This document shows positions 1 through 64,000 of a DNA stretch of 64,000 nt, piece by piece. Source of the stretch: Catellatospora citrea (GTDB lineage Bacteria; Actinomycetota; Actinomycetes; Mycobacteriales; Micromonosporaceae); NCBI RefSeq assembly GCF_003610235.1, contig NZ_RAPR01000001.1, positions 4,278,001 to 4,342,000 of the forward strand. The letters run 5' to 3'. Numbering within the stretch: position 1 is the stretch's first letter; the number at the start of each line of letters is the position of its first letter. A program made the position numbers and the translations under genes. The notes beneath the pieces are model-generated. The model did not search any database. It worked only from the letters and a program-made list of their open reading frames with translations, and was not told the origin of the DNA.

Positions 1-188
1 AACTGTTCGCGCAGGTGCTCGAACCAGGCGGGGTGGGTGACATCGCCGGTGCCGAGCAGGGCCACGCCCTTGCGCCGTGCCCACCAGGCCAACGTGGGCA
101 GGTCGAGGTCCTTGCTGCACGCACGCGAGTACCGCGAGTGGATATGCAGATCAGCAGTCCAGACGGGGGGCACGCAGCATCCTGACAT
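1..188 (-). CDS. EndoQ-like PHP-domain protein (5' part only)
   Basis: Only the first 62 codons lie in the window; the rest runs off the left edge. The visible N-terminus has the PHP-type metal motif DLHIHSRYS, then SRACSKDLDLPTLAWWARRK and LLGTGDVTHPAWF. That arrangement is what I know from the endonuclease Q / UvrD-associated PHP family, whose members nick DNA at deaminated bases. Start ATG at 188 is chosen; an in-frame GTG at 173 is an alternative. It follows the metallophosphoesterase gene on the same strand after about 50 bases, so it may be the last member of the moaA-moaD transcript. The assignment rests on the N-terminus alone. Confidence 0.7.
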   Translation of the reverse strand, partial: MSGCCVPPVWTADLHIHSRYSRACSKDLDLPTLAWWARRKGVALLGTGDVTHPAWFEHLREQ

Positions 189-238
189 GCCCGGCCCGTC
201 CGGCGGCACCCGCCACGCGCGTCCGTGAGAGTTGTTAC

Positions 239-1618
239 CTACATCGCGCGCAGTTCCACCAATGTGATATCCGGCGGCGCGCCGACCCGCACCGGCGGGC
301 CCCAGAAACCGGCGCCGTTGGTCACGTACACCTGGGTGCCGTCGACCTCGCCGAGGCCCGAGATGACCGGCTGCTGCAGGGCCGCGATCAGGTTGAACGG
401 GACCATCTGGCCGCCGTGGGTGTGCCCCGACAGCTGCAGGTCCACGCCGTGCTTGGCGGCCTCGAACGCCTGGATCGGCTGGTGCGCGAGCAGCACCACG
501 GGCTTGCCCGGGTCCCGGCCGTCCAGCGCCTTGCCGAAGTCCGGCCCGCCCTCGCCGAGGTTTCCGCCGCTGACGTCGTTGACGCCGGCCAGGGTCAGCC
601 CGCGGATGTCCAGCCGCTCGTTCTGCAGCGGCCGCATGCCCAGGCGCTCGACCTCGACGAGCCACTCCTCGGCTCCGGAGAAGTACTCGTGGTTGCCGGT
701 GACGAAGTACGCGCCGTCGCGCGCGCGCAGCTCGGCCAGCGGCGCGGCCTCGTCGCCCAGCTCGGCGACGCTGCCGTCGACCATGTCGCCCGCGACGGCG
801 ATCAGGTCGGCGTTCATGCCGTTGATCGAGCGGACGATGCGGCGGCTGTGCTCGATGCCGGTCAGCGGGCCCAGGTGGATGTCGCTGACCAGGGCGATCT
901 TGTAGCCGTCCATGCTGCGCGGGAGCTTCGCCAGCGGGATCTGCACCCGCTTGAGCACCGGGTCGCCGAGCGCGGTCTTGACGCCGTACGCGGTGATGCC
1001 GGTCGCGGTCAGCCCGGCGAAGATCGCCGCACTGCGCGCGATGAGCAGCCGCCGGCTCGGGTCGGCCGGCCCGCCGCGCGCCGGTTCGGTGCCTGATCCA
1101 CCGACTTGCCCGGCACTCGTTGCCTTCGGGCTCTCGCTTTCGCCCACCTGCCCGGCAACTCCGGTGACCTTGGCCGGGCTCTCGGCCGCCGGGGGCAGGC
1201 CGGGCTCGGCGAGCAGGGTCTGCGACCCACCCGACCCGGTGCCCGTCGCGGCGGGGACCGTCGCGACGACGGAGTCGGCCGCGACCGGGGTCGGGGCGAC
1301 GCCGCGGCGGGCCCAGGTGCGGTTGGCGATCACGCGGGGGATCTCCAGCACCAGCAGCGTGACCAGCAGGTAGAACAGGACGGCCAGCCACATGTAGCCG
1401 ACCAGTGGGATGACCCAGGACGCCTTCGCGCCGATCGCCCGCGGCACGATGAACGCCGCCAGCAGCGCCGCCGCCAGCGCGATGATCGCCACGGCGCCGA
1501 CCCGGCGGCCGCGCTTCGTCGTGGTCGTGTCCTTGACCAGGCGCTTGTACAGGTACCAGTGGATCGGGCCGACGACGATCAGCACCATGCTGAAGAACAT
1601 CAGCGCTTGCAGCACCAC
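239..1618 (-). CDS. membrane metallophosphoesterase (YkuE-like)
   Basis: This 459-residue protein has hydrophobic helices near residues 4-20, 40-60 and 68-92, a Gly/Ser/Pro-rich linker (about 105-185), a further helix near 192-213, and a C-terminal calcineurin-like phosphoesterase domain. Metal ligands are visible: D246 and H248 in SDIHLG, D278 in GDMVDG, N309-H310 in GNHEY, H379, and H399/H401 in SGHTHGGQ. The family hydrolyses phosphomono- or diesters, often on lipids or nucleotides; the substrate is not evident. The catalytic domain probably faces outward, but topology is inferred. GTG start at 1618 has AAAGGA upstream. It begins 13 bases after moaD ends and is probably cotranscribed with it. 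Confidence 0.85.
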   Translation of the reverse strand: MVLQALMFFSMVLIVVGPIHWYLYKRLVKDTTTTKRGRRVGAVAIIALAAALLAAFIVPRAIGAKASWVIPLVGYMWLAVLFYLLVTLLVLEIPRVIANRTWARRGVAPTPVAADSVVATVPAATGTGSGGSQTLLAEPGLPPAAESPAKVTGVAGQVGESESPKATSAGQVGGSGTEPARGGPADPSRRLLIARSAAIFAGLTATGITAYGVKTALGDPVLKRVQIPLAKLPRSMDGYKIALVSDIHLGPLTGIEHSRRIVRSINGMNADLIAVAGDMVDGSVAELGDEAAPLAELRARDGAYFVTGNHEYFSGAEEWLVEVERLGMRPLQNERLDIRGLTLAGVNDVSGGNLGEGGPDFGKALDGRDPGKPVVLLAHQPIQAFEAAKHGVDLQLSGHTHGGQMVPFNLIAALQQPVISGLGEVDGTQVYVTNGAGFWGPPVRVGAPPDITLVELRAM

Positions 1619-1631
1619 GGGGGTTTTCCTT

Positions 1632-1880
1632 TCACCCGCCGGCGAAGGGCGGGAGCACGTCCACGGTCGCGCCGGACGGCAGGGGCGCGCGGCGATCGTG
1701 CCACGCTAGCCCGTCAACCAGAAAGCTGGCTGAAAGCAGCACCCGGCTCAGGGCGTCCCCGTGCGCCGCGCCGAGCTCTTTGATCAACTGTGTCAGGTCC
1801 TGCCCGGCGGGCAACTGCTCCTCGGTGACCCCGGCGGCAGCGCGCGCTCCGGCGAAGTAGCGGATCGTCAGCACAGTCAT
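1632..1880 (-). CDS. moaD: molybdopterin synthase sulfur carrier subunit MoaD
   Basis: This 82-residue ubiquitin-fold protein begins MTVLTIRYFAGAR and ends VDVLPPFAGG. The C-terminal Gly-Gly is the site where sulfur is carried as a thiocarboxylate for molybdopterin synthase. Start ATG at 1880 overlaps the moaA stop by four bases (ATGA), indicating translational coupling. A longer reading frame upstream exists but lies inside moaA. The large subunit MoaE is not in this window. Length and motif fit the family well. Confidence 0.9.
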   Translation of the reverse strand: MTVLTIRYFAGARAAAGVTEEQLPAGQDLTQLIKELGAAHGDALSRVLLSASFLVDGLAWHDRRAPLPSGATVDVLPPFAGG

Positions 1881-2881
1881 CCTCCGATAGCGGACATCGG
1901 GCGGTCCGGCTGCAGGAACGACGGGTCGTCGATGCCGTGGCCGGGCAGTTTGCCCCACATCGCCTCGCGCCAGCGCACGGCGATCTCCTCATCATCGGCT
2001 CCGCCGCGCAGCAACCCGCGCAGATCGGTCTCCCCGGTCGCGAACAAGCAGTTGCGCACCTGGCCGTCGGCGGTGAGCCGGGTCCGGTCGCAGTCGCCGC
2101 AGAACGGCCTGGTCACCGAACCGATCACGCCGACCTTCGCCGGGCCGCCGTTCACCAGCCAGGTCTCCGCGGGGGCGCCGGCCCGCTCGGCCGGGTCGGG
2201 GCTGAGGTCGAACTCGGCCTCCAGCGACGCCAGGATCTCCGCAGCGGTGATCATCTGCTCGCGGCTCCAGCCGTGCTGGGCGTCCAGCGGCATCTGCTCG
2301 ATGAAGCGCAGCTCGTAGCCGTGCGCCAGGGCGAAGCGGAGCAGGGCCGGCGCCTCGTCGTCGTTGATCCCGCGCAGCAGCACCGTGTTGAGCTTCACCG
2401 GGGTCAGCCCGGCCGCGGCGGCCGCGGACAGCCCGTCGATCACCTCGTCGAAGCGGCGGCGCAGCGCGATCGCGGCGAACCGCTCGGGGTCGATGGTGTC
2501 CAGCGAGACGTTGACCCGGTCCAGCCCGGCGTCGCGCAGCGGCACGGCCAGCCGGGCCAGCCCGATGCCGTTGGTGGTGACGGACAGCTTCGGGCGCGGG
2601 GTCAGCGCGGCGCTGCCCGCGACGATGCCGACGATGCCGGGACGCAGCAGCGGTTCGCCGCCGGTGAAGCGCACCTCCTCGACGCCGAGCCGGGTCACCG
2701 CGACCGTGATCAGCCGCAGCACCTCGTCGTCGGTGAGGATCTCCTGCTTGGGCAGCCAGGGCAGCCCTTCCGGGGGCATACAGTACGAACAGCGCAGATT
2801 GCAGCGATCCGTCAGTGAGACCCGCAGATCCACGGCACGGCGTCCGTACCGGTCGATCAAGCCTGCTTTGGCAGAGGTCAC
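1877..2881 (-). CDS. moaA: GTP 3',8-cyclase MoaA
   Basis: MoaA is a radical-SAM enzyme that converts GTP to the cyclic precursor of molybdenum cofactor, acting with MoaC. The 334-residue product carries the N-terminal radical-SAM cluster motif CNLRCSYC (C27, C31, C34), a GGEP motif after FTGGEPLLR, a C-terminal second cluster in FCGDCDRTRL and RNCLF, and the terminal Gly-Gly needed for activity in the family. Start is GTG 2881; its ribosome-binding site is weak, so a slightly later start is possible. It is the first gene of an apparent moaA-moaD-phosphoesterase transcript. Confidence 0.95.
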   Translation of the reverse strand: MTSAKAGLIDRYGRRAVDLRVSLTDRCNLRCSYCMPPEGLPWLPKQEILTDDEVLRLITVAVTRLGVEEVRFTGGEPLLRPGIVGIVAGSAALTPRPKLSVTTNGIGLARLAVPLRDAGLDRVNVSLDTIDPERFAAIALRRRFDEVIDGLSAAAAAGLTPVKLNTVLLRGINDDEAPALLRFALAHGYELRFIEQMPLDAQHGWSREQMITAAEILASLEAEFDLSPDPAERAGAPAETWLVNGGPAKVGVIGSVTRPFCGDCDRTRLTADGQVRNCLFATGETDLRGLLRGGADDEEIAVRWREAMWGKLPGHGIDDPSFLQPDRPMSAIGG

Positions 2882-3016
2882 CCCACGAACCTATCGCGTC
2901 GCCATCCGAATGCGCGGCCCAGCGCCACCTGGCAGGATCGCCGCCGCGTGCACGAGCTCGTCTTCGCCATCCCCGCCCACGAATCCGAGCCCACCGACCC
3001 CCGCCTGTAGCGCGTG

Positions 3017-3074
3017 CAGTTTCGGGGAAACTGCGGCTTCATCGTCTGCCGAAGCAGCAGTTTCCCCGAAACTG
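3017..3074. repeat. 58-bp nested palindrome
   Basis: Two perfect 18-base arms (3017-3034 and 3057-3074) are reverse complements around a 22-base spacer. Each arm is itself a hairpin, CAGTTTC-GGG-GAAACTG. The element lies between the 3' end of the fructosamine kinase gene and the start of moaA, both on the minus strand, so it may end the upstream kinase transcript. There is no T run, and it is bulkier than an ordinary terminator. Confidence 0.75.
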
Positions 3075-3082
3075 TCGCCGCG

Positions 3083-3985
3083 TCAGGCGGTGAGGCGGAG
3101 GCAGGCCGCGGTGGTGTCGCGGACGCCGGGGGCGAAGGCGGCGCCGAACAGGGCGGTGTGGAGCAGGTACATGGAGAGCTGGTGCAGCGGGACGCGGTCG
3201 GTCCAGCCGGCGGCGGGCGGCCAGGCTTCGGCGTACGCGGCGAGGATCCGGTCGAGGAACGGCGCGCCGCCCCACAGCCGCAGGTAGGCGAGATCGGTCT
3301 CGCGGTGGCCGCCGTGCGCGGCCGGGTCGACCACCCGGCACCGGCCGTCCGCACCCCACAGCAGGTTGCCGGTCCACAGGTCGCCGTGGATGCGGGCGGG
3401 CGGCTCGTCGCCGCCGACCCGGCCGAGACCGGCCAGGACCCGTTCGACGCGGGCGGTGTCGGCCGGCTCCAGCGCGCCCCGGTCCACCGACAGCCGCAGG
3501 TAATCGGCGAGCCTGCGCTCGCCGTACCACTCGTGCCAGGGGCCGGGGTGCGGCGTGTTGTCCATCGGGGCGGAGCCGTGGAACCCGGGCCAGGGTGCGC
3601 CGAACGCGGCCGCCCCCGCGCGGTGCAGCCCGGCGAGTGCCCGGCCGAACTCCTCGGCTGCGGCGGCCGACGGCTGCCCGTGCTCGATCCATGCCATGCC
3701 GAGCAGGTCGGGGGTGTCGACCAGCACCTCGGGCACCGCGACCGTGCCCGTCTCGGCGAGCCAGCGCAGGCCGTTGGCCTCGGCGGCGAAGAAGCCGTCC
3801 GGTGCCCGCCCGCCCGTCTCGGGCCACGACTTGGTGAAGATCGACTCGCCGTCGTCGAAGGTCAGCCTGCTGGTGTGGCAGATCGAGCCGCCGTCGACGG
3901 GCGTCTCCCGGATCCGCTGATGGTGCAGGAAGGTCGGCAGCAGGTGCGGATGCGCGCGCAGGTAGGCCAGGTCCACGGGTCCCAT
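3083..3985 (-). CDS. fructosamine/ketosamine 3-kinase family protein
   Basis: This 300-residue protein belongs to the aminoglycoside-phosphotransferase-like fructosamine kinase family, which phosphorylates sugar adducts on proteins or free amines so that they fall off (deglycation). Visible are an N-terminal nucleotide-binding region, the catalytic loop HGDLWTGNLLW with its Asp and Asn, and VVDPAAHGGHRETDLAYL, the DxD/DPA segment typical of the family. ATG 3985 (MGPVDLAYLRAHPH) is chosen because the longer open frame upstream has low-complexity, non-conserved residues. It stands alone, flanked by palindromes on both sides. Bacterial substrates of the family are mostly unknown. Confidence 0.88.
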   Translation of the reverse strand: MGPVDLAYLRAHPHLLPTFLHHQRIRETPVDGGSICHTSRLTFDDGESIFTKSWPETGGRAPDGFFAAEANGLRWLAETGTVAVPEVLVDTPDLLGMAWIEHGQPSAAAAEEFGRALAGLHRAGAAAFGAPWPGFHGSAPMDNTPHPGPWHEWYGERRLADYLRLSVDRGALEPADTARVERVLAGLGRVGGDEPPARIHGDLWTGNLLWGADGRCRVVDPAAHGGHRETDLAYLRLWGGAPFLDRILAAYAEAWPPAAGWTDRVPLHQLSMYLLHTALFGAAFAPGVRDTTAACLRLTA

Positions 3986-4159
3986 TCTGAGCCGTCGGCC
4001 GGGTGCCGTCTCGCGGGCGTGCCGTCCGCCGCCCGGCCGTCCCCTGAACGCGCCCCCGGCAACGATTTCCGGGAATCTGCGGTGACCGACGTGCGAGCTG
4101 CCTGGGCGGCCTTCCGTGGATGAAACGACGGTCCCGGCCGGTCCAGGGCGGAGCATGCG

Positions 4160-4195
4160 GCGGTGACACCGCGTTTTCCCGGAACAGGCGGTGTC
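4160..4195 (-). terminator. alternative hairpins after the DUF4192 gene
   Basis: GCGGTG-A-CACCGC (4160-4172) can pair with itself, while GACACCGC (4165-4172) can instead pair with GCGGTGTC (4188-4195). The two structures exclude each other. The site is about 30 bases past the DUF4192 stop in the minus direction, and 175 bases before the fructosamine kinase start. A terminator or attenuator is the simplest reading. The rest of 3986-4225 shows no gene. Confidence 0.45.
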
Positions 4196-4225
4196 GGGAT
4201 CGAAACCGCGCCTTCCGAAGGGCGC

Positions 4226-5329
4226 CTACCTCGCGGGCCAGGGACCGACGCTGCCGGGCGGGATGGCGTGCTCCAGCGCCTCGACGAGCAGGTGCGCCAG
4301 TGTGTACGCGGGGTCGGCCAGCAGCGCCCGGCGCAATGCCGCGCCGGCCAGCACGCCGTTGCCCGACCGCCATGCGCACCAGGCCAGCAGGCTCGCGATC
4401 GGTGCGAGCAGCGCCGGCTCACCGCGCCGGGTGAGGTCCATCCAGAGGTCCAGCTGCCAGGGCTCGGTGTCGGTCAGCTGCCAGGCATGGTCCCGGCAGC
4501 GCAGGTCCAGCAGGAGCACCGTGAGCCAGGCAGCCTGGTCGTCATCGAGCCGCCCACCCGCCTCGGCGACGCACAACGCATGCTCGACGGCGGCCGTCCC
4601 GGCTCGCACCAGCCTGTCGTCGGCCGTCTCTTCGGCCATCCCGCCGGACCCGCCGGATCTACCGGAACCGCCCGACCTGGCAGAACCGCCCGACCTGGCG
4701 GACCCGCCGGCATGGCCGGTCGCGCCGGGAGCGTCGCGGCGGGGCTCGGCGGCGCCGTCATGCAGCAGCGCGGCGAGCCGTTCCTCGGCGCGGTCCACGG
4801 CCTGCGCCATCGCGATCGCGGCCAGCCCGCCGACGGGCTCGACCAGCTGTTCGACCGCGGCCCGGTCGGGCTGCGCGACCAGTCCCTGATAGGTGGCGAT
4901 CGCGGCCGCGGCGGTCCGGCTGAGGTCGAACGGGGCCCCCTCGGGCGGCGTACAGTCGTCGCACTGCAGGCAGTGGTAGCGGTCGCCGGCGTGCAGCAGC
5001 ACCTCGCGCACGTGGTAGCCCTGGGCGTCGAGGGCGTCGGCCACCTCGCGGGTCGCGTCGGCCGCGGCCGGGTCGGGCCCGTAGCCGACGAGCAGCACCG
5101 AGGTGATCGCGGCTCGTCCCCGGCCTGCCGTGGTGAGTAGCCCGCCGAGCCGGCGGGCCGTCTCGGCGGGGGGCTGCCCGAGGTCGGCGCGGGCGGCGAC
5201 GCCGATCCGCCGGTCCGTCAGGCCGAGCACGACCACGCTGTCCGCCGGGTGGAAGCCGAGCAGGTAGGGCACGTAGCCGAGCAGGTCCGCGCGCTCGGTG
5301 AGGGTGTAGGTCGGAGAGTCGGTCGTCAT
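4226..5329 (-). CDS. DUF4192 domain-containing protein
   Basis: The product (367 residues) starts MTTDSPTYTLTERADLLGYV and continues with LGFHPADSVVVLGL, the signature opening of the DUF4192 family, common in actinobacteria and of unknown function. A central low-complexity stretch of Gly/Ser/Arg repeats (GGSARSGGSARSGGSG) separates two alpha-helical halves; its DNA is a tandem repeat near 4640-4710. Start ATG 5329 has GGAGG nine bases upstream. A palindrome (5380-5410) sits between it and the divergent mobA gene. No catalytic motif is evident. Confidence 0.85.
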   Translation of the reverse strand: MTTDSPTYTLTERADLLGYVPYLLGFHPADSVVVLGLTDRRIGVAARADLGQPPAETARRLGGLLTTAGRGRAAITSVLLVGYGPDPAAADATREVADALDAQGYHVREVLLHAGDRYHCLQCDDCTPPEGAPFDLSRTAAAAIATYQGLVAQPDRAAVEQLVEPVGGLAAIAMAQAVDRAEERLAALLHDGAAEPRRDAPGATGHAGGSARSGGSARSGGSGRSGGSGGMAEETADDRLVRAGTAAVEHALCVAEAGGRLDDDQAAWLTVLLLDLRCRDHAWQLTDTEPWQLDLWMDLTRRGEPALLAPIASLLAWCAWRSGNGVLAGAALRRALLADPAYTLAHLLVEALEHAIPPGSVGPWPAR

Positions 5330-5379
5330 GTGCGGGAGCCTCCCCGGCGCCGCGCGACGGGGACAGCGATGATCGCTAG

Positions 5380-5410
5380 CCTGTGGATGACACGCCGGTT
5401 CATCCACAGG
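5380..5410. promoter_or_regulatory. palindromic operator-like site between DUF4192 gene and mobA
   Basis: CCTGTGGATGA (5380-5390) and TCATCCACAGG (5400-5410) form a perfect 11-base inverted repeat with a 9-base spacer in the divergent intergenic region. Each arm contains a nine-base word one mismatch from the DnaA box TTATCCACA. The spacing suits a dimeric regulator or paired DnaA contacts; this is inference. Confidence 0.5.
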
Positions 5411-5425
5411 GCGGGGAGCGAGCAG

Positions 5426-6061
5426 ATGATCTCGTACGCGGCGATGGTGCTGGCCGGGGGCGCTGCCCGCCGGATGGGCGGGGTCGCCAAACCGCTGCTG
5501 CCCGTCGGCGGGGTGCCGATGCTGCGCCGGGTGCTCGCCGCGGTCGCCGAGGCGAGCGCACTGGTGGTCGTCGGGCCGCCGGAGCTGGCCGCCGAGCTGC
5601 CGACCGGAGCCGTGCTGACCCGCGAGGACCCGCCCGGCGGAGGGCCGGTCGCGGCCGTCGCCGCCGGTGTGGCGGGTCTGCCGGAGATCGGCGGCACCGG
5701 CCGGGTGCTGGTCGTCGCGGCGGACCTCCCCTTCCTGACCCGGGACGCGGTGGCGGCGCTGCTCGCGGTGGACGCGGACGTGGTGATGTTCACCGACGCG
5801 GACGGCCGCCGGCAGCACCTGTGCGCGGCGTGGCGGCTGGACGCGCTGCGGGCCGCGCTGCCCGCGGAACCGCACGGGGCTCCGATGCGGGTGTTGCTGG
5901 CGCAGGTCGACGTGGCCGAGGTGCCGTGGGCCGGCGCCGGACCCGCGCCGTGGTATGACTGCGACACCCCGGACGAGCTGCGGCAGGCGGAGGCCGTGGA
6001 CGAGTTGGCCGGTTCGGCGCGCGGTCAGGGGCGACCGGACCACCTGGATGCGCCGTCGTGA
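5426..6061 (+). CDS. mobA: molybdenum cofactor guanylyltransferase MobA
   Basis: MobA attaches GMP to molybdopterin to form the bis-MGD cofactor used by DMSO-reductase-type enzymes. The 211-residue product shows the nucleotidyltransferase motif LAGGAARRMGGVAKPLLPV, then EDPPGGGPVAAV and the acidic metal site AADLPFLTRDAV. ATG 5426 with GGGAG upstream is chosen over the longer frame, which would read through the palindrome and the divergent promoter. The DUF6457 gene follows after 27 bases. Its presence near moaA-moaD supports a local cofactor-synthesis cluster. Confidence 0.9.
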   Translation: MISYAAMVLAGGAARRMGGVAKPLLPVGGVPMLRRVLAAVAEASALVVVGPPELAAELPTGAVLTREDPPGGGPVAAVAAGVAGLPEIGGTGRVLVVAADLPFLTRDAVAALLAVDADVVMFTDADGRRQHLCAAWRLDALRAALPAEPHGAPMRVLLAQVDVAEVPWAGAGPAPWYDCDTPDELRQAEAVDELAGSARGQGRPDHLDAPS

Positions 6062-6088
6062 GGACGACGCGCGCGGCGAGGAGTAGTC

Positions 6089-6334
6089 ATGGGCGTGGAC
6101 CTGCATGAGTTCACCGAGGCGGCCTGCGCCGAGCTGGGCGTGCCCCGCACGGACGTGGACGTGACGATGGTGCTGGACCTGGCCCGGGAGGTGGCGCACC
6201 ACGCGGTCCGGCCCGGTGCGCCGGTCGGCGCGTACCTGCTGGGGCTGGCGGTCGGGCGCGGCGGCGACCCGCAGGAGCTGGCGGCCCGGCTGACCGGCCT
6301 GGCCCACCGCCTCGCCGCCGCCGATCAGGACTGA
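6089..6334 (+). CDS. DUF6457 domain-containing small protein
   Basis: This 81-residue helical protein has the pattern VDVTMVLDLAREVAHHAVRP and GAPVGAYLLGLAVGRGG. I recognise it as the DUF6457 family, which in actinobacteria is repeatedly found next to mobA or other molybdenum genes. Its function is unknown. GAGGAG lies five bases before the ATG. Placement 27 bases after mobA suggests one transcript and a role in cofactor or molybdoenzyme maturation (inferred from context). Confidence 0.8.
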   Translation: MGVDLHEFTEAACAELGVPRTDVDVTMVLDLAREVAHHAVRPGAPVGAYLLGLAVGRGGDPQELAARLTGLAHRLAAADQD

Positions 6335-6489
6335 CGCCGCCGACCCGCGGGTGGGCCGCGCAAGGATGTGGACGGTCGAAAGGCCGACTACGCGAATGTG
6401 CTTCCGGTCGGTAGTGTCTCGGTGACAGAGAACCCAGGTTTGTCCGACGGCGTGCCGGGATAGGCCAGGTTCGACGAGGAGGCGCACCC

Positions 6490-7518
6490 ATGTCGGAACT
6501 GTCGAATCCTGGCCTGGCGGAGGCCGGGCTGCTCGACGAACCCACCACCGCGGACCTGCATGCCAAGGTCGCCGAGGCCTGGCGGGAGTTCGCCAGAGCC
6601 CTGGCCGCGGCCCTGCCGACGCTGCCGGTCGGCAGTGAACTGGAACTGGCACTGGACCCGACCGCGTCGGGCACCGGCTCCGCCGTGTACGGCGTGAGCG
6701 TGGAGTGCCTGGACGACGGCTCGCTGCAGGCGCGGGCGGTCAGCAACGCGAACCTGCCGGACGGGTTCCGGCTGGAGCGGACCGCGATCGCGGCGATGGT
6801 CGCGCTGGGCTGGTCGCCGCCGGGCGTGATGGCCGGGTCGCGGGAGAACTTCGGCATGACCGGCGCGGGCGACGGGCTCGCCAACGTGATCACGCGGACG
6901 CTGCGCGACGTGTACGGCGCCCCGCACCCTGCGTTCCTGGTCTACGAGGCGCACGACCGCGAGGAGGAGCCGGTCGCCATCGAGCCGCTGGGCACCGCGC
7001 GGCACGAGTCGACGGTGGACGCGTTCCTGCCCTCGATCGACTCGCTCGACGCCAGCGGGCTGGACCTGGGCGACCGGGTGCGCATCGTGGTCTCCGCGAT
7101 GCTCAAGTCCGACCCGGACGAGCTGCAGGTGGACGGTGACGGTGACATCGGCATCCGGGCCGGTTCGGCGATGGTGTTCGTGCGCGTCCGGGAGAACCCG
7201 CCGCTGATCGACGTGTTCTCGCCGGTGCTGACCGACATCGAGCCGACCGAGAAGCTGTTCGTGAAGCTGTCCGAGCTGACCAACCGCATGCCGATCGGCC
7301 GGCTCTACTGCACCGCCGGCACGGTCTGGGCCTCGATCCCGGTGTTCGGCCGCGACTTCCAGGCCAGCCACCTGGCCCTGGCGATCCAGGTGATGACGGG
7401 GCTGGCCGACGAGCTGGACGACCGGCTGCACGGCGAGTTCGGCGGCAAGCGCTTCTTCGGCGAGGGCGACAAGCCCGCCGGCAACATCCCCGAGGCCCGC
7501 ATCGGCCAGTACCTCTGA
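6490..7518 (+). CDS. YbjN/TY-Chap-type chaperone-like protein with GQYL tail
   Basis: The 342-residue acidic protein lacks signal peptide and membrane segments. Two alpha/beta segments, one around residues 20-130 and one around 190-325 (DRVRIVVSAMLK, MVFVRVRENPPLIDVFSPVLTDI, LFVKLSELTNRMPIGRLY), resemble the YbjN / type-III-secretion-chaperone fold grouped as TY-Chap in actinobacteria. It ends EARIGQYL. GQYL is the C-terminal motif by which the actinobacterial proteasome activators Mpa and Bpa dock on the 20S core, and the bpa gene in this same window ends identically. A proteasome-linked chaperone or adaptor role is therefore proposed, not proven. GGAGG precedes the ATG by seven bases. A strong terminator follows. 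Confidence 0.7.
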   Translation: MSELSNPGLAEAGLLDEPTTADLHAKVAEAWREFARALAAALPTLPVGSELELALDPTASGTGSAVYGVSVECLDDGSLQARAVSNANLPDGFRLERTAIAAMVALGWSPPGVMAGSRENFGMTGAGDGLANVITRTLRDVYGAPHPAFLVYEAHDREEEPVAIEPLGTARHESTVDAFLPSIDSLDASGLDLGDRVRIVVSAMLKSDPDELQVDGDGDIGIRAGSAMVFVRVRENPPLIDVFSPVLTDIEPTEKLFVKLSELTNRMPIGRLYCTAGTVWASIPVFGRDFQASHLALAIQVMTGLADELDDRLHGEFGGKRFFGEGDKPAGNIPEARIGQYL

Positions 7519-7530
7519 CCGGCTGAACTG

Positions 7531-7566
7531 AGGATCCCGGGCAGGCCGTGGCCCGCCCGGGATCCT
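7531..7566. terminator. bidirectional terminator hairpin
   Basis: Arms AGGATCCCGGGC (7531-7542) and GCCCGGGATCCT (7555-7566) pair perfectly around a 12-base loop. The hairpin lies between two convergent stop codons, so it can serve both genes. Confidence 0.85.
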
Positions 7567-7578
7567 CATGTGTGCAGG

Positions 7579-9423
7579 TCAGAGTGCGACTCGGGCCAGT
7601 TCGGCGGTGCCGGACAGGGTGGTGGCCACGGCCACGGTGTCCGACACGACCCAGAGCGTGTCGTCGATGACGAGGCTGCGACGCGGGTAGCCGCCCGGGT
7701 TCACCTCGCCGGCCTTCTCCAGCGAGCCGGAGCCCACCCGGAACAGCAGGGCGCCGGTGCGCTCCCGCTGGTCGTACGCGGCGTACGGCACCACGAGCAG
7801 CCCGGTCGCCGGCCAGTAGAGGAACGCGTGCGGGTCGTACTCGGCCTCGCTCCAGCCGTGCGGGATCTTCTCCTGGTCGAGCCGCTGGGGGTCCGCGCCG
7901 CCGACGTCGAACAGCGACACCTGCAGCCCGGTCACCCGGCCCCCGTCGGTCGCGTCCTGGCCCACCCCGATGAGCCGGCCGTCGGCGACGGGGTGCAGGT
8001 AGCTGCTGTATCCCGGGATCTTCAGCTCCCCGGCGAGCACCGGGCGGGCCGGGTCGCGCAGGTCGATCGCGTAGAGCGGGTCGGTCTGGCGGAACGTGAC
8101 CACGTATCCGGTCGGGCCGAGGAAGCGCACGGCGTAGATCCGCTCCCCCTTGCCCAGGCCGCCGAGCTTGCCCAGCGGCTGGAGCTGCCCGCCGTTGCGG
8201 CGCAGGGTGTACACCGCGGACTCGCTGGTCCGCTCCCCCGGCCGCTGCCACTGCTGCCCGGTGGTGGTGGCCACCCGCAGCACGCCGTCGTGCTCGCTCA
8301 GCGAGTACTGGTTGAGCAGCCAGCCCGGCACGCTGCCGGACGCCGCGAAGACCGGCCGCGGTCCGGAGACGTCGAACTGGTAGAGCTCGGTGCGGTTCTT
8401 CGCCTGCTCGCCCTTCCAGCCCTCGTCGTGGGCGAGGTACAGGCTTCCGCCGGTGCCGTACACGGTGCGGGCGTCGGCGAGCACCGCCGCCGGCAGCCCG
8501 TCGCCGAGCACCGCGCGGTCGAGGTCGAAGCTGAGCACCGTCACCAGCGAGGTCCCGCTGAACTCGGCGGGCCTGCTGACCTGCCCGCAGTCGAGCCGGC
8601 CGCCGGTGCCGTCGGCGGTGTACGCGGGCAGCCACCGCTCCAGCGGCGTGCTGTCGATGACCTTCCGGTTGGCCGCGATGCGATCCGCGTCGGTGCCCTT
8701 CTCCAGCCAGGTGAAGTCGATCATCGGGTGGGAGGTGACCACCACGCGGGCGGTGCCGCCGGCGAGCCGGGCGTCGGTCAGCTCGGCGCCGATCTCGTAC
8801 TGGCCGGTGAACCGGGGCTCGCCGACCAGGTCGACCAGCCGGAGCCGGGTCGAGGACGGCCCACCGCGTCCGGGCATCCGGGCGTCCGCCACGCCGGCGT
8901 ACGTCATCGCCTGCATGGACGTGAGCACCAGCGCGTGGTCGCCCTGCAGGAAGAGCTGGTGCAGGCCGTTGCCGAGGTGCAGCGAGCCGGTCGCCCGGCG
9001 GCTCGTCGCGTCGATGACCCGCAGCGTGTCGCCGAGCACGGTCACGATGCGCCGGCCGTCGGTCTTCACGATGTCCGGCTCGTCGACTCCCACCTCGTGC
9101 GTGTTGGTGCCGGAGTACGACTTGGCGGCGCCGTCCCCGCCCGCCCGCGAGGCGTCCGCCGTGGCCGGCTGGGCGGCCGGCACGCGCATCCCCCAGTTGC
9201 CGCCGGGCAGGCCCCAGGGGGTCACCACGCGTTTGGCCGCTTCGCGCACCGACTCCAGCAGGTCGTCACAGGTGTCGTACGACACCAGGCGCAGCAACGG
9301 CGCGGGTCCGGGAGACGGGCGGTCCGCGATCGCGCCGCCGCCGGCCGTGCAGCCGGCCAGGGACAACGTGGTGAGCAGGCAGAGCACGCTTCGTCTCATG
9401 CCCGTGTTCGACGTGCGGATCAT
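7579..9423 (-). CDS. secreted beta-propeller lipoprotein
   Basis: This 614-residue protein starts with a lipoprotein signal (MRRSVLCLLTTLSLAGC within the first 25 residues; lipobox LAGC) and then has repeated propeller-like strands such as DGRRIVTVLGDTLRVIDA, GDHALVLTS, LIGVGQDATDGGRV and LLVVPYAAYDQ. It matches the family of secreted proteins with C-terminal beta-propeller domains related to WD40 repeats. EPDIVKTDGRRI is characteristic. It probably sits on the outer face of the membrane as a binding scaffold; no enzyme motif is visible. ATG 9423 has GGGAG eight bases upstream; ATG 9399 is the alternative. Confidence 0.8.
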   Translation of the reverse strand: MIRTSNTGMRRSVLCLLTTLSLAGCTAGGGAIADRPSPGPAPLLRLVSYDTCDDLLESVREAAKRVVTPWGLPGGNWGMRVPAAQPATADASRAGGDGAAKSYSGTNTHEVGVDEPDIVKTDGRRIVTVLGDTLRVIDATSRRATGSLHLGNGLHQLFLQGDHALVLTSMQAMTYAGVADARMPGRGGPSSTRLRLVDLVGEPRFTGQYEIGAELTDARLAGGTARVVVTSHPMIDFTWLEKGTDADRIAANRKVIDSTPLERWLPAYTADGTGGRLDCGQVSRPAEFSGTSLVTVLSFDLDRAVLGDGLPAAVLADARTVYGTGGSLYLAHDEGWKGEQAKNRTELYQFDVSGPRPVFAASGSVPGWLLNQYSLSEHDGVLRVATTTGQQWQRPGERTSESAVYTLRRNGGQLQPLGKLGGLGKGERIYAVRFLGPTGYVVTFRQTDPLYAIDLRDPARPVLAGELKIPGYSSYLHPVADGRLIGVGQDATDGGRVTGLQVSLFDVGGADPQRLDQEKIPHGWSEAEYDPHAFLYWPATGLLVVPYAAYDQRERTGALLFRVGSGSLEKAGEVNPGGYPRRSLVIDDTLWVVSDTVAVATTLSGTAELARVAL

Positions 9424-9488
9424 GCCCGCGGCTCCCGTCGGCATCGAAGCAGCGCCGTCCGGCCCGGACAGGGCCGGGCCGGACGCGG

Positions 9489-9920
9489 TCAGTCGACCAG
9501 GCGGGACAGGACGATCATGCTGCGGGTGCTGGTGATGAACGGCTCCGCGCGGAGCCGCTCCAGCGCCTGCTCCAGGTGCGAGATGTCGGCCGCGCGCAGG
9601 TGCACCAGCGCGTCGGCCTCGCCGGAGACGGTGTACGCCCCGACCACCTCGGGGTGGCGGCGGGTGGCCTGAGTGATCTGCGCGGGCGTGGTGCGCCCGG
9701 TGCAGAACAGCTCGACGAAGGCCTCCGTGCCGCCACCCACCGCCGCCGGGTCCACCACAGCGGTGAAGCCCTTGATCACCCCACCGGAGCGCAGTCGGTC
9801 CACCCGTCGCTTGACGGCTGGCGCTGACAGCGACACCACCATGCCGATCTCGGCGTACGTGGTGCGCGCATCGCTCAGGAGCGCGGAGATAATTCGCTGG
9901 TCAACGTCGTCCAACTGCAC
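9489..9920 (-). CDS. Lrp/AsnC family transcriptional regulator
   Basis: The 143-residue product has an N-terminal helix-turn-helix (DDVDQRIISALLSDARTTY, then LSAPAVKRRVDRL) and a C-terminal RAM/ACT-like ligand domain containing VVGAYTVSGEADALVHLRA. Family members sense amino acids and control their metabolism or transport. Start is GTG 9920: its G is also the last base of the preceding gene's TAG stop (TAGTG), a one-base overlap that implies coupled translation with the amino-acid-type binding protein. That makes a ligand-sensing partnership likely. Confidence 0.9.
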   Translation of the reverse strand: MQLDDVDQRIISALLSDARTTYAEIGMVVSLSAPAVKRRVDRLRSGGVIKGFTAVVDPAAVGGGTEAFVELFCTGRTTPAQITQATRRHPEVVGAYTVSGEADALVHLRAADISHLEQALERLRAEPFITSTRSMIVLSRLVD

Positions 9921-11116
9921 TACCCGAGGGTAGCGAGGTCGCTGATCAGCACGTTCGACAGGATGGGGCCGTCCTTCTCCACCTTGCGCAGGTACCACTT
10001 CTGCTGCGGGGATCGCTGCTGGTTGAACTGCCAGTTACCCCGGGGGCTGATCACCTGCCCGACGTTCGACAGCAGCGTGTTGACCTTCGGCGCGCTGAGC
10101 GTGCCGTCGCCGGCCAGCGTCAGCGCCTGGTCGAGCACCGCCGCGGCGTCGTACGCGGCGACCGCGAACGCCGTGGGGGAGCGCTGGAACTTGGACTGGA
10201 ACAACGACGAGAACGTGTGGTTGGCCAGATTGTTGAGGTCGGCCGAGTAGTGCATCGCGGTGAAGAGCCCGCGGGCGCCGTCGGTGAGCTCGTCCAGCGC
10301 CTTGCCCTCGGCGATCGCGCCGGGGGCGTAGAGCTCGACGTCGCTGCCCGGCTTGAGCCCGGCCTGGCTGAGCGCGTCCATGAACTTGACGATGTGCGAG
10401 CTCGGCAGATTGCAGAAGATCGCCTTGGGGTTCCTGTCGGCGATCTCCCCCGCGTACTGCGCGTAGTCGCCGATGGTCGGCTTGATGCCGCTCCGCACCG
10501 TGATGGCGTCCTGCGCGCCGCTGCCGTACACGCTGGTGAAGCCGAGCATCAGCTCCGCGCCGGCCGTGCCGGGCACGGTGATGAGACTGACCCTGCCGCT
10601 GCCGTTGCCGAGGCGGCGACGCAGGTAGTGGGCGATGGCGAGAGCCGGCTCGTCGGTGAGGTATGAGGTGCGCCAGATGTACGGGGCGCTGGGCATCTCG
10701 GCCGGCGAGGCGTGCGCGGCCAGCAGCGGCACCTTCGCCTCCTCGACCCGGTCGCGGATGAAGGGCAGCAGATCCGGGTTGGCGACGCCCACCACGGCGA
10801 GCACCTGGGCCTTGTACAGGTTCTCCAGCGCGGCGGCACCGGACTTGGTGCTCTCGCCCTCGTCCTCCACCTCGATGCGCACCGGACGGCCGCCGAGCTT
10901 GCCGTCGTGCAGGTCGAGGTAGAGCTTGAAGCCCAGTTCCAGGTCGGCGCCGACCTCCTTGTTCGCTCCGGTGGCGGGGACCAGGAGACCGATGCTGACG
11001 CCGCTGCGCTCGCTGGGCGTGCCAGCGCTCGAGCAGCCCGCCAGGCCGCCGGTCACGCCCGCAACGCCGACGCCGGTCAGCAGACCGAGCAGTCTGCGAC
11101 GGTCAAGGCCGTCCAA
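9920..11116 (-). CDS. ABC-type branched-chain amino acid binding lipoprotein
   Basis: This 398-residue protein has a signal with twin arginines (LDRRRLLGLLTGVGVAG) and lipobox LAGC, followed by a type-1 periplasmic binding fold (Peripla_BP_6): SIGLLVPATGANKEVG, LVDLHDGKLGGRPV-like strands, and VVGVANPDLLPFI. Such proteins deliver amino acids or peptides to ABC importers. No permease or ATPase gene is adjacent, so it is an orphan component, or a receptor paired with the overlapping Lrp-type gene. I chose TTG 11116 because GGAGG lies five bases upstream; the longer frame has no comparable site. Confidence 0.82.
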   Translation of the reverse strand: MDGLDRRRLLGLLTGVGVAGVTGGLAGCSSAGTPSERSGVSIGLLVPATGANKEVGADLELGFKLYLDLHDGKLGGRPVRIEVEDEGESTKSGAAALENLYKAQVLAVVGVANPDLLPFIRDRVEEAKVPLLAAHASPAEMPSAPYIWRTSYLTDEPALAIAHYLRRRLGNGSGRVSLITVPGTAGAELMLGFTSVYGSGAQDAITVRSGIKPTIGDYAQYAGEIADRNPKAIFCNLPSSHIVKFMDALSQAGLKPGSDVELYAPGAIAEGKALDELTDGARGLFTAMHYSADLNNLANHTFSSLFQSKFQRSPTAFAVAAYDAAAVLDQALTLAGDGTLSAPKVNTLLSNVGQVISPRGNWQFNQQRSPQQKWYLRKVEKDGPILSNVLISDLATLG

Positions 11117-11311
11117 TGTGTCCTCCAGAGTGACATTCGGCCGGACGCGCGTACCGGTGGCACGGCCGTTGGGGGTGTCGCCAAACCTGTGGGCGCGCGG
11201 TCTTATGACCCACTGTGGCGTTCTACCGTGTCCTGGCACTCCCGTCAATGATCAACATGGGCCTGTGTCTCGGGATCTAGGATGGGTGGGTTCGACGCTG
11301 AGGAGGTCGCG

Positions 11312-11842
11312 GTGAGCCAGCAGCATCCCGAGGAGAAGAGTGTCGTGGTCGTCGGTCCGGATGGACAGCCCATCGGCACGGTCGAGGTCAACCCTGACGG
11401 CGCCACCGGGCGCGAGGAGGATCCGAGCCGCCTCATCGAGCAGCCGGCCAAGGTCATGCGCATCGGCAGCATGATCAAACAGTTGCTGGAGGAGGTACGC
11501 GCGGCACCGCTCGACGAGGCCGGCCGCCAGCGCCTGGTGGAGATACACCGCCGCTCGATCGTCGAGCTGGAGGACGGTCTCTCCCCCGAGCTGCGCGACG
11601 AGCTGGAACGGATCTCCGTCGACTTCACCGAGGGCGCCACTCCGTCGGAGTCCGAGCTGCGCATCGCGCAGGCGCAGCTGGTCGGCTGGCTGGAGGGCCT
11701 CTTCCACGGCATCCAGGCGGCCCTGGTGGCCCAGCAGATGGCTGCCCGCATGCAGCTCGAACACATGCGCAACATGCCCGCCCTGCCGCCCGGCACGCAC
11801 GCCGAGCCCGGCAAGTCCACCAGCACCGGCCAGTACCTCTGA
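11312..11842 (+). CDS. bpa: bacterial proteasome activator Bpa (PafE)
   Basis: Bpa forms an ATP-independent ring that docks on the 20S proteasome and feeds it unfolded proteins. The 176-residue product matches the former DUF2587 family: RLIEQPAKVMRIGSMIKQLL, LDEAGRQRLVEIHRRSI, helical LRIAQAQLVGWLEGLFHGIQ and QMAARMQLEHMR. It ends STGQYL, the motif that opens the proteasome gate. GTG 11312 with AGGAGG five bases upstream is preferred over ATG 11282. It is monocistronic with its own terminator. The same GQYL tail occurs on the TY-Chap protein 4.3 kb upstream. The proteasome core genes are not in this window. Confidence 0.93.
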   Translation: MSQQHPEEKSVVVVGPDGQPIGTVEVNPDGATGREEDPSRLIEQPAKVMRIGSMIKQLLEEVRAAPLDEAGRQRLVEIHRRSIVELEDGLSPELRDELERISVDFTEGATPSESELRIAQAQLVGWLEGLFHGIQAALVAQQMAARMQLEHMRNMPALPPGTHAEPGKSTSTGQYL

Positions 11843-11852
11843 CCCCACCCGC

Positions 11853-11888
11853 CCCACCTGCCCGGCCCAGCCGGGCCGGGCAGGTGGG
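11853..11888. terminator. bidirectional terminator, 16-bp perfect stem
   Basis: CCCACCTGCCCGGCCC (11853-11868) pairs perfectly with 11873-11888 across a 4-base loop. It lies directly between the convergent bpa and HAD phosphatase stop codons and is suited to both directions. Confidence 0.9.
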
Positions 11889-12788
11889 TCAGGCCGCGCG
11901 TTTGAGGAGTTCGTCGAGGTAGACGGCGACGCCGTCGCGGTCGTTGGAGAGGGTGACCTCGTCGGCCAGGGCCAGCACCTCCGGGTGGGCGTTGGCCACG
12001 GCCACCCGGTGGCCGGCCCACTCGAACATCGGGATGTCGTTCGGCATGTCGCCGAAGACCAGCACGTCGGCGGGGTCGATGCCCAGCTCGGCGGCGACCA
12101 CTGCCAGCCCGGTCGCCTTGTCGACCCCGGGCGGCGTGACCTCCACCCAGCCCAGGCCGGAGTGGGTGAACGCGGCCACCTCGGGCGCGACCAGACTCCG
12201 TGCCGTACGCAGCAGCGTGTCCGAGTCCGTGTCGTCGGTCTTCACGAACGCCTTGATCACGTCGTAGCAGAGCGATTCCTCGCGCGGCCGGAACTTCAGG
12301 TCGTCCGGGTAGGGCCAGTCGTCGACCTCGTCGCCCCACAGCGGCGCCCGCTGTGCGTCCAGCACCTCGACCAGCAGCTTCACCGGCCCGAGCCGGTTCT
12401 CCAGCGCCTCGACCAGCCCGGCGACGACCGGTCCGGGCAGCCGCGCGTCGCGCAGCACCCGCGGCGCGGACGGATCGCGCAGGTCCAGCACCCGCCCGCC
12501 GCCGCCCAGCACCAGCAGGTCCGCGTGCGGCAGGTCGACCCGGCTCAGCTCCTCCAGCCGGGGGCCGCGGCCGGTGGCGCCCACGATGGGCACCCCGGCC
12601 GCGCGCACCCGGTCGAAGACGGCATGGGTGAACCCGCTGACGGTCTCGTCCGACCGGACGACGGTGCCGTCCAGGTCGGTGGCGACCAGCTTCGGCAGCC
12701 CACGCGGCCGCAGCCCGTCATTGCGCGGCGCGACGGCCGCCTCGCGTACCGGCACCTCGACGTGCCCCGAACCCCCGTGGTCGGGCAC
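11889..12788 (-). CDS. HAD superfamily hydrolase (Cof type)
   Basis: The 299-residue protein has the HAD nucleophile motif LVATDLDGTVV, motif II region PIVGATGR, conserved Lys in DKATGLAVVAAELGI, and motif IV VLVFGDMPNDIPMFEWAG. The large cap and the GDMPND motif place it with Cof/YbiV-type sugar-phosphate or nucleotide phosphatases; the substrate is unknown. GTG 12788 is taken as start, but the first 35 residues look non-conserved, so a downstream GTG at 12755 is possible. It follows serS on the same strand after 5 bases, a common actinobacterial pairing. Confidence 0.88.
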   Translation of the reverse strand: MPDHGGSGHVEVPVREAAVAPRNDGLRPRGLPKLVATDLDGTVVRSDETVSGFTHAVFDRVRAAGVPIVGATGRGPRLEELSRVDLPHADLLVLGGGGRVLDLRDPSAPRVLRDARLPGPVVAGLVEALENRLGPVKLLVEVLDAQRAPLWGDEVDDWPYPDDLKFRPREESLCYDVIKAFVKTDDTDSDTLLRTARSLVAPEVAAFTHSGLGWVEVTPPGVDKATGLAVVAAELGIDPADVLVFGDMPNDIPMFEWAGHRVAVANAHPEVLALADEVTLSNDRDGVAVYLDELLKRAA

Positions 12789-12793
12789 GCCGT

Positions 12794-14065
12794 TCAGGAC
12801 CCTGCCTTGGCGGGCTCCAGCACGTCGCGGCCGCCCACGAACGGCTGCAGCGCCTTGGGCACCCGCACCGAGCCGTCCGGCTGCTGGTGCTGCTCCAGGA
12901 GCGCCACGAGCATGCGCGTGGTGGCCAGCGTGCCGTTGAGCGTCGCGGCGGTCTGCGTGCGGCCGTCGGCGTCGCGGAAGCGGGTGTTCAGGCGGCGGGC
13001 CTGGAACGTGGTGCAGTTCGAGGTCGAGGTGACCTCCATGTACCGGTTCTGGGTGGGCAGCCAGGCCTCGCAGTCGAACTTGCGGGCCGCCGACGAGCCG
13101 AGGTCGCCCGCGGCCACGTCGATCACCCGGTAGGCCAGCTCCAGCTTGCCGAGCATCTCCTCCTCCCACGCCAGCAGGCGCAGGTGCTCCTCGGCGGCCT
13201 CCGCCGGGTCGCAGTACGAGAACATCTCGACCTTGTCGAACTGGTGCACCCGGATGATGCCGCGGGTGTCCTTGCCGTACGAGCCCGCCTCGCGGCGGAA
13301 GCAGCTCGACCAGCCGGCATAACGCTGCGGCCCGGCGGCCAGGTTCAGGATCTCGTCCTTGTGGTACGCCGCCAACGGCACCTCGCTCGTGCCGACCAGG
13401 TAGAGGTCGTCGGCGGGCAGGTGGTAGACCTCGGCCGCGTGCGAGCCGAGGAAACCGGTGCCCTCCATCGACTCCGGCTTGACCAGCACCGGCGGGATCA
13501 TCGGGGTGAACCCGGCCTCCACCGACTGCCACAGGCCCATCTGCAGCAGGCCGAGCTGCAGCAGCGCGCCCACCCCGGTCATGTAGTAGAAGCGGGCGCC
13601 CGACACCTTCGCGCCGCGCTCGGTGTCGATGGCGCCGAGCAGCTCGCCCAGGGCCAGGTGGTCGCGCGGGTTGTCGAAGACCGGGCGGTCGCCGACCTCG
13701 CGCAGCACGACGTAGTCGTCCTCGCCGCCGCCGGGCGCGCCCTCCTGCACCACGTTCGCGATGGCGAACTGCGCGGCCCGCAGCACCTGCTCGGCCTCGT
13801 TGACCGCGGCCTCGGCCGCCTTCACCTCGGCGGCGAGGTCCTTGGTGCGGGCCAGCAGCGCGGCCTTCTCGTCGCCGACGGCCTTCGGCATCTGCTTGCC
13901 GAGCTGCTTCTGCTCGCCCCGCAGCGCCTCGAAGGACGCCACCGCGGACCGCCTCGCCTCGTCGGCGCGCAGCAGGTCGTCGACGGAGTCGACCGAGTCG
14001 CCGCGCAGGCGCTGGCTGGCTCGTACGGTCTCGGGGTCCTCGCGGAGCAGACGCAGATCAATCAC
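12794..14065 (-). CDS. serS: seryl-tRNA synthetase
   Basis: SerRS charges tRNA-Ser (and tRNA-Sec) with serine in the cytoplasm. The 423-residue protein begins [18 protein letters not shown], has the antiparallel coiled-coil arm (about residues 30-100), and the class II motifs: motif 2 in [20 protein letters not shown] and motif 3 in [15 protein letters not shown]. The serine-binding TSEVPL segment is present. ATG at 14065 gives the standard N-terminus. It is followed closely by the HAD phosphatase gene. Confidence 0.97.
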
Positions 14066-14102
14066 GTCGAAAAGCGTACCGGCCCGCGTTCGGAGCTTCG
14101 CG

Positions 14103-14771
14103 TCAGTATTGCCGTAAGAACGGCGCGGCGGTGGTGACCGTCAATTCGATGTCGCCCGACCCGTGGTCATCGGGCTCGGCGTCGTCGACCGCGGCGTGGC
14201 GGCCGACCGCCGGTGCGGGCTCGTGCCGGTGCGCGGACAGCATGGCGAGCCCCAGCAGGGCCACCGCGGCGAGCGCCGCCCACATGCCGCGACCGGGACT
14301 GGAACTGAAGCGCGACAGCAGCTCGGAGTTCATGAACCCGCCGAAGGTGCGCGGCAGTTCGCTGGTCGAGCTGAGCACGCTCGCCGCAGCCGCGAGCACC
14401 ATGACCAGCACGGCCGAGGTGCCGAGCGCGGCCACCCGCGCGGTCGCCCGCGCCGCGACCGGACCGAACAGCGCCACCGCGGTAGCCGCGCCGAGCAGCA
14501 TCAGCCCGCCCAGGTAGGGCGTGCCGCCGGTCGCCGCCCAGACCGAGTTGGTCACGTGCGGAATGCTGGCGAAGTACTCGTCGCCGGAGCGGGTGGTGTC
14601 GATGATCTGCCACTCGCCCACCAGTGACGCGACCGCCGCCGCGCCGCCGAGCACGGCGAGGCCCGTGGTCAACCGGGAGTCTGTCGTCATCGCACGCCAG
14701 CCGGAGCGGCGGCGGGTCGCCGGAGCAGCCGTGGCCGGGCCGAACTCCAACACATCGAGTTCCTCGGACAT
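14103..14771 (-). CDS. hypothetical four-helix membrane protein
   Basis: I do not recognise a family. The 222-residue product has hydrophobic segments near residues 34-52, 83-104, 112-132 and 160-180, with a loop containing [17 protein letters not shown] after the first helix. A charged cytoplasmic-type tail ends in APFLRQY. It lies 37 bases upstream of the serS start on the same strand, so it may share its transcript. No catalytic motif is seen. Confidence 0.7.
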
Positions 14772-14798
14772 GGGCGCATCATGCCACGCACAGATGAA

Positions 14799-14832
14799 AA
14801 AGCGGGCCCCTCCCGCAGGAGGGGCCCGCTTT
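14799..14832. terminator. intrinsic terminator after AIM24 gene
   Basis: AAAGCGGGCCCCTCC (14799-14813) pairs perfectly with 14818-14832 around CGCA. In the minus direction the stem ends with a short T run, as in an intrinsic terminator for the AIM24 gene. Confidence 0.9.
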
Positions 14833-14851
14833 CACGAACCCGTGCGCCGGC

Positions 14852-15586
14852 TCACTGGCCGAGCAGGCCGCCCAGCAGGCCGCCCTGCTGCTGCTGGCCG
14901 CCGCTGCCGCCCGCGATGCCCGCCGGGGGCTCCTCGGACGGCTGCACCACGACGAAGCCCTGGCCCTGGAAGCTCATGGTGAAGGCCTCACCCGTGCTGC
15001 GGCCCAGCAGCGTGCCGATGCCCAGCTGCTCGGCGCGGTGGTAGCCGGTCTGCAGGTTGGCCGACCAGCAGATCGCCGCCTGGGGGTCGGCGTAGGTGGG
15101 GGCGTCCACGGTCAGCACGACCGGGGTGCCCTTGGTGGTGATGGCGATCCGGCCCTGGCCCGAGAAGACGCAGTTGAACAGGCCGGCCGCGGAGAACATG
15201 CCCATGCCCTGGACCATCTTGATGTCGTAGTTCAGCGTCGACTCGAAGGCCAGCACGTTGGTGCCGTTGACGCTGAGGGCGTCGCCGGGACCCAGGTCGA
15301 TCAGGTGCACGTCGGAGGCCCGGTCGGCCAGGAACACGTCACCACGGCCGGTCAGCTTCATCAGCGGCACACCTTCACCGGTGATCTTGCTCTTGAGCCA
15401 CTTGGCCGCGCCACCGGAGCCGAGCGCCTGGAACTGCACCTGGCCCTGGTAGGCAACCATCGCACCGGTGCGCGCCATGACCTCGCCGTTAAGCTCGATC
15501 TTCAGCATCTTCGAGTTCTGCAGCGTCAGACCAGGAGTCGCGGACTCCTTCTCCAGGTTCTCGGCAGCGAAGAGTGCGCTCTGCAT
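14852..15586 (-). CDS. AIM24 family protein
   Basis: The 244-residue protein has the beta-rich AIM24 fold signatures: MLKIELNGEVMARTGAMVAY, GRGDVFLADRASDVHLIDLG, and TYADPQAAICWSANLQTGY. The C-terminus is Gly/Gln-rich (GGSGGQQQQGGLLGGLLGQ). AIM24 proteins are widespread; the yeast homologue acts at the mitochondrial inner membrane, and bacterial roles are unclear. ATG 15586 with GGAGG eight bases upstream is chosen over ATG 15601, which lacks one. Confidence 0.88.
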   Translation of the reverse strand: MQSALFAAENLEKESATPGLTLQNSKMLKIELNGEVMARTGAMVAYQGQVQFQALGSGGAAKWLKSKITGEGVPLMKLTGRGDVFLADRASDVHLIDLGPGDALSVNGTNVLAFESTLNYDIKMVQGMGMFSAAGLFNCVFSGQGRIAITTKGTPVVLTVDAPTYADPQAAICWSANLQTGYHRAEQLGIGTLLGRSTGEAFTMSFQGQGFVVVQPSEEPPAGIAGGSGGQQQQGGLLGGLLGQ

Positions 15587-15707
15587 GTCGTCATCCTCCA
15601 TAGAACGGGGGTGGAGAAACGCACCGAGCGTAGTTGACCAGCACAAGAATGCACGTCGGCTTCACGACAGGCTTCCGTCCGGCCGATGGGCGCGCCGGTA
15701 GCGCAGC

Positions 15708-16061
15708 TCAGCCCCAGCCGAGTTCGTGCAGGCGGTGGTCGTCGATGCCGAAGTGATGCGCGATCTCGTGCACCACGGTGACCGCGACCTCCTCGACGAC
15801 GTCGTCGTCGGTGTCGCAGATCCGCAGGATCGGGTGGCGGTAGATGGTGATCCGGTCGGGCAGCACCCCGGCGTAGTCCCAACCGCGAGCGGTGAGCGCG
15901 TGGCCCTCGTACAGGCCGAGCAGCTCGGGCTCGCCGGGCGGCGATTCGTCCTCCACCAGGATGACGACGTTGCGCATCAGGTTGAGCAGCTCCTGCGGGA
16001 CCTCGTCGAGGGCGTCGGCGACCAGCTCCTCGAAGCGTTCCCGGCTCATCTCGACGGGCAT
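15708..16061 (-). CDS. zincin-like metallopeptidase family protein
   Basis: This 117-residue protein carries the compact zinc site HEIAHHFGIDDHRLHELGWG at its C-terminus, the mark of the minimal zincin (MCP type 1) family. N-terminal RFEELVADALDEVPQELL is also typical. Its peptidase activity is inferred from the family; substrates are unknown. The gene begins three bases after pheA stops, so the two are cotranscribed, an arrangement recurrent in actinobacteria. Confidence 0.9.
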   Translation of the reverse strand: MPVEMSRERFEELVADALDEVPQELLNLMRNVVILVEDESPPGEPELLGLYEGHALTARGWDYAGVLPDRITIYRHPILRICDTDDDVVEEVAVTVVHEIAHHFGIDDHRLHELGWG

Positions 16062-16064
16062 GGG

Positions 16065-17021
16065 TCAGGACAGCTCGCCCCGGCGCAGCCGGCCCAGCCA
16101 GGCGGCGGCGTCGGTGTAGTCCGGGTCGGACAGTCCGGCCGGCGGCGGCACCGGCCGCTCCGGGGCCGCGCCGGGCATGCCCGCCCGGGGGTACGAGCCG
16201 AGGAAGCGCACCCCGGCGCAGATCCGCCGCAGGCCCTGCAGCGCCTCGCCGACCCGCGCCTCGGCGACGTGGCCGGTGCAGTCGAGGAAGAAGACGTAGC
16301 GGCCGAGCCGCTCGCCGGTCGGGCGGGACTCGATCCGGGTCAGGTTCACCCCGCGGACGGCCAGCTCGGTAAGGACCGCCAGCAGCGCCCCGACCCGGTC
16401 GTGGGAGATCCACACGGCGAGCGAGGTGAGGTCGTTGCCGGTCGGGTCAGGGGGCGTGCCCGGCCGGGACAGCAGCACGAAGCGCGTCGCGGCGTCCGGG
16501 TGGTCGGCGATCTTGTCGGCGAGCCGGAGCAGGCCGAACCGTTGGATGGCGATCGGCGCGCAGATCGCGGCGTCGAAGTCACCGGCGGCGACCCCGGCCG
16601 CCGCGGCCCCGTTCGACAGCACGTCGACCACCGTCGCGTCCGGCGCGTACGCCCGCAGCCAGCCGCGGCACTGGGTGGACGCCTGCGGATGCGCCGCGAT
16701 CGACCGCACGTCGGCCAGCGCGGTGGTCGACCGGGCGGCGAGCACGAACTCCACCGGGATGACCACCTCGCGGGTGATCACCAGCGGGTCGCCGTCGACC
16801 AGTTCGTCCAGGGTCACGCCGACCGCGCCGCCGACCGAGTTCTCCCACGGCACGAGCGCCGAGTCGGCGTCACCGGCCCGCACGGCCTCCAGCGCCTCGG
16901 GAACGCTGCGGGCCGGCGTCCGGATCCCCCGCTCGGCCGCCGGGATCGTGAGCAGCGCCTGCTCGGCGAAGGTGCTTTCCGGGCCGAGGTAGACGAAGCG
17001 GGTGGGCGGGACTCCAGGCAT
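16065..17021 (-). CDS. pheA: prephenate dehydratase PheA
   Basis: PheA converts prephenate to phenylpyruvate in phenylalanine synthesis. The 318-residue product shows the catalytic-domain motifs YLGPESTFAEQAL, SALVPWENSVGGAVG, and ATRFVLLSRPG, the conserved Thr-Arg-Phe of the active site. An ACT regulatory domain follows (SLAVWISHDRVGALLAVL, GVNLTRIESRPTGERLGRYV), which in the family binds phenylalanine for feedback control. ATG at 17021 fits. The metallopeptidase gene follows immediately. Confidence 0.96.
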   Translation of the reverse strand: MPGVPPTRFVYLGPESTFAEQALLTIPAAERGIRTPARSVPEALEAVRAGDADSALVPWENSVGGAVGVTLDELVDGDPLVITREVVIPVEFVLAARSTTALADVRSIAAHPQASTQCRGWLRAYAPDATVVDVLSNGAAAAGVAAGDFDAAICAPIAIQRFGLLRLADKIADHPDAATRFVLLSRPGTPPDPTGNDLTSLAVWISHDRVGALLAVLTELAVRGVNLTRIESRPTGERLGRYVFFLDCTGHVAEARVGEALQGLRRICAGVRFLGSYPRAGMPGAAPERPVPPPAGLSDPDYTDAAAWLGRLRRGELS

Positions 17022-17084
17022 GGCCCCAGCGTAGTCACTGGCGCCCGCCTCGGCGGCGGCCCGCTGTCCTCAGATCGCGTCTTG

Positions 17085-17621
17085 TCAGCAGCCTGCGGCG
17101 ATGCGGATGCCGGGTGGAGCGAAGTTGCGCACCTCGACCGTGCAGATGTCGGTGCCCGCGGTGACCAGGTCGAGCGCCGTGGGCGCGCCCTTGGTGACGA
17201 CCTGCAGCGGCTCCCGGCCGGGGACGGTGAGCTCGGTGTACTGCCAGTTCCCGGCGCAGACGGGTGGCCTCGTCACGGTGATCGTGCCCGAGCCGGGCAG
17301 GATCGACGACTTGCGGCGCACTGCGGCGACGACCTGTTCGCCGGAGGGGCGGCCCTGGCAGTCGGTGACGGTCAGTTCGGGGAAGGGGCCGGGGCTGCTC
17401 GGCGGGGCCGACGGCGGCAGGCTGAAGCTGGGCGGCAGGCTGGGGCTGGGGAGCAGGGTCGCCGCACCGGGCGACCCGGACGGCTGCGGCACGGTGCCGG
17501 GTCGGGGCTGCAGCTCGGGCGGCACGCCGCAGCCGCTGAGCAGAGCCACTCCGACCAGGCACGCGGTGGCGAGGGGCAGGGCCGGGTTGGACGGACGGGT
17601 TGGACGCAGGGGCATGGGCAA
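17085..17621 (-). CDS. putative lipoprotein
   Basis: The 178-residue protein has a signal peptide ending in the lipobox LLSGC and a Pro/Ser-rich linker (LPSPSLPPSFSLPPSAPPSS), then a small C-terminal domain with four cysteines (TVTDCQGRP, PPVCAGNW, GTDICTVEV, IAAGC) that probably form disulfides. No family is recognised. It is transcribed toward pheA with a 63-base gap, and could be its own unit. Confidence 0.72.
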   Translation of the reverse strand: MPMPLRPTRPSNPALPLATACLVGVALLSGCGVPPELQPRPGTVPQPSGSPGAATLLPSPSLPPSFSLPPSAPPSSPGPFPELTVTDCQGRPSGEQVVAAVRRKSSILPGSGTITVTRPPVCAGNWQYTELTVPGREPLQVVTKGAPTALDLVTAGTDICTVEVRNFAPPGIRIAAGC

Positions 17622-17652
17622 CGAGACTAGCGCGCGTCGGCCGTACCCGCGG

Positions 17653-18081
17653 TCATACTGCGGCGAAGAAGCTCAGGGAGCCGACGACCTGGCCGCCCTG
17701 CCACAACGGGGTGGCCACGGCGTCGAGGGTGCGGCTGGGCGCGCCCTGCGGCGCGCGCACCCGCAGCAGGCCTCGCGCGGGCCGCTTGGAGGTGAGCGCG
17801 AGCAGTGGGGGGATCTGCTCGCGCTCTGCTTCTCCCAGCTCGTTGCCGGCGGCGGTGAAGTCGATCAGGCACAGCACGTTGAGCACGTGGTGGCCGGCCA
17901 GCTCACTGGGGCGCTCCACCGAGAGCAGCCGGACCCAGGGCGTGGAGGCGGCGACGATGACACCGTCGGCGTCGATGACCAAACACGACTCCTCAGCCGA
18001 GGAAACCGGGACCGACCAGCTGTGCAGCGGGTCGACGGCGATCGGCTCCAACGGGGAGAGGGAGAGCTCGATGTGGGTCAT
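17653..18081 (-). CDS. PAS-like domain protein
   Basis: The 142-residue product reads ESCLVIDADGVIVAASTPWVRLLSV, then LAGHHVLNVLCLIDFTAAG and SRTLDAVATPLWQGGQVVGSLSFF, the strand-helix order of a single PAS domain with nothing attached. PAS domains bind small ligands or partner proteins in signalling. No output domain is encoded, so it would act by protein contact. It lies 11 bases downstream of the NERD-like gene and is probably cotranscribed with it. Confidence 0.65.
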   Translation of the reverse strand: MTHIELSLSPLEPIAVDPLHSWSVPVSSAEESCLVIDADGVIVAASTPWVRLLSVERPSELAGHHVLNVLCLIDFTAAGNELGEAEREQIPPLLALTSKRPARGLLRVRAPQGAPSRTLDAVATPLWQGGQVVGSLSFFAAV

Positions 18082-18092
18082 CGCTGCTCACG

Positions 18093-18827
18093 TTACCCGC
18101 GCGCAGTGCCCTTGTCACCGGGGGTCGCACCCTCCGGATGCCAGGTGTAACCGCTGCCCGCGGCGTATGGCTGATTGACCCAGATCGCGGGGTTGCGGGC
18201 CACCTGCGACAGCTTCTCGGCGGTCGTGCCGGTGATCCGCCGACCGGTGGAGTCGAGCACCTTGTCGAGTTCGCGATACGAGGTGACGATGCATTCCTTG
18301 GGCAGGCCGTTGACGCTGATGGGTCCACTGCCGACGAACGCGAGCACGGCGAAGACCTTGATGTCCTGGCCGACCGCGGCGGAGATGGCCTTGGCGGCGC
18401 GCTTGGCGTCCCGCCGGGCCTGCGAGATGTACGGCGGCCGGCGGCCGCTGATCTGCACCACGTCACCGGCGATGAGCACGCGACTGCGGCCGTGCTGCGC
18501 GATGCAGACGCTGAAGATGCCGCCGGGGCCGATGGCCAGGAAGCCCGCGTTGGAAGGCTGGGGCTTGGCCGTGCCGGTGGCCGGTGCTTGACTCGTGAGC
18601 AGGGCGTGCGGCCACTCGATGACGTGCCAGTCGCGGCCGAGGCGGTGCACCGCGCGGTCCTCGGCGGCGGACATGCGCCGCACGGCGCGGTCGGCGCGGC
18701 GGCGGCGGGCCCAGTCCACCGGGGAGGCGGGCGGCGGGGCGGTGTCTGGTCCTGACGGCACCGGCAGGCTCGGGGAGCGTCCGAAGGTCGGGCGCAGGAA
18801 GGGCGCACGATCGGGATAGACGGTCAT
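18093..18827 (-). CDS. NERD-like (nuclease-related) domain protein, degenerate
   Basis: The 244-residue protein has a Pro-rich, basic N-terminus followed by GFLAIGPGGIFSVCIAQHG, VLIAGDVVQISGRRPPYISQ, ARRDAKRAAKAI and VFAVLAFVGSG, matching the layout of NERD domains. In active relatives the strand after GPGGVF carries a D-x-K pair; here it reads CIAQH, so the metal-dependent nuclease site appears lost. It may bind rather than cut nucleic acid. GGAGG lies six bases before ATG 18827. Confidence 0.6.
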   Translation of the reverse strand: MTVYPDRAPFLRPTFGRSPSLPVPSGPDTAPPPASPVDWARRRRADRAVRRMSAAEDRAVHRLGRDWHVIEWPHALLTSQAPATGTAKPQPSNAGFLAIGPGGIFSVCIAQHGRSRVLIAGDVVQISGRRPPYISQARRDAKRAAKAISAAVGQDIKVFAVLAFVGSGPISVNGLPKECIVTSYRELDKVLDSTGRRITGTTAEKLSQVARNPAIWVNQPYAAGSGYTWHPEGATPGDKGTARG

Positions 18828-19110
18828 GGTGTGCCTCCGGGTGGAACAGACACGCATTGAGTTAGGTGTCCCTTACCGTACGTGTTCGCTCGTCGATGTG
18901 TCAGGGGACAAATCTGGCACTCAGCACGAATGAATGGATGAATGTCCGATTCAGCTTCATTCCCTGGGGCTCATCCGGCAGCTCCGCCGTCCACGCGCCG
19001 GCGTGATTCTCACGTGCCCGTCGCACCTTCGGTGTGCACATCGTGGGACACGGCGCCGCCCGTGCCACCGGAGCAGCACGGGCGGGCGCGAACGTACGTG
19101 AAAGGGCAGG
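18828..19110. other. non-coding gap upstream of NERD-like gene
   Basis: The 283 bases between the NERD-like start and the DUF5926 stop (both minus strand) hold no convincing gene; short frames here lack codon bias. The segment 18855-18960 is AT-richer than its surroundings and contains a GAATGAATGGATGAATG-type short direct repeat near 18928-18944. It probably carries the promoter for the NERD-like and PAS-like pair. Confidence 0.4.
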
Positions 19111-19989
19111 TCAGCGCAGGGTGAGCTGGCGACCGAGCAGGCCCTGCCGGGCGCGGCGCTGGTCCGGCGTGAGCGGGGAGTCGTCGGCCTTCGCCGCGGC
19201 GTACCGGGCCGCGACCGCGGCCAGCGACTCCTCCCAGGCCCCGGCCTCGGGGGCCGAGGGCAGGTCCCACACCGGGACGAGCAGGCCGTGCGCCCGGAAC
19301 ATGCCGGCGAACTTCGTCTCCTCGGTGAGCTTGAGCTCGCCCGCCGCGCTGAGCCGGGCCAGCGCGTTCAGCGCCACGTCCTCGCTGTCGGGCAGCACCC
19401 AGCGCACGTGCGACTTCTCCGGCACCCGGCACCAGTAGGCGGCGGGCGCGGCCGCCATCCGCACGGTGGGGTAGACCGAGGCGTTGGCGGCGTCCAGCGA
19501 CGCGGACACCTCGGCGTCACGCTCCTGGTCGGCGTCGAGCCAGAAGTCGAAGCCGTCGTGCACCGTGATCTCCAGCGGCGCGTCGACGAGCAGGTCCGCG
19601 AGGCGCGGACCCTCGCCGGGCAGCGGGGGCACGTTCACCGGCGCGCCGGGCTCGCCCTCGAGCGCGCACAGCAGCGCCACGGCCAGGTCGCGGTTCACGT
19701 CGCCGGAGCGCTCGTGCCGCTGCAGGCCGAGCAGGATGCGGCCGTCGGGCTTGGTCAGCGCGGGCCACGCCATCGGCAGGATGGTGGCCAGCGTGACCTT
19801 CCGGTCGCCGTACTTCTCGACGTAGTCCGGGGCCAGCGTGAGCGGGGCGGTCGCCGCGGGCACCAGCTCGCGCAGCGCCACCAGCTCGGTCTCGGCCGCC
19901 AGCCCCGCGAACGGGCGGGCCACGAAGACGTCACGCACCTTCGGCTGCTTGGGCTGCTGCTTCTTCTCGAGGCGATTCTTCTTACTCAT
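19111..19989 (-). CDS. DUF5926 family protein
   Basis: This 292-residue protein begins with a Lys/Gln-rich tail (MSKKNRLEKKQQPKQPK) and continues VRDVFVARPFAGLAAETELV, which I associate with the actinobacterial DUF5926 family of unknown function. Other conserved-looking stretches are LTLAPDYVEKYGDRKVTL and ADQERDAEVSASLDAANAS. It lies 33 bases downstream of the RsbW-like gene on the same strand, suggesting cotranscription with the sensor kinase pair. Confidence 0.8.
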   Translation of the reverse strand: MSKKNRLEKKQQPKQPKVRDVFVARPFAGLAAETELVALRELVPAATAPLTLAPDYVEKYGDRKVTLATILPMAWPALTKPDGRILLGLQRHERSGDVNRDLAVALLCALEGEPGAPVNVPPLPGEGPRLADLLVDAPLEITVHDGFDFWLDADQERDAEVSASLDAANASVYPTVRMAAAPAAYWCRVPEKSHVRWVLPDSEDVALNALARLSAAGELKLTEETKFAGMFRAHGLLVPVWDLPSAPEAGAWEESLAAVAARYAAAKADDSPLTPDQRRARQGLLGRQLTLR

Positions 19990-20022
19990 CGACCGTTCCT
20001 AAGCTCGGCGTCGGATCACCGG

Positions 20023-20439
20023 TCAGCTTAGTTCCGCCCAGACGCTCTGCCCGAGACCGTCCCGCTCGACACCCCACCGGACGGCGAGCGCATCGACGAT
20101 GGTGAGGCCGCGGCCGTCCGGATCCTCGGCCCCCGCCGTGCGGGGACGGGGCAACTGCTGCGCCCCGCCGTCGGTCACGCGGACCTCGATGACCTGCTTG
20201 GCTTCGACGGTACGCAGTCGCCAGGCGAGCCGGACCACCCCGCCCGGGAGCGGCTCGGCGTGGCGCACGGCATTGCCGACCAGCTCCGCGGCGACCGAGA
20301 CGACATCGGCGAGCAGGGACGGCGTGACGGCTCCGGCGAGGGCGGCGGCGAGGCGGTGTCGCGCCTGCTGCGCGCCGCGCGCGTGGTGGGGCACCACCAC
20401 GCACCAGGCTCGCTCAGCGACAGCCATCGACACGATCAT
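20023..20439 (-). CDS. RsbW-like ATP-binding (anti-sigma-type) kinase
   Basis: The 138-residue product is a lone HATPase_c_2 domain with N-box ELVGNAVRHA and G-box DPDGRGLTIVDALAV, as in the single-domain serine kinases and anti-sigma factors of actinobacteria. It would bind ATP and either phosphorylate an anti-anti-sigma factor or sequester a sigma factor. ATG 20439 overlaps the stop of the upstream histidine kinase gene by four bases (ATGA), so the two are translationally coupled. No sigma or anti-anti-sigma gene is adjacent. Confidence 0.85.
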   Translation of the reverse strand: MIVSMAVAERAWCVVVPHHARGAQQARHRLAAALAGAVTPSLLADVVSVAAELVGNAVRHAEPLPGGVVRLAWRLRTVEAKQVIEVRVTDGGAQQLPRPRTAGAEDPDGRGLTIVDALAVRWGVERDGLGQSVWAELS

Positions 20440-21659
20440 GCCTCCCCGGATGCGCGTGCATCCCTCTTCACGTCACCTCGCGGCAGCCGTACCTCTGCGA
20501 CCGTACCTCCCCCATCCCGGGGACGTAAGGACACCCATCCGTTTTGTCGTTCAATAGTCTTTCGGACGAGATAAAGACCCAGACCGGCACCACCGTACCG
20601 CCGTCCGTCGCCGCTGTCCGCCTGCCAGAACCGCTCGAACACCTGGTGAACCTGTTCGGGGGCGATCCCTATCCCCCGATCGAGTACCTGGAAGAACACC
20701 GTGCGCCGGTCGTCGCCGGCGGTCAGCACGACGGTCTGCTCGCGGGCGGAGTACTTGTCGGCGTTGGTGGCCAGCTCGGTGAGCACGTTCGGGATGGTGG
20801 CGCGGTCCCCGTAGGCCAGCGGCAACCGCTCGGGCAGCTCCAGCCGGAACCGGCGGCGCAGGTCGGCGGGCAGGTTCGCCGCCGCGTGGCGAAGCGCTTC
20901 GACGAGGTCGAACGGGCCGGGCGACAGGGTGCCGACCGCGGTGTCGGTGCTCGCCGCCAGCAGCCGGTCGACCAGGCGGGCCAGCTCGTCGCTGCGCTGG
21001 CCGATCACCCGGGCCGCCTCGCGGCGGGCCTTCTCGTCGAGCTGGCTCCAGTGGTCGCGCAGCGTGTCCGCGTACCCCTTGATGACGGTGACCGGCGTGC
21101 GCAGCTCGTGGCTGGTGACGGCGATGAACAGCTCGCGGTCGGCCAGATCGTCGCCGGCGTGCTGCACCGGCAGGCCGGCCCGCTCGCTGTAGAGGCGGCC
21201 CACTGTCGCCCCCAGCAGGGCCATCACCGCGAGCTGGTCCGGGTCGGCCGGCCGGTCGTCCGGCATGAACGCGCCCAGCATGGCGGGTGTGCGCCCGTCG
21301 AGGTCGATCCGGTGCAGCAGGATCCACCGGCTGCCCAGCGACACCATCTGGTCGGAGGCCGCGTCGTCGATGGCGTCCAGCTCCACCCGGTAGGTGGTCG
21401 GGCCGGCGCGCAGCACCGCGGTCACCACCTCGGGCTGGACCGGGCGGCCCAGCGCCCAGTCGGCGCTGCCGGTCGCGGCGATGACGCGGCCCGCGCCGCC
21501 GGAGTCGTGCAGCTCGGACAGGGCCATGCCGGGCACGCCCAGCGCGTACTGGCCGAGGTGCAGCAGGCGGTCGAGGGCCGGCAGGCCACCACGGCCGGTC
21601 ACCGGGTCGTTGAAGAGCGCGGCGATGCCCAGCGTCAGCTCGCGGTACGCCACCTCCAC
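20436..21659 (-). CDS. GAF-like sensor histidine kinase
   Basis: The 407-residue protein has no transmembrane helix. Residues about 1-160 form a GAF-like sensory region. HisKA follows with the phospho-acceptor H184 in FIAVTSHELRTPVTVIKGYA, then the HATPase domain with N-box VLTELATNADKYS, G1 DRGIGIAPEQ, F-box VFERFWQ and G2 GGAGLGLYLV. It is a complete cytoplasmic kinase, but no response regulator gene is next to it. The next gene, overlapping by four bases, is an RsbW-like ATPase, an unusual pairing. Gene order suggests a single operon with DUF5926. Confidence 0.88.
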   Translation of the reverse strand: MEVAYRELTLGIAALFNDPVTGRGGLPALDRLLHLGQYALGVPGMALSELHDSGGAGRVIAATGSADWALGRPVQPEVVTAVLRAGPTTYRVELDAIDDAASDQMVSLGSRWILLHRIDLDGRTPAMLGAFMPDDRPADPDQLAVMALLGATVGRLYSERAGLPVQHAGDDLADRELFIAVTSHELRTPVTVIKGYADTLRDHWSQLDEKARREAARVIGQRSDELARLVDRLLAASTDTAVGTLSPGPFDLVEALRHAAANLPADLRRRFRLELPERLPLAYGDRATIPNVLTELATNADKYSAREQTVVLTAGDDRRTVFFQVLDRGIGIAPEQVHQVFERFWQADSGDGRRYGGAGLGLYLVRKTIERQNGWVSLRPRDGGGTVAEVRLPRGDVKRDARASGEA

Positions 21660-21719
21660 ATGCAGGATCCTGCCTGCCGGAGCCGGTACGCGCCAGCGCT
21701 GTGACCGATCAGTGATGAT

Positions 21720-22493
21720 TCAACGACCGAGGTGTGCCAGCACCTCAGCCGGGCGGTCCGTGATGATGCCGTCGACCCCCAGCTTGAGCAGCAGGTCCAC
21801 GTCGTCCGTGGCGTTGACGGTCCACACGTAGACCTGCTGGCCGCCGGCCTTCAGCCGCCGCACCAGGTCCGGCCGCCGGCGCACCAGCTCCAGGCCGGGG
21901 CCCGCGATGCGGGTGCCGAACGGCAGCCGCCGGATCCGCAGCCCCGGTGGCAGCAGGTCCATCAGCTGCACCGTGGGCAGCGTCGGCAGCAGCTCACGAG
22001 AACGGCGCACCGCCAGCGGCGAGAACGACATGACCGTCACCCGTACCGGTGCATCGGGGGAGGCGCTGGTCAGGCCGTGCCGGTTCAGCACCGCCCGCAG
22101 CCGGTACTCCACCGCCTTGCCGTACCGGTTGGGGTGCTTGGTCTCGATCAGCAGGCGCACCGGCCGCCCGGCCTGGCGCGCCGTGTCGAGCAGCTCCTCC
22201 AGCGTCAGCACGCCGGCCGGCTGCCCGCTGGGGTGCCAGGACCCGAAGTCGAAGGAGCGCAGCTGGGCCAGCGTGTAGGCGGCCACCGGCCCGCGGCCGT
22301 CGCTGACCCGGTCCAGTCGCCGGTCGTGCACACAGACCAGGTGCCCGTCCCGGGTCAGGCGCACGTCGCATTCGACGCCGTCGGCGCCCTCGCGCAGCGC
22401 ACGCGCGTACGCCCCGAGCGTGTGCTCGGGCAGGGCGGCCGACGAGCCCCGGTGGGCGAAGACCAGCGGGGCCGGGTCGGGGGTGCGGCTCAA
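21720..22493 (-). CDS. glycerophosphodiester phosphodiesterase
   Basis: GDPD enzymes release glycerol-3-phosphate from deacylated phospholipids. The 257-residue product shows AHRGSSAALPEHTLGAY (the usual PENT reads PEHT here), the metal site ADGVECDVRLTRDGHLVCVHD, LLIETKHP, and the C-terminal VYVWTVN and GVDGIITDRP. It lacks a signal peptide and is probably cytoplasmic. I chose TTG 22493 because AGGAG lies at proper spacing; GTG 22529 is an alternative. The rhodanese gene lies just upstream. Confidence 0.85.
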   Translation of the reverse strand: MSRTPDPAPLVFAHRGSSAALPEHTLGAYARALREGADGVECDVRLTRDGHLVCVHDRRLDRVSDGRGPVAAYTLAQLRSFDFGSWHPSGQPAGVLTLEELLDTARQAGRPVRLLIETKHPNRYGKAVEYRLRAVLNRHGLTSASPDAPVRVTVMSFSPLAVRRSRELLPTLPTVQLMDLLPPGLRIRRLPFGTRIAGPGLELVRRRPDLVRRLKAGGQQVYVWTVNATDDVDLLLKLGVDGIITDRPAEVLAHLGR

Positions 22494-22531
22494 CGCCTTC
22501 TCCTCGGGTGGGACGGGTCGTTCGCGCACGA

Positions 22532-22867
22532 CTAGATGATCTGCGGCGGCAGGCCCTCGTCGGCGACGACCGGGCGGCCCGCGGCGGCCCAGCCGATCAT
22601 GCCGCCGTCGACGTTGGTGACGTTGTCCCAGCCCTGCTGGCGCAGGTACGACACGACCTGTCCGGAGCGGCCGCCCACCCGGCAGAGCACGAAGACCGCC
22701 CGGTCCTGCGGCACCTCGGACATCCGGGTCGGGATCTGCATCATGGGCAGGTGGACAGCCTCGGGCGCGTGGCCGGCGGCCCACTCGTCGTCCTCGCGGA
22801 CGTCGAGCAGGAAGGCGCCGGCGGGCACCTCGGCGACAGTGGCGGTGGGGATCTGCGCAGCGAACAC
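22532..22867 (-). CDS. rhodanese-like domain protein
   Basis: This single-domain protein (111 residues from GTG 22867) has LLDVREDDEWAAGHAPEAVH, the active-site loop LCRVGGRSGQVVSYL with its catalytic Cys, and NVTNVDGGMIGWAAAGRPV. Rhodaneses move sulfane sulfur between thiols. A role in sulfur relay, perhaps for MoaD-type carriers, is possible but not shown. The start is uncertain because the upstream region is a repeat (22877-22996) without a clear ribosome-binding site. Confidence 0.85.
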   Translation of the reverse strand: MFAAQIPTATVAEVPAGAFLLDVREDDEWAAGHAPEAVHLPMMQIPTRMSEVPQDRAVFVLCRVGGRSGQVVSYLRQQGWDNVTNVDGGMIGWAAAGRPVVADEGLPPQII

Positions 22868-22876
22868 GCCTGCAAG

Positions 22877-22996
22877 TGTAGAGGTCAGGCTCGGCTCAGG
22901 AGCCCGTCGGAGTGGCCGTCCGGTGTACAGCCGGAGCGCAGCGGAGGCTGGACGACCGGTCAAGGCCGCATAGCGGGCTCCGCATGTAGAGGTCAG
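22877..22996. repeat. 12-bp direct repeats around an inverted repeat
   Basis: TGTAGAGGTCAG occurs at 22877-22888 and again at 22985-22996, 108 bases apart. Just inside lie GGAGCCCG (22899-22906) and its reverse complement CGGGCTCC (22974-22981). The right copy overlaps the stop codon of the LCP gene. The layout resembles a small insertion with target duplication. Confidence 0.5.
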
Positions 22997-24213
22997 ATCG
23001 AGTTGACCCATTCCGGATGCTGCTGCACCCAGGTGGCCAGGTCGGCGTCGCGCATGGCGCGGAACAGGTCCTCGGCCCCGTCCCGCAGCAGCACGTACGA
23101 CACCCCGCCGACGCTCTGCACGTATGACGGCACGCGGATCCCGGTGAGCGAGTCGGGCCGGATGTTGCGCAGCGCCACGATCAGGTCGGTCAGCGTGGCC
23201 TCACCGGTGTCGAGGGTCAGCGAGTGCCCGATGCCGCGGATGAACTGGTCCAGCTTGACCGGATTGCGGGTGACCCCGCTGTCCAGCGCCTTGCTCAGGA
23301 TCGCCTTCACCAGCTGCTGCTGGTGCCGCTGCCGGTCGAAGTCGCCGCCGGGCAGACCGTAGCGCTGCCGCGAGTAGTCCAGTGCCTCCGCGCCGTTCAT
23401 CTGCCGGCAGCCGACGGTGAACAGGCGCTTGGTGTGGATCGACCGCAGCTCGGTGTCGACGCACATGTTCACCCCGCCGAGGCTGTCGATGACCTGGGTG
23501 AACCCGCCGAAGTCGACCACCGCGGCGCCGTCGAAGCGCATCCCGGTGAGCTGGGTCAGGGTGGCCGACAGCAGCTGCACCCCGCCGCTGCCGCCTCCGC
23601 CGAACTCGAACGCCGCGTTGATGCGCTGCTGTGCCCCGCCGAACGCGGTGCCGCCGAACGCGGGGATCTCCACCCGCAGGTCACGCGGAATCGAGATGAC
23701 GTAGGCGTGGTTGAGCTCGCGATCCACCTGGACGACGAGGATGGTGTCCGAGCGCTGCCCCGCGTCCGGGTTCGCCGAGCGCAGGTCGGAACCGATGAGC
23801 AGGTAGTTCAGCGGCCCGCTGAGCCGGCGCCAGCCCACGTACGCGTCGCCGGTGTCCCGGGCGCTCGGATCGAGCAGCACGTCGCGGCTGATGCTCGACT
23901 CGTAACGGTGGACCAGCGCCTGCCCGGCGATCAGCCCGCCGCCGGCCAGCAGCACCAGACCCACCAGGATCGCGACCAGCGCCTGCGGCCAGCGCCGGGT
24001 ACGGCCGCGCGGCGGGACCGGCGGGGTCGTCGTGCGATGCGCCCGGGCGGCACGGTGGGTGTTGCGGCGCTCGCGTGAGGTCTCCGGCCAGCCGAGTCCG
24101 GATCGAGGCGAGGCGTGCCCGGGTGCGGCCGCCGTGGGAGGAGGCCAGCCGACGCCGGTGACCCGGGCCGAGTCCCCCCCGCCGCCGTCGGAACGCCACA
24201 CGGAGCTGGCCAT
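22993..24213 (-). CDS. LCP (LytR-CpsA-Psr) family cell-wall glycopolymer ligase 1
   Basis: LCP proteins attach teichoic-acid-like or arabinogalactan-type polymers to peptidoglycan outside the membrane. The 406-residue product has a proline/basic cytoplasmic tail, one transmembrane helix (LVAILVGLVLLAGGGLIAG), and the LCP domain with NYLLIGSD, RSDTILVVQVD, SIPRDLRVEIP, GLPGGDFDRQRHQQQ and ALDYSRQR. The pyrophosphate-binding Arg residues are present. It ends WVQQHPEWVNSI. GGAGG precedes ATG 24213. It is the most downstream of four tandem LCP genes. Confidence 0.93.
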   Translation of the reverse strand: MASSVWRSDGGGGDSARVTGVGWPPPTAAAPGHASPRSGLGWPETSRERRNTHRAARAHRTTTPPVPPRGRTRRWPQALVAILVGLVLLAGGGLIAGQALVHRYESSISRDVLLDPSARDTGDAYVGWRRLSGPLNYLLIGSDLRSANPDAGQRSDTILVVQVDRELNHAYVISIPRDLRVEIPAFGGTAFGGAQQRINAAFEFGGGGSGGVQLLSATLTQLTGMRFDGAAVVDFGGFTQVIDSLGGVNMCVDTELRSIHTKRLFTVGCRQMNGAEALDYSRQRYGLPGGDFDRQRHQQQLVKAILSKALDSGVTRNPVKLDQFIRGIGHSLTLDTGEATLTDLIVALRNIRPDSLTGIRVPSYVQSVGGVSYVLLRDGAEDLFRAMRDADLATWVQQHPEWVNSI

Positions 24214-24288
24214 GCCGCCTCCCCGGGAGCAAGAAATCCTCACTCTCAGCGTATGGACCGCTCACTCCGGGAGGCGTTGAATCCGAAA

Positions 24289-25530
24289 TTACTTCTCGTT
24301 GTTGACGACCTCAGGATGCAGAAATACGAAGTTGCCCAGTTTGTCATTCTTCGCGGCGCGGAACATGTCCTTGGTCGTCTTGTCGAGGCCCTCGCCCTGG
24401 TACTCGCCGTTGACCATCACGCTCTCGTAGGTGCCCGCATTGGTCTTGAGCAGCACGAGGTCGGTGCCCGCCAGGTCCTTCATGGTGAACAGGAAGTCGG
24501 TGACGCCCATCCCCTGGGGCAGGCTGAGCAGCATGGACTTGCCCACCGCGGAGATCAGCTCGTTGACCTTGCCGAAGTCGGTCAGCACGCCGACGGAACC
24601 GGCCTTCTTCGCCATCGCCTTGATCAGCTGCTGCTGGTGGCGCTGGCGGCCGTAGTCACCGGAGTCGTCCGGCAGGTAACGCTGGCGCGCGTAGTCCAGG
24701 GCCTGCCAGCCCGCCATCTCCGAGCAGCCCGGCTGGTGCAGGAACCGCGGGTTGCCGGTGCGGCGGGCGTAGCTGTTCGCCTCGTGGTCGTCCGCGATGC
24801 CGCCGATGTACTTCGGCTGACCCTTGACGACGAAGTGGTGAATCGACTTGGTCGGCGCTTCCACGCACATGGGCACCGTGCCCAGCGCGTCGATGAACGT
24901 CTTGAAGCCGCCGAAGTCGATGACCGCCGCCGCCTCGAACGTCATGCCGCCGGTCAGCTTGCTGATGGCCTTGGCCGCCGACTTCAGCCCGCCCCGCCAG
25001 TCACCCTTGCTGCCCAGCCCGTTCGTGAACGCGCCGTTGATGCGCTGGTCGGTGCCGGGGACGTCCGTGTCGCGCGGCACCGACATCAGGTACGCCTGGT
25101 CGTGGTTCTGCGACACGTGCAGGATCAGGATGGTGTCGGAGCGGGCGTTCGTCGCCTCCTGGCCCTCGCGCGTGTCGATGCCCAGCAGCAGGATGTTGAA
25201 GGCCCCGACGAACGCCTTGCCTGTCGGCGCGGCGGGCTCGGCCGAGGCCTCCGGGTCCACGAGGTCGTCGCTGCGGGACACCTGGATGCTGCTCTCGAGG
25301 TTGCCGACGACCGACTTGACCCCGATGATCGCCGTCCCGGAGGTCATCATCAGCAGCGCGCCGAACGTGATCGCCAGCTTGGCCGCCAGTGGTGCGCGGG
25401 TTCGCTTCTCGCGTTCGCGGGTCTCGGCAGCGGGCGGGTCCGCGTCGTCACCCTGCTCGGGGGCCGGTGCGGGGTCCTGCTGCGGAATCGTGCCGTGCTG
25501 CTCGTCGGTGTCGAGCGTCGATGTGGCCAC
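24289..25530 (-). CDS. LCP family ligase 2
   Basis: The 413-residue paralogue has a Glu/Pro-rich cytoplasmic tail, a transmembrane helix (LAITFGALLMMTSGTAIIGV), and the LCP motifs LLLGIDTREG, ARSDTILILHV, MSVPRDTDVPGTDQRINGA, ALDYARQR and DYGRQRHQQQLIKAMAKKAG. It has an insertion around FVVKGQPKYIGGIADDHEAN that the third LCP protein shares but the first lacks. It ends NFVFLHPEVVNNEK. Similarity to LCP 3 (helix, insertion, LAGTDLVLLKTNAG) points to a local duplication. A 75-base gap separates it from LCP 1. Confidence 0.93.
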   Translation of the reverse strand: MATSTLDTDEQHGTIPQQDPAPAPEQGDDADPPAAETREREKRTRAPLAAKLAITFGALLMMTSGTAIIGVKSVVGNLESSIQVSRSDDLVDPEASAEPAAPTGKAFVGAFNILLLGIDTREGQEATNARSDTILILHVSQNHDQAYLMSVPRDTDVPGTDQRINGAFTNGLGSKGDWRGGLKSAAKAISKLTGGMTFEAAAVIDFGGFKTFIDALGTVPMCVEAPTKSIHHFVVKGQPKYIGGIADDHEANSYARRTGNPRFLHQPGCSEMAGWQALDYARQRYLPDDSGDYGRQRHQQQLIKAMAKKAGSVGVLTDFGKVNELISAVGKSMLLSLPQGMGVTDFLFTMKDLAGTDLVLLKTNAGTYESVMVNGEYQGEGLDKTTKDMFRAAKNDKLGNFVFLHPEVVNNEK

Positions 25531-25581
25531 GTGGCTTTCCAGGTCCGGTGCGTCGTGTCGGTCGCCGTGGTGGGGGCGCGG

Positions 25582-26862
25582 TCACTTCTCCCTGTTCACG
25601 AACTCGGGGTTCAGCAGCGTGAACTGCCCCAGGGTGTCGTTCTTGGCGGCCCGGAACATCTGCATCGTGCTGGAGCTGATCGCCTCACCGCCGCTGCCCG
25701 AGCTGTTGTACCAACCCGCGTTCGTCTTCAGCAGCACGAGGTCGGCCCCGGCCAGATCCTTCAGGGAGAACATGAAGTCGATCAGCGGCACCCCGTGCGT
25801 GTCCAGGATCATGGATTCGCCGACGGCCTTCATCAGGGCGTTGATCTTGTCGAGGTCGGTGAGCACACCGCTCGAGCCGGCCTTCTTCGCCATCGCCTTG
25901 ATCAGCTGCTGCTGGTGGCGCTGGCGGCCGTAGTCGCCGTCGTCGAGGGACTTGCGGATGCGCGAGTAGTCCAGGGCCTCCCAGCCCGGCTTCTCCCGGC
26001 AGCCCTTCTTGTGCACGTACTCCTTGCCGATCAGGCCGAGTCGGTGCTCCACCGACTTGTTGTCGCTGCCCGAGCCCGCGACATACTTCGGCTTGCCGTC
26101 GATCATGAAGTAGTGGCTGGACTTGGTGTCTTCCTCGACGCAGACGTTCACCGTGCCCAGGGCATCGATGATCTTCTTGAAGCCGCCGAAGTCGATGACG
26201 GCCGCGCCGTCGAAGGTGACGCCGGTCAGCTTGGTGACCGTCCTCGCGGTCAGGGCCAGCCCACCGGCGCGGCCGCCACCGTTCTGCGCGCCGAAGTAGA
26301 AGGCCGCGTTGATCTTGTCGCTGCCGCCGCCGTACTTGGTCTTCGGGTTGCTCGGGATGTCGACCTGGGTGTCACGCGGGATCGACATCAGGTAGGCCTG
26401 GTCGTGCGTGGCCGGGATGTGCAGCAGCAGGACGGTGTCCGCGCGGGCGTTGTCCACGTCCTGGGTGGCACGCGTGTCGATGCCGAGCAGCAGCATGTCG
26501 ATCGGGCCCTTGAGGTCGTTGCCCGCCGGGCCGGCGTCGACCTTGCCCGCGTCGCCCAGGACGTCGACGACCGAGACGTTCTCCGTGAGGTTGCCCTCGA
26601 ACGACTTGACGCCGACGATCGCGCCGCCGGCCACCATCATCAGCAGGGCGCCGAAGGTCAGCGTCAGCTTCGCCCAGAGCGGGGCGGCGCGCTTCGCCTT
26701 CTTCCGGCCCTTGCCCTTGGCCTTGCCCTTGCTCAGGGAGTGCCCGGTCTTTCGGCCGGCGGGCTCGTCGTAGGCGTCCGCATAGGGGTCCGCGGACTGT
26801 CGGCGACTCCGCTGGCTCGGCACGGTGTTGTTCGCACCGCCTCGCCGCTGCTTGTTCGCCAC
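25582..26862 (-). CDS. LCP family ligase 3
   Basis: The 426-residue product has a very basic cytoplasmic tail (KGKAKGKGRKKAKRAAP), a transmembrane helix (LTLTFGALLMMVAGGAIVGV) nearly identical to that of LCP 2, and LLLGIDTRAT, ARADTVLLLHI, MSIPRDTQVDIP, SDKINAAFYFGAQ, ALDYSRIRKS and DYGRQRHQQQLIKAMAKKAG. It ends LNPEFVNREK. Note SRIR for the usual SRQR. The stop lies 51 bases before the LCP 2 start. It is probably a membrane-anchored wall-polymer transferase like its neighbours. Confidence 0.93.
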   Translation of the reverse strand: MANKQRRGGANNTVPSQRSRRQSADPYADAYDEPAGRKTGHSLSKGKAKGKGRKKAKRAAPLWAKLTLTFGALLMMVAGGAIVGVKSFEGNLTENVSVVDVLGDAGKVDAGPAGNDLKGPIDMLLLGIDTRATQDVDNARADTVLLLHIPATHDQAYLMSIPRDTQVDIPSNPKTKYGGGSDKINAAFYFGAQNGGGRAGGLALTARTVTKLTGVTFDGAAVIDFGGFKKIIDALGTVNVCVEEDTKSSHYFMIDGKPKYVAGSGSDNKSVEHRLGLIGKEYVHKKGCREKPGWEALDYSRIRKSLDDGDYGRQRHQQQLIKAMAKKAGSSGVLTDLDKINALMKAVGESMILDTHGVPLIDFMFSLKDLAGADLVLLKTNAGWYNSSGSGGEAISSSTMQMFRAAKNDTLGQFTLLNPEFVNREK

Positions 26863-26893
26863 GCGTCCCCCCGGGGGTCTGGTGAGTCGTAGA

Positions 26894-26969
26894 CCGAGCC
26901 ACTGTAATGGCTCGGCCTGCGAAACCGCGAGGACGCATAGACCAAATCGGATGGATTTAGACCGATTTG
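26894..26969 (-). terminator. two hairpins between LCP 4 and LCP 3
   Basis: CAAATCGG (26943-26950) pairs with 26962-26969, and CCGAGCCA (26894-26901) pairs with TGGCTCGG (26908-26915). Both lie in the unusually AT-rich gap after the LCP 4 stop and before the LCP 3 start. The first is placed as a terminator for LCP 4; the second could be an operator or leader hairpin for LCP 3. Confidence 0.5.
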
Positions 26970-26985
26970 TGAGTAATTTTCGTTG

Positions 26986-28470
26986 CTAGTTATTGACAGA
27001 CGGCGACGGCGGCGGGCTGACGTTGGCCTCGTACCACTGCTTCATGGCGTCCTTGCCGACCGCCTCGTACAGGGCGATGGCCTTCTCCTTGTCGGAGACG
27101 ACCACGCTCTCCCCGCCGACCATCTGGCTGCCCTTGTGCGGGCTGGTCATGAAGATCAGGTCGTCGCTGCGGATGCCGCGGAACTGGATCGCCATGTCGA
27201 TCAGCTTGAACTCCTGGTCGACCGTGACCGCGTTGGTGACCGCTCCGAGGAAGTCGTTGAGCTTGCCCGGGCTGGTCAGGATGCCGCCGCTGGCGGCCTT
27301 GTCCAGCAGGGCCTTGAGCAGCTGCTGCTGGTGCCGCATGCGGGCGAAGTCGCCGTCGGGGAACTGCTTGCGCTGGCGCGCGTAGTCCAGCGCCTCCGCG
27401 CCGTTGAGGTGCATGGTGCCCTTGGTGAAGGTGCGCTTGGGCTTGTGGATCGAGGTGATGGTCTTCTCGATCTTCATGTCCACGCCGCCGACCGCGTCGA
27501 CCACCTCGGTGAAGCCGCCGAAGTCGATCAGCATCACGTGGTCCATCCGCACCGACGAGTAGCACTCGACCGTCTTCACCAGCAGCGGCATGCCGCCGAA
27601 GGCGTAGGCGGCGTTCAGCTTCGCCTTGCGGGTGCCGCAGTCGGTCGCGGACGCGTCCTTCGGGATGTAGACGTGCAGGTCCCGAGGCAGCGAGATGAGG
27701 TAGGCCCGGTCCTGGGAGGACGGGATGTGCATGATGATCATGGTGTCGGTGCGCCACTGCCCGCCCTGGTCGGTGGGCGCGTCCGGGTCTCGCGAGTCGC
27801 TGCCCACCAGCAGGATGTTCTGGCTGCCGTTGACTTTCTCCGGCCGGCCGCCGGTGAGCGCCGAGAAGGGGTCGGTGCGGGCCAGGTCGCCCTCGACGCT
27901 CTTGGCGTAGAGCCACGCGCCGCCCAGGCCGAGCCCGCCGCACAGCGCGAGCGCGATCACGGCCACCAGCGCGATCCGGCCCCACTTGGGCTGGATCTTC
28001 TTCTTGGCGGCGCCGTACGTGTTGCCGGCGCCCGCCACCGGCACCCGTGCCGAGCTCGCACCGCGTCCGCGCGACGAGGCGGACGACGGTCGCGCCGAGC
28101 CCGACGGTCCGGTCGGCACCGCGGCCCGCCCGCTCGTGGCCCGTGCGGCGGAACCGCGGCTCGCCGCCTTGTCGTCCGCCGCCTTGTCGTCCGCGGCCTT
28201 GGCATCCGACGAGCCGCCGGAGGCGGCACGGCCGTAGACGCGCGCGGGCGGTTTGCCCTTGTCGCCCGATGACCCGCCGACCGAGCGATACGGCCCGGTG
28301 GGGAGGTTGGCGAAGCCGCCCGGGGGTGGCGTCACCGAGGCACGGCCGACCGACGCCCGGCCGGTCGGGCGCTGTGGGGGCTTGGCCTGCGGCGTCGAGG
28401 ACGCATCCTCGGCACCGCCGTCCCCAGCCTGGGGGGTGGCCTCGGGTTCGTCAGGCGTCTGCTGGGACAT
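26986..28470 (-). CDS. LCP family ligase 4 with long cytoplasmic tail
   Basis: The 494-residue product has an unusually long N-terminal tail (about 150 residues) rich in Pro, Ala, Ser and Arg, including an ADDKAADDKAA repeat. A transmembrane helix (GRIALVAVIALALCGGLGLG) and an LCP domain follow: NILLVGSDSRD, RTDTMIIMHI, SLPRDLHVYIP, ALDYARQR and FARMRHQQQLLKAL. It lacks the HPE-VN ending of its neighbours and ends in Pro/Ser residues. ATG 28470 is chosen. The tail may be a site of kinase or scaffold interaction (inference). Confidence 0.92.
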   Translation of the reverse strand: MSQQTPDEPEATPQAGDGGAEDASSTPQAKPPQRPTGRASVGRASVTPPPGGFANLPTGPYRSVGGSSGDKGKPPARVYGRAASGGSSDAKAADDKAADDKAASRGSAARATSGRAAVPTGPSGSARPSSASSRGRGASSARVPVAGAGNTYGAAKKKIQPKWGRIALVAVIALALCGGLGLGGAWLYAKSVEGDLARTDPFSALTGGRPEKVNGSQNILLVGSDSRDPDAPTDQGGQWRTDTMIIMHIPSSQDRAYLISLPRDLHVYIPKDASATDCGTRKAKLNAAYAFGGMPLLVKTVECYSSVRMDHVMLIDFGGFTEVVDAVGGVDMKIEKTITSIHKPKRTFTKGTMHLNGAEALDYARQRKQFPDGDFARMRHQQQLLKALLDKAASGGILTSPGKLNDFLGAVTNAVTVDQEFKLIDMAIQFRGIRSDDLIFMTSPHKGSQMVGGESVVVSDKEKAIALYEAVGKDAMKQWYEANVSPPPSPSVNN

Positions 28471-28565
28471 GAGAACCAGCCTACGAGGCGTCTGCGACAA
28501 CCCCTGGGTACGCGATGATCGTGGCGCGGCAGGTCACAGGCCGGTTGCCCGGTGAACCGCCTTGA

Positions 28566-29066
28566 TCACGACAGTGTCGTGTACCTGCCACGGTGGTGCA
28601 GCAGCGGCGGCACGGCGTCACCGAGCGTGATCTCCACCAGGCTCGCCTCGACCAGCAGACCCCAGCCGAACGGCCGGGAGCCGTCGAGCCGGCAGCCGGC
28701 CCAGGTCCCCGTGCCCGCCGGGATCGGCCCGTACGGCGTCTGCGTCCAGGCGTCCTGCTTGAACAGGCCGCCCGGGGCGGGCATCAGCCCGGCGAACCGG
28801 TCGGCCAGCTGCCGGTGCGGCTCCCCCAGCGGCGTCACCGCGAACACGCCCGCCCGCTTGATCGCCGGCCACAGCTCCGACTCGTCGTCGACGATGCCCA
28901 GCAGTCGTCCCGGGTCGCCGTCGGCCACCAGCGTCGACGACACCGTCAGCCCGGCCGGCCCCGGCGCGGTCCACAGGCACACCGTCATACCGAAACGACC
29001 CCGCAGCCGGCGCACGTTGCTGCGCGCCGACTCCGGGGTCGCGAACGGATCAGTGTCATGGATCAT
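28566..29066 (-). CDS. flavin reductase family protein
   Basis: The 166-residue protein has the split-barrel FMN-binding pattern of short-chain flavin reductases: LRGRFGMTVCLWTAPGPAGLTVSS, LGIVDDESELWPAIKRAGVFAV, and a C-terminal VEASLVEITLGD. Such enzymes supply reduced flavin or bind FMN for redox reactions. ATG 29066 has GAGGAG nine bases upstream. It follows the dehydrogenase E2 gene on the same strand after 91 bases; any functional link is uncertain. Confidence 0.8.
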   Translation of the reverse strand: MIHDTDPFATPESARSNVRRLRGRFGMTVCLWTAPGPAGLTVSSTLVADGDPGRLLGIVDDESELWPAIKRAGVFAVTPLGEPHRQLADRFAGLMPAPGGLFKQDAWTQTPYGPIPAGTGTWAGCRLDGSRPFGWGLLVEASLVEITLGDAVPPLLHHRGRYTTLS

Positions 29067-29157
29067 GACGTATGGCTCCTCAGGACGATCTCGCACGGAC
29101 CGGTTCCGGCACGGGTGCGCCGTGCCCGCGGTCCCCGCGAGATCGTCCCATCAGAGA

Positions 29158-30564
29158 TCAGGTCCAGGCGAGGAACATCGCCTCGGGGTCGGCGAGGAAG
29201 GCTCCGATGTCCCGCAGGAACTTCGAGCCCAGCTCGCCGTCGATGATGCGGTGGTCGAACGACAGGCCGAGCGTGGTCACCTGGCGCAGCTTGACCTTGC
29301 CCTTGTGCGCCCACGGGGTCTCCCGCACCGCGCCGAAGGCCAGGATCGCGGCCTCGCCCGGGGGCAGGATCGGGGTGCCGGTGTCCACGCCGAACACGCC
29401 CACGTTGGTGATCGTGAACGTGCCGCCGGACATCGCCGACGGCGGCGTCTTGCCCGACTTGGCCGTCGCCACCAGGTCGGTCATCGCGTCGGCCAGCTCC
29501 CGCAGGGATAGCCGTCCCGCGTCGGCGATGTTCGGCACGATGAGGCCGCGCTCGGTGGCCGCGGCGATGCCCAGGTTGACGTAGTCCTTGACCACGATCT
29601 CCTGCGCCGCCTCGTCCCATGACGAGTTGACCATCGGGTGGCGCCTGGCGGCCAGCAGCACCGCCTTGGCGACCAGCAGCAGCGGCGAGACGCGCACGTC
29701 GCGCCACTCCCGGTCGGCCTTCAGCCGCTCCAGCGCCTTCATCGACCGCGTCATGTCGACCGTCAGGAACTCGGTGACGTGCGGAGCCGTGAAGGCCGAG
29801 GCGACCATGTTGGCCGCGGTGAGCTTGCGTACCCCCTTGATGGGGATGCGGGTCTCGCGCGCACCGGGCGTGATGACCACCCGCGTGCTCGGCGCGGCGG
29901 CCGGGGCCGCCAGCGCGGCCTGCACGTCGTCCCGGGTGATCGAGCCCTGCGGGCCGGTGCCCGTCAGCGTGGACAGGTCCACGCCGAGGGTGCGGGCCAG
30001 CATCCGGACCGGCGGCTTGGCCAGCACGCCGTGCCCGTTAGCGGCCGGAGCCGCCGGGGCGACGGCGACGGGAGCCGCCGGGGCGGGCACGGCCGGAGCC
30101 GGGGCGGCCGCCACCGGCGCAGCGGCCACGGGGGCCGGCGCGGCGGGCGCGTCCTTGCGGGCGCGGCGCTTGGCGGCGGTGACCCGCGGGCCGTAGCCGA
30201 CCAGCACCGCGGTGCGGCCGGACGCGGTGGTCTCGCCGATCAGCCCGCCGGTCGCCTCCGCGGCCTTCTCGGCCTGCGCGGCAGCACCCTGGGACATGTC
30301 GTCGGCGACCGGCGCGGACGGGCCGCCGGTGTCGATCGAGATGATCGGGGAGCCGACCTCGACCACCGTGCCCTCGGGCACGAAGATCTTGACGACGGTG
30401 CCGGCCCACTTCGCCGGGATCTCGACCGCGGCCTTGGCGGTCTCCACCTCGACGATGGGCTGGTTCAGCTCGATGACGTCGCCCTCGGCGACGAGCCACT
30501 TGAGGATCTCGCCCTCGGTGAGACCCTCACCGAGGTCGGGCAGGGGGAACTGGTTGATCGCCAT
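29158..30564 (-). CDS. bkdC: dihydrolipoamide acyltransferase E2 (branched-chain 2-oxoacid dehydrogenase type)
   Basis: E2 forms the core of a 2-oxoacid dehydrogenase complex and moves the acyl group from lipoyl to CoA. The 468-residue protein has one lipoyl domain with the modified Lys in VEVETAKAAVEIP (about residue 45), an Ala/Pro-rich linker, a peripheral-subunit-binding domain (PPVRMLARTLGVDLSTLTGTG), and the catalytic domain ending in the active-site motif LGLSFDHRIIDG. The adjacent E1 genes favour a branched-chain enzyme, but a pyruvate dehydrogenase cannot be excluded. No E3 gene is nearby. Confidence 0.93.
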   Translation of the reverse strand: MAINQFPLPDLGEGLTEGEILKWLVAEGDVIELNQPIVEVETAKAAVEIPAKWAGTVVKIFVPEGTVVEVGSPIISIDTGGPSAPVADDMSQGAAAQAEKAAEATGGLIGETTASGRTAVLVGYGPRVTAAKRRARKDAPAAPAPVAAAPVAAAPAPAVPAPAAPVAVAPAAPAANGHGVLAKPPVRMLARTLGVDLSTLTGTGPQGSITRDDVQAALAAPAAAPSTRVVITPGARETRIPIKGVRKLTAANMVASAFTAPHVTEFLTVDMTRSMKALERLKADREWRDVRVSPLLLVAKAVLLAARRHPMVNSSWDEAAQEIVVKDYVNLGIAAATERGLIVPNIADAGRLSLRELADAMTDLVATAKSGKTPPSAMSGGTFTITNVGVFGVDTGTPILPPGEAAILAFGAVRETPWAHKGKVKLRQVTTLGLSFDHRIIDGELGSKFLRDIGAFLADPEAMFLAWT

Positions 30565-30576
30565 GTGTCAGCCCCC

Positions 30577-31560
30577 TCAGAACCCGAAGGAACGGTCGAC
30601 GGCCTCGAGCACGCGGTCCAGGTCGGGCAGGAACTCCTCCTCCACCCGGGAGGCCGGGTAGGGGATGTCGTAGCCGGTGACCCGCAGCACCGGGGCCTCC
30701 AGGGAGTAGAAGCACTCCTCGGAGATCCGGGCCGCGACCTCGGCGCCCAGGCCGATGTTGCCGGGGGCCTCGTGCACGACCACGGCGCGGCCGGTCTTGC
30801 GGACCGACTCGAACACCGGGGCCATGTCCAGCGGGGAGAGCGTGCGCAGGTCGATGACCTCCAGGTTGCGCCCGTCCTCGGCCGCCGCGGTCGCGGCGTC
30901 CAGGCAGGTGCGCACCATCGGGCCGTAGGCCAGCAGCGTCGCGTCGGTGCCGGAGCGCAGCACCCGCGAGCTGTGCAGCGGGTACGCCGAGGACAGCGGC
31001 GCGGCCGTGTCGACCTCGCCCTTCTCCCAGTAGCGCCGCTTGGGCTCGAAGAAGATGATCGGGTCGTCGCTGGCGATGGCCTGCTGGATCATCCAGTACG
31101 CGTCGGACGGGTTGCTGCACGCCACGACCTTGAGACCGGCCGTGTGCGAGAAGTACGCCTCGGGCGACTCGGAGTGGTGCTCGACCGCGCCGATGCCGCC
31201 GCCGAACGGGATCCGGATGACCATGGGCAGGCTGACCTTGCCCCGGGACCGGTAGTGGAACTTCGCCACCTGGCACACGATCTGGTCGTACGCCGGGTAC
31301 ACGAAGCCGTCGAACTGGATCTCGACGACCGGGCGGTAGCCGCGCAGCGCCAGGCCGATCGCGGTGCCGACGATGCCGGCCTCGGCCAGCGGGGTGTCGA
31401 TGACGCGCTCGTCGCCGAAGTCCTTCTGCAGGCCGTCGGTGATGCGGAAGACGCCGCCGAGCTTGCCGACGTCCTCGCCCATGATGAGGACCTTGCTGTC
31501 GTCCTCCATCGCGCGGCGCAGGCCCAGGTTGAGCGACTTGCCGAGGGTAAGCGTCTCCAT
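30577..31560 (-). CDS. bkdB: 2-oxoacid dehydrogenase E1 beta subunit
   Basis: E1 beta pairs with E1 alpha to decarboxylate the oxoacid using thiamine diphosphate. The 327-residue product starts METLTLGKSLNLGLRRAMED and contains VLIMGEDVGKLGGVFR, DTPLAEAGIVGTAIGLALRG and FGGGIGAVEHHSES, typical of the family. ATG 31560 lies two bases from the E1 alpha stop, and the E2 start comes 12 bases after its own stop, so the three form one tight operon. Confidence 0.93.
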   Translation of the reverse strand: METLTLGKSLNLGLRRAMEDDSKVLIMGEDVGKLGGVFRITDGLQKDFGDERVIDTPLAEAGIVGTAIGLALRGYRPVVEIQFDGFVYPAYDQIVCQVAKFHYRSRGKVSLPMVIRIPFGGGIGAVEHHSESPEAYFSHTAGLKVVACSNPSDAYWMIQQAIASDDPIIFFEPKRRYWEKGEVDTAAPLSSAYPLHSSRVLRSGTDATLLAYGPMVRTCLDAATAAAEDGRNLEVIDLRTLSPLDMAPVFESVRKTGRAVVVHEAPGNIGLGAEVAARISEECFYSLEAPVLRVTGYDIPYPASRVEEEFLPDLDRVLEAVDRSFGF

Positions 31561-31562
31561 GA

Positions 31563-32705
31563 TCAGTGGCTCCCCTCGAACGAGGCGTGGTAGGACTCGA
31601 ACTCGGCGCGCTGCTTGTCGATCAGCGGCGAACCGTTGGGGTAGACGTGGTCGAACATGGTCGCCGGGTCCGGGTCGGGCATCGACAGCACCCGCTCGCG
31701 CAGCGCCACGGCCTCGACCTTGGCCTGCTCGTCGACGGCGGCGAAGAACGCCTCGTCGGCGATGCCCTGCTTCTCCAGCAGCTTGCGCATGCGCACGATC
31801 GGGTCCTTGGCCTGCCACGCCTCGACCTCGCTGGCCACGCGGTAGCGGGTCGGGTCGTCGGAGGTGGTGTGCGCGCCCATCCGGTACGTGTACGCCTCGA
31901 TCAGGGTCGGGCCCTGACCGTGGCGGGCGTTGTCCAGCGCCGCGCGGGTCACCGCGTACGTCGCCAGCACGTCGTTGCCGTCGACGCGGATGCCGGGGAA
32001 GCCGAAGCCGGCCGCGCGCTGGTACAGCGGGATGCGGGTCTGGCGCTCCAGCGGCTCGGAGATCGCGTACTGGTTGTTCTGGCAGAAGAACACGATCGGC
32101 GCGTTGTACACGCTGCCGAAGATGAACGCCTCGTTGACGTCGCCCTGGCTGGTCGCGCCGTCGCCGAAGTAGGCTATGACGGCCTCGCTGGTCTCGTCGT
32201 CGTCGCCGACCTTGCCGTCCTTGACGATGCCCATGGCGTAGCCGGTCGCGTGCAGCGTCTGCGCGCCGATGACGATCGTGTACATGTTGAACCGGTGCGC
32301 CACCGGGTCCCAGCCGCCCTGGTCCACGCCGCGGAACAGGCCCAGCGGCATGATCGGGTCGATGTTGCGGCAGTACAGGACGCCGTGCTCCCGGTACGTC
32401 GGGAAGGCCATGTCCTGCTTGCGCAGCGCCCGGCCGGAACCGACCTGCGCCGCCTCCTGGCCCAGCAGACTGGCCCAGATGCCCAGCTCACCCTGCCGCT
32501 GCAGGGCGGTCGCCTCGGCGTCGAGCTTGCGCACCGTGACCAGGTCGCGGTACAGGCCGCGCAGCTCGTCATCGGTGAAGTCGACGGAGTAGTCGGGGTG
32601 TGAAACTCGCTCGCCCTCGGGGGTGAGGAGCTGTACGAACTCCGGCTCGGGGGGTCCCGAGCGCTTTCCTCCGCGGCGGGCTGCCGCGCGCTCGACCTTG
32701 GTCAT
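31563..32705 (-). CDS. bkdA: 2-oxoacid dehydrogenase E1 alpha subunit
   Basis: The 380-residue product carries the thiamine diphosphate site [18 protein letters not shown] with NNQYAIS. The segment [16 protein letters not shown] is the conserved phosphorylation-loop-like region. An N-terminal charged extension ([17 protein letters not shown]) precedes the catalytic domain. ATG 32705 has GGGAG at proper spacing. It is the first gene of the E1a-E1b-E2 operon, so its promoter lies in 32706-33017. Branched-chain specificity is inferred from resemblance to actinobacterial Bkd proteins. Confidence 0.93.
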
Positions 32706-33017
32706 CCGTGTTCTCCCTGTCAGTGGTGCGTCGGCGACGGGGTGTGTCTGCCGCGCATCGGTGGCGCCACGTCGTGTCCCTCGTGGGGGCAGAAGACGCC
32801 TGGCTGCGGCAGTAGTGGACCGGAGTACGCGGTGACCACGGCCACGCTGCCGCCTGGCCCCCATACTGCCGTATCGGTGGCGGCAGTCACAGGCCGGGCA
32901 GGTGATATTGGCAACCGTCGGCGGAAAAACCTGGGTCCACGTATACCCCAAATACCCGGATCATGGCAGGGGTTGGGGCATTCTGGGCGAATTCCCCCGT
33001 GCCCTAGGAGCACTTCG
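32706..33017. other. divergent promoter region, bkd operon / collagen-like gene
   Basis: These 312 bases separate the bkd operon (leftward) from the collagen-like gene (rightward). No credible gene is present. ACTGCCG (32865-32871) and CGGCAGT (32881-32887) make a 7-base inverted repeat with a 9-base spacer, a candidate operator. A more AT-rich stretch (32900-32965) contains possible promoter elements for the rightward gene. Confidence 0.45.
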
Positions 33018-34364
33018 ATGCCCGACGACAATTTCCTGGAAGACCTGTTCGGATCCCCGCCACCACCGCCACCGCCCCCCGTGGTGCCGGAGGCGTTCCG
33101 GGCCCGACCCGTCCCGCCCGCCCGCCGATCCCCGTCCCGCCGGTACGGACTCCTGGTCACGCTGTTGGTCGGGATCACCGCCGTGCCTACGTGGATCGTG
33201 CTGAGGGCCGGTGTCGAAGGCGTCGACCCCGACTTCGGCGCCCGCCTGGCCGGTCCGGTCGAGCCCTTCGTGGTGCCCGGCGACCACTTCGCCCAGGCCC
33301 CCTTCCGGCTGCCGGAACGGCCGGTGCGGCCCGCCCCGCAGACCGACCCGGGGCTGGCCCAGCCCGCCGGACCCGCGAGGGAGCACGACGAGGAAGACCA
33401 CGAGGACCGACCCGACGACGTCGCCGTACCCGCGCTCGAACGCCGCCGGCCCACCACCACGCTGCCGATCCGCCCGATCTGGCGTGCCAACCGGCCGGTC
33501 CCGCCCGCGACCGGCCCGGCAGGCCCGTCCACGCCGGGCACCCCACCCGCCACCGGCGGCCCTACCGACCCGGGCGGGCCCGCCTTCCCCGGCGGGCCTT
33601 CCTTCCCGGGTGGGCCCTCTTTCCCGGGCGGACCTTCCTTCCCGGGCGGTCCCGCCTTTCCGGGCGGGCCTTCGTTTCCGGGCAGTCCGTGGCATCCCGG
33701 GCCTGGCGCGCCCGGCGGGCACGACCACCCTGGCGGCCCGCCGGGTCGTCCTGGCTGGCCGGGCGGTCCCGGTCGGCCGACAGGTCAGGGCTGGCCGGGC
33801 TGGCCCGGCGGCGGATCCGGTGGGCCAGCGCGGCCAACCGGACCCAGTGGTCACGGCACCGGCGGCGAGCCGGGTGAGCGGCCCGGTCCGATCCGTCGGC
33901 CGATTCCGGCACATCGCCCGAGCGCGGTGCACGTCGCACCGGTGCGCCCGGCCGGGCCGGTCGTGCGCCGCCCCGCCGCCGTCCGCCTCCGGCACGCGAC
34001 CGCGCGCGACCCGCTGAACTCACGCGCATCCACCGTTGGTCCGCTGAAGTCACGGCTGCCCGCCGGTAGTGCACTGAAGTCACGCGTGTCCGCGGAGTTG
34101 AACTCACACCTGTCGGTGCGGTCCGCGACGGCCAGGGGCCACCGCAGCGATGCCCGGTCTCAGCAGGAGCGCCAGGCGGACGCCCGGCGTCATCCGGTCA
34201 AGCCGAAGGCGGTCCGCGGCAAGATCACGCGCAGCAAGGCAGGTCACGGCAAGGCCCACAGCAAGGCTGCTCATGGCAAGGCCAAGGTTCATCGGGGCAA
34301 GGCGAAGGCCGAGCACCGCACCAAGGCCCAGCGCCACCACCATCGTGGTGGGTCCAGGCGTTGA
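33018..34364 (+). CDS. collagen-like, single-pass membrane protein with basic tail
   Basis: I know no named family. The 448-residue protein starts [13 protein letters not shown], followed by a poly-proline run, one transmembrane helix (about residues 43-62), and an acidic then Pro-rich linker. About six near-perfect [12 protein letters not shown] hexapeptides follow (roughly 188-230), then [13 protein letters not shown] Gly-x-y stretches. The C-terminal 120 residues are highly basic, with [15 protein letters not shown] repeats and Lys-Ala-His repeats ([15 protein letters not shown]) like histone H1 tails. The Gly-x-y part could form a collagen-like stalk, but the hexapeptide is not strict Gly-x-y throughout. 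AGGAG precedes ATG 33018. Confidence 0.7.
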
Positions 34365-34424
34365 TCCGTTTCTGTGGACGCTGGTGGTGCCTATGGCGAC
34401 GTTCAGCGTCCACAGAAACAGATC
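34363..34424. repeat. 62-bp palindrome at the 3' end of the collagen-like gene
   Basis: Arms 34363-34383 and 34404-34424 are 21 bases each, complementary except for one position, around a 20-base loop. The core is GTTTCTGTGGACGCTG. The element begins inside the stop codon. It precedes a second, separate palindrome (34484-34531). Confidence 0.8.
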
Positions 34425-34483
34425 TTGTCAGCCGCCGACCCCGAATTACGGGAAAGAGCGGCTTCGCGCTGCGGTGCAAAAAA

Positions 34484-34531
34484 GATCTAGATGATCTGTT
34501 GTCGCCGGAGTGACAACAGATCATCTAGATC
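34484..34531. terminator. 20-bp perfect inverted repeat between convergent genes
   Basis: GATCTAGATGATCTGTTGTC (34484-34503) is perfectly complementary to 34512-34531 across an 8-base loop. It lies just before the GTPase stop codon (34538). It is AT-rich compared with the genome, and an A run precedes the stem, which reads as a T run for leftward transcripts. It probably ends the minus-strand GTPase transcript. Confidence 0.8.
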
Positions 34532-34537
34532 GGGAAC

Positions 34538-35836
34538 TCAGCTCAGCGTCGTACGGGAGCGTTCGTAGGCGGCGAGGGCGCGGCGGACCGGCTCGACGAC
34601 GTACCGGAGGGCGACCTTGTCGATCTCGGCGCGCAGCACGATCTCGGTCTTCTGGTCGGCGCGCTTCTTGCCGCCGGGCAGCCACACCCGGCGCGGGCGC
34701 TGGGCGTCGGCGAACGCGACGGCCTGGCCCAGCGCGGCGGGCAGCTCGTGCAGGCGGGACCGGGCGGCCTGGGTGACCGCCTTCGCCCAGGGACCGGGCA
34801 GGCCGACCGCGGCGCTGCCGGCGTACGCCTGGATGGTCTGCTCGATCCGCGCGGAATCGGTGCCCGCCGAGGACAGCCCGCGGACCAGCGGGTTGATCGA
34901 GGGCGGGCTGGCCGGGCCGCCGACCAGCTTGGACAGGTCGGCGATGCTCGCGGTGAGGTCGCGGTCGACGGACTCCTCGGCCAGCGTGCCGCGCAGGATG
35001 ATCGGTTCGAGCAGCGCGCGCAGCGCGGAGACGCCGGAGTGGCCGCGCGGGGAGCGCTCGGCGATGAACGGGCCGGGCTTCGGCTTGATCGGGCCGCGTT
35101 TGGCCGGCGGCAGGGCCGGCACCTCGCCGGTGGCCGACGTCGGCACCAGCGGGACCTTGGACAGGCCGCCCTCGTCGAGCAGCTGGCGCAGGTCGGCCCC
35201 GACCTTGGGCAGCTGTGCGGGCTGCAGCCGGTCGGTCTGGTTGAGCGCCACGATCAGGCCGTCGCGCGAGCTGGCGAGCTGGCGCAGGTAGCCCTCGTGC
35301 ACGAGCTGGTCGCCGTACTTCTGCGGGTCGCAGATCCAGATGACCACGTCGACGAGGTGCAGCAGCCGGTCGACCTCGGCGCGGTGGCGCGGCTCGACGG
35401 AGTCGACGTCGGGCAGGTCGAGCAGGATCATGCCGCGCAGGCCGACCTCGTCGTTGGCGTCCAGCGCCGACTCCCGGGTGAACCGGCGGCGCGAAGAGAC
35501 GCCGAGCCAGTCGAGCAGCTCGTCGGCGAAGGTGAGGCTGCCCCAGACGCAGGCGTACGGCTCGGAGGTGGTCGGGCGCAGGATGCCCGCGGGCGACCGG
35601 TCGATCGTGGTGAACGCGTTGAACATGCTGGACTTGCCGCTGCCGGTGGTGCCGGCCAGCGCGATGGTGGTGAATCCGCGGGCCAGCCGCAGCCGGTCGG
35701 CGGAGCGTTCCACCACCGTGCGCGCGTTCTCCAGCGCCGGCTCGCCGGCGAGGTGCTCGCCCGCCAGGTCGACGAACTGCTGGACCATGTCGAGCTTGGT
35801 GGTGACGGACTCACTGCCGGGGGTGGAGTGGGTCAC
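34538..35836 (-). CDS. dynamin-like / YfjP-family GTPase A
   Basis: The 432-residue protein has G1 ALAGTTGSGKSSMFNA, a G2-region Thr in ILRPTTSEPYACVW, G3 LLDLPDVDSV, and G4 ALNQTDR (NQTD for NKxD). A helical C-terminal half (about residues 270-432) shows no clear membrane helix. It resembles the YfjP/dynamin-superfamily GTPases found in pairs in actinobacteria. Their function is poorly known; membrane remodelling or stress roles have been suggested for relatives. It follows GTPase B on the same strand after 78 bases. Confidence 0.82.
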   Translation of the reverse strand: MTHSTPGSESVTTKLDMVQQFVDLAGEHLAGEPALENARTVVERSADRLRLARGFTTIALAGTTGSGKSSMFNAFTTIDRSPAGILRPTTSEPYACVWGSLTFADELLDWLGVSSRRRFTRESALDANDEVGLRGMILLDLPDVDSVEPRHRAEVDRLLHLVDVVIWICDPQKYGDQLVHEGYLRQLASSRDGLIVALNQTDRLQPAQLPKVGADLRQLLDEGGLSKVPLVPTSATGEVPALPPAKRGPIKPKPGPFIAERSPRGHSGVSALRALLEPIILRGTLAEESVDRDLTASIADLSKLVGGPASPPSINPLVRGLSSAGTDSARIEQTIQAYAGSAAVGLPGPWAKAVTQAARSRLHELPAALGQAVAFADAQRPRRVWLPGGKKRADQKTEIVLRAEIDKVALRYVVEPVRRALAAYERSRTTLS

Positions 35837-35914
35837 TGGTCCCTCCTCACGCTCTCCTCAGCCGACGCCGTGCCGACCTGAACCCTCGTCGCCCGCGGGA
35901 GCGGCCGTCCGGTG

Positions 35915-36538
35915 TCATCTTGACTCGGCAAGTTTCGCACTCGCGGTCTTGTCGAGGAACTCCCAGATCGGGGTGACCACTCGGTCCGAGAGCATGCCCT
36001 GCCGGTCGAGCGCCGATTCGGCGACCACGAACAGTGGCACCGGTTCGCCGAGCAGCTGGGTCAGGTGCGGCAGGATCTCGTCCGCCGCCTCGGTGGGCAG
36101 CCGGTTGAGGATCACCGCCAGGTCGACCCGGCGCTGCTGCGCGGCCCTCAGGTGCCGCCACGCCTCGGCGTCAGCGTAGCGGCTCGCGGTGGTCACGAAG
36201 ATCCAGAGGTCGGCCTGTTCGAACACGGCGTCCGTGACCGACCGGTTCTTCTGGTCGATGGCGTTGAGGTCCGGCGCGTCGACGATCGCGACGTGCGAGG
36301 GCAGGGCGGGGGCGGCGATCGGGTGCAGCCCGGCGACGTGGGTCGCCGCGACGCTGCGCGGGTGGCAGGTCAGCACGGGCTTGCGGGTGGTCGGGCGCAG
36401 GATGCCGGTGGCGCTGACGGGTGACCGGACCAGGCTGTTCACCAGCGTGGACTTGCCCGCGCCGGTCGGCCCGCCGACCACCGCGAGCAGAGGGCCGGTC
36501 CGCGCCGCGCCCTCCTCGGTTACTCGTTGGTCATACAC
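35915..36538 (-). CDS. small dynamin-like GTPase B
   Basis: The 207-residue product is essentially a G domain: G1 VVGGPTGAGKSTLVNSLV, G2 ATGILRPTTRKPVL, G3 IVDAPDLNAI, and a G4 that reads ILNRLP, departing from NKxD. GILRPTT is shared with GTPase A, so they are paralogues acting as a pair. GTG 36538 is the only sensible start; its ribosome-binding site is weak. It is divergent from dnaK, and its start is 49 bases from the first HAIR box, so HspR could influence it too (inference). Confidence 0.78.
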   Translation of the reverse strand: MYDQRVTEEGAARTGPLLAVVGGPTGAGKSTLVNSLVRSPVSATGILRPTTRKPVLTCHPRSVAATHVAGLHPIAAPALPSHVAIVDAPDLNAIDQKNRSVTDAVFEQADLWIFVTTASRYADAEAWRHLRAAQQRRVDLAVILNRLPTEAADEILPHLTQLLGEPVPLFVVAESALDRQGMLSDRVVTPIWEFLDKTASAKLAESR

Positions 36539-36586
36539 AGGGGAAGCGTAAGCGGAAATGGGACAACTCACTAGGACACCGTCAAA

Positions 36587-36661
36587 CTTGAGTGTGACCG
36601 ACTCAACCTTCCGCTTGACACTTCCCGGTCTCATGTCACTATTGAGCCGTCCGGACTCAAC
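36587..36661 (+). promoter_or_regulatory. two HspR (HAIR) boxes at the dnaK promoter
   Basis: Box 1 (36587-36607) reads CTTGAGT-N7-ACTCAAC and box 2 (36641-36661) reads ATTGAGC-N7-ACTCAAC, close to the known HAIR consensus CTTGAGT-N7-ACTCAAG. A TTGACA at 36615-36620, between them, is the likely -35 element. HspR, encoded at the end of this operon, binds such boxes with DnaK as co-repressor in actinobacteria. Confidence 0.88.
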
Positions 36662-36700
36662 TTGAATCTGCGGCAACCTTGATCTTGGAGGAACACGAAA

Positions 36701-38541
<1,841 letters not shown>

Positions 38542-38545
<4 letters not shown>

Positions 38546-39369
38546 CCGGAGCAGCACAGGGTGCCTCGCCGGCGGAGGAGCAGTCCCCCGCCGGCGAGCG
38601 CATCGTGATCAAGAACAAGCGCAAGATCAGCCCGAGCGGAGCGACCATGTCCGAGCAGCCGGCGACGCCGGCCGCCCCGGCGGCCGACACCGAGCAGCCC
38701 GCTGTGGTGCAGGAGACCCCTGCGCCGGAGAACACCGAGCAGAATCCGACCGCGGACGTCACCGACCAGGCCGCCGGGGAGCAGGACACCGTCGAGGTGC
38801 CGGTCGCCCCGCAGCCCCAACCGGCTGCCGAGGCCGGGCCGGACGCCGCCGACGCGGTGGAGGGCGAGGTCGTGGAGGCCGAGCCGGTCACCGCGACGGC
38901 CGCGCCCACGGCCGAGGCGGCGCCCGCGGCGCTGGGCGCGGAACTCGCGCAACTGCGGTCCGCGCTCGAGGAGCGCACCGCGGACCTGCAGCGGGTGACC
39001 GCCGAGTACGCCAACTACCGCAAGCGGGTGGAGCGCGACCGCACGGTCTCCGCCGAACTCGCCACCGGCCAGGTGCTGTCGGCGCTGCTGCCGGTGCTGG
39101 ACGACCTCGACCGGGCGCGCGAGCACGGCGACCTGAGCGGGCCGTTCGGCGCGGTGGCCGAGCAGATCGGCGCGGTGGTGGCGAAGTTCGGCCTGACCGC
39201 GTTCGGCGAGAAGGGTGACACCTTCGACCCGAATCGGCACGAGGCGGTGGCGCACCTGCCGTCCGCCGACGTGACCGAGCCGACGTGCATCGACGTGATG
39301 CGCCGCGGTTACCTGCTGGGCGAGCGCCTGCTGCGCCCCGCCATGGTGGCTGTCGCCGCACCGGAATGA
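38542..39369 (+). CDS. grpE: nucleotide exchange factor GrpE
   Basis: GrpE releases ADP from DnaK. The 275-residue protein has a long acidic, Ala/Pro/Glu-rich N-terminal region (about 140 residues), a coiled coil ([20 protein letters not shown]), and the conserved core [36 protein letters not shown] and [14 protein letters not shown]. The start is GTG 38542, overlapping the dnaK stop in GTGA; a later ATG (MSEQPAT) near 38647 is an alternative start that would remove about 35 residues. A strong hairpin separates it from dnaJ. Confidence 0.94.
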
Positions 39370-39382
39370 CACCATGACCGGG

Positions 39383-39421
39383 GCTCCCTCCCCCGCCCGA
39401 TTCCGGGCGCGGGGAGGGAGC
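39383..39421 (+). terminator. hairpin between grpE and dnaJ
   Basis: GCTCCCTCCCC (39383-39393) pairs with GGGGAGGGAGC (39411-39421), with a further inner CGCCCG/CGGGCG stem. There is no T run. It probably attenuates or processes the operon transcript, rather than fully ending it, since dnaJ follows 28 bases later. Confidence 0.6.
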
Positions 39422-39449
39422 TTCGATCACGACAGGGGGAGGGGGACGG

Positions 39450-40610
39450 ATGAGCTCGAAAGACTGGCTGGAGAAGGATTTCTACGCCGTGCTCGGAGTG
39501 GCCAAGGACGCCACGTCCAGCGAGATCAAGAAGGCGTACCGCAGGCTCGCTCGTGAGCTGCATCCGGACCACAACCCCGGCAACACCGCCGCGGAGGAAC
39601 GGTTCAAGGCGGTGTCCGAGGCGTACGACGTGCTGTCGGACGAGAACCGGCGGCGCGAGTACGACGAGATGCGCTCGCTGTTCGAGGCCGGCGCGTTCCG
39701 GCGCAGCGCCCGCGGCGCGGGCGGCCAGCACTTCGACGTCAACGACCTGTTCGGTCAGGGCGGCGGGCGGCAGGGTCCGGACCAGCGGTTCGGCGGCGCG
39801 AGCTTCTCCGACCTGTTCGGCTCGATCTTCTCCGGCGGGGCCGGCACCGGGGCTCCGGCCCGCCCGGCCCGCGGCCGTGACGTCGAGGCCGAGATCTTCC
39901 TGGACTTCGCCGACGCGGTGCAGGGCACCACCCAGCCGCTGACGCTGCGCACGCTGGGCGTGTGCGACACCTGCCACGGCGACGGGGCCAAGCCGGGCAC
40001 CCGCCCGCGGGCCTGCCCGCACTGCCAGGGCACCGGCGTGGTCAACCGCAACCAGGGCGCGTTCGGCTTCTCCGAGGCCTGCCGCGACTGCCAGGGCGTG
40101 GGCACGGTCGTCGACCAGAAATGCCCGGAGTGCCACGGCACCGGCGGGGTGACCAAGACCCGCACGCTGACCGTGCGCATCCCGGCCGGCGTCTCCGACG
40201 GGCAGCGCATCCGGCTGGCCGGTCGCGGCGAGCCGGGCGAGCGCGGTGGCGCCCCCGGCGACCTCTACATCCGCGCGATCGTGCGCCCGGACGCGATGTT
40301 CGGCCGCAACGGCGACGACCTCACCGTCACCGTTCCCGTCACCTTCGCCGAGTCGGTGCTCGGCGCGGAGGTCCGGGTGCCCACTTTGGACGGCATGATG
40401 AAGGTCAAGGTGCCCGCCGGCACCCCCAGCGGGCGACTCCTGCGGGTGCGCGGCAAGGGTGTGCCCAAACGTGATGGCCACAGCGGGGATCTGCTGGTTA
40501 CCGTGGAGATAGTGGTGCCGCAGCAGCTCTCCGAGGAAGCCCGGGAGGCGTTGGCGCGCTTCACCGAGCTGGCCCCGCCGGTGCGGCGGGACCACCTGGA
40601 ACGGAGGTGA
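39450..40610 (+). CDS. dnaJ: co-chaperone DnaJ (Hsp40)
   Basis: DnaJ delivers substrates to DnaK and triggers ATP hydrolysis. The 386-residue product has a J domain with H38-P39-D40, a Gly/Phe-rich linker, four zinc motifs (CDTCHGDG, CPHCQGTG, CRDCQGVG, CPECHGTG, about residues 170-240), and the C-terminal substrate domains (RIRLAGRGEPGERGG, DLLVTVEIVVPQQL). ATG 39450 follows a purine-rich AGGGGGAGGGGG site. It is the third gene of the HspR-controlled operon. Confidence 0.97.
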   Translation: MSSKDWLEKDFYAVLGVAKDATSSEIKKAYRRLARELHPDHNPGNTAAEERFKAVSEAYDVLSDENRRREYDEMRSLFEAGAFRRSARGAGGQHFDVNDLFGQGGGRQGPDQRFGGASFSDLFGSIFSGGAGTGAPARPARGRDVEAEIFLDFADAVQGTTQPLTLRTLGVCDTCHGDGAKPGTRPRACPHCQGTGVVNRNQGAFGFSEACRDCQGVGTVVDQKCPECHGTGGVTKTRTLTVRIPAGVSDGQRIRLAGRGEPGERGGAPGDLYIRAIVRPDAMFGRNGDDLTVTVPVTFAESVLGAEVRVPTLDGMMKVKVPAGTPSGRLLRVRGKGVPKRDGHSGDLLVTVEIVVPQQLSEEAREALARFTELAPPVRRDHLERR

Positions 40611-40616
40611 TCCACA

Positions 40617-41024
40617 GTGGATGAACAGGCGAAGGTGCTGCTCATCTCGGTGGCCGCGCAGCTTGCCGGCATGCACCCGCAGACGTTGCGGCAGTACGAC
40701 CGGATGGGTCTGGTCGAGCCGGGCCGCTCCGCGGGCGGCGGGCGCCGCTACAGCCTGCGCGACGTGGAGCTGCTGCGCGAGATCCAGCGGCTGAGCCAGG
40801 AGGAGGGCGTGAGCCTGGCCGGCGTCAAGCGGATCATCGACCTGGAGCGCCTGGTGCTGGAGTTGCGCGAGCGGCTGGAGCAGGCTCAGCAGCAGCTGGC
40901 GTACGCCGAGCGGCGGCTGGCGCAGCTGGAGACCATCTCCGCGTTCCCGCGCACCGATCTGCTGCCGAGCACGCGCACGTCGACGGCGCTGGTGGTGTGG
41001 CGGCCGCGTTCAGCGGAAGCCTGA
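40617..41024 (+). CDS. hspR: heat-shock repressor HspR (MerR family)
   Basis: HspR represses the dnaK operon and clpB by binding HAIR boxes. The 135-residue protein has a MerR-type helix-turn-helix and wing ([40 protein letters not shown]) and a short coiled coil ([20 protein letters not shown]). The end [11 protein letters not shown] agrees with the family's conserved hydrophobic tail. GTG 40617 has a perfect GGAGGTGAT-type site and lies six bases after dnaJ. The cognate boxes occur at 36587-36661 and 43335-43355. Confidence 0.95.
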
Positions 41025-41044
41025 GCCCGCAAGGTCTCCGGCCG

Positions 41045-41082
41045 GTATCCTCGATACGGGAACAGTCCGAATTGTCGGACTG
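41045..41082 (+). promoter_or_regulatory. two small palindromes before the MT0933-like gene
   Basis: GTATC-CTC-GATAC (41045-41057) and CAGTCCGA-ATTG-TCGGACTG (41063-41082) lie in the 75-base gap between hspR and the next gene, directly before its GGAGGGGG ribosome-binding site. They could be an operator, a leader hairpin, or the terminator of the dnaK operon. Confidence 0.5.
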
Positions 41083-41099
41083 GCCCGGAGGGGGATGAA

Positions 41100-41315
41100 A
41101 TGGGCATGTTGGACAAGGCCAAGGACGCCCTCGGCATCGACGACAAGGCGGACCAGGCCTCGGACAAGGCCAAGCAGATGCAGGACAAGGCCAAGAAGGC
41201 CGTCGACCAGGCCGGCGACGCGGTCGACAGCAAGACCGGCGGCAAGTATGCCGGTCACGTCGACAAGGCCCAGGACATGGCTAAAGACGCGATCGACAAG
41301 ATGGACAAGAAATAG
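41100..41315 (+). CDS. MT0933-like antitoxin family small protein
   Basis: The 71-residue protein (MGMLDKAKDALGIDDKADQA...) is a Lys/Asp/Ala-rich amphipathic helix series with repeated DKAK units, matching the MT0933/Rv0909-type antitoxin family. In mycobacteria the relative is linked to a toxin; no toxin gene adjoins this one, so it may be an orphan or serve another purpose, such as a stress-related helical protein. ATG 41100 sits five bases after GGAGGGGG. A strong terminator follows. Confidence 0.78.
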   Translation: MGMLDKAKDALGIDDKADQASDKAKQMQDKAKKAVDQAGDAVDSKTGGKYAGHVDKAQDMAKDAIDKMDKK

Positions 41316-41326
41316 TCGTATCGCGC

Positions 41327-41363
41327 CACGGCTCCCCGCGGTCAGGTGCCGCGGGGAGCCGTG
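41327..41363 (+). terminator. terminator after the MT0933-like gene
   Basis: CACGGCTCCCCGCGG (41327-41341) pairs perfectly with 41349-41363 around a 7-base loop, just past the stop codon. Confidence 0.88.
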
Positions 41364-41394
41364 TGCGTTCAAGTCGAGGGCGGTTGCCGGCCGC

Positions 41395-41432
41395 TCGACG
41401 TCATGCGGAGCGAAGGCGGAGCATGACGTCGA
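41395..41432 (-). terminator. terminator of the minus-strand gene at 41454
   Basis: TCGACGTCATGC (41395-41406) pairs perfectly with GCATGACGTCGA (41421-41432) around a 14-base loop, 21 bases beyond the stop of the convergent gene. Confidence 0.75.
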
Positions 41433-41453
41433 TCAAGGCCGCAGAGCCATCGG

Positions 41454-41885
41454 CTATTGAAGTCTGCGCGAGTGGCGGACGAGGCCGCCTTCGCACCAGT
41501 CGTGGTAGTCGAAGAGCTGCGGCCGGGCCAGTAGCACGCGGGTGTTGTGGGCCCAGATCGCCATCTGCTCGTCGCCCTCCTCCTCGGCCTCCTCGACCAT
41601 CTTGCGCAGCTTGCGCCGAGGGTGGGCCTTGAAGCCGGTGCGGATCGCGTCGGCGGCGTAGATGTAGAGGCAGTGCATGGTGAAGCGGCGGGCCGGACAA
41701 CTGGTGTCCATCGCCAGGTCGAACAGGGTCCCGATGAGCCGGTCACCGGAGACGAGCAGGTCCCAGTCCGGCGGCATGGCGGTGAGCGGCACGGAGTTCG
41801 GCGCGTACGCCCAGGTGCGCAACTCGTTGGGGGTGGGGTCGACCGGGTTGGCGAATCCTCGGAACACCGCCGGGGGAGCGCTCAT
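41454..41885 (-). CDS. conserved hypothetical protein
   Basis: I do not recognise a family. The 143-residue soluble protein begins MSAPPAVFRGFANPVDPTPN and has an aromatic-rich helical part (ARRFTMHCLYIYAADAIRTG) and AHPRRKLRKMVEEAEEEGDEQ, ending with DYHDWCEGGLVRHSRRLQ. GGAGG precedes ATG 41885. Codon bias is normal for the genome. It is transcribed away from the divergent lipoprotein gene at 42140. Confidence 0.75.
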   Translation of the reverse strand: MSAPPAVFRGFANPVDPTPNELRTWAYAPNSVPLTAMPPDWDLLVSGDRLIGTLFDLAMDTSCPARRFTMHCLYIYAADAIRTGFKAHPRRKLRKMVEEAEEEGDEQMAIWAHNTRVLLARPQLFDYHDWCEGGLVRHSRRLQ

Positions 41886-42139
41886 CGTTATCTCCTCCGC
41901 TGTGATGACGCGGGATTTGTGGAAGACGCGGCCAAAGTCAGCGGCGCTGCTGCCGCGACACGCTAGCGTGCTCTCCCAGGTCAAGGGAAGGTCAAGGCAC
42001 GGACTTTCATCAACCTGTTACGCATTGCGACCAACCCCGCACGCCCGCTGGGCGTCAGGGGAGGGTGACGGCAGGCCATCGACGGCCACGGCCCCCCCGT
42101 CCGCGGGAACCGGGCCGCCGGCTCAGGACTCGACCGGGT

Positions 42140-43300
42140 ATGACTTCCACCAGCGTGAATCGGTTCACGGGCCGGCTACGGCCGCTGCTCGTCCTGACGC
42201 TCGGGGTCGCGCTGGCCGCGGCCTGCACCCCGCGCGGCGAGGCGCCCTCCTCCGCGCCGCCCGCGCCGGTCCCCGGCGTGACCGGGTCCCCACCCGCACG
42301 GGCCGCGGTGACCGAGCGCTCGGCCGACGTCGGCGTGCCGCCGGACTACCAGCCGTTCGTCGAGTTCGCCGACGCCCGCCACGGCTATGCCGTCTTCACC
42401 GACTGCGGCGGCAGCGGGCCCTGCCGGGGCCGCCTGTTCGCGACCGCGGACGCCGGAGCCACCTGGCAGGCCCGTCCGATGCCACTGGCCGAGGACAAGA
42501 GCATCCAGCTGTACGTGGTCGGCCCGCGGCAGATCATGATCTGGGGCGAGGCCGCAGACGGTTACCACCTGTCCCGCGACGGCGGCCTGACCTTCACCTT
42601 CAGCCGCACGGTCCCGGCCGACTACCACGCCGCCACCGGCGTCCGCTACGGCGTGGACTTCGCCGCGAACGAGCCGGTGCTGCGCGACTGGCGGACGGGC
42701 GAGCCGGTGCCGCTGCCCGACGGCTACCAGGGCGCGGGCGCGGGTGCGCTCGCCACGCCCGACGGCGCGATCTGGCTGACCAGGCTCTCACCGACGAAGG
42801 AGACCGCCCGCAGCGTCGACGGCGGGCGCACCTGGCAGCGGCTGGCCGTGCCGGAGCAGCCCGGTCGCAAGCTGTGGATGCTGTCCGTGCGGGTCTCCCC
42901 CCCCGGCGACGCGTGGCTCGTCGGTGAGCAGGACATGATGTCCGCCGGTGGCGGGACCTCGCTGCAGCGCGGCTCGGTGCTCAAGGCCACCGGACTGCCG
43001 CTGATCTGGCAACTGGTGGACGGCGCCTGGCGGGTCCGCCCGATCGACGGCCTGCGGGAGCGGCCGAACCAGATGTACACGGTGGCCCCGGCCGGCGACG
43101 GGCTGCTGGCCATCGCCGGGCCGGACGCCGTCGGTTACCTCGCCGACCGCTACGTCGAGATTCCCGGCACGCCGGGGCTGGACTGGGTCACCGAGTTGGC
43201 CGACGGCACGCTGTTCGCCCGGCAGGACGCGCCGGGCGAGTTCTATCTGGGCACCGGCCACGGCTGGCAGCGCACCTGGGCGAAGGTCACACTGCGGTAG
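42140..43300 (+). CDS. secreted BNR/beta-propeller-like lipoprotein
   Basis: The 386-residue protein has an N-terminal signal with lipobox AAAC (about residue 29) and then repeated Asp-box-like turns (ATADAGATWQ, LSRDGGLTFT, RSVDGGRTWQ), as in sialidase/photosynthesis-stability-type propellers. It is probably anchored outside the membrane. No catalytic residues can be assigned. ATG 42140 begins MTSTSVNRFTGRL. It is monocistronic, with clpB following under its own HAIR box. Confidence 0.78.
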   Translation: MTSTSVNRFTGRLRPLLVLTLGVALAAACTPRGEAPSSAPPAPVPGVTGSPPARAAVTERSADVGVPPDYQPFVEFADARHGYAVFTDCGGSGPCRGRLFATADAGATWQARPMPLAEDKSIQLYVVGPRQIMIWGEAADGYHLSRDGGLTFTFSRTVPADYHAATGVRYGVDFAANEPVLRDWRTGEPVPLPDGYQGAGAGALATPDGAIWLTRLSPTKETARSVDGGRTWQRLAVPEQPGRKLWMLSVRVSPPGDAWLVGEQDMMSAGGGTSLQRGSVLKATGLPLIWQLVDGAWRVRPIDGLRERPNQMYTVAPAGDGLLAIAGPDAVGYLADRYVEIPGTPGLDWVTELADGTLFARQDAPGEFYLGTGHGWQRTWAKVTLR

Positions 43301-43334
43301 CCGCCGGCGGGACCCTCCAGACTGGCCCGAATAA

Positions 43335-43355
43335 GTTGAGTGCAGTAGGCTCAAC
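43335..43355 (+). promoter_or_regulatory. HspR (HAIR) box at the clpB promoter
   Basis: GTTGAGT-N7-GCTCAAC matches the HAIR consensus at 12 of 14 defined positions. It lies 33 bases before the clpB start, so HspR should repress clpB together with the dnaK operon. Confidence 0.85.
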
Positions 43356-43387
43356 TTTGGTTCGGAGACCATCATCCGAGGGAGCGT

Positions 43388-45967
<2,580 letters not shown>

Positions 45968-46064
45968 GCCGGGCGGGCGGCGGGGGCGTCTCCTCCTGAG
46001 GGGTGAGCACCGATCGATCTGAGGTCGCAGGCGCTCGTGGCGGCCGGCGATTACGGTGTGCTGC

Positions 46065-46697
46065 ATGTCGTACACGCCACCTCCGAGCGGTTATCTCGTC
46101 CCCGCCGCGCCGGGCTCCGGCCCGCGTCCGAGCACGGTCTCCGTGTCCGCCCTGCTGCTCTACGTCATCTCGGCCGTGCTGGTGATCAGTTCGGCGATCT
46201 CCGTGTACACGTTCGCGTCGCTGCCCGAGGGCCTCATCGAGGGCATCTACCGTGATGCGGGCATGGACGCCAACCTCGCGGAGACCAGCGCCGCCGCCGC
46301 GATGATCGGTTCCTACGCCGGAGCCGGCGTCTACGTGCTGCTCGCCGTGCTCTTCGTCGTGCTGGGCCTGTTCGTGGGCCGCGGCAAGCAGTGGGCCCGG
46401 ATCACCACCTGGGTGCTGGCCGGCATCGGCCTGTGCTGCGTCGGGTTCGGCCTGGCGTTCCAGTCGGTCGGCAGCAGCTTCGGCGCCTCCAACACCGGTG
46501 GCATCGACCAGGCGGAGGTGACCGAGCGGCTCGCCGACGCCATGCCGGCCTGGTCCACCACCGTGAGCACGCTGCTGAGCGTGGTGCTGCTGCTGTCGAT
46601 GCTGGCTGTGATCATCATGCTGGCGCTGCCGCCGTCGAACGCGTACTTCCGCAAGCCGGCGCCCGAGTGGACGCCGCCGGCCTACCCGACCGTCTGA
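46065..46697 (+). CDS. four-helix membrane protein A
   Basis: The 210-residue protein has a Pro-rich start (MSYTPPPSGYLVPAAPGSGP) and hydrophobic helices near residues 28-48, 83-103, 112-132 and 165-187. KQWARITTWVLAGIGLCCVG in the middle resembles the matching segment of the next gene (NRVARILTWIACGLGVLLAC), so the two are paralogues. No function is evident. No ribosome-binding site precedes ATG 46065, so a leaderless or weakly initiated message is possible. Confidence 0.72.
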   Translation: MSYTPPPSGYLVPAAPGSGPRPSTVSVSALLLYVISAVLVISSAISVYTFASLPEGLIEGIYRDAGMDANLAETSAAAAMIGSYAGAGVYVLLAVLFVVLGLFVGRGKQWARITTWVLAGIGLCCVGFGLAFQSVGSSFGASNTGGIDQAEVTERLADAMPAWSTTVSTLLSVVLLLSMLAVIIMLALPPSNAYFRKPAPEWTPPAYPTV

Positions 46698-46706
46698 CCT
46701 GCCACC

Positions 46707-46741
46707 ACGCGGGGCCGGCGCACCTTGCGCCGGCCCCGCGT
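46707..46741 (+). terminator. terminator, 16-bp perfect stem
   Basis: ACGCGGGGCCGGCGCA (46707-46722) pairs perfectly with 46726-46741 around a 3-base loop, ten bases after the stop codon of membrane protein A. Confidence 0.9.
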
Positions 46742-46836
46742 GCTGTCGGCGAAATCCCCAATCAGGCACATAGTCCCTGGTAGTGCGGGTAACTTCCGAT
46801 CTGGAGCAATCTTCGGGCCGCATCGGGGGTACGCCA

Positions 46837-47496
46837 ATGTCGCAATCCGCCTCGTTTCCGGTGGAGCCGGTGTCCCCGGCCGGGCCCAGACCGCTGGCCG
46901 GCCGACCCGCGGTGGTCACCGCGGCAGCCGCGATCCTCGCGCTGCTCGCCCTGCTCAACCTGGTGAACGCACTGCTGCACCTGGCTGCGATCAACAGTGT
47001 GCTCAACCGGTTCCGGGTGCGGGCCGTGCTGGAGGGCGTGAACCCCGCCGACATGAACGCCCTGGAGAACAGCCTCAAGGCCGGGCTCGTGATCGGCGCC
47101 CTGATCCTGGTGGTCGCCGCGATCATCCTGCTCGCCCTGGCCTGGGGCGTCTGGCAGGGCAACCGGGTCGCCCGCATCCTCACCTGGATCGCCTGCGGTC
47201 TCGGTGTGCTGCTGGCCTGCTGCGGCATCTCCGGCGCGGCCGGTCTGGGCTCCGGCAACGTGACCGTCCAGGGCGGCGGCGACCCGTCGGTGACCCGCGG
47301 GGCGCAGGCCCTCGTCGACTCCTTCCCCGGCTGGTGGGCCGGGCTCACCGGGCTCTCCTCGGCGGCCCAGGTTCTCGGCTACATTGCCACTGCGGTGCTG
47401 CTCGCCCTCCCGGCTGCGAACGAGTTCTTCAGCCGGACGCGGTCGCTGCCGCCGGGCCCCGACACCCCCGCGGTGCCCCCGCCGACGACCGCCTGA
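46837..47496 (+). CDS. four-helix membrane protein B
   Basis: The 219-residue product is a paralogue of the preceding gene: helix 1 near VVTAAAAILALLALLNLVNAL, helix 2 GLVIGALILVVAAIILLALAWG, helix 3 around LTWIACGLGVLLACCGISG, helix 4 AAQVLGYIATAVLLALPAAN, each ending with a Phe-rich tail and a Pro-rich C-terminus. The function is unknown. It ends 9 bases before the SDR gene and is probably cotranscribed with it. Confidence 0.74.
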   Translation: MSQSASFPVEPVSPAGPRPLAGRPAVVTAAAAILALLALLNLVNALLHLAAINSVLNRFRVRAVLEGVNPADMNALENSLKAGLVIGALILVVAAIILLALAWGVWQGNRVARILTWIACGLGVLLACCGISGAAGLGSGNVTVQGGGDPSVTRGAQALVDSFPGWWAGLTGLSSAAQVLGYIATAVLLALPAANEFFSRTRSLPPGPDTPAVPPPTTA

Positions 47497-47505
47497 GGTG
47501 AACCG

Positions 47506-48387
47506 ATGTCCTCCCCTTCCTCCTCCGCCGGCACCGCCGTGCCCGCCACCGCGGCGGCACCCGAGACCACACCGGAACCCGCAGGCGTTCGGCGCACCGC
47601 GCTGGTGACCGGTGCGACCGCCGGGATCGGGCGGGCGTTCGCGGTGCGCCTGGCCACCGACGGGTGGGACGTGGTGCTCGTGGCCCGCGACGCCGGCCGG
47701 CTGGCCGACTTCTCCGAGGCGCTGCGCAGGACATACGGCGTGCAGGCGAGTGTCATCTCGGCGGATCTGGCCACCACGGAGGGCTGCGAGCTGGTGGAGG
47801 CGCGGCTGCGCGACTCCGCCCGGCCGGTGGATCTGCTGGTGAACAACGCCGGCCTGTCGCTGAACACGCCGTTCCTGAAATCCACAGTGGAGCAGGAGCT
47901 GCACCTGCTGGCCGTGAACGTGCAGGCGGTGATGCGGCTGACGCACGCGGCGCTGCCCGTCATGGCGGAGCGCGGCCGCGGAGATGTCATCAATGTCTCA
48001 TCGGTGGCCGGGTTCGGCGCGGCGATGCCTGGTAGCACCTATCCGGCTAGTAAGGCGTGGGTCACCAACTTCAGCGAGTCGGTGGCTCTTTCGGTGGCGC
48101 ACCGCGGCGTGCGGGTGATGGCGCTGTGCCCGGGATTCACCCGTACGGAGTTCCACGACCGGGCCGGAATCAACATGACGAAGACGCCGGAGTGGCTGTG
48201 GCTGCAGGCCCCCCAGGTGGTCTCGGACAGCCTGCGTGACCTGCGGCGGGGCCGCACGGTGAGCGTGCCGAGCTGGAAATACAAAGTGCTTGTCGGGTTC
48301 ATGCGGCACACCCCGACGCGGCTGCTGCGGCGGCTCGCGCGCGGTGCCCGGGTGCGCACCGGCCGGGACACCGAATCCGACAGCTGA
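47506..48387 (+). CDS. short-chain dehydrogenase/reductase
   Basis: The 293-residue product has the NAD(P) motif TGATAGIGRAFA, NNAG in LLVNNAGLSLNTPFL, the catalytic Ser in VINVSSVAGFG and the YPASK Tyr-Lys pair. The C-terminal region (VVSDSLRDLRRGRTVSVPSW) recalls acyl-reductase-like SDRs acting on lipids. The exact substrate is unknown. GAGGTGAACC precedes the ATG. An N-terminal extension of about 28 low-complexity residues is unusual for the class. Confidence 0.9.
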   Translation: MSSPSSSAGTAVPATAAAPETTPEPAGVRRTALVTGATAGIGRAFAVRLATDGWDVVLVARDAGRLADFSEALRRTYGVQASVISADLATTEGCELVEARLRDSARPVDLLVNNAGLSLNTPFLKSTVEQELHLLAVNVQAVMRLTHAALPVMAERGRGDVINVSSVAGFGAAMPGSTYPASKAWVTNFSESVALSVAHRGVRVMALCPGFTRTEFHDRAGINMTKTPEWLWLQAPQVVSDSLRDLRRGRTVSVPSWKYKVLVGFMRHTPTRLLRRLARGARVRTGRDTESDS

Positions 48388-48454
48388 CGAGTGTGGGGAG
48401 GTCAACGCACCCCCCTAGATCGAGCTCTCAGGATCGGCGGGTAGTGTCCCTGCC

Positions 48455-48985
48455 ATGTCCGACCGCGACGACCTGCGTAAATTCATCACTGACCTCGCGG
48501 TGGTTCGGGGAAAGGTGGTCCTGTCCTCCGGACAGGAGGCGGATTACTACGTCGATCTCCGCCGGATCACCCTGCACCACGCTGCTGCGCCCCTGGTCGG
48601 GCGCGTGCTGAACGAGCTGACCGCGGACTGGGACTTCGACGCCGTGGGCGGTCTCACGCTCGGCGCCGATCCGGTCGCCGCCGCCATGCTGCACACCGCC
48701 TCGCGTCCGCTGGACGCGTTCGTGGTGCGCAAGGCGGGCAAGGCGCACGGGCTCCAGCGCCGCATCGAAGGACCCGAGGTGGCCGGCCGCCGCGTGCTCG
48801 CTGTCGAGGACACCTCGACTACTGGCGGTAGTGTTCTTGCCGCTATTGATGCACTGCGGGAGGCGGGTGCCGAGGTCATCGGTGTTGCGGTTATTGTCGA
48901 TCGAGGCGCGGGCGATACGGTGCGTGCTGCCGGACTGTCGTACCGAGCCGCCTATACGTTGGCGGACCTTGGCCTGTCGGCCTAA
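48455..48985 (+). CDS. pyrE: orotate phosphoribosyltransferase
   Basis: PyrE joins orotate to PRPP in pyrimidine synthesis. The 176-residue protein has SSGQEADYYVDLRR, GGLTLGADPVAAAM, VVRKAGKAHGLQRRIEG and the PRPP-binding motif VLAVEDTSTTGGSVLAAI. The length matches the shorter actinobacterial form. ATG 48455 fits the family start. It is not beside other pyrimidine genes, as is common in this group. Confidence 0.95.
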   Translation: MSDRDDLRKFITDLAVVRGKVVLSSGQEADYYVDLRRITLHHAAAPLVGRVLNELTADWDFDAVGGLTLGADPVAAAMLHTASRPLDAFVVRKAGKAHGLQRRIEGPEVAGRRVLAVEDTSTTGGSVLAAIDALREAGAEVIGVAVIVDRGAGDTVRAAGLSYRAAYTLADLGLSA

Positions 48986-49001
48986 CGGAACTCCGATCTG
49001 T

Positions 49002-49019
49002 ACCTGCTAATATGTAGGT
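49002..49019 (+). promoter_or_regulatory. candidate operator/-10 region of the ArsR gene
   Basis: ACCTGC-TAATAT-GTAGGT is a near-perfect palindrome whose centre, TAATAT, resembles a -10 box. An autoregulatory ArsR site overlapping its own promoter is plausible; this is inference from position and symmetry. Confidence 0.45.
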
Positions 49020-49052
49020 GGATCGATGCTGTTGTTGGAAGGAAGAAATCAC

Positions 49053-49421
49053 GTGGGAACAGCTCTGGTGGAAACCCCGCTGCCTCAAATCTCGCCCCTC
49101 GCTGGTGAGCCGATCGAGCGTGCCGACGCGGAGCGCCTCGCCGGCGTCCTCAAGGCGCTGGCCGACCCGGCCCGTCTCCGGCTGCTCAGCCTTATCCAGT
49201 CTGCCCCCGAGGGCGAGGCGTGCGTCTGTGACCTGACCGCTCCGCTGGGCCTGTCCCAGCCGACGGTCAGCCACCACCTGCGCATCCTCACCGAGGCGGG
49301 CCTGCTCAACCGCGACAAGCGCGGTGTGTGGGCCTACTACAGCCTGGTGCCGTCCGCCATCGCCACCGTCGCCGAGCTGCTGACGCCGCCGCGCAAGCGC
49401 GCGACCAAGAAGGCTCGCTGA
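49053..49421 (+). CDS. ArsR/SmtB-family metalloregulator
   Basis: The 122-residue product is a winged-helix repressor (LAGVLKALADPARLRLLSLI, LGLSQPTVSHHLRILTEAGL, KRGVWAYYSL). The motif CVCDL at the start of the recognition region is the arsenite/cadmium-type ArsR ligand site, so it should release DNA on thiophilic metal binding. No efflux or reductase gene is adjacent. GTG 49053 has AAGGAAG upstream and is preferred; ATG 49026 is in frame and possible. A strong terminator follows. Confidence 0.88.
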   Translation: MGTALVETPLPQISPLAGEPIERADAERLAGVLKALADPARLRLLSLIQSAPEGEACVCDLTAPLGLSQPTVSHHLRILTEAGLLNRDKRGVWAYYSLVPSAIATVAELLTPPRKRATKKAR

Positions 49422-49438
49422 CCCTGGCAAGGCCCTGA

Positions 49439-49487
49439 AGCGCCGTGGGGCGCACACTCCGTCACGGAGTGTGCGCCCCACGGCGCT
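49439..49487 (+). terminator. strong intrinsic terminator after the ArsR gene
   Basis: A 23-base arm (49439-49461) pairs perfectly with 49465-49487 around TCA and is followed by a T run. The remaining gap to 49675 holds a possible promoter for the next gene (TTGCGG near 49564 and TAAGCT about 16 bases later) and no gene. Confidence 0.93.
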
Positions 49488-49675
49488 TTTCGTAGCCATG
49501 GACGGCCATAACGATCACGGAGCGCAGGCCGCCGCAACCGTGAGTGAAATTTGTCAACACCTGGTTGCGGTGGGCTGACAGGCATCTAAGCTGACGCCCA
49601 GTCAGGCGTGCAGCCGCCCCCGGTAACCCCCGCCGCGGGGCTCGGCGCCGCCGCCCCCCTCACTGGGAGTCACCC

Positions 49676-51400
49676 ATGTCTGGACGCCATATCCGGCACG
49701 GCTGGGATGCCCCCGAGGCACCCTCCCGCCGGACCGGCCTGTTCGGTCGCCGCGCCGTACGGATTCCCGTCATCATCGTCAGCGCCCTGTCCGTGTGCGG
49801 CCTGGCCACGGTCGTGCTGCGCTCGGTGAGCGCGGACGCCGACGGCTGCGGCAGCGCCGGCATCACCCTCACCGTGGCCGCCGACCCGGCCGTCGCACCG
49901 GCCCTCACCGAGATCGGCTCCCGCTGGAGCGGCACCAGCCCGATGGTCGGCGAGGACTGCGTCCGCGTCGAGGTCATCGAGAAGCCGTCCTACGAGTTGG
50001 CCAACTCGCTGGGCACCTGGGCCGGCGGGTCGGTCGACGTGGCGGGCAAGGCCGCGCCCACCCCGTCCGACTCCGAGCTGCCCGTGGTCTGGGTGCCCGA
50101 CTCGTCGTACTGGCTGGGCCGGGTGCGCGCGGTGGACAAGGACATCTTCGACGCCGCCGCCCCGTCCGTGGCCGCCAGCCCGGTGGTGCTCGCCGTGCCG
50201 GAGACCGTCGCCCGGGGCCTGTCCGACAAGCTCGGCGCGGGCGTCGACGCGACGCTGCTCAAGAGCATGCTGTTCAGCAAGACGCCCGCGCTCAAGCTGG
50301 GTGTGGTCGAGCCGCGCCGCGACACGGCGGGCATGGTCGGCGCGATGATGCTGTCCGACGCGGTCGTCGCCTCCGAGGCGGACCTGCCCGCGCTGGTCGC
50401 GGTGTACCGCGGCATCGGCGGACCGGTCGCGGACACCGGGGCGCTATGGAAGGCGTACGCCGCCGGCATGACCGGCGCGCCGGTCAGCGAGCAGGCCGTG
50501 ATCGCCTACAACGCCGCCACGCCCAAGGCCCCGATGGCCGCGATCACCCTGGCCGAGGCGCCGACGCTGGACTTCCCGTTCGCCGTGCGGGCCCGCCAGC
50601 CACGCCCGCTGGCCGCCGCGGCGGCATTGTTCTCGCAGGCGCTGCGCAGCGGGGAGTACAAGTCGGTCTTCGCCGAGAAGGGTCTGCGCTCGCCGGAGGG
50701 CGAGGCCTCCACGGGCTTCCCCACCGGGCACGGCGTCACCTCGAACAACGTCTTCGTGCAGCCGCTCAACGACATGAACAAGGTCCGCGGCGCGATGACG
50801 GTCTGGGTCGCCGCGAAGACCCCGTCCCGCGTGATCGCGCTCGTCGACGCCACCTCGTCGATGGGCCGCACGATGACCGGTGGCGGCAACACGGCGGTGC
50901 GGATGCAGGTGCTGCGCAGCGCCGCGGAGAAGGGCCTGCGGCTGTTCACCGACGACAGCGAGGTCGGCCTGTGGGCCTTCGCCGGCCCGGGCCACGCGCC
51001 CCTGGTGCCGCTGGCCGAGCTGACCAAGCCGCAGCGCGACAAGCTGAACGGGGCCGTCCAGCACGCCGCGCCCTCACCGACCGACGTCAGCCCGCTCTAT
51101 GCCTCGATCCTCGACGGGTACCGCGAGCTGATCAAGGGATTCGACCCGAGCCGCAGCAACACGCTGGTGGTCTTCACCGACGGCCGGGACAGCTCCGGCA
51201 TGCAGCTGCGCGCGATGCAGCGCGAGCTGGAGAAGCTGGCCGACGTGACCAAGCCGGTCCGGGTGGTGCTGCTGGGCCTCGGCCCGGACGTCAAACTGTC
51301 CGACCTGCAGGCGCTCGCCGACACCACGGGCGGCGCGGCGTTCCAGGTCACCGACCCCAGCCAGATGGAAGCCATCTTCTTGAAGGCGCTGCTGGCCTGA
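49676..51400 (+). CDS. membrane-anchored solute-binding/VWA protein
   Basis: The 574-residue protein has an N-terminal transmembrane helix (VRIPVIIVSALSVCGLATVVL), a region like an extracellular solute-binding protein (ITLTVAADPAVAPALTEIG, then VDVAGKAAPTPSDSELPVVWVPDSS), and a C-terminal von Willebrand A domain with the MIDAS motif VDATSSMGRTM, then SNTLVVFTDGRDSSG. VWA domains bind metal-dependent ligands. The fusion is found in actinobacteria, but I know of no established function. Residue positions: binding fold about 55-330, VWA about 390-560. Confidence 0.82.
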   Translation: MSGRHIRHGWDAPEAPSRRTGLFGRRAVRIPVIIVSALSVCGLATVVLRSVSADADGCGSAGITLTVAADPAVAPALTEIGSRWSGTSPMVGEDCVRVEVIEKPSYELANSLGTWAGGSVDVAGKAAPTPSDSELPVVWVPDSSYWLGRVRAVDKDIFDAAAPSVAASPVVLAVPETVARGLSDKLGAGVDATLLKSMLFSKTPALKLGVVEPRRDTAGMVGAMMLSDAVVASEADLPALVAVYRGIGGPVADTGALWKAYAAGMTGAPVSEQAVIAYNAATPKAPMAAITLAEAPTLDFPFAVRARQPRPLAAAAALFSQALRSGEYKSVFAEKGLRSPEGEASTGFPTGHGVTSNNVFVQPLNDMNKVRGAMTVWVAAKTPSRVIALVDATSSMGRTMTGGGNTAVRMQVLRSAAEKGLRLFTDDSEVGLWAFAGPGHAPLVPLAELTKPQRDKLNGAVQHAAPSPTDVSPLYASILDGYRELIKGFDPSRSNTLVVFTDGRDSSGMQLRAMQRELEKLADVTKPVRVVLLGLGPDVKLSDLQALADTTGGAAFQVTDPSQMEAIFLKALLA

Positions 51401-51410
51401 GCACAGACGA

Positions 51411-51445
51411 AAGAGGGGGTACGGCCGACGGCCGTACCCCCTCTT
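51411..51445. terminator. bidirectional terminator
   Basis: AAGAGGGGGTACGGCC (51411-51426) pairs perfectly with 51430-51445 around GAC between the convergent VWA and DedA genes. Confidence 0.92.
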
Positions 51446-51456
51446 GCATGTTCTGG

Positions 51457-52215
51457 TCAGCCGATGTCGACCTTGCTCATGACGACCGTCTCGTCGCCGT
51501 GCATGCCGCGCTTCTTGGCCTTGCGCTCGCGGATGATCTCGATGAAGACCGGGATCAGCGAGATGAACACGATGAGGAACACCATCGGCAGGATGTACTT
51601 GTCGATGTGCTCCGGGCCGCCGATCGCGTTGATGATCTGCTCGGCGAGCAGGTAGCCGGCCAGCAGGATGCCGTCGACCCAGAGGATCGCGCCGACCACG
51701 TTCCACACGAAGAACTGCTTGGCCGGCATGCCCAGCACGCCCGCGACCGGGTTCATGAAGGTGCGCACGATCGGGATGAACCGGGCCAGCACGATGGCCT
51801 TGCGCGGGCCGAACTTCTCGAAGTAGTGCTCGGCCTTGCGCACGTACTCCTGCTTGAACAGGCGGGAGTCGGGCTTGTTGAACATCTTGGGGCCGTACTT
51901 CGCGCCCAGCCAGTGTCCCAGCTGCGCGCCGATGATGGCGCAGATCGGCCCGAGCAGCAGCAGCCAGCCGATCGGCAGCTGGACGCCCTTGGACTCCAGG
52001 AAGCCGGAGGCGAACACGCCCGCGATGAACAGCAGCGAGTCGCCGGGCAGGAAGAAGCCGACCATGAGGCCGGTTTCGGCGAACAGGATGAAGCAGACGC
52101 CGAAGAGCGCGGCCGGGCCGAACAGGTTCAACCAGTCCGTCGGATTCAGGGGATTGAAGTCGGCGGCGGCCAGCGGGGGCGCGGCCAGGGCCTGGAGAGT
52201 GTCGACTACGGTCAC
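51457..52215 (-). CDS. DedA family membrane protein
   Basis: DedA proteins are multipass membrane proteins; some relatives move undecaprenyl phosphate or phospholipids across the membrane. The 252-residue product has GFFLPGDSLLFIAGVF, GAQLGHWLGAKYGPK and the conserved RFIPIVRTFMNPVAGVLGM segment with its two Arg residues. GTG 52215 is taken as start (VTVVDTLQALAA). The C-terminus is basic (ERKAKKRGM) and cytoplasmic. Confidence 0.9.
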   Translation of the reverse strand: MTVVDTLQALAAPPLAAADFNPLNPTDWLNLFGPAALFGVCFILFAETGLMVGFFLPGDSLLFIAGVFASGFLESKGVQLPIGWLLLLGPICAIIGAQLGHWLGAKYGPKMFNKPDSRLFKQEYVRKAEHYFEKFGPRKAIVLARFIPIVRTFMNPVAGVLGMPAKQFFVWNVVGAILWVDGILLAGYLLAEQIINAIGGPEHIDKYILPMVFLIVFISLIPVFIEIIRERKAKKRGMHGDETVVMSKVDIG

Positions 52216-52281
52216 GCCGCACAACAGTACCGGGCAATGTTCTGAACACCCGGACACGTCCTGTGAGTCGAGGAGGTGGCT

Positions 52282-52779
52282 GTGACGTACGAGGAATTCG
52301 TCAACTCGCGACTGGGCGCGCTCGCGCGCTACGCGGTGATGCTCACCGGTGACCAGCACACGGCCCAGGACCTCGTCCAGGAGACGATGGTCCGGGTCCA
52401 GCTCAACTGGCGCAGGGTGGCCCGAGCCGACGCGCCCGAGCGCTACGTCAAGCGCATGATGATCAACCAGTACATGGACTGGCGGCGTGGATCCTGGCTG
52501 CGCCGGGTGTTCCTGCGGCCCGACGCCGACGAGGCGGTCGCCGTACCCGTGGATCATGCGCAGCGCTCGGCGGACCGCGACCTGATCTGGTCCGTGCTGG
52601 CGACGCTGCCGCGGCAGCAGCGGGCGGCGCTGGTGCTGCGCTACTACGAGGACCTGCCGGATGCGGAGATCGCCGAGATGCTCGGCTGCACCGTCGGCAC
52701 GGCCCGCGGTTACATCTCGAAAGCGCTGGCCCGGCTGCGGGAGTCGGCGGAGCGGCTGAGCCTGGGAGGAGTCCGATGA
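52282..52779 (+). CDS. SigE-family RNA polymerase sigma factor
   Basis: The 165-residue ECF-type sigma factor has region 2 (YEEFVNSRLGALARYAVMLTGD, AQDLVQETMVRV) and region 4 (LATLPRQQRAALVLRYYED, LGCTVGTARGYISKALARLR), typical of the SigE family expanded in Micromonosporaceae. GTG 52282 has GAGGAGG five bases upstream and is preferred over GTG 52276. Its stop overlaps the start of the LCP gene (ATGA), as sigma genes commonly overlap their anti-sigma partner. Confidence 0.92.
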   Translation: MTYEEFVNSRLGALARYAVMLTGDQHTAQDLVQETMVRVQLNWRRVARADAPERYVKRMMINQYMDWRRGSWLRRVFLRPDADEAVAVPVDHAQRSADRDLIWSVLATLPRQQRAALVLRYYEDLPDAEIAEMLGCTVGTARGYISKALARLRESAERLSLGGVR

Positions 52780-53804
52780 TCGAGGAAGAACTGCGCGGAG
52801 CGTTCGCCCGCCACGAGGAGCAGGCGCCCGCACTGGAGCCGCTGCGCCGGGCCATCGACACGTTGGCCGCCCGGCGTCGCCGCCGCCGCACGGCGACCCG
52901 CACCGGGGCCGCTGCCGTGGTCGTCGCGCTGGCGCTGGCCTTGCCGGTGCAGCTCTGGCGGGGTGAGCTGACCCTGCCGGCGCAGCTGGGCGGCACGGGC
53001 ACGCCGGTGGCGGCGCCGCAGGGCCCGCTGAACCTGCTGCTGCTCGGGCTCGACCGGCGCGGCACCATGACGGACTCCCGCGCCGACACGATCATGCTGG
53101 TGCACCTGCCCGCAGACGGTAGCGAGGCCTACCTGGTCTCTATCGAACGGGACATCACCACCGACATCCCCGGCGTGGGCAAAAACAAGATCAACTCTTC
53201 GTATTTCTACGGCGGCGCCGAGGGAGCCCGGCAGGCCGTCGAACGGCTCACCGGCGTGCGGGCCGACGCTGTGGCGGAGGTGGAGTTCTCTGCGCTGCGG
53301 TCGGTGACCGACACCCTGGGCGGCCTACCGGTCTGCCTGCCGCGGCTGGTGACCTCCCAGCACACCGGAAAGGCCTATCCGGCGGGCTGCCAGGACTACT
53401 CCGGAGCCCAGGTGGAGGACCTGGTCCGCCAGCGCCGGGGCATGGCCCACGGTGCCTACGAGCGGGACCGGATCAGCCAGCGGGTGCTGCTGGGGCTCGC
53501 GAAGAAGGCAGGTGACCTGGCCGTCCTGCGTGACATCGGCAAGGTGAACCAGCTGGTGCGTACCCCCGGGATCACGTTGCACACCGGCGACCTCAGCCTG
53601 CTCGGCCTGGCGATGCGGCTGGACCGGGTCGAGGCCGGCGACATCGTCGGCATCAGCCAGCCGACTTTCGACAGCGTCAATTCCGGCGGCCAGGTGTACG
53701 AGCGGCTCGATCCGGAGGTCGCGCCGAACCTGTTCGCTGCGCTGCGGGACGACACCATGGGCGGATTCGTCGTCCAGCACCCGAGCTGGGTGCTTCAGGA
53801 GTAG
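52776..53804 (+). CDS. LCP protein with anti-sigma-like N-terminus
   Basis: The 342-residue protein starts MIEEELRGAFARHEEQAPAL and continues [20 protein letters not shown], which closely resembles the cytoplasmic tail of SigE-family anti-sigma proteins. One transmembrane helix follows, then an LCP domain: NLLLLGLDRRG, SRADTIMLVHL, SIERDITTDIP (PRD reads ERD) and DRISQRVLLGLAKKAG. It ends FVVQHPSWVLQE. Coupling to the sigma gene by ATGA overlap suggests a regulator that also senses or acts on the wall. The link is inferred. Confidence 0.85.
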   Translation: MIEEELRGAFARHEEQAPALEPLRRAIDTLAARRRRRRTATRTGAAAVVVALALALPVQLWRGELTLPAQLGGTGTPVAAPQGPLNLLLLGLDRRGTMTDSRADTIMLVHLPADGSEAYLVSIERDITTDIPGVGKNKINSSYFYGGAEGARQAVERLTGVRADAVAEVEFSALRSVTDTLGGLPVCLPRLVTSQHTGKAYPAGCQDYSGAQVEDLVRQRRGMAHGAYERDRISQRVLLGLAKKAGDLAVLRDIGKVNQLVRTPGITLHTGDLSLLGLAMRLDRVEAGDIVGISQPTFDSVNSGGQVYERLDPEVAPNLFAALRDDTMGGFVVQHPSWVLQE

Positions 53805-54013
53805 TCCTCGTCGGCGGGCACGACCACCACGTTCTGCTCGATCTTGTCCCACTCGGAGGCCGGCGGCACCGGCTCGTCCGGCTCTCCGAGTGGCTCCTCC
53901 GGGAGGGCGTTGTTGCGGTCCTCGGCGTCCGCCAGGGGATCCGCCGGCGTCGACTGCTCGAGCGCGTCGGCTTCGGGCACGTCGTACGCGTTCCCTGCCA
54001 CGTTCTCGGTCAT
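53795..54013 (-). CDS. small acidic conserved hypothetical protein
   Basis: The 72-residue acidic product begins MTENVAGNAYDVPEADALEQ and ends NVVVVPADEDYS. I recall homologues in actinobacteria without a named function. It has no hydrophobic core and is probably disordered. Its 3' end overlaps the convergent LCP gene by ten bases. It is divergent from the holin-like gene, with a 68-base gap. Confidence 0.65.
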   Translation of the reverse strand: MTENVAGNAYDVPEADALEQSTPADPLADAEDRNNALPEEPLGEPDEPVPPASEWDKIEQNVVVVPADEDYS

Positions 54014-54081
54014 TGCTTCACGGTATGACTCGCCTGCGATATTCGCCAGCAGATGTGGGTTTCGGCGTAGAAGATGACCAT

Positions 54082-54462
54082 ATGGGCTTTCTGATCCGCT
54101 GGGTGATCAACGCAGTCGCGCTCTGGGTCACCACTCTGGTCGTCTCGGGCATCGAGATCACCGCGGCGACCACCACGCGCAGCATCCTGACCCTCATCGT
54201 GGTCGCGCTGATCTTCGGCCTGGTCAACGCCATCCTGAAGCCCGTCATCCACCTGCTGGGCTGCGTCTTCTACGTGATCACGCTGGGGCTGTTCGCGCTG
54301 TTCGTCAACGCGGCGCTGTTCCTGCTCGTGGACTGGCTGGCGAGCGTGTTCAAGCTGCCGTTCGAGATCAACGGGTTCTGGCCCGCGTTCTGGGGCGCCA
54401 TCGTGATGGGCATCGTGAGCTGGGCACTCAGCCTGCTGGTGCCGGACGGCGACGAGGGCTGA
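54082..54462 (+). CDS. phage-holin-4-like (YvlD) membrane protein
   Basis: The 126-residue product has four hydrophobic helices (WVINAVALWVTTLVVSG, ILTLIVVALIFGLVNAILKPV, LGLFALFVNAALFLLV, FWPAFWGAIVMGIVSWALSLL) and the NAILKPVIHLLG signature of the YvlD/phage-holin-4 family. Despite the name it is a chromosomal membrane protein of unknown role. It is followed by the aldolase gene after a 151-base gap. Confidence 0.87.
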   Translation: MGFLIRWVINAVALWVTTLVVSGIEITAATTTRSILTLIVVALIFGLVNAILKPVIHLLGCVFYVITLGLFALFVNAALFLLVDWLASVFKLPFEINGFWPAFWGAIVMGIVSWALSLLVPDGDEG

Positions 54463-54613
54463 CGGGGGCGGGTGGGGCCGATTCGCCAGGTCAGGTGACG
54501 TAGGCAATACTCCTGTAACGAGGACATCGCGGTCTTCCCGCAGCCATCGGGCGCGGCGACGCGCACCGCCGCGGCCATCCGCGTCACTGCACGCACGCTA
54601 GGAGCGTTCACAG

Positions 54614-55636
54614 ATGCCTATCGCATCCCCTGAGGTCTACGCCGAGATGCTCGACCGCGCCAAGGCCGGCGCGTTCGCCTACCCCGCGATCAACGTCTCC
54701 TCCTCGCAGACGCTGCATGCCGCGCTGCAGGGCTTCGCGGAGGCCGAGAGCGACGGGATCATCCAGGTCTCGACCGGCGGCGCCGAGTACCTGTCCGGTC
54801 CGACCATCAAGGACATGGTCACCGGTTCGGTGGCCTTCGCCGCGTTCGCGCACGAGGTCGCCAAGAAGTACTCGGTCAACGTCGCGCTGCACACCGACCA
54901 CTGCCCCGAGAACAAGCTGGACGGCTTCGTCCGCCCGCTGCTGGCCATCTCCAAGGAGCGCGTGGCCCGGGGTGAGAACCCGCTGTTCCAGTCGCACATG
55001 TGGGACGGTTCCGCGGTGCCGCTGCACGAGAACCTCCAGATCGCCGAGGACCTGCTGGCCCTCACCCACGCCGCGAAGATCGTCCTCGAGATCGAGGTCG
55101 GCGTCGTGGGCGGCGAGGAGGACGGCGTCGTCGGCGCGATCGACGAGAAGCTGTACTCGACCGTCGAGGACGCGATGGCCACGGCTGCCGCGCTGGGCCT
55201 GGGTGAGAAGGGCCGCTACATGACCGCCCTCACCTTCGGCAACGTGCACGGCGTGTACAAGCCGGGCAACGTCAAGCTCCGCCCGGAGATCCTCAAGGAG
55301 ATCCAGGAGCAGGTCGGCGCCAAGTACGGCAAGGAGAAGCCGTTCGACCTGGTGTTCCACGGCGGCTCGGGCTCGCTGCTGTCGGAGATCCGCGACGCGG
55401 TCGACTACGGCGTGGTCAAGATGAACGTCGACACCGACACCCAGTACGCGTTCACCCGCCCGGTCGCCGACCACATGCTGCGCAACTACGAGGGCGTGCT
55501 GAAGGTCGACGGCGAGGTCGGCAACAAGAAGCAGTACGACCCGCGCGCGTGGGGCAAGGCCGCCGAGGCCGGCATGGCCGCCCGGGTCGCCCAGGCCTGC
55601 CAGGACCTGCGCTCCACCGGCACCCGGATCAAGTAA
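54614..55636 (+). CDS. fbaA: class II fructose-bisphosphate aldolase
   Basis: This zinc enzyme splits fructose-1,6-bisphosphate in glycolysis. The 340-residue product has the zinc-ligand motif NVALHTDHCPENK, the loop LFQSHMWDGSAVPLHENL, IEVGVVGGEEDGV, LTFGNVHGVYKPGNVKLRP and VFHGGSGSL, with the phosphate-binding NVDTDTQYAFTRP. ATG 54614 fits. A CAATACT element about 105 bases upstream may be the -10 of its promoter. Confidence 0.96.
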   Translation: MPIASPEVYAEMLDRAKAGAFAYPAINVSSSQTLHAALQGFAEAESDGIIQVSTGGAEYLSGPTIKDMVTGSVAFAAFAHEVAKKYSVNVALHTDHCPENKLDGFVRPLLAISKERVARGENPLFQSHMWDGSAVPLHENLQIAEDLLALTHAAKIVLEIEVGVVGGEEDGVVGAIDEKLYSTVEDAMATAAALGLGEKGRYMTALTFGNVHGVYKPGNVKLRPEILKEIQEQVGAKYGKEKPFDLVFHGGSGSLLSEIRDAVDYGVVKMNVDTDTQYAFTRPVADHMLRNYEGVLKVDGEVGNKKQYDPRAWGKAAEAGMAARVAQACQDLRSTGTRIK

Positions 55637-55670
55637 TCCGCCACGCGCGGGCCGCTCCGGCCCGCGGATT
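55635..55670 (+). terminator. terminator after aldolase gene
   Basis: GCGGGCC (55647-55653) pairs with GGCCCGC (55659-55665) across GCTCC, with outer AATCCG/CGGATT pairing (55635-55640 with 55665-55670 region) extending the hairpin directly at the stop codon. Confidence 0.75.
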
Positions 55671-55685
55671 GGCACAAGATCGCTG

Positions 55686-55730
55686 AACGCGGTCGTGATC
55701 TGCGGCTCGACCGCAGGTCACGACCGCGTT
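55686..55730. repeat. 45-bp hairpin element
   Basis: Arms 55686-55705 and 55711-55730 are complementary except for one T-G position, around a 5-base loop. It lies between the aldolase terminator and the next gene, about 110 bases before it. It may be a second terminator or a dispersed palindrome. Confidence 0.7.
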
Positions 55731-55840
55731 TCGCGTTCCCGGCGTGTTTCGCCGCGCGCGTGTCGACCCGGGTCCCCGCTTAACCTGACGGGAATCGGTA
55801 CGATCGTCCGAATCCGCGTCTCAGGGCAGGAGGTCCGCAC

Positions 55841-56359
55841 GTGCTGGGCATCGACGGGTACGACCCGGTCTGGCACCACGATGCCGGCGCGCTGGCGGCG
55901 GCGCACCGCAACCGCTTCGCCCGCGTCATCGGACAGCCGCTGGTCGGCTCCTGGCTGGTGTGGGACCTGGACGCCGAGGCCTGGTTCACCGGCGGCCCCG
56001 TGGTGTTCGGCTTCCCCGACGCCAACATCGAGATCACCCACCGCAAGTTCGACGAGTGCGCGATCAGCTGGGACACCATCGATCTGCAGGCCCAGCTCGA
56101 CTGGCCCGGCCTGCGCCTGGACTGGTGGGCCGACACCCACCCGGCCATCCTGTCGGCCCGCGGCCGCCCGCTGACCAGGGTCAACCTCATCGAACGGATC
56201 AGCCCCACGGCCTGGCGCCCGCACGTGCTGCACGCGCTCGAATTCTTCTTCGGCGACCTGCGCGTCGCCCTGTTCAACGCGATGGACGAGAACGGCCTCA
56301 CCGGCGAACCCGAGGTCAACCTCCCGGTCGGCTTCTGGCGCCGCATCCCCGTCGCCTGA
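55841..56359 (+). CDS. conserved hypothetical protein
   Basis: I do not recognise the family. The 172-residue soluble protein begins with GTG (MLGIDGYDPVWHHDAGALAA) and has aromatic-rich beta segments (GSWLVWDLDAEAWFTGGPVV, LDWPGLRLDWWADTH) and VLHALEFFFGDLRVALFNAM. AGGAGG lies seven bases upstream. It ends in convergence with the LOG-family gene, separated by a large palindrome. Confidence 0.72.
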   Translation: MLGIDGYDPVWHHDAGALAAAHRNRFARVIGQPLVGSWLVWDLDAEAWFTGGPVVFGFPDANIEITHRKFDECAISWDTIDLQAQLDWPGLRLDWWADTHPAILSARGRPLTRVNLIERISPTAWRPHVLHALEFFFGDLRVALFNAMDENGLTGEPEVNLPVGFWRRIPVA

Positions 56360-56398
56360 CCCCCGCACCCCCCCGACGGCGGGTGCCCCATGATCGTC

Positions 56399-56459
56399 CG
56401 ATTTGCCTGGCAGATGTGCGTATCTTGAACAGCCATTCGCCCATGTGCCAGGCAAATCG
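56399..56459. repeat. 61-bp palindrome between convergent genes
   Basis: CGATTTGCCTGGCA (56399-56412) pairs perfectly with TGCCAGGCAAATCG (56446-56459) around a 33-base loop. GATCGTCCG flanks it directly on both sides (56392-56400 and 56463-56471) as a direct repeat. It sits exactly between the stops of two convergent genes. Confidence 0.78.
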
Positions 56460-56475
56460 AGCGATCGTCCGTCGG

Positions 56476-57579
56476 TCAGGTGCAGAGGATGGCGAGGGCT
56501 TCGTCGACGTCGTCGGTGACGTGGACCAGGTCGGCGAGGGCCGCGCCGCCGAGGAGGGAGCCCAGGAGGGCGGGCACCGGGAGTTCCTCGGTCCAGAAGC
56601 GACGGCCGAGGAAGACGAAGGGTCCGCTCTCACCGTCGGTGGCGTAGTAGGTCTTGGTGGCGGCCTGGAAGACCTCCTGCACGGTGCCCGCGCGGCCGGG
56701 GGCGAACACGATGCCGCCGCGGGCCGCCTTCAGGATCACGTCCTCGCGGATCGCGTTCGAGAAGTACTTCGCGATCTGGCCCGCGAACACGTTCGCCGGC
56801 TCGTGGCCGTAGAGCCAGGTCGGCACGGACAGGCCGCCGGCCCACGGGTCCGCCGCCGGGAACTCGGCCAGCACGTGCAGCGCGACCTTCGTGTACGGGT
56901 CGTGCGCGTGGAAGTCCGGTTCGGCGGCCAGCCTGCCGATCGCCTCGTCCAGCACCGCCGCCGGATGGGCGGCCAGGTAGGAGCCGAGGTTCGCGGCCTC
57001 CATGACGCCGGGGCCGCCGCCGGTCAGCACCAGCCGGCCGTGCCCGGCCAGCGCGTGGCCGATCGCCGCGGCCATCCGGTACGCGTCGCTGCCGCGGACC
57101 TCGGCGTGGCCGCCCATGATGCCGATGCGCCGCCGGGGCGAGATCGCCGCCAGGGCGTCGTGCAGCGCGTTGTCGATGCCGTGATCGTGCAGCCGCTGCG
57201 CCAGCGCCTCCCGGACCCCGGCGTTGGGGCCGCCCTCGGCCACGAAGTGCCGGTACACCCGGGTGTCGTACATGCCCGCGAAGCCGCTCTCGGCGAACCC
57301 CGCGGTCAGGTCCGCGGCCGTGTAGAGGCGCGCCGGATGCGTCGGGTACGGCACCCAGTCGGCCACCGGCACGACGTGCGCGCCCCGGCGCACCAGCGCC
57401 GCCTCCGCGGCCAGGCTCGGGAACGTGCAGCCGATGAAGACCGCGTCGTTCACCTTGATCCGGGACAGGTCGGCGGTGATGGGCAGGCCCTGCACCGTCA
57501 GCCCGGCCAGGCTCTTCTCCGCCAGCCGTTCGGCCAGCTCCTCCTGGGATTCGATCTCCAACGGGGTAGCAGCAGACAT
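56476..57579 (-). CDS. LOG-family Rossmann-fold protein
   Basis: The 367-residue protein has GIMGGHAEVRGSDAYRMAA, LTGGGPGVMEAANLGSYLA and APGRAGTVQEVFQ, which align with the GGGPGxMEA and PGGxGTxxE motifs of LOG-type phosphoribohydrolases, although the second reads PGRAGT. An N-terminal ~130-residue extension is unusual. The family can release cytokinin-like bases or act on nucleotide monophosphates. The enzyme function here is uncertain because of the altered motif. Confidence 0.8.
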   Translation of the reverse strand: MSAATPLEIESQEELAERLAEKSLAGLTVQGLPITADLSRIKVNDAVFIGCTFPSLAAEAALVRRGAHVVPVADWVPYPTHPARLYTAADLTAGFAESGFAGMYDTRVYRHFVAEGGPNAGVREALAQRLHDHGIDNALHDALAAISPRRRIGIMGGHAEVRGSDAYRMAAAIGHALAGHGRLVLTGGGPGVMEAANLGSYLAAHPAAVLDEAIGRLAAEPDFHAHDPYTKVALHVLAEFPAADPWAGGLSVPTWLYGHEPANVFAGQIAKYFSNAIREDVILKAARGGIVFAPGRAGTVQEVFQAATKTYYATDGESGPFVFLGRRFWTEELPVPALLGSLLGGAALADLVHVTDDVDEALAILCT

Positions 57580-57654
57580 CAGGCGAGTATGCCCGTGACG
57601 AAACCCTCAGCGCAGCGCGGGGACATCGGCACCCCGGCCGGGTTGAATGTCCGT

Positions 57655-58062
57655 ATGCAGAACCTGATGCCCGAACCTCCTGCCACGCTGCTGCCCGCCG
57701 ACGAGGCCGCCGCCGCCGCGCTGGCCGCCGCCGCGGACCCGACCTCCGTCGCCGCGGCGTATCCCACGTACAGCGCCGCCTGGGCCGCGCTGGCGCAACT
57801 CGCGCTGACCGCGGGGCAGCCCGTTCCGGCGTACGCGTTCGCCCGCACCGGATACCACCGCGGCCTGGACCAGCTGCGCCGTGCAGGCTGGAAGGGCCAC
57901 GGCCCCGTGCCCTGGTCGCACGAGCCCAACCAGGGCTTCCTGCGCTGCCTGCACGCCCTGTCCGTGGCCGCCGCCGAGATCGGCGAGGCCGACGAGGCGG
58001 CCCGCTGCGCCCAGTTCCTCCGCGACTGCGACCCGTCTGCCTTCGACGCCCTCAACGACTGA
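57655..58062 (+). CDS. DUF3151 domain-containing protein
   Basis: The 135-residue helical product shows YSAAWAALAQLALTAGQPVP, FARTGYHRGLDQLRRAGWKG, PVPWSHEPNQGFLRCLHALS and FLRDCDPSAFDALND, features of the actinobacterial DUF3151 family, often found near the class II aldolase gene. The function is unknown. ATG 57655 (MQNLMPEPP) is chosen; the longer frame overlaps the LOG gene on the other strand. It is divergent from that gene. Confidence 0.85.
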   Translation: MQNLMPEPPATLLPADEAAAAALAAAADPTSVAAAYPTYSAAWAALAQLALTAGQPVPAYAFARTGYHRGLDQLRRAGWKGHGPVPWSHEPNQGFLRCLHALSVAAAEIGEADEAARCAQFLRDCDPSAFDALND

Positions 58063-58067
58063 GGCAC

Positions 58068-58113
58068 GGGCGGGCGCGTGACGGCCGCGCTCTGCGCGGC
58101 CCGGCGCCCGCCC
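58068..58113. terminator. nested hairpin between convergent genes
   Basis: GGGCGGGCGC (58068-58077) pairs with 58104-58113, and inside it GCCGCGC (58084-58090) pairs with GCGCGGC (58094-58100). It lies between the DUF3151 and EspI-like stop codons. Confidence 0.75.
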
Positions 58114-58132
58114 GACCCCGGCGGATTCCCGG

Positions 58133-59899
58133 TTACAGGCCCTCGGCGACGGCTGCGGCGATGCGCAGCCAGGCGTCCTGGGACTCTTCGGTGAGCCGCC
58201 CGTAGTCGATCGGCTCGCCGGAGTCGAGCATGCGCTCGTACGGCGCGATGAGCACGGCCCGGGTGCGCGCGGCGAAGTGCCGCTCGATCGCGGGGATGTC
58301 CAGCTCGCGGCGGCTCGGCGGCAGCGAGACGATGGTGACGGCCTGCCGGACCAGGCGGCTGCGGCCGGTCTGCTCCAGGTGGTCGAGCATCCGGGCGGCG
58401 GTCTCCGCCGAGTCGTTGCGGGCGGACATGGTGACCACGAGCTGGTCGGTCGCGTCGATGGCGGCCTGCCAGTTCTCGGCCCGCACGTTGTTGCCGGTGT
58501 CCACCATGATCAGCTTGTAGAAGCGGCTGACCACCTCGCGGATCTCCGCGAAGGCGTGCGCGGTCAGCATCTCGCCCGCGGTGGCGGACTCGTCCGAGGC
58601 GAGCACCTCGAACATGCCGTCGCCCTGCGAGCGCACGTACTGCGACAGGTCGCCGACCCGGCTCTGCGACCCCTGGAACTGGTGCAGGTCGCGCATCAGG
58701 TCGCGCACCGTACGCGAGTGGAAGTCCTGCTGGGACCGCATGCCCAGGGTGCCCTGGGTCTCGTTGTTGTCCCAGGCCAGCACGTACCCGCCGCGCTTGC
58801 GGCCGAACGTCATCGCCAGCAGCAGCACGGCCACGGTCTTGCCCGCGCCGCCCTTCGGGTTGACCACGGTGATCTGCCGCAGGCCGCCGAAGTTGCGCCG
58901 GACCAGGTCGGTGGCGCGCCGGATCTCCTGCTCGCGCTGCCCCGGGCTCAGGTTGAGCAGGCCGAACGTGGACTTGCGCAGCGCCGCCTGGATGCCCATG
59001 TGGGCGACCGGATCGGCGGGGCGGGTGGCCCGCCGGCGGGCGAACTCCTCGGCCGTGGGCAGGTAGACCTCGCCGCCGCCGGGGCCGGGCTGCTGCGGCC
59101 CGCCGAACTGCGGCGGCGCGGGGGCGGCGGGCGTCGTGGGCAGCGGCGGGATGTGCGGCGCCTGCGACACGGGCCATACGCCCGGCGCGGTCTGCGGCGG
59201 GGGCACGGCCGTGACGGCCGCACGGGCCGGAGGCACCGGGGCGGTCGCGGGACTGGCGGCCGCGTCCCCGGTCGGGTCCTGGCCCTGCTCCGGCGCGGGG
59301 AAAGGGACGGCCGCGCGGGCCTCGGCAGCCGGGAACGGAACGGCGGCCCGCCCGTCGGTGGGCGGGAAGGGCGTCGTGGGCCGCGGCTCGGCGGGCGGGG
59401 CCGGCACGGCCGCGCGTGCCTCGACCGGCGCGGCGGCGCGCGCTTCGGCGGCGGGGGTCGGTATGCCCGCGCGGGCGTCGGCCGGCGGCGCGGGCACGGC
59501 CTGCGGGGCCGGCTGCGTCGGCGGGGCCGGGACGGGCGGCGGGATCGGTGGGCCCACCTGCTGCGGGGGCAGCGGGATCGGCGCGCTGTGCGGCTGCACC
59601 GGCACCGCGGTCGGCGGCAGCGGCACCGCGGTGCGCTCGCGCTGCGGCAGCGGCGGCAGTGGCACCTGCATGGTCCGGGTCAGGTCGGCACCGCCGGCCA
59701 CCGGCTGCGGGCCCGCGAGTGGGATGCCCGCCTGCGGGGCCGGAACCGCCATCGGCACACCGGCCATGGGCGCGCCGGAGGTGGGCTGGTCCGGGCGCGG
59801 CACGGCGGCGGACGCCCGGGCGCCCTGGCCGCGCACGATCGGCTTGCTGTCCTCGGCGGGGCCGCTGATCTCGTCCGGCGGCCACTCCCATTCCGTCAT
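58133..59899 (-). CDS. EspI-like ParA/MinD-family ATPase with Pro/Ala-rich N-terminus
   Basis: The 588-residue protein has a ~290-residue Pro/Ala-rich region with repeats (EARAAVPFP types) and then a MinD/ParA-like ATPase: Walker A VVNPKGGAGKTVA, IMVDTGNNVRAENWQAAI and TIVSLPPSRRELD. This architecture resembles the ESX-1-associated EspI protein of mycobacteria, but no other type VII secretion gene is near, so it is an orphan. The start MTEWEWPPDEISG (ATG 59899) is tryptophan-rich and may be a docking motif. It may partition a cellular cargo instead. Confidence 0.8.
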   Translation of the reverse strand: MTEWEWPPDEISGPAEDSKPIVRGQGARASAAVPRPDQPTSGAPMAGVPMAVPAPQAGIPLAGPQPVAGGADLTRTMQVPLPPLPQRERTAVPLPPTAVPVQPHSAPIPLPPQQVGPPIPPPVPAPPTQPAPQAVPAPPADARAGIPTPAAEARAAAPVEARAAVPAPPAEPRPTTPFPPTDGRAAVPFPAAEARAAVPFPAPEQGQDPTGDAAASPATAPVPPARAAVTAVPPPQTAPGVWPVSQAPHIPPLPTTPAAPAPPQFGGPQQPGPGGGEVYLPTAEEFARRRATRPADPVAHMGIQAALRKSTFGLLNLSPGQREQEIRRATDLVRRNFGGLRQITVVNPKGGAGKTVAVLLLAMTFGRKRGGYVLAWDNNETQGTLGMRSQQDFHSRTVRDLMRDLHQFQGSQSRVGDLSQYVRSQGDGMFEVLASDESATAGEMLTAHAFAEIREVVSRFYKLIMVDTGNNVRAENWQAAIDATDQLVVTMSARNDSAETAARMLDHLEQTGRSRLVRQAVTIVSLPPSRRELDIPAIERHFAARTRAVLIAPYERMLDSGEPIDYGRLTEESQDAWLRIAAAVAEGL

Positions 59900-59968
59900 C
59901 GCGCATCACTCCCCAGTGCCGTCTGCCCCTGCAGCCTAGTCAGTGCGCACACCCCGCAGGAGGTCCCG

Positions 59969-62340
<2,372 letters not shown>

Positions 62341-62351
62341 CGCTCTTCTGC

Positions 62352-62412
62352 GTTGATCATGAACTTATGGCACGGCTCGGCGGCGTGTCGCTGCCTTAAG
62401 TTCATGATCAAC
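62352..62412. repeat. 61-bp palindromic repeat, left copy
   Basis: The element starts GTTGATCATGAACTTATGGC and ends with the reverse complement of its first 16 bases; with one flanking base pair on each side, the stem is 18 bases (62350-62367 with 62397-62414). A second copy in inverted orientation lies at 63408-63468 (48 of 61 positions identical by eye, the first 24 perfectly). It sits just after the purA stop and could also end that transcript. Confidence 0.85.
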
Positions 62413-62428
62413 GCATGGAGGCCACCGG

Positions 62429-62449
62429 CTGTCCACAGGGTTATCCACA
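62429..62449 (+). promoter_or_regulatory. pair of DnaA-box-like sites
   Basis: CTGTCCACA (62429-62437) and TTATCCACA (62441-62449) lie three bases apart in the gap before the AbiEi-like gene. The second is a perfect canonical DnaA box, and the first is one base from the actinobacterial TTGTCCACA. A further TTATCCACC lies inside the gene at 62562. DnaA could control the gene or be titrated here. Confidence 0.55.
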
Positions 62450-62489
62450 GGGGTTGTGAGCTGGGGTTGGGCGGCTCAGGCTGGCCGAT

Positions 62490-63455
62490 GTGCTTGCTGT
62501 GCAACGACTTGCCGAGCGGCAGGATGGTCTGATCACCGCGGCCCAGTGCCGCGACCTGGAGTTATCCACCGCTGCTGTCAAGAGGTTCCTCCGGCAGGGG
62601 GTATGGCGGACGCTGAGCCGTGGCGTCTACCTGGTCGACGCCGACCTGCGGGGTCAGCCTGACTCGCCGAAGGCGCTGGTTCGGGCCGCGGTGCTGACCG
62701 GTGGCCCGCATGCGGTCGCGGTGCTGGAGAGCGCGGCCGCCGTGCACGGACTGCACGGGTTGCGGTCGCAGGATCGGCTGCACGTCAGTCTGCCGGGTGC
62801 GCTGGCGGTGCCGCGGCGGCTGTCCGAGGCGACCGTGGTGCCGCACCAGCTGACCCTCGCCGACGCGGACGTGACCGTGGTCGACGGGATCGCGGTGACC
62901 ACGGTGCGGCGTACCGTCGCGGATCTGCTTCTGAAACTCGACCGCCTGGCCGCGGTGTCGGTGCTCGACTCGGCCCTCCACCAAGGGCTGCTGACCGAGG
63001 AGGACCTTGCCGAGCTGCCACGGCTCCTGTTCGGCCGGCGGGGGGCCACGGTGGCGCGGACCTGGATCGAACAGGCGGACGGCCGCGCCGAGTCGCCGCT
63101 GGAGACCCGCGCCCGCCTGCGCTGCGCCGACGCGGGCGTGCCGCCCGACGAACTGCAGGCGGTGATCGCCGACGGGTCCGGCCGCGTGCTGGCCCGCGTC
63201 GACATGCTCTGGCGTGCCGCGCGGCTGATCGGCGAGGCTGACGGCGGCGAGTTCCACGACCGCCCCGACGCCGTGTTCCGCGACCGCCAACGCCAGAACG
63301 ACCTCGTCAACGCCGGCTACCGCATCGTCCGCTTCACCTGGGCCGACACCCTGGATCCCCAGCTGATCCCGCATACCGTGCGGCGTGCGCTGGCGCGGGT
63401 TCCACAAGGTGATCATGAGGTTGTGGACATGAACCGCCGTCGACCCGTGCCATAA
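62490..63455 (+). CDS. AbiEi-type antitoxin/DUF559-like protein
   Basis: The 321-residue protein has an N-terminal winged-helix region typical of type IV AbiEi antitoxin-like regulators (LAERQDGLITAAQCRDLELS, FLRQGVWRTLSRGVYLVD), a middle domain, and a C-terminal restriction-endonuclease-like DUF559 region (RVDMLWRAARLIGEADGGEF, RDRQRQNDLVNAGYRIVRFT). This fusion is common and usually solitary in actinobacteria. No AbiEii toxin follows. GTG 62490 is taken as start with a weak ribosome-binding site. The last 15 codons lie inside a repeat copy shared in inverted form with the region before the gene. Confidence 0.82.
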   Translation: MLAVQRLAERQDGLITAAQCRDLELSTAAVKRFLRQGVWRTLSRGVYLVDADLRGQPDSPKALVRAAVLTGGPHAVAVLESAAAVHGLHGLRSQDRLHVSLPGALAVPRRLSEATVVPHQLTLADADVTVVDGIAVTTVRRTVADLLLKLDRLAAVSVLDSALHQGLLTEEDLAELPRLLFGRRGATVARTWIEQADGRAESPLETRARLRCADAGVPPDELQAVIADGSGRVLARVDMLWRAARLIGEADGGEFHDRPDAVFRDRQRQNDLVNAGYRIVRFTWADTLDPQLIPHTVRRALARVPQGDHEVVDMNRRRPVP

Positions 63456-63468
63456 GTTCATGATCAAC
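63408..63468. repeat. 61-bp palindromic repeat, right (inverted) copy
   Basis: Read on the minus strand, it begins with the same 24 bases as the copy at 62352 and has the same length, but its second arm has diverged. It covers the last 45 or so bases of the AbiEi-like gene, the stop codon and the spacer to purD. Confidence 0.82.
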
Positions 63469-63488
63469 CCGGAAGGTAGGCTGGGGGC

Positions 63489-64000
63489 GTGCGGGTACTG
63501 GTGGTTGGTGGTGGGGGGCGGGAGCACGCCCTGGTGTTGGGGTTGGTGCGGGATCCGGGGGTTACGGCCGTTGTCGCGGCGCCGGGGAGTCCGGGGATCG
63601 CGGAGGTGGCGACCGAGCTGCGGGAGGTGGACATCCTGTCGCCGGAGGCGGTGGCGGGGCTCGCGGTGGAGGTCGAGGCCGACCTCGTGGTCGTGGGGCC
63701 GGAGGCGCCGCTCGTGGCCGGGGTTGCCGACGCGGTGCGGGCCAAGGGCATCCCGTGTTTCGGGCCGTCCGGCAGTGCGGCCCGGCTCGAAGGCTCCAAG
63801 GACTTCGCCAAGCAGGTCATGACCGCCGCGAAGGTGCCGACCGCGCGTGCCTTCACGTGCAGTACGCCCGAGGAGGCGGCGCGGGCGCTGGACGCGTTCG
63901 GCGCGCCGTACGTGGTGAAGAACGACGGGCTGGCCGCGGGCAAGGGTGTCGTCGTCACCGACGATCGCGCTGCCGCGCTGGCCCATGCCGCCGAGTGCGG
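63489..64000 (+). CDS. purD: phosphoribosylamine-glycine ligase PurD (5' part)
   Basis: PurD makes glycinamide ribonucleotide in purine synthesis. The 170 visible residues begin with GTG (VRVLVVGGGGREHALVLGLV) and contain the ATP-grasp start AAPGSPGIAEVA, VVVGPEAPLVAGVADAV, GIPCFGPSGSAARLEGSKDF, and VPTARAFTC with PYVVKNDGLAAGKGVVV. The gene runs off the right edge. With purA 1.1 kb away, it forms a purine-related neighbourhood. Confidence 0.94.
   Translation, partial: MRVLVVGGGGREHALVLGLVRDPGVTAVVAAPGSPGIAEVATELREVDILSPEAVAGLAVEVEADLVVVGPEAPLVAGVADAVRAKGIPCFGPSGSAARLEGSKDFAKQVMTAAKVPTARAFTCSTPEEAARALDAFGAPYVVKNDGLAAGKGVVVTDDRAAALAHAAEC

Follow-up and report, generated by a model that had tools for sequence, protein, structure and literature searches.

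Does a predicted chaperone encoded close to the proteasome activator Bpa, and ending in the same four residues, itself dock onto the actinobacterial 20S proteasome? We examined this for a gene in a 64,000-nucleotide stretch of the Catellatospora citrea genome (the window). The review passages available name Mpa/ARC, Bpa and Cpa as bacterial proteasome partners (PMC12288473, PMC8223512, PMC6466877). The screen by which Bpa was found is described as starting from the Mycobacterium tuberculosis genome (PMC4254994). Any partner that M. tuberculosis lacks would have escaped it. Our literature search found no paper joining YbjN with the proteasome, and neither YbjN nor Micromonospora appeared in the ProEnd main text (PMC11475706).

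Domains of the TY-Chap protein

The sequence-only reading of the window had proposed that the TY-Chap protein and Bpa share an exactly terminal GQYL, and the translations bore this out. The TY-Chap product (342 residues) ended in EARIGQYL and the Bpa product (176 residues) in TSTGQYL, each followed by a stop codon. The Bpa frame starts with GTG, an alternative ATG being possible 30 bases upstream, and its product matched the BPA domain in Pfam with an E value of 1.6e-72.

Table 1. Features of the window discussed in the text.
Feature	Coordinates	Strand	Basis
TY-Chap3+TY-Chap1 protein, 342 aa, candidate proteasome-docking chaperone	6490..7518	+	translation, Pfam, orthologues
TY-Chap3 domain (PF22552), residues 29-150	6574..6939	+	Pfam, E 2.2e-24, 86.8 bits (cut-off 27)
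TY-Chap1 domain (PF22551), residues 193-324	7066..7461	+	Pfam, E 1.1e-42, 145.3 bits (cut-off 27)
Variable linker, residues 324-338, 15 residues past the end of the FGGKRFF core	7459..7503	+	alignment
C-terminal GQYL tail (G-x-Y-L across homologues), stop directly after at 7516-7518	7504..7515	+	translation, conservation
Bpa (bacterial proteasome activator, PF10759), which is known to use the GQYL tail, encoded near the TY-Chap gene	11312..11842	+	
C-terminal GQYL of Bpa	11828..11839	+	translation

Both TY-Chap domains scored above the curated Pfam cut-off. At E values up to 1 no other Pfam family matched the 342-residue protein, the BPA and proteasome-assembly-chaperone domains included, and no ATPase domain was found in it with Pfam. 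A profile match to Tll0839 (PDB 2plg), which we take to be a YbjN-type protein, extended over the TY-Chap1 part (E 1.2e-8), but covered only this one of the two domains. Proteins with the same two domains (PF22551, PF22552) have been described as predicted peptide-binding chaperones and placed in ADP-ribose conflict systems, and the part of that paper available does not mention a C-terminal proteasome motif (PMC9503650).

GQYL-stop sites in the genome

A search of the 9.33-Mb genome for GQYL followed by a stop in any frame gave three sites, all of them gene ends: those of the TY-Chap protein, Bpa and the proteasomal ATPase Mpa, the last assigned by a full-length match to solved proteasome-associated ATPases (E 2.2e-232). 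The GGNCARTAYYTNTRR pattern occurred 3 times in the genome and the reversed control pattern likewise 3 times, and the raw GQYL count is thus not above chance. The looser GxYL pattern gave 21 matches versus 40 for its reversed control, so GxYL sites are not enriched either, and we rejected the rarity of GQYL-stop as proof. The location of the three sites, at the ends of the TY-Chap gene, Bpa and Mpa, is non-chance. Within the window, the only two GxYL-stop sites on both strands were the ends of the TY-Chap protein and Bpa. GQYL was present in all 30 Mpa tails read, mostly as TGQYL, and in 41 of the 42 Bpa tails read, the remaining one ending in GPYL.

Conservation of the tail

The decisive support for a real observation came from the conservation of the tail, not from the raw site count. 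All of the best 120 of 1219 homologues above the cut-off ended in GMYL (93) or GQYL (27). Of the 61 genomes searched, all had Bpa and 33 a full TY-Chap orthologue, each with a G[M/Q]YL terminus (33/33, own gene counted); all of the best 80 among 203 loci in named records kept the same tail. When a divergent member, 35% identical to the 342-residue protein, was used as the query, 88 of its 97 listed relatives ended in GxYL or GxYI, with M, G, Q, Y or F as x; in deeper relatives G, Y or F stood at position -3. The other nine had no tail, and a precomputed listing shows an additional Chap-C domain in eight of these but not in P0219.

The conserved motif of the tailed TY-Chap homologues is thus G-x-Y-L. 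The earlier claim that the motif is GQYL stood for G, Y and the terminal L, which are kept in orthologues; it did not stand for Q, which varies, and strict GQYL was rejected as the family motif, GMYL being the commoner form among homologues. The tail was present in 209 of 218 proteins (the protein itself, the list of the best 120 homologues and the 97 relatives of the divergent member). The linker before it measured 12-31 residues and had 184 distinct sequences among the 209 tailed proteins, a variability that suggests flexibility. Since the tail is fixed while the preceding stretch changes freely, the TY-Chap protein of Micromonospora-type bacteria is probably an undescribed proteasome partner.

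As a control we took a Cutibacterium protein that has both domains: none of its 120 listed relatives, one of them a fragment whose end is unseen, ended in GxYL. The last four residues took 102 forms in these relatives versus 9 forms in the 218 proteins. Three paralogues matching the TY-Chap1 half only also lacked the tail, and on a tree of 51 rows its presence requires just a single change (support 99/92). Class-wide, the tail was seen in 5 of the 26 TY-Chap-matched genomes with a readable C-terminus, and proteasome matches in all 5.

Docking rule and receptor

According to the published GxYx docking rule, the terminal carboxylate contacts a Lys and the Tyr an Arg (PMC6466877), and the tail of Bpa is reported to be contacted by R26 and K52 (PMC11953334). 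We checked PrcA in three genomes with the tail (G000, G013 and G077), and both residues stood at the same numbers, so that the receptor pocket is intact in these three sequences. The variation of the TY-Chap tail fits the docking rule, with the same tolerance as the known motif. Orthologues without a conserved C-terminal QYL had been named beforehand as the finding that would speak against a docking tail. G, Y and L were kept and Q varied, and because this Q sits at the position reported to be dispensable (PMC6017811, PMC12288473), the objection fails in substance. The TY-Chap protein resembles GxYx/HbYX interactors of the Mpa/Bpa type in having G-x-Y-x at the exact C-terminus, a conserved tail after a free linker and a host 20S in which the docking Arg and Lys are present (three PrcA checked). 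On these sequence features, we consider it very likely that it binds PrcAB.

In 9 of the 11 near-complete genomes compared, no more than 8 kb separated the TY-Chap gene from bpa. A conserved block around the two genes also held genes that, on our own reading of their sequences, we take to be those of MobA, Lrp, an ABC substrate-binding protein, HAD and SerS. As these genes travel along in the wider block, closeness to bpa is weak evidence, and we rejected it as strong evidence. A place among MobA, Lrp, SerS and similar genes also differs from the ADP-ribose conflict setting.

Comparison with known proteasome partners

Bpa/PafE (Rv3780 family, PF10759) is similar to the TY-Chap protein in that a variable linker leads to an identical GQYL end and in having no ATPase domain; its gene lies 4.8 kb away, and the published screen that revealed it was of a similar kind (PMC4254994). 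It differs in being a four-helix bundle that forms a dodecamer (PMC11953334), in contrast with two TY-Chap domains. Mpa/ARC shares the GQYL docking tail but is an AAA+ ATPase ring that reads Pup. Both Mpa and Bpa are rings, and the TY-Chap protein is not known to form one. Cpa, as is proposed for the TY-Chap protein, is an alternative, Pup-independent interactor of the proteasome, but it has no Tyr at the penultimate position, and the five residues at its end are reported to have no major role in binding (PMC6017811, PMC6466877).

Alternative roles of the tail

Proteasome matches (PF00227) were found in all 346 genomes of the host's family, which therefore offers no proteasome-free genome for comparison. 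In 35 of the 346 there was no TY-Chap match, so the proteasome can do without the TY-Chap factor. These 35 genomes speak against the reading that the TY-Chap protein chaperones assembly or guards the gate in the manner of Pba1-Pba2, in which its tail would cap alpha rings or half-proteasomes until the core is mature, with no delivery of clients. Pba1/2 are described as capping the core, with HbYX motifs and with the regulatory particle excluded by their binding (PMC9065996), and Delley et al. left a bacterial assembly chaperone open (PMC4254994); a non-ATPase with two chaperone-type domains would suit such a role. However, assembly of the prokaryotic core is reported to be apparently spontaneous (PMC9855889), and the Pfam matches held solely the two TY-Chap families and none of the Pba1-Pba2 kind. 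We regard an assembly role as unlikely. In yeast, Pba1-Pba2 is a pair of two different subunits.

A census of long open reading frames ending in GxYL in the genome gave five: Mpa, Bpa, the TY-Chap protein, a Cpn10/GroES-like paralogue with the tail GLYL, matched in 230 of the 393 genomes of the host's class, and a DUF5925 AAA+ ATPase. Five unrelated protein families conserve a GxYL end, in most cases TGxYL, and two of them are proven proteasome partners. This argues against a tail that binds something else, be it a different partner or, through a back-folding C-terminal strand, the domains of the protein itself, although conserved C-terminal residues after a loop can pack in this way. The variation at position -3 is what the docking rule allows, the linker differs in length, and relatives with the same domains lack the tail; a binding site elsewhere is accordingly a slightly more doubtful alternative than an assembly role.

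The TY-Chap protein might also dock but mainly compete with Mpa and Bpa, as an inhibitor or a selector of activators, since one or two tails, supplied by a monomer or dimer, would fill pockets without opening the gate. PI31 carries an HbYX tail. It is called a proteasome inhibitor in a title cited in PMC11475706, and excess Bpa is reported to compete with Mpa in a tail-dependent manner (PMC4254994). Simple competition would, however, need no peptide-binding chaperone fold, and we give this reading little credence. Finally, hydrophobic C-termini can act as degrons, but a turnover signal of the TY-Chap protein itself would not usually show so strict a G-4 and Y-2, and Mpa and Bpa share the tail, which makes this very improbable.

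Proposed role and implications

We favour, at rather better than even confidence, the reading that the TY-Chap protein is a proteasome-docking factor, a chaperone or adaptor. Its two chaperone-fold domains would bind unfolded or peptide-like segments, and the protein would bring these clients to the proteasome core without ATP, perhaps helping to open the gate. That client delivery or activation is its role seems to us just over the balance. A chaperone-fold protein docking by GxYL would, if confirmed, represent a proteasome route without Pup or ATP.

The chances appear even that a whole group of partners of the actinobacterial proteasome has gone unrecognised, with the terminal GxYL code, usually TGxYL, in common: the TY-Chap, Cpn10/GroES-like and DUF5925 AAA+ proteins. 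Our literature search found no paper on DUF5925, and none tying the DUF5925 AAA+ ATPase or the Cpn10-like GLYL protein to the proteasome. The boldest of these candidates is the Cpn10-like protein: GroES relatives form seven-membered rings, so that the GLYL tails of such a ring would pair one to one with the seven alpha pockets, and this symmetric cap would link chaperonin-type folding to degradation. Docking by the TY-Chap protein would show the GxYL tail to be a reusable plug on unrelated proteins, and the number of bacterial proteasome partners becomes testable through a simple C-terminal screen.

The TY-Chap protein ends in a probable proteasome-docking motif

The sequence-only reading had placed a GQYL C-terminus on both a 342-residue protein and the proteasome activator Bpa, and translation of the two genes bore this out. 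Pfam confirmed the identity of Bpa and gave the domain order of the 342-residue protein as TY-Chap3 followed by TY-Chap1. When the 9.33-Mb genome was searched with a degenerate DNA pattern for GQYL and a stop codon, three places were found: the ends of the TY-Chap gene, of bpa and of an Mpa/ARC-like gene, whose product matched solved proteasome-associated ATPases from end to end. The raw count was rejected as an argument, since a reversed control pattern also gave three matches. The sites are informative because all three end genes, two of which encode Bpa and Mpa.

In the accessible text of the source papers, the docking motif is given as GxYx, whose terminal carboxylate meets a conserved lysine and whose tyrosine meets a conserved arginine (PMC6466877), PrcA residues R26 and K52 contact the Bpa tail (PMC11953334), and the glutamine of the tail can be replaced without loss (PMC6017811, PMC12288473). 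Mpa ended in GQYL in 30 of 30 genomes read and Bpa in 41 of 42; the other Bpa (locus L022, genome G008) ended in GPYL, a naturally occurring variant at −3, where the motif is free. PrcA of the window's genome was aligned with the M. tuberculosis PrcA chain (3h6f); the alignment was gap-free over the first 103 residues and showed that R26 and K52 are present. Both residues were also present in PrcA of the compared genomes G013 and G077.

Features with GxYL C-termini
Feature	Position	Strand	Evidence
TY-Chap protein, ends GQYL	6490-7518	+	TY-Chap3 and TY-Chap1
Bpa, ends GQYL	11312-11842	+	PF10759
Cpn10/GroES-like paralogue, ends TGLYL	outside the window, G000:C1:3824398-3824736; L251:1501-1842	-	PF00166, E 3.1e-16
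DUF5925 AAA+ ATPase, ends TGCYL	outside the window, G000:C1:7403981-7405060; L260:1501-2583	-	PF19347, E 4.1e-66

Conservation of the tail

All homologue C-termini read (the best 120 of 1219 over the cut-off) carried the tail, as GMYL in 93 and GQYL in 27. The genomes of 60 relatives and that of the window were searched; 35 of these 61 were matched and 33 contained a full-length orthologue; the tail was present in all 33, own gene included (GQYL 13, GMYL 20), the weak and partial matches of G045 and G047 lying outside this set. Named records gave 203 confirmed places, and GMYL formed the C-terminus in all of the best 80, which were read. A relative from another family (genome G077), 35% identical to the window's protein, ended in GGYL, and 88 of the 97 relatives listed for it ended in GxYL or GxYI, where x was M in 78, G in 7, and Y, Q and F in one each, the F tail being the GxYI one. 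For the nine without the tail, the precomputed list gives a Chap-C domain in eight and none in the ninth (P0219). At −3 the family varies between Q, M, G, Y and F, as the GxYx rule allows.

Taking both homologue lists and the window's protein together, 209 of 218 proteins were tailed, with T at position −5 in 168 and I in 34. The linker before the tail was 12 to 31 residues long and had 184 distinct sequences in these 209 proteins. The codons for G, Y and L of the tail differ between orthologues, and therefore it is the protein sequence that is kept, not the DNA.

One very divergent tailed member, P0158 (445 aa, 29% identical to the window's protein), ended in TGGYL, and its long branch in the tree lay next to the tail-less proteins. 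P0123, P0130 and their relatives (Cryptosporangium-type and G077-type orthologues) had an additional N-terminal part (residues 1 to about 130), for which no Pfam match was found in the members scanned.

Tail-less relatives and tree

Relatives of the Cutibacterium protein with both TY-Chap domains, the named members of which are Propionibacteriaceae, showed GxYL in 0 of 120 listed (970 over the cut-off), one of these (P0265) being a fragment whose C-terminal end is not visible. Their last four residues took 102 forms, as against 9 in the 218. In a class-level search, 28 of 393 genomes gave a TY-Chap match; the C-terminus was readable in 26, the matches of G277 and G383 running beyond the fetched stretch, and the tail was found in 5 (G000, G013, G232, G429 and G077) and was missing from 21. 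Three paralogues in tailed genomes, matching the TY-Chap1 half only, were also without it.

A tree was built from 51 rows after linker and tail had been removed from the 38 tailed ones, and one change sufficed to explain tail presence (support 99/92), on a tree with a midpoint root only and long branches (P0158 and P0217 above all), for which the tool warns of false joins. One gain and one loss of the tail would both fit the midpoint-rooted tree.

Other proteins with GxYL ends

The GxYL pattern with leucine as CTN (TTA and TTG were covered for x = Q only) gave 21 genome matches versus 40 for the reversed control, and a true stop followed in 10 of the 21; five of these ended long ORFs and five closed frames of 14–38 residues. 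The long ORFs encoded Mpa, Bpa, the TY-Chap protein, a Cpn10/GroES-like protein and a DUF5925 AAA+ ATPase. Since each of these belongs to protein folding, unfolding or degradation and has a conserved tail, the TY-Chap tail is less likely to have arisen by chance.

Strong matches of the Cpn10-like protein occurred in 52 of the 61 genomes; all 50 read ended in GLYL, and the alignment of the GroES copies of the same genomes stopped at residues 99–110 of 113, without the tail. At class level, 230 of 393 genomes had a match (E up to 1e-15), with GLYL in 30 of 30 loci read. All 20 genomes listed without a match (143 further ones are unlisted) belonged to group f8 of the same order; the f8 genome G389 does have one, and six f8 genomes gave proteasome matches. 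The gene lay 0.8–12 kb from bpa in eight genomes from other families of the order (G042, G052, G047, G057, G051, G060, G038 and G053) and hundreds of kb away in most others compared, including the window's own. The Cpn10-like protein might, strikingly, form a seven-fold ring that carries seven proteasome tails.

Of the 26 AAA+ ATPase loci read, 24 ended in GxYL, with C, Q, M, Y, F, A or L as x. The exceptions were L277, the first copy of a tandem pair of which the second ends in GFYL, and L289 (44% identical), which ends in GFEI.

Neighbourhood and co-occurrence with the proteasome

The TY-Chap gene was 2–7.6 kb from bpa in 9 of 11 orthologue-bearing genomes with no more than four contigs; in G014 and G048 it was far from bpa, and the tail was nevertheless kept. 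Of 20 neighbourhoods inspected, each 20 kb long except one of 11 kb, 11 contained bpa, and MobA, Lrp, an ABC substrate-binding protein, HAD and SerS were also often found. The closeness thus reflects shared synteny and is weak evidence for a functional pair.

Proteasome matches occurred in 346 of 346 family genomes and TY-Chap matches in 311, so that the co-occurrence check proposed in the sequence-only reading finds no contrast within the family. PF00227 was found in 37 of 38 genomes checked, G184 being the one without; G296 had a single PF00227 match, and the Mpa search gave there only a 38%-identical AAA match. Tailed TY-Chap was absent from both G184 and G296, the latter of which encodes the Cutibacterium TY-Chap protein (100% identical to P0220). 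For Propionibacterium acnes, the accessible text of Delley et al. (PMC4254994) gives the core genes as present and both ARC and Bpa as absent.

Possible role

The best supported step of the proposed role is docking of the TY-Chap protein on the α ring. The protein may then deliver unfolded or peptide clients to the proteasome, since TY-Chap domains are predicted peptide-binding chaperones (PMC9503650, accessible text). In profile searches, Tll0839 (2plg) was the single clear match of solved structure and covered the TY-Chap1 part. The protein might instead act in assembly, as Pba1/2 do, or as a competitor; both roles would use the same plug, and the sequence does not tell them apart from client delivery.

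The literature searched contained no link of the proteasome to TY-Chap/YbjN, DUF5925 or Cpn10-paralogue proteins, and no paper on DUF5925; most subscription papers lay outside its coverage, and novelty is not proven. Tailed proteasome interactors are already known, and the TY-Chap protein would be a new one. Genus group g12 of the same family has proteasome matches and no genome among the 311 with a TY-Chap match, and the TY-Chap factor is therefore accessory. Several small g4 genomes (G568, G584 and G599 among them) likewise have proteasome matches and do not appear in the TY-Chap match list. The pattern in both groups is one of lineage-specific loss or absence of the factor, and these genomes are useful as natural knock-outs.
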